DNA from: Wolbachia endosymbiont of Cylisticus convexus
GTDB lineage: Bacteria; Pseudomonadota; Alphaproteobacteria; Rickettsiales; Anaplasmataceae
Direction of reading: 5' to 3'
Assembly: GCF_003344345.1 (NCBI RefSeq)
Contig: NZ_QPIP01000091.1
Coordinates: 1 to 9,614 of the forward strand
DNA: 9,614 nucleotides
Position 1 is the stretch's first letter; each line of letters starts with the position of its first letter. The translations under genes were made by a program, and so were the position numbers. Shown piece by piece: positions 1-9,614 of this stretch. Below the pieces are notes generated by a model that worked only from the letters and a program-made list of their open reading frames with translations, ran no database searches and had not been told where the DNA came from.

Positions 1-15
1 TGGCTTTGTTGCATC
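1..15 (+). repeat. Left terminal inverted repeat of the IS5-family element
   Basis: Bases 1-15 are the exact reverse complement of 1063-1077. The inner 14 bases (2-15) are the likely true transposon end. Beyond the perfect part, similarity between the two ends drops to scattered matches. Confidence 0.85.
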
Positions 16-1076
16 ACTCAAGAGAAAAGAACTGGCAGTTACTGACAAAATTCATTATAGAATAGCCATTTAACCATTGAAGAAAAAATATGCCACAGCA
101 AATGAAAGTCAGTAACTGCAATGAATATAACAAATTTCTCCAAGAAAGAGGAAATATTTTTCATTTTATTAATAGAAAATTGGTACGAACATGGTCCAAA
201 AGTGTTCGGTGGCAACAATATTTACAGTGATAAAGTTGTGATTTTAGTGCATATAGTCGCTAGTCTCTTTAGAATTGGCTTAAGACAAACGGTAGGGTTT
301 ATAAAAGGATATTTGCAGCAAGTAGGAAAAGGCTTAGCAGTCATTAGCTATTCGCAGGCTTCAAGAAGGTTTAAAAAACTCAATATTAAGATCAATGATT
401 GCAGAGTTGACAAAAACAATATGGAAGATATTGAAATTGCCATAGACAGTACAAGTATCAGTATTTATAATAATACCCCTGGTCACAGTAAGGAAAATAG
501 TAAAGATAGAAAGTATCGCAGCTATGAACAGACAAGAAAATTGCATGTAATGTTGAATATAAATAGCAAAAACGCCATAGCTGTAAAATACAGTAACGGT
601 GTCTACTCTGATCACTTGTGATCTGCTAAAAAAAGTTGATTTTCAGCATGTCGTAAAAGTACTATATGCCGATAGGGCGTACGATAGGCATAAGCTTTAT
701 AAATTATGCAAAGAATATAATATAAAAGCAAAAATTCTACCAAAAACCTGTGCAGCAGAGCATTTAAAAATAGACTACATGTCTGATAGGAACACTGCTA
801 TTAGGTTAATCAAATTACATAATGAAGATGGTATGAAGAAGTGGAAAGAAAAAGTAAATTATGGAAAGAGGTCATATATTGAGGTTTTTTTTTCGCGACT
901 AAAACAAACATTTGGGTTTAGCTTTAGAAATAAATCCGAAGTAAATCGTGAAAAAGAATTGCTAATAAAATGCTACTTACTCAATAAATTTATTGAAATT
1001 GGCGTCGCTAAATTTGAGATAGCTTCATGAATTTATTATACATTATCTACTATCCAAAGAGCGATGCAACAAAGCC
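2..1076 (+). mobile_element. IS5-family insertion sequence (IS903-like ends)
   Basis: Complete in outline. A perfect 14-bp terminal inverted repeat, GGCTTTGTTGCATC at 2-15 and its complement at 1063-1076, bounds a transposase region of about 900 bp. The GGCTTTGTTG end resembles the ends of the IS903 group of the IS5 family, and the protein looks like an IS5-type DDE transposase. The repeat can be drawn one base longer on each side (1 and 1077). However, A1077 continues naturally into the neighbouring palindromic repeat, so 2-1076 is preferred. Only one base of left flank is visible, so a target duplication cannot be tested. The transposase frame is broken, so the copy is probably immobile unless helped in trans. 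Confidence 0.85.
121..1030 (+). pseudogene. IS5-family DDE transposase, split by a frameshift
   Basis: Two reading frames together spell one IS5-type transposase of about 300 residues. The first runs 121-621 (166 aa) and carries the first catalytic aspartate in IAIDSTS (D109). It continues with the block around KYRSYEQTRKLHVML. It stops at a TGA at 619-621, just after GVYSDH. The second frame picks up at once with CDLLKKV and runs to a TGA at 1028-1030. It holds the second aspartate in LYADRAYD and the catalytic glutamate in YIEVFFSRLK. Dropping one T near 616 joins the frames, so this looks like a one-base insertion. Some IS5 subgroups use programmed frameshifting, but I see no classic slippery heptamer here, so decay is more likely. 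The ATG at 121 follows the left end closely, as expected. Confidence 0.85.
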
Positions 1077-1077
1077 A
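1063..1077 (-). repeat. Right terminal inverted repeat of the IS5-family element
   Basis: GATGCAACAAAGCCA is the exact complement of the left end. The final A probably belongs to the flanking palindromic repeat and not to the element. Confidence 0.85.
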
Positions 1078-1196
1078 CTGGGATCTAGATATAAAAACAT
1101 TTGCAAATTGTTCAATGAACAACAGATTCTAGGAGCATACAATGTCCATGATGAAAGATAAAATAGGCTGGATCCCAGTGTCACGCACTGGGATGA
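1077..1196. repeat. Wolbachia-type palindromic repeat, interrupted by the IS5-family element
   Basis: The 3' hairpin is intact. ATCCCAGTG at 1172-1180 and CACTGGGAT at 1186-1194 form a perfect 9-bp stem around TCACG, followed by GACAG. ACTGGGATCTAG, immediately right of the insertion sequence (1077-1088), matches the right arm of a second such hairpin; compare ACTGGGATCCAG in rsmH at 3837-3848. The left arm should lie beyond the window start, which suggests the IS landed within the repeat. About 80 bp of AT-rich spacer lies between the two parts. The motif resembles the dispersed palindromic elements known in Wolbachia. Confidence 0.7.
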
Positions 1197-1229
1197 CAGG
1201 GAAAAAAGGCACTTGGATAACAATATTTT

Positions 1230-1259
1230 TTGTACTTTTGCATTCAATGTTCGTACAAT
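1230..1259 (+). promoter_or_regulatory. Possible promoter for map
   Basis: TTGTAC at 1230-1235 and TACAAT at 1254-1259, 18 bp apart, form a plausible sigma-70 type -35/-10 pair about 50 bp upstream of the map start. The two hexamers are also near inverted copies of each other (TTGTAC/GTACAA). This is pattern matching in AT-rich DNA, so it is tentative. Confidence 0.3.
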
Positions 1260-1310
1260 TATGTGTCAAGCAGTGGAATCTACTACGCAAGATGTGAATT
1301 ATAATAAGAA

Positions 1311-2102
1311 ATGGAAAACATGAACATAACTATACATTCACAAGAAGATTTTGACTTTATGCGTAAAGCTGGCAGGCTTGCAGCTGAAACTCTTGATTTC
1401 ATTGCACCATACGTCAAGGTAGGTGTAACAACTAATGAGTTAAATGATCTATGTCACGACTTTATAATCAATGCAGGTGCAATTCCAGCACCACTGAACT
1501 ATAAGGGATATCCAAAATCAATTTGCACTTCAAAAAATGCTGTTGTATGTCATGGTATTCCTGATGATAAACCTCTTAAAGATGGAGATATTTTAAATAT
1601 TGACGTTACAGTGATTTTAAATGGCTGGTATGGTGATACAAGTCGTATGTTTTGGGCTGGTAAACCCTCAATAAAAGCAAAGCGTTTGTGTAATGCTACT
1701 TATAATGCGCTAATGGAAGCAATAAAACAAGTCAGGCCAGGCAATAAGTTAAATGAAATAGGACTTACTATAGAAAAATATATTGGAGATTTCGGATATT
1801 CTATCGTACGCAATTATTGTGGACATGGCATAGGAAAGGTTTTTCATGCTCCACCAAATGTTGTACATTTTTATGATGAAGATGAGGATCTTGTCTTAAA
1901 AGAAGGCATGTTTTTTACAGTAGAACCAATGATCAATGCTGGAAATCATGAAACTCTGCTTAGTAAGCTAGATGGCTGGACAGTGACAACACGTGACCTT
2001 TCACTTTCTGCACAGTTTGAGCATACGCTTGGGGTAATAAAAGATGGTGTTGAAATATTTACATTATCACCTAAGAATTGGCATTTTCCACCTTATGATT
2101 AG
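1311..2102 (+). CDS. map: Methionine aminopeptidase, type I
   Basis: Removes the initiator methionine from nascent proteins in the cytoplasm using a two-metal centre. The 263-residue product has the usual bacterial length and a complete ligand set: D98 (LNIDVT), D109 (YGDTSR), H172 (GHGIG), E205 (VEPM) and E237 (FEHT). The substrate-binding histidines H81 (CHGIP) and H179 (FHAPP) are also present. There is no N-terminal zinc-binding linker, so it is the plain type Ia form. An in-frame ATG three codons on (1320) has a slightly better purine stretch (GGAAAA) in front and could be the real start. It stands alone, facing the convergent transporter gene across about 30 bp. It reads as intact and functional. 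Confidence 0.97.
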   Translation: MENMNITIHSQEDFDFMRKAGRLAAETLDFIAPYVKVGVTTNELNDLCHDFIINAGAIPAPLNYKGYPKSICTSKNAVVCHGIPDDKPLKDGDILNIDVTVILNGWYGDTSRMFWAGKPSIKAKRLCNATYNALMEAIKQVRPGNKLNEIGLTIEKYIGDFGYSIVRNYCGHGIGKVFHAPPNVVHFYDEDEDLVLKEGMFFTVEPMINAGNHETLLSKLDGWTVTTRDLSLSAQFEHTLGVIKDGVEIFTLSPKNWHFPPYD

Positions 2103-2135
2103 ATTTTTTTAAACACTTGGTTTTCGAAAAAATCT
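2101..2135. terminator. Possible bidirectional terminator between map and the transporter gene
   Basis: AGATTTTTT at 2101-2109 and AAAAAATCT at 2127-2135 are perfect 9-bp inverted repeats in the gap between two convergent genes. The arms provide T runs in both directions. The stem is almost all A-T and the loop is 17 bases, so it would be weak; position is the main argument. Confidence 0.4.
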
Positions 2136-3357
2136 AACTCTTAACTTGTGATATAGCAACTAACCCAATTAGTGCACAGAAAATCATGTAAAAACTTGCT
2201 AAAGCTCCTTGTCCTGTAATCTTGATAACAGTTGTGCATATAAATGGTGCAAGACCACCAAAAAATCCAGAAGCTATATTCCTTGATAAGCCAAATCCAC
2301 TGTATCGCACCCTTGTTGGAAATAATTCACACATAAACGCGCTAACAGGACCAAGCGATGCAGCTATTGGGATTATAAAAAGAACGTGCGCCATTATGGC
2401 GAGCAAATTATCACCACTTAGTATCATTGAAAAAACTGGATAACTTACTACTATAAAAGTCACAAATGCAAATTTCATGACTTTTTCTCTTCCTATCTTA
2501 TCAGAAAGTATTGCAAATAGTATAGTCAGTCCTCCAAGTGCAATTTGGTTCAATACTTCCACTATATGGTTAAAGTGAGTGTTGATTGTTGATGCAAGTA
2601 CATTGAAAAACACTAAATATATGTAAAGAGATGCATTTTCAACTATGTCAACTCCCACTGATATTAAGAAAGGTTTTTTATAGCCATTTAATAGTTCTTT
2701 TAACGGTAATTCATGTGGCTTTTCCTGCTTTTTATACTCTGGGCTTTCGTCAAGTATATATCTCATGTATATGCTGATTAATCCCATTACAAAACTAAAA
2801 ATAAAAGGCAATCTCCATCCCCAAGATTCAAAATTAGATACTTTCTTGCATATGAGTACCGCTATAAGACTTAATATTGAGCCGAGAATTGCGCTTAATA
2901 CTTCAATACTGCCAAAAAATCCTCTTTTATTCTTAGGAGCATGCTCTATTAAAAATGGCGCATTTCCTGCCTCTCCTCCAAGGGATATACCCTGCAATAA
3001 TCTTAAACATACCACCAGTATTGATGCTAGTACTCCAATTTCTTGATAACCCGGAACAAAGGCAATAAGTACGGTCGATAGAGTCATCAATATAATAGAG
3101 AGAAATAGAGCAATCCTTCTTCCATATTTATCGCCAATGTGGCCAAATATAGCAGCACCAATTGGTCTTATTAGGAAACCCACTGCAAACACTCCAAAAG
3201 CTTTAAGTATGCTGACTAATTTGTCATCTGACGGAAAAAACACATCTCCGATTATGCTTATTAGATGACTAAAAAGCATATGATCATACCACAACAAAGT
3301 GTTACAAATTAAACTTGATAGTATTACTTTTGTCATTTGTTGCACAAAATCTTCCAT
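2134..3357 (-). CDS. MFS transporter, metabolite:H+ symporter (MHS) family, ProP-like
   Basis: Predicted inner-membrane proton symporter of 407 residues with about 12 hydrophobic segments. MHS-family marks appear in order: N-terminal LLWYDHMLFS (21-30), GFLIRPIGA (60-68), the loop 2-3 signature FGHIGDKYGRR (71-81), LQGISLGGEAGNAPFLIEHA (121-140), WGWRLPF (179-185), the repeated loop LSDKIGREK (284-292), and ELFPTRVRYSGFGLS (344-358). E. coli ProP is about 500 residues with a C-terminal coiled coil used in osmosensing. Here the protein ends just after the last helix, so that part is absent. Substrate cannot be read from sequence; proline/betaine or a dicarboxylate are the usual options, so I give no gene symbol. 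There is no Shine-Dalgarno sequence before the ATG, but a good promoter lies just upstream. It is divergent from rsmH and reads as intact. Confidence 0.9.
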   Translation of the reverse strand: MEDFVQQMTKVILSSLICNTLLWYDHMLFSHLISIIGDVFFPSDDKLVSILKAFGVFAVGFLIRPIGAAIFGHIGDKYGRRIALFLSIILMTLSTVLIAFVPGYQEIGVLASILVVCLRLLQGISLGGEAGNAPFLIEHAPKNKRGFFGSIEVLSAILGSILSLIAVLICKKVSNFESWGWRLPFIFSFVMGLISIYMRYILDESPEYKKQEKPHELPLKELLNGYKKPFLISVGVDIVENASLYIYLVFFNVLASTINTHFNHIVEVLNQIALGGLTILFAILSDKIGREKVMKFAFVTFIVVSYPVFSMILSGDNLLAIMAHVLFIIPIAASLGPVSAFMCELFPTRVRYSGFGLSRNIASGFFGGLAPFICTTVIKITGQGALASFYMIFCALIGLVAISQVKS

Positions 3358-3369
3358 AATTTGTTTGAT

Positions 3370-3397
3370 ATTATAGTAATATTACTTACTTTTTCAA
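3370..3397 (-). promoter_or_regulatory. Strong candidate promoter for the ProP-like gene
   Basis: Read on the minus strand: TTGAAA (complement of 3392-3397), 16 bp, then a consensus TATAAT (complement of 3370-3375). A start about 7 bases beyond the -10 would give a 5' leader of only about five bases before the ATG at 3357. That fits the lack of a ribosome binding site, so the transcript may be near-leaderless. Confidence 0.5.
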
Positions 3398-3461
3398 ACG
3401 CGAATTATGTAAATATTATATTAATAATATTATCTTATTAAATCTTAATATTTTTATATCG

Positions 3462-3489
3462 TTGATTATATTTAAATATCCTTTATTAT
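3462..3489 (+). promoter_or_regulatory. Possible promoter for rsmH
   Basis: TTGATT at 3462-3467 and TATTAT at 3484-3489 are 16 bp apart, about 68 bp before the rsmH start. The 200-bp divergent gap is extremely AT-rich, so chance matches are easy and this is weak. Confidence 0.25.
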
Positions 3490-3557
3490 ACCTATATATT
3501 TCCATATATTTTTTGGCAAGAAAGTTATTTTAATTTAAGTGCACAAAGTCTCTTGAT

Positions 3558-4514
3558 ATGACACATACTCCAGTTTTGTTAAAAGAGATGCTATTGCAAT
3601 TATTACCACAAAGTGATAGCATATATGTAGATGCCACATTTGGAGCTGGAGGATATAGCAAAGCAATATTAGAGTCCGCTGATTGCAAAGTGTATGCAAT
3701 TGATAGAGATGAAACAGTTACCGAATTTTATGATGATCTGAACGTTAAATATCCTAATAGAATAAAATTGTTTATTGAAAAGTTTAGTAATATTAAAAGT
3801 ATACTGAATAAATCTTCTGTCATCCCAGTACTTGATACTGGGATCCAGAAAAAAAATAACTGGATTCCAGCGTCACGCGCTGGAATGACATCAAATGGAG
3901 TGGATGGCATAGTTTTTGACGTTGGAGTTTCATCTATGCAACTCAACAATGGAAACAGAGGATTTTCATTTTTACGTGATGGTCCGCTTAACATGAGCAT
4001 GGATAACTATTCTCATATGAATGCTTCAACGTTTGTTAACGCTTTACGTGAAGAAGAGATTGCAAACACTATATACAATTACGGGGGCGAGCGTCATTCT
4101 CGTAGAATCGCAAGAGCGATAGTAAATACGCGGAAGAAGAAAACTATCAAAACTACATTTGAACTTGCAGATATCGTACGTTCTGTAGTGTTTCGTGGAA
4201 AAAGCAAGATTGACCCTGCCACTAGGACATTTCAGGCGATCAGGATATGGGTAAATGATGAGCTAGGAGAGCTTGAAAAGGGTATTAAAGCTGCATCTGA
4301 GATTTTAAACGAGAATGGCAAATTAATCGTTGTCACCTTTCATTCTCTAGAAGACCGTATAGTTAAAATCCTTTTTAAAGATTTATGTGAATCAGAATCT
4401 ACCAAGACATTCTCTCTTTTAAATAAAAAAGTGATGAAAGCAAGTGCAGAAGAAGTAAACACAAATCCACGAGCGCGTTCAGCAAAACTAAGAGCTATAC
4501 AGAGGTTGTCATGA
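3558..4514 (+). CDS. rsmH: 16S rRNA (cytosine-N4) methyltransferase RsmH (MraW), with an in-frame palindromic insert
   Basis: Methylates N4 of C1402 in the 16S rRNA decoding site using S-adenosylmethionine. The product has 318 residues. The start MTHTPVLLKEM is the family N-terminus, although no clear ribosome site precedes it. Motifs in order: SAM-binding VDATFGAGGYS (24-34), VDGIVFDVGVSSMQL (115-129), GFSFLRDGPLNMSMD (135-149), HSRRIARAIV (180-189), PATRTFQAIRIWVNDEL (220-236), FHSLEDRIVK (261-270) and NPRARSAKLR (303-312). Residues about 88-111 (VIPVLDTGIQ to WIPASRAGMT) have no counterpart in the family and are encoded by a palindromic repeat. They fall just before the conserved VDGIVFD strand, in a stretch expected to tolerate additions. 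Without them the length is about 294. The stop overlaps the ftsL start as ATGA (4511-4514), the normal dcw-cluster order. Confidence 0.96.
   Translation: MTHTPVLLKEMLLQLLPQSDSIYVDATFGAGGYSKAILESADCKVYAIDRDETVTEFYDDLNVKYPNRIKLFIEKFSNIKSILNKSSVIPVLDTGIQKKNNWIPASRAGMTSNGVDGIVFDVGVSSMQLNNGNRGFSFLRDGPLNMSMDNYSHMNASTFVNALREEEIANTIYNYGGERHSRRIARAIVNTRKKKTIKTTFELADIVRSVVFRGKSKIDPATRTFQAIRIWVNDELGELEKGIKAASEILNENGKLIVVTFHSLEDRIVKILFKDLCESESTKTFSLLNKKVMKASAEEVNTNPRARSAKLRAIQRLS
3818..3891 (+). repeat. Wolbachia-type palindromic element inside rsmH
   Basis: About 74 bp made of two imperfect hairpins that are also inverted relative to each other. Hairpin one has ATCCCAGTA (3822-3830) pairing TACTGGGAT. 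Hairpin two has ATTCCAGCG (3864-3872) pairing CGCTGGAAT (3878-3886). The outer ends TGTCATCCCA and TGGAATGACA also pair, so the whole element is a long palindrome. It adds a whole number of codons without a stop. The same motif occurs intergenically at 1077-1196. Protein-coding palindromic repeats are known from Rickettsia and Wolbachia. Confidence 0.85.
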
Positions 4515-4778
4515 GGACCTTTTGTATCATTTTAATAATTATGTTTTCTTTAGCATTACAGGGTTATTTAAGGTAAAATTACACGTCCTGTCACTAAATA
4601 GAGAGCTAACACAAATAAAACGTGAAATTAATTTAGTGCAAAAAGCGACATAAAAGTCCTGCGAGCAGAATGGAGTTATTTGAGTAATCCAAAAAGGCTG
4701 GCAAGCCTTATGGAGAAATACCTAAAAAATAACTCTTTGATACTAGCTAGCCAGGTTCGACTCTCTAAATGGCCGTAG
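4511..4778 (+). pseudogene. ftsL: Cell division protein FtsL, broken by two single-base losses
   Basis: FtsL is a small bitopic membrane protein that joins FtsQ and FtsB in the divisome. The gene starts at the ATGA overlap with rsmH, its standard place. Frame one gives a membrane segment, FCIILIIMFSLALQGYL, then stops at TAA 4574-4576. Frame two continues KVKLHVLSLNRELTQIKREI, the coiled-coil part, and stops at 4651-4653. Frame three gives KVLRAEWSYLSNPKRLASLM, the most conserved FtsL block, and ends at TAG 4776-4778. Restoring one A near 4571 (TTTAAG to TTTAAAG) and one A near 4651 (ACATAA to ACAATAA) yields a single 89-residue protein with KATIKVLRAEW in register. The coding signal is well preserved, so the breaks are recent or are sequencing errors. 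The piece is too short and split to appear as one open frame. Confidence 0.85.
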
Positions 4779-4842
4779 TGTGTTAGCAAAATTAAAAACC
4801 CATAGTAACGATTAGATTTAAGCTTTTAGATAAACACACTAC
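4775..4842. repeat. 10-bp inverted repeat between ftsL remnant and the NDUFS4-like gene
   Basis: GTAGTGTGTT at 4775-4784 is the exact complement of AACACACTAC at 4833-4842, enclosing 48 AT-rich bases. It lies between two convergent coding regions and overlaps the ftsL stop codon, so a terminator role is possible. There is no clear T tract and the loop is long. Confidence 0.35.
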
Positions 4843-4850
4843 AATAAAAC

Positions 4851-5150
4851 TTACTTTGGCATGAAATTATTTGCATAAGATTTTGGCAGCCTTTTAACAT
4901 CTTTTGGCATTTCAATTGTGTATTTTGTGTTATGTTTCTTTGCATAAGATACTGCTTTTTCAAGAGAATCAAACTTTAATGCAATCTGTTTTTTTGGGTC
5001 TTTTGAGCCAACCCACCCCATCAAAGGTTCAATATAGTAAGAACAAGGTTCAACTTTTAAGTACCAGAATTTTGTATTACCTAGACCAGATTGTGTTGCA
5101 GTTTTTGTTGGCCTATAAATCTTAAAAACTACTTGATCGTCAATACTCAT
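4851..5150 (-). CDS. NADH dehydrogenase (complex I) accessory subunit, NDUFS4-like
   Basis: A 99-residue protein of the ETC complex I subunit family, the bacterial counterpart of mitochondrial NDUFS4 (18 kDa), found mainly in Alphaproteobacteria. It is expected to sit on the peripheral arm of NADH:ubiquinone oxidoreductase and help assembly or stability. Family features visible: FKIYRPTKTATQSG near the N-terminus (residues 9-22), then NTKFWYLKVEP (25-35), IEPLMGWVGSKDP (40-52) with the conserved EPLMGW core, and the C-terminal FDSLEKAVSYAKKH and YTIEMP segments. Length and order match alphaproteobacterial members. No membrane segment is present. It faces the ftsL remnant and diverges from rplY. 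It reads as intact. Confidence 0.9.
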   Translation of the reverse strand: MSIDDQVVFKIYRPTKTATQSGLGNTKFWYLKVEPCSYYIEPLMGWVGSKDPKKQIALKFDSLEKAVSYAKKHNTKYTIEMPKDVKRLPKSYANNFMPK

Positions 5151-5188
5151 AGCTCTTACTAAGTAATCTTAAGTATATATCTAAATAA

Positions 5189-5219
5189 ATTCTTTCACAA
5201 AGAATTAGTGTGAAAGAAT
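5189..5219. repeat. Perfect 11-bp inverted repeat in a divergent promoter region
   Basis: ATTCTTTCACA (5189-5199) and TGTGAAAGAAT (5209-5219) flank a 9-base spacer. It lies between the NDUFS4-like gene (start 5150, minus) and rplY (start 5293, plus). No T run follows on either strand in the way a terminator requires. An operator-like dyad or a structured leader on the minus transcript are the alternatives. Weak -10-like TATATT sequences follow it on the rplY side around 5246-5272. Confidence 0.6.
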
Positions 5220-5280
5220 GAAGTTTAAAATAAATATTTTTATGTTATATTATTAAATTATATTAAAAGGATTAGCTGAA

Positions 5281-5295
5281 TAGGAGTAATCGATG
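5281..5295 (+). promoter_or_regulatory. Ribosome binding site for the original rplY start
   Basis: AGGAG (5282-5286) sits six bases before the ATG at 5293. It is one of the clearest Shine-Dalgarno sequences in the window and places the original start at 5293, not at the internal ATG 5355. Confidence 0.7.
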
Positions 5296-5903
5296 GTACA
5301 GCAAGAAATGGTAACAATTAATGCAGAATTACGTGATGTAAAAAAAAGAAAGAGATGCAGGCTCTTAGGGAAAAGGGAAGTATACCTGCAGTTATATATG
5401 GCAAAGGGCATGATAACGTAAATTTGACACTATCTGCAAAGGAATTTACTAAGCAATATAAATTAGGTACTCTTTCTGCACATCTAATAGAACTGGATAT
5501 TTCGGGTAAAAAAGAATATGCTCTTGTTCGTGATATTCAATGGCATGTAGTAAAGGATACTGTGCAACATGTTGATTTTCAGTTTGTTGATAAAGGTAGT
5601 GAAATTAAAATAGATATACCTTTATCGTTCATAAATGAAAGTAAATCACCAGGAATTAAATTAGGTGGAGTGCTTAATGTTTTGTGTCGTTCTATTACTG
5701 TCAAATGCTCTCCTGATAAAATACCTCAAGTCATAGAAATTGATTTATCTGGCAAAATGATTGGTCAGTCTATACATATCAATGATGTAAAATTACCAGA
5801 AGGTGTTAAGTTTGTAGTTCATGAGGAAGAAAATTTCACCATTGTGACAATCTCTGCTGCTGATAGTGATATTGAAAAGCCTCAAACAAAAACAGAGGAG
5901 TAG
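5293..5903 (+). pseudogene. rplY: Ribosomal protein L25 (CTC/TL5 form), N-terminus out of frame across an A8 tract
   Basis: L25 of the general-stress CTC type binds 5S rRNA in the large subunit. The true start is the ATG at 5293: AGGAG stands at 5282-5286 with good spacing, and the first residues MVQQEMVTINAELRDV are the family N-terminus. After an A8 run (5340-5347) that frame fails and stops at 5419-5421. The rest reads from an internal ATG at 5355 (MQALREKGSIPAVIYG) to the TAG at 5901-5903, 182 residues. It includes KKEYALVRDIQWHVVKDTV and the TL5 C-terminal domain. One more A (A9) would give DVKKKKEMQALREKG and a full 203-residue protein. The downstream frame is clean, so either the change is recent, polymerase slippage on the A tract supplies some full-length protein, or it is a sequencing error. 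The internal ATG lacks a clear ribosome site. Confidence 0.85.
5340..5347 (+). repeat. A8 tract at the rplY frame break
   Basis: Eight consecutive A residues lie exactly where the N-terminal frame and the body frame of rplY separate; nine would restore the gene. Poly(A) tracts of this length can cause transcriptional slippage in AT-rich endosymbionts. Confidence 0.75.
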
Positions 5904-6469
5904 TGCATTTAATAGCTGGGCTTGGTAATCCTGGTAGTCAATATGAATTAACTCATCATAATATCGGCTTCATCATCGTTGATGCAATCTACAAATATTG
6001 GAATTTTCAGTCATTTTCTAAGAAAGCCGATTACTTGATAACCTCTGGCATAATTAATAATAATAAAATCATGCTGATAAAACCTTATTCATTTATGAAT
6101 AATTCAGGTATCCCTATTACAAAAATAAAAAATTTTTACAAGTTATCGCTAGATAATATTGTTGTCATACATGATGATGCTGATTTGAAATTTGGAAGAA
6201 TAAAAGTAAAAAAAGGCGGCAGCTCTGCTGGACATAATGGACTTAAGTCTATAGATAGCTTTATTGGTAATGATTATTGGCGTTTGAGATTTGGAGTGGG
6301 TAGGCCTGAAAATCAGAAAAGCTTAGCAGATTATGTGTTATCAAAATTTTCAAATTTTGATAACGTTATCCTCTTAGTAGAAAAAATAGCAAAAAATATA
6401 CACTTAATGCTGCAAGGAGATAACACAGCTTTTATCAACTCGGTTGGGAGTATGTTAAATAAACTTTAG
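5903..6469 (+). CDS. pth: Peptidyl-tRNA hydrolase
   Basis: Releases tRNA from peptidyl-tRNAs that drop off the ribosome; an essential cytoplasmic enzyme. The 188 residues match the bacterial Pth length. Active-site residues are all present: N9 (LGNPG), catalytic H19 (LTHHNIG), N66 (FMNNSG), D91 (HDDADL) and N112 (GHNGLKS). RLRFGVGRP (127-135) and the later DYVLSKF are further family marks. The start is a GTG whose first G is the last base of the rplY TAG, a one-base overlap that implies translational coupling; rplY-pth is a common bacterial pair. MHLIAGLGNPG is the canonical N-terminus, so no other start is needed. No terminator is evident after it, and mobile-element debris begins about 30 bp downstream. 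Confidence 0.97.
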   Translation: MHLIAGLGNPGSQYELTHHNIGFIIVDAIYKYWNFQSFSKKADYLITSGIINNNKIMLIKPYSFMNNSGIPITKIKNFYKLSLDNIVVIHDDADLKFGRIKVKKGGSSAGHNGLKSIDSFIGNDYWRLRFGVGRPENQKSLADYVLSKFSNFDNVILLVEKIAKNIHLMLQGDNTAFINSVGSMLNKL

Positions 6470-6498
6470 TATAGCAATCGAATAGGACATCTACCGTC

Positions 6499-7358
6499 TT
6501 AAACATCAAGATAAAAATTATTATTTTTTATCATAGCATTTAAACAAATGATGATTTTTCTCATTACAGCAACTTTAGCGGCTTTGCCAGAGTCAACTAA
6601 ACGCTGGTAAAATACTTTCATTTTTTTATTATGACGCATTGCAACCACAGCAGACATGTATAATGCTTTTCGAGCATAAAATCTGCCACCTATGATTTGA
6701 GCTTTGCTTATTTTCCTTCCGATTTCGTTGGTTTTTGGCAACTAGACAAGCTATTTCCTTATTATCTAACCTACCAAGTTCAGGTACCTCTATGAGTAGG
6801 ATACTTGCGGTCAACACCTTTATAGCTAGTTAGCAGTTTGCTTTTTTCCTTCAAATCAGGATCAGAGTTCTTCTATGTCTTGCCTAATTTGCTCTTTTGC
6901 AAATTCTATCTGTTTTTCTATATATTCCCTGGCTTTTCCTGTTGCAAACGGCACTTATTTGCATATCGTTTAGATTGCGCTCAACTGCTCTTTTAGTTCT
7001 TCTTGCTTTTGTGAAACTATGTATTCTATTACCTCGTCATTTTTTGTGATAAATTCAGCATATTTTTCTAGTAATTTTGCATCTAATTTATCTGTTTTTG
7101 CAAAGTGGTTGCAGACCTTTGCAAACCCGATTTGGGTGAGCTCTGTGAACAGCTATGTTATGTTCCCGTAACAACTTTATGACAAGTTTTTCATAACCAC
7201 CTGTTTACACATAACCTAACAAGTACGTTAACTATTTTTGACTTTATAAACTCAGATATAGCTCTTTCTACATTTTCTATACGCTGATGTTTATTATCGA
7301 TTGAGATATCAAGTGTTTCTTTTGAAACATCAAAAAACTGTTCTAGCCATTTTTGTAC
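6499..7358 (-). pseudogene. IS110-family transposase, decayed by multiple frameshifts
   Basis: Read from 7358 down, fragments in several frames follow the order of an IS110 DEDD transposase. First is FFDVSKETLDISI with the first acidic residue, then GYEKLVIKLLREHNIAVHRA and HFAKTDKLDAKLLEKYAEF with the DxxD pair. A helical middle follows (KQEELKEQL, EYIEKQIEFAKEQIRQDIEE). Next come LTASILLIEVPELGRLDNKE, the region before the C-terminal domain, and finally 6499-6741 with GRKISKAQIIGGRFYARKAL and a clean end. At least five frameshifts or small deletions separate them, for example the short loss between residues ACLV and PKTNE near 6740. Total length is close to one full transposase, so the gene decayed in place and was not truncated. 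No element ends were identified; IS110 members lack clear inverted repeats. Confidence 0.85.
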
Positions 7359-7602
7359 CTATAAATATAATCAAATAATAATGTAAATGCTGTACAGGAT
7401 TGTTTTTAGATCCCCCTACCGTTCGTACTCCATTTTTTAAAGCTAGGAGTGTACTGAGATGCCTACGATTTCTATCAATCAATCCAATTGACAGCTTGCT
7501 CATTATAGCCTTGCGGCTTTGATTTAATATACAATCATTTATATTACCTTAAAGCCTTACTATGCCTTTATTATCCCTTTGGGGAAACCTCTTTTAAGTT
7601 AG
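7359..7602. other. Stretch without recognised genes between two IS110 remnants
   Basis: About 240 bp of AT-rich sequence. A 57-codon open frame (7330-7503, minus) runs through part of it into the IS110 remnant in a wrong frame and matches nothing I recognise. A short stem AGCC-TTGC-GGCT lies at about 7508-7519. It is probably old insertion-sequence flank. Confidence 0.4.
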
Positions 7603-7712
7603 CTATATGATACCACTTGTTATACTTTCAACACTTATGATATCTATTCCCGCTGAGTTAGGATTCATTACCTATAATTTGCTTTTTTTGTTTTTTGTTT
7701 GGTAGAAGTCAT
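7603..7712 (-). pseudogene. N-terminal scrap of a second IS110/IS1111-type transposase
   Basis: From 7712 the minus strand reads MTSTKQKTKKANYR then a stop. One base out of frame follows MNPNSAGIDIISVES (ATG 7666-7668), ending at TAG 7603-7605. Restoring one T joins them as NYRLMNPNSAGIDI. The AGIDI motif after a short basic leader is the usual N-terminus of IS110/IS1111 transposases, where the D is the first catalytic residue. It differs from the N-terminus of the neighbouring remnant (FFDVSKETLD), so it comes from another element. Only about 35 codons remain. The identification rests on a short motif. Confidence 0.5.
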
Positions 7713-7772
7713 AGTCCTATCCACCTTGTTTGAGTTTTATTTTTATGACTCCCCCACAAGAACCGTGCTTGC
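7702..7772 (-). ncRNA. 3' end of a group II intron (part of domain V plus domain VI), remnant
   Basis: On the minus strand, GCAAGCACGGTTC (7760-7772) followed by TTGTGGGGGAG looks like the 3' half of a group II domain V and its linker. AGTCATA and TATGACT (7744-7750 and 7707-7713 on the plus strand) are 7-bp inverted repeats that could form the domain VI stem. The end would be CTAC near 7702. The 5' half of domain V is missing from the adjoining sequence; instead another intron's 3' end abuts it at 7773. Confidence 0.45.
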
Positions 7773-7862
7773 GTAGAGTAGGTAGCCAGCGAGTTACTAC
7801 TAAGCACTTTTCCAACAACCCCTCTCCGAACCACGCATGACTGTTTCCGTATCACGTGGCTC
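7773..7862 (-). ncRNA. 3' end of a group II intron with complete domain V, remnant
   Basis: Positions 7828-7862 read on the minus strand as a 35-nt domain V. The lower stem is GAGCCACG paired with CGTGGTTC, with the AGC catalytic triad and a GGAAAC-type internal region. It is followed by GGAGAGGGG, a domain VI-like stretch, and an end at CTACTCTAC near 7773. It directly follows the HNH-type end of an intron-encoded protein on the same strand, the normal order at the 3' end of a mobile group II intron. Confidence 0.65.
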
Positions 7863-8034
7863 TCCGATAATCTTTACATTTTAAGGAATCACCATCATAT
7901 TTACCATATTGGATTTTCTTATGGCATTCATGACAAACAACAAGAGTTTTCCTCTGTCATTCAATCATTCTTTTCTTCCATTCAGGTAGTTTATAGCTCT
8001 TTTCATAATAGTACAAACGAGGTAAAATAAGATT
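7852..8034 (-). pseudogene. C-terminal (HNH-like) fragment of a group II intron-encoded protein
   Basis: Read from 8034 down: NLILPRLYYYEKSYKLPEWK, KKRMIE, an internal TGA, then QRKTLVVCHECHKKIQYGKY and DGDSLKCKDYRRAT with a stop at 7852-7854. The block RxRKTLVxCxxCH close to the C-terminus is typical of the zinc-binding/HNH-like tail of bacterial group II intron proteins. The stop codon lies inside the start of domain V, as is common in these introns. The reverse transcriptase and maturase parts are missing. Sequence upstream of about 8034 is replaced by the IS630-type element on the other strand. The in-frame TGA shows decay. Confidence 0.7.
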
Positions 8035-8054
8035 TTATAGTAGTGAAGGTAAGT

Positions 8055-8234
8055 ATGCCAGCAGCATATAGTTATGATTTAAGAAAAAAAGCAATGGAAT
8101 CACTAGAAGAAGGAGAAAGCAGAGAAGCAGTGGCAGCAAGATTTAAAATTGGAAGAACTACGTTATGGGAGTGGCAGCAAAGAAAAAAGAAACAGGAGAT
8201 TTTCAGTCAAAAAAACTTGGAAATGGAGGTTATA
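8055..8234 (+). pseudogene. IS630-type transposase, 5' part, interrupted by a group II intron
   Basis: MPAAYSYDLRKKAMESLEEG begins a helix-turn-helix DNA-binding domain (REAVAARFKIGRTTLWEWQQ) typical of IS630-family transposases in Wolbachia and cyanobacteria. The ATG at 8055 has GAAGG five bases upstream; an in-frame GTG at 8043 is less likely. At an A6 run (8183-8188) the frame slips. With one more A it would continue as QRKKETGDFQSKKLGNGGYS, whereas the actual frame wanders on to a stop near 8279. At 8235 a group II intron begins, so the catalytic DDE domain would lie beyond the intron, outside the window. The element's own end must lie within a few tens of bases left of 8055; no inverted repeat could be tested. 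Confidence 0.7.
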
Positions 8235-8772
8235 GTGTGCCGTAGTGATGCAAGGAATGGTCAGAAAAGAGCAAACTGAGTACTTAAGCTACGCAATAGA
8301 TGAGGGTGGGCCCCTCGGAGCCGATTTACAAGAGCAGGCTTCAAACAACCATAAGCTGCTTTGGTAAAGAGCCAAGGTAGTGAGCGTTATGGAAAAGGCG
8401 CAGTTATGTGTCATGTGTGAAATAGAGAGATGAACGAAAGTGAACCACTGATAAAGTGTCGAAACCATAACTGATGACGTCAAAACCAGGGGCTTATAAC
8501 TCAACTGGGATAAATCTACCGGGAGCTTGTTTACGGGGTAGGAGGCGTCCGGCATAAAGGTGGCATGAATCTATTTTAGGCTATTGTGTAGAACTACGGG
8601 AACCTGTCGTTTCGATGATAAGGGAGAAATTCAAGGAGCTAAACTCTAAGGATGAGAGTACCAATGCGGAAAACAGGGGCGCGTAGTAGTGAAGAAGTTT
8701 CTGTAATGGAAATGGAGCGAAGGAGTTGAGTTATTCAGTTTTAATTATGTATCAACCGAAAGGGAGGAGTTA
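8235..8772 (+). ncRNA. Group II intron ribozyme 5' domains
   Basis: This 538-nt stretch holds no real coding region. Its base composition is clearly less AT-rich than the surroundings. It ends in AAGGGAGGAG, which supplies the ribosome binding site for the reverse transcriptase. EBS1 candidate TATAAC is at 8495-8500. Individual domains were not folded, so only the 5' end and EBS1 are assigned. Confidence 0.65.
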
Positions 8773-9614
8773 ATGAATAAAACAAAGTCTTTTGATATAC
8801 CAAAGCAACTTATTTGGAGGGCTTATAAACAAGTATCGAAAAATAAAGGTGCGGCTGGTGTGGATGAGGTATCGATAACAAGGTTTGAAGAGAACCTGAA
8901 GGATAATCTGTACAAACTATGGAATCGGATGTCATCAGGAAGTTATTTTCCAGAGCCTGTAAAAGCTGTAGCAATACCGAAAGATACGGGAGGGGGACAA
9001 AGAATTTTAGGTGTTCCTTCAGTATTCGACAGGATAGGGCAAACGGCCGCTTCTATGTATCTTGAGCCGCTAGTAGAACCAAAATTCCATGAAGATTCAT
9101 ATGGTTATAGACCGAATAAATCAGCACTGGATGCGGTAGATACGGCAAGGAAAAGATGCTGGAGGTATGATTGGACGATAGATCTAGATATATCCGGGTT
9201 TTTCGACAATTTGGATCACGAGTTGGCATTGCAAGCTATCAAGAAGCATACAAATTGCAAATGGGTCATACTATACGTTGAAAGGTGGATAAAATCCCCT
9301 ATAAAACTTGCAGATGGCAGTAAGGTAGTTAGGGATAAAGGAGTTCCGCAAGGAGGTTCAGTTAGCCCAATCATCTCTAATATATTCATGCATCATGTGT
9401 TTGATATATGGATGAAAAAGAACTACCCGACGGTACCATTTGAGAGATATGTGGATGATGCGATAGTGCACTGCAGAACAGAGAAACAGGCAGAATTTGT
9501 GAAAGTAATGATCGAAGAAAGATTGGCTGAGTATAAGTTGAAATTACATCCTGAAAAGACACAGATAGTGTACTGTAAGGATGACAATAGGAGAGATGAA
9601 TTTCCTAAACAAAG
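8773..9614 (+). CDS. Group II intron-encoded reverse transcriptase/maturase, partial (3' end outside the window)
   Basis: Open from ATG 8773 to the window edge, 280 codons, without a stop or frameshift. GGGAGGAG at 8762-8769 is a strong ribosome site. RT motifs in order: NKGAAGVDEVS (24-34), FPEPVKAVAIPK (59-70), QRILGVPSVFDRIGQ (76-90), SYGYRPNKSALDAV (109-122), DLDISGFFDNLDHELA (137-152) with the first catalytic aspartate, GVPQGGSVSPIISNIF (190-205), and RYVDDAIVH (225-233) with the catalytic DD pair at 228-229. LKLHPEKTQIVYCK (256-269) follows. The box is YVDD where YADD is the commoner form. The maturase (X) and any HNH domain would lie downstream. The protein should bind the intron RNA to aid splicing and copy it at new sites. 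The HNH-like scrap at 7852-8034 may be from a related intron. Confidence 0.95.
   Translation, partial: MNKTKSFDIPKQLIWRAYKQVSKNKGAAGVDEVSITRFEENLKDNLYKLWNRMSSGSYFPEPVKAVAIPKDTGGGQRILGVPSVFDRIGQTAASMYLEPLVEPKFHEDSYGYRPNKSALDAVDTARKRCWRYDWTIDLDISGFFDNLDHELALQAIKKHTNCKWVILYVERWIKSPIKLADGSKVVRDKGVPQGGSVSPIISNIFMHHVFDIWMKKNYPTVPFERYVDDAIVHCRTEKQAEFVKVMIEERLAEYKLKLHPEKTQIVYCKDDNRRDEFPKQ

Follow-up and report, generated by a model that had tools for sequence, protein, structure and literature searches.

Ogata reportedly described a Wolbachia palindromic element, WPE, in 2005. Inserts similar to WPE have already been reported in frame in addA, addB and priA (a passage of PMC4224334). In Rickettsia, the palindromic elements RPE-4, RPE-6 and RPE-7 are inserted in frame in orthologous housekeeping genes (passages of PMC3767692 and PMC3733652), and RPE inserts have been placed on structure models (PMC3767692). 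CGTC-tagged REPs of the family CGTC-4 have been reported in Wolbachia and intragenic CGTC units are known; the same source states that the Wolbachia CGTC-4 repeats have no relation to the WPE found in the symbiont of Brugia (passages of PMC3733652). A further catalogue concerns a small RNA. According to an excerpt of a review (PMC10161253), a miRNA-like RNA of Wolbachia, WsnRNA-46, increases dynein heavy chain in the host. Elsewhere it is said to lower murD and to bind palindromic sequence inside the murD reading frame (a passage of PMC5105140), and WsnRNA46 is among the most often annotated sRNAs when within-strain repeats are counted (a passage of PMC9029176).

In-frame palindromic insertion is therefore already a known kind of event, represented by the Rickettsia RPE, the WPE-like inserts of Wolbachia and the CGTC REPs. 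Here we describe such an insertion in rsmH, in a window (the whole stretch of DNA analysed) of 9,614 nucleotides from the Wolbachia endosymbiont of Cylisticus convexus. What is new is a series of allele lengths, a block that appears to have been exchanged between strains, and a link between REP, WPE and WsnRNA46. Our literature search found nothing on palindromic elements in Wolbachia mraW.

A REP dimer in frame within rsmH

The gene at 3558..4514 (+) encodes RsmH, the 16S rRNA (cytosine(1402)-N(4))-methyltransferase, as a protein of 318 aa. It passes the cut-offs of both TIGR00006 (294.6 bits, cut-off 154.3) and PF01795 (306.6 bits, cut-off 27), and its model has the RsmH fold. The reading frame contains zero stops and holds, in phase, a palindrome of two 30-bp hairpins arranged head to head (3818..3890, +), with the open frame VIPVLDTGIQKKNNWIPASRAGMT. 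The left REP monomer (3818..3847, +) has a TGTC tag, a 9-bp stem, the 5-nt loop CTTGA and a CCA tail. An A-rich spacer of 13 nt (3848..3860, +) separates it from the inverted right monomer (3861..3890, -), which has a TGTC tag, a 9-bp stem, the 5-nt loop CGTGA and a CCA tail. A preliminary description had already recognized a palindromic repeat in frame here and about 24 added residues, and we confirm both (318 aa with the insert vs 294 aa without, 24 residues more). The element that it put at about 74 bp is present, but its core measures 73 bp.

A six-frame check of the 73 bp found one stop-free frame per strand, and the two open frames encode near-identical peptides, VIPVLDTGIQKKNNWIPASRAGMT and VIPARDAGIQLFFFWIPVSSTGMT. 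The element can thus be read in one of three phases in either orientation, and adds the same kind of loop both ways. As RNA, the 91 nt at 3810-3900 fold into one long hairpin of -37.1 kcal/mol (shuffle mean -15.9, z -7.3), a stability reached by none of 200 shuffles.

We assign the dimer to the CGTC type on tag, stem, loop, tail and copy number, not on consensus letters: the unpaired CGTC/TGTC tag is TGTC at 3818 (+) and 3890 (-), both monomers have 9-bp stems, 5-nt loops and CCA, and the many copies are those of the relatives G015 and G023 (at least 58 and 57 matches). The pattern tag-N23-CCA yielded 118 distinct sequences in 786 kb of Wolbachia DNA (overlaps counted), largely picked for holding such repeats. 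Eight or nine of the nine stem pairs form in 45 of these 118 sequences vs 0 of 85 in block-shuffled DNA. In the 45, which were preselected for pairing, stem pairs 3 and 8 can each be either T-A or C-G.

The intergenic repeat at 1077-1198, earlier placed at 1077-1196 and taken for the same 74-bp unit, turned out to be something else. It has one intact REP monomer (1169..1198, -) and, in a second REP dimer type, a truncated partner monomer (~1077-1089) followed by a long spacer (1077..1168, +). The spacer, of ~80 nt, is of a different type, and the left half of the dimer is lost at the end of an IS element. This IS (1..1077, +) encodes a DDE transposase in two overlapping frames between inverted ends of 19 bp with one mismatch, and its right end adjoins the truncated monomer. 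In other bacteria, REPs are known IS targets (a passage of PMC1525189). DNA resembling 1077-1168 is present in three further Wolbachia stretches (L098, L123 and, within a cytochrome c1 frame, L116).

Other features of the window were noted in passing. An ftsL-like frame after rsmH (4514-4680) appears by eye to be broken here and in three further stretches (L055, L056 and L079), and the start of a ribosomal L25-like gene (5293-5355) appears by eye to be frameshifted within an A run. Transposase-like remnants with several frameshifts were seen by eye at 6499-7560 (-). Group II intron matches lie at 8302-8415 (+) and 7773-7864 (-) (RF01999, 101.2 bits; RF00029, 47.8 bits, - strand), and an open frame from ~8773 to the window end (+) looks by eye like an intron reverse transcriptase. 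Rfam also gave a weak match to FtrB.

Filled and empty alleles of RsmH

An alignment of RsmH had been proposed with the preliminary description. Among the 120 RsmH proteins that scored best out of 8000 sequences, a set biased to the window's own form, 39 carry an insert at this place (the window protein included) and 81 lack one; one of the 81 (P0093) was missed by the pattern and classed by eye. The insert lies at the identical place in P0002-P0009, G015 and G023. A native extension of RsmH, with a homologous segment throughout the Alphaproteobacteria, was considered and rejected: the segment is absent from all 16 non-Wolbachia rows of alignment A1, and the longer loop of one of these (L020) is unrelated to the insert.

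The alleles form a length series. In A1, the gap between F76 and D121 is 20 residues in the six empty Wolbachia rows and in 12 of the 16 non-Wolbachia rows (17, 18, 21 and 31 residues in the other four), and 33 to 62 residues in the 35 filled rows. A wider DNA set has 25 filled genes among 42; by eye, the gap falls to 17 residues in three of its empty genes (L088, L091 and L092). The shorter filled alleles are in-frame deletions within the dimer. In several other lineages the filled forms are longer and eroded and have a different right half, which may reflect a second insertion or gene conversion. One filled gene is broken past the insert (G012, L094, G012:C1:901300-903300), with a frame of 241 aa and the remainder elsewhere with a stop. 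No RsmH match was found in one of the 41 genomes (G030).

Predicted structure and selection

We modelled the structure of both allele types with AlphaFold. The filled RsmH, built on a 57-row alignment that is thin at the insert, has a mean pLDDT of 86.5; residues 87-112 fall below 50 and the remaining fold is in place. The low values at the insert may be partly due to the thin alignment there. The empty allele P0017 (43 rows) has a mean pLDDT of 93.2 and the same elements. Without the low-confidence stretch, the filled model superposes at 1.4 Å on the T. thermophilus RsmH structure 1wg8, with 281 of 281 residues aligned. The structure model, also suggested earlier as a check, thus predicts that the insert is a disordered loop preceding strand 4 of an intact fold. 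Strand 4 may be slightly disturbed, since the block 111-120 (insert end and strand 4 start) has a pLDDT of 78 vs 94-96 in the matching empty blocks. In class I methyltransferases the SAM side is opposite to the turn that precedes strand 4, and the loop would accordingly point away from the SAM pocket.

Outside the insert, rsmH is under purifying selection: between the window and nine relatives, dN/dS is 0.08-0.11 at dS of 0.32-0.72. This ratio and the TIGR00006 score of 294.6 bits bear out the earlier statement that the other parts of RsmH are intact. Given the intact predicted fold and the low dN/dS, the filled enzyme probably works. The insert is likely tolerated because it occupies the turn leading into strand 4, where length is free to vary, not because the catalytic core is unusually tolerant.

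Probable exchange of alleles between strains

We compared insert state with clade membership in 18 of the 42 aligned rsmH genes, in two clades that we labelled A-like (8 genes) and B-like (10 genes). Both states occur in both clades (A-like, 6 filled and 2 empty; B-like, 3 filled and 7 empty). None of the 34 sites that separate the clades is closer to the insert start than -55 on one side or +207 on the other, in alignment columns. The 11 sites that separate filled from empty genes all lie within -11..+188, a state-linked block with only 88 ungapped columns. When state labels were permuted within clades, each of 500 trials gave zero such state-linked sites. With a 19th gene that was initially omitted (L067), the clade sites number 34 and the state sites 4, still inside the block. 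The filled gene of G015 and the empty gene of L079 differ by a dS of just 0.055 in the rest of the gene.

Because the insert, filled or empty, and a handful of adjacent bases form a block that cuts across two clades, strains probably exchanged alleles; the simplest reading of these alignments is a short block whose history differs from that of the rest of the gene. Recombination would be the cause of the block, and ancient shared polymorphism is an alternative that could also explain it. The tree of the 42 genes without the insert is poorly rooted and its branches are long; no claim is based on its deep part.

Two protein records (P0020 and P0089) have alleles at odds with their names. One carries group A in its name but has the B-type empty RsmH allele, and the other carries group B but has the A-type; exchange between supergroups would produce this, as would errors in naming.

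Spread through Wolbachia genomes and proteins

The preliminary description had made its reading depend on the repeat being found elsewhere in the genome, and repeats were found in related genomes: the element was matched in 9 of 12. The nearest two have at least 58 matches (G015) and at least 57 (G023), counts that cover 40 out of 94 candidates in G015 and 40 out of 80 in G023 and are biased toward rsmH-like copies. In G015, 54 of the 58 matches merged into 40 sites. Twelve of these are fully inside open frames of 120 aa or more, 28 are outside such frames and none overlaps one partially; by eye, all 12 have the VIP or WIP reading, at least partly. Ten of the 12 frames were scanned with profiles. 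Nine had a family match at E 1e-15 or better (RibD, PriA, muramoyltetrapeptide carboxypeptidase, AlaS, AddB, AddA, MurE, a CcmF/NrfE-type lyase and a PRK06567-type protein), several of them under the curated cut-off and some in frames cut by stretch ends. The tenth, of 133 aa, had no family match. The remaining two sites are in rsmH and in a frame with flanks common to ComEC of L098.

We also collected 46 in-frame stretches, each within an open frame of 250 aa or more, from 40 stretches preselected by a peptide-search match. In this sample, chosen for such matches, 21 representatives fall into 19 protein kinds: ComEC, PRK06567-type, IleS, FolC, AddA, ClpB, cytochrome c1, NAD-GDH, PBP2-type transpeptidase, LysS, CarB, SecD, MurE, MetG, HscA, MurA, AlaS, LeuS and Der (the PRK06567-type, AddA and PBP2-type matches are under curated cut-offs). 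Many of these proteins are normally essential. The insertion in rsmH had been taken to show strong structural tolerance, and a similar element in 19 other protein kinds speaks against this gene being exceptional.

A shared architecture of REP, WPE and WsnRNA46

Two existing models match the rsmH copy below threshold. WsnRNA46 (RF02625) matches the window at 3803-3906 with 56.6 bits (+), E 2.7e-10, and 44.9 bits (-), under the gathering score of 65.3. The WPE domain (TIGR02697) scores 18.6 bits against a cut-off of 27.55, over profile positions 23-36 of 36. RF02625 has matches in 33 of 41 genomes of the genus Wolbachia, above the cut-off in 30 of them, with 7 to 56 matches per matched genome among at most 56 candidates scored; none of 14 control genomes had a match. 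WsnRNA46 behaves like a dispersed REP-dimer family, with G015 copies inside the murE, ccmF-type and addB frames.

In these three G015 genes, TIGR02697 scores 80.6 (MurE), 74.5 (CcmF-type) and 102.9 bits (AddB). RF02625 scores 62.3, 70.5 and 64.9 bits on the DNA of the same WPE domains, only the CcmF-type copy being above gathering. A REP monomer stands at either one end or both ends of this DNA, with a spacer of ~45-50 nt. By these overlaps, CGTC-type REP dimers, the WPE domain and WsnRNA46 have one dimer architecture with differing spacers. The overlap of TIGR02697, RF02625 and the REP monomer argues against CGTC-4 being unrelated to WPE, as TIGR02697 defines WPE. The frequent annotation of WsnRNA46 (PMC9029176, in part) is what a repeat family would give. 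We found no literature link of WsnRNA46 to the REP or WPE repeats, and Mayoral 2014 and Ogata 2005 may contain one; the murD statement in a passage of PMC5105140 comes nearest.

Origin of the insert and alternative explanations

We are confident in the following reading as a whole. A head-to-head, TGTC-tagged (CGTC-type) REP dimer would have entered rsmH early in Wolbachia history, presumably once. It would have been retained because it stood in the sole readable phase and in the turn that joins helix 76-85 to strand 4. Once translated, as its phase suggests, it would form a flexible loop of 24 residues that does not stop the enzyme and may be neutral. The alleles seen would have arisen later by trimming or extension in three-base steps, and filled and empty versions would have moved between strains through short-tract recombination. 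We consider it unlikely, yet worth weighing, that the site is instead a hot spot of several independent REP dimer insertions or conversions, with empty alleles that are primary and not exchanged. Right-hand monomers do differ between lineages, and G015 has another copy 95% identical to the rsmH copy, in a ComEC-like frame with flanks common to L098. The 60 monomer bases are also identical between the window and G015 whereas 78 of the 881 other rsmH bases differ (P ~0.004), although this synonymous conservation of the stems is a single comparison and is not repeated by G023, whose right monomer has two changes. Fresh insertions would not, however, make flanking bases outside the element track the insert state in both clades, as they do. 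That the window gene is decaying and the insert is debris is very improbable. By eye, the ftsL-like and L25-like frames nearby seem shifted, and the relative G012 has a broken rsmH, but we reject this explanation on the dN/dS outside the insert (0.08-0.11 at dS 0.32-0.72), the stop-free frame and the insert kept at the same place in P0002-P0009. Repeats can mislead assembly, but an artefact, the least probable explanation of all, is rejected for the insert as such, which recurs at the same site in other records (P0002-P0009, G015 and G023).

A further rival reading is a role at the RNA level, in which the rsmH hairpin would pair with a WsnRNA46-type RNA or alter message stability or translation. 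The RF02625 score (56.6 bits, E 2.7e-10), the very stable hairpin at 3810-3900 and the palindrome in the murD ORF to which WsnRNA-46 is said to bind (PMC5105140, in part) point that way. Such a role is nonetheless improbable: the score is under the gathering value of 65.3, and the insert is absent from 81 of the best 120 RsmH sequences. Co-folding of the rsmH stretch with one WsnRNA46-like RNA was likewise negative as a base-pairing test, with gains of -2.7 (sense) and -4.2 kcal/mol (antisense) against -2.4 to -4.5 for four other rsmH stretches and -5.5 to -10.7 for four shuffled RNAs. The gain is weak because the RNA and the rsmH stretch each prefer their own hairpin. More speculative still, and doubtful, is the idea that WsnRNA46 is a transcript of REP family members, with the coding copies (rsmH, murE, ccmF-type, addB and others) as natural pairing partners. 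If true, dispersed palindromes would tie many Wolbachia housekeeping messages to one RNA family, and strains would differ in the genes wired in through recombining filled and empty alleles.

Significance and comparison with known systems

The rsmH locus is a clear natural example of strains carrying, trimming and swapping an in-frame repeat. It offers a natural series of 17 to 62 residues between a helix and a strand, in a single loop of an enzyme whose distribution extends from bacteria to mitochondria. Since filled and empty alleles occur in close relatives, the cost of an in-frame repeat is directly measurable. The shared architecture also links three separately kept catalogues (REP, WPE and WsnRNA46). 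If WsnRNA46 is a multi-copy repeat family, the reads and effects assigned to it need re-examination across all copies.

The rsmH copy resembles WsnRNA46 (RF02625) in its double hairpin of two inverted monomers and differs in its shorter spacer and its score below gathering; of the two, WsnRNA46 is the one described as an sRNA. With WPE (TIGR02697) it shares the peptide ending and the kind of in-frame insertion, but its spacer is shorter and its sub-cut-off score covers 14 of 36 positions. RPE-4, RPE-6 and RPE-7, likened here by kind of insertion, are likewise in-frame palindromes in housekeeping genes with frequent ATGAC, but belong to another genus, Rickettsia. As far as the consulted passages of PMC3733652 describe them, the units in rsmH are like CGTC-4 in the TGTC tag variant, the 9-bp stem starting A-T then T-A, the 5-nt loop, the CCA tail and the head-to-head dimers. 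Wolbachia CGTC-4 dimers have a spacer of 1-2 bp, whereas that of the rsmH dimer has 13 nt; spacer length does not define CGTC repeats, because the same passages give spacing as variable between families.
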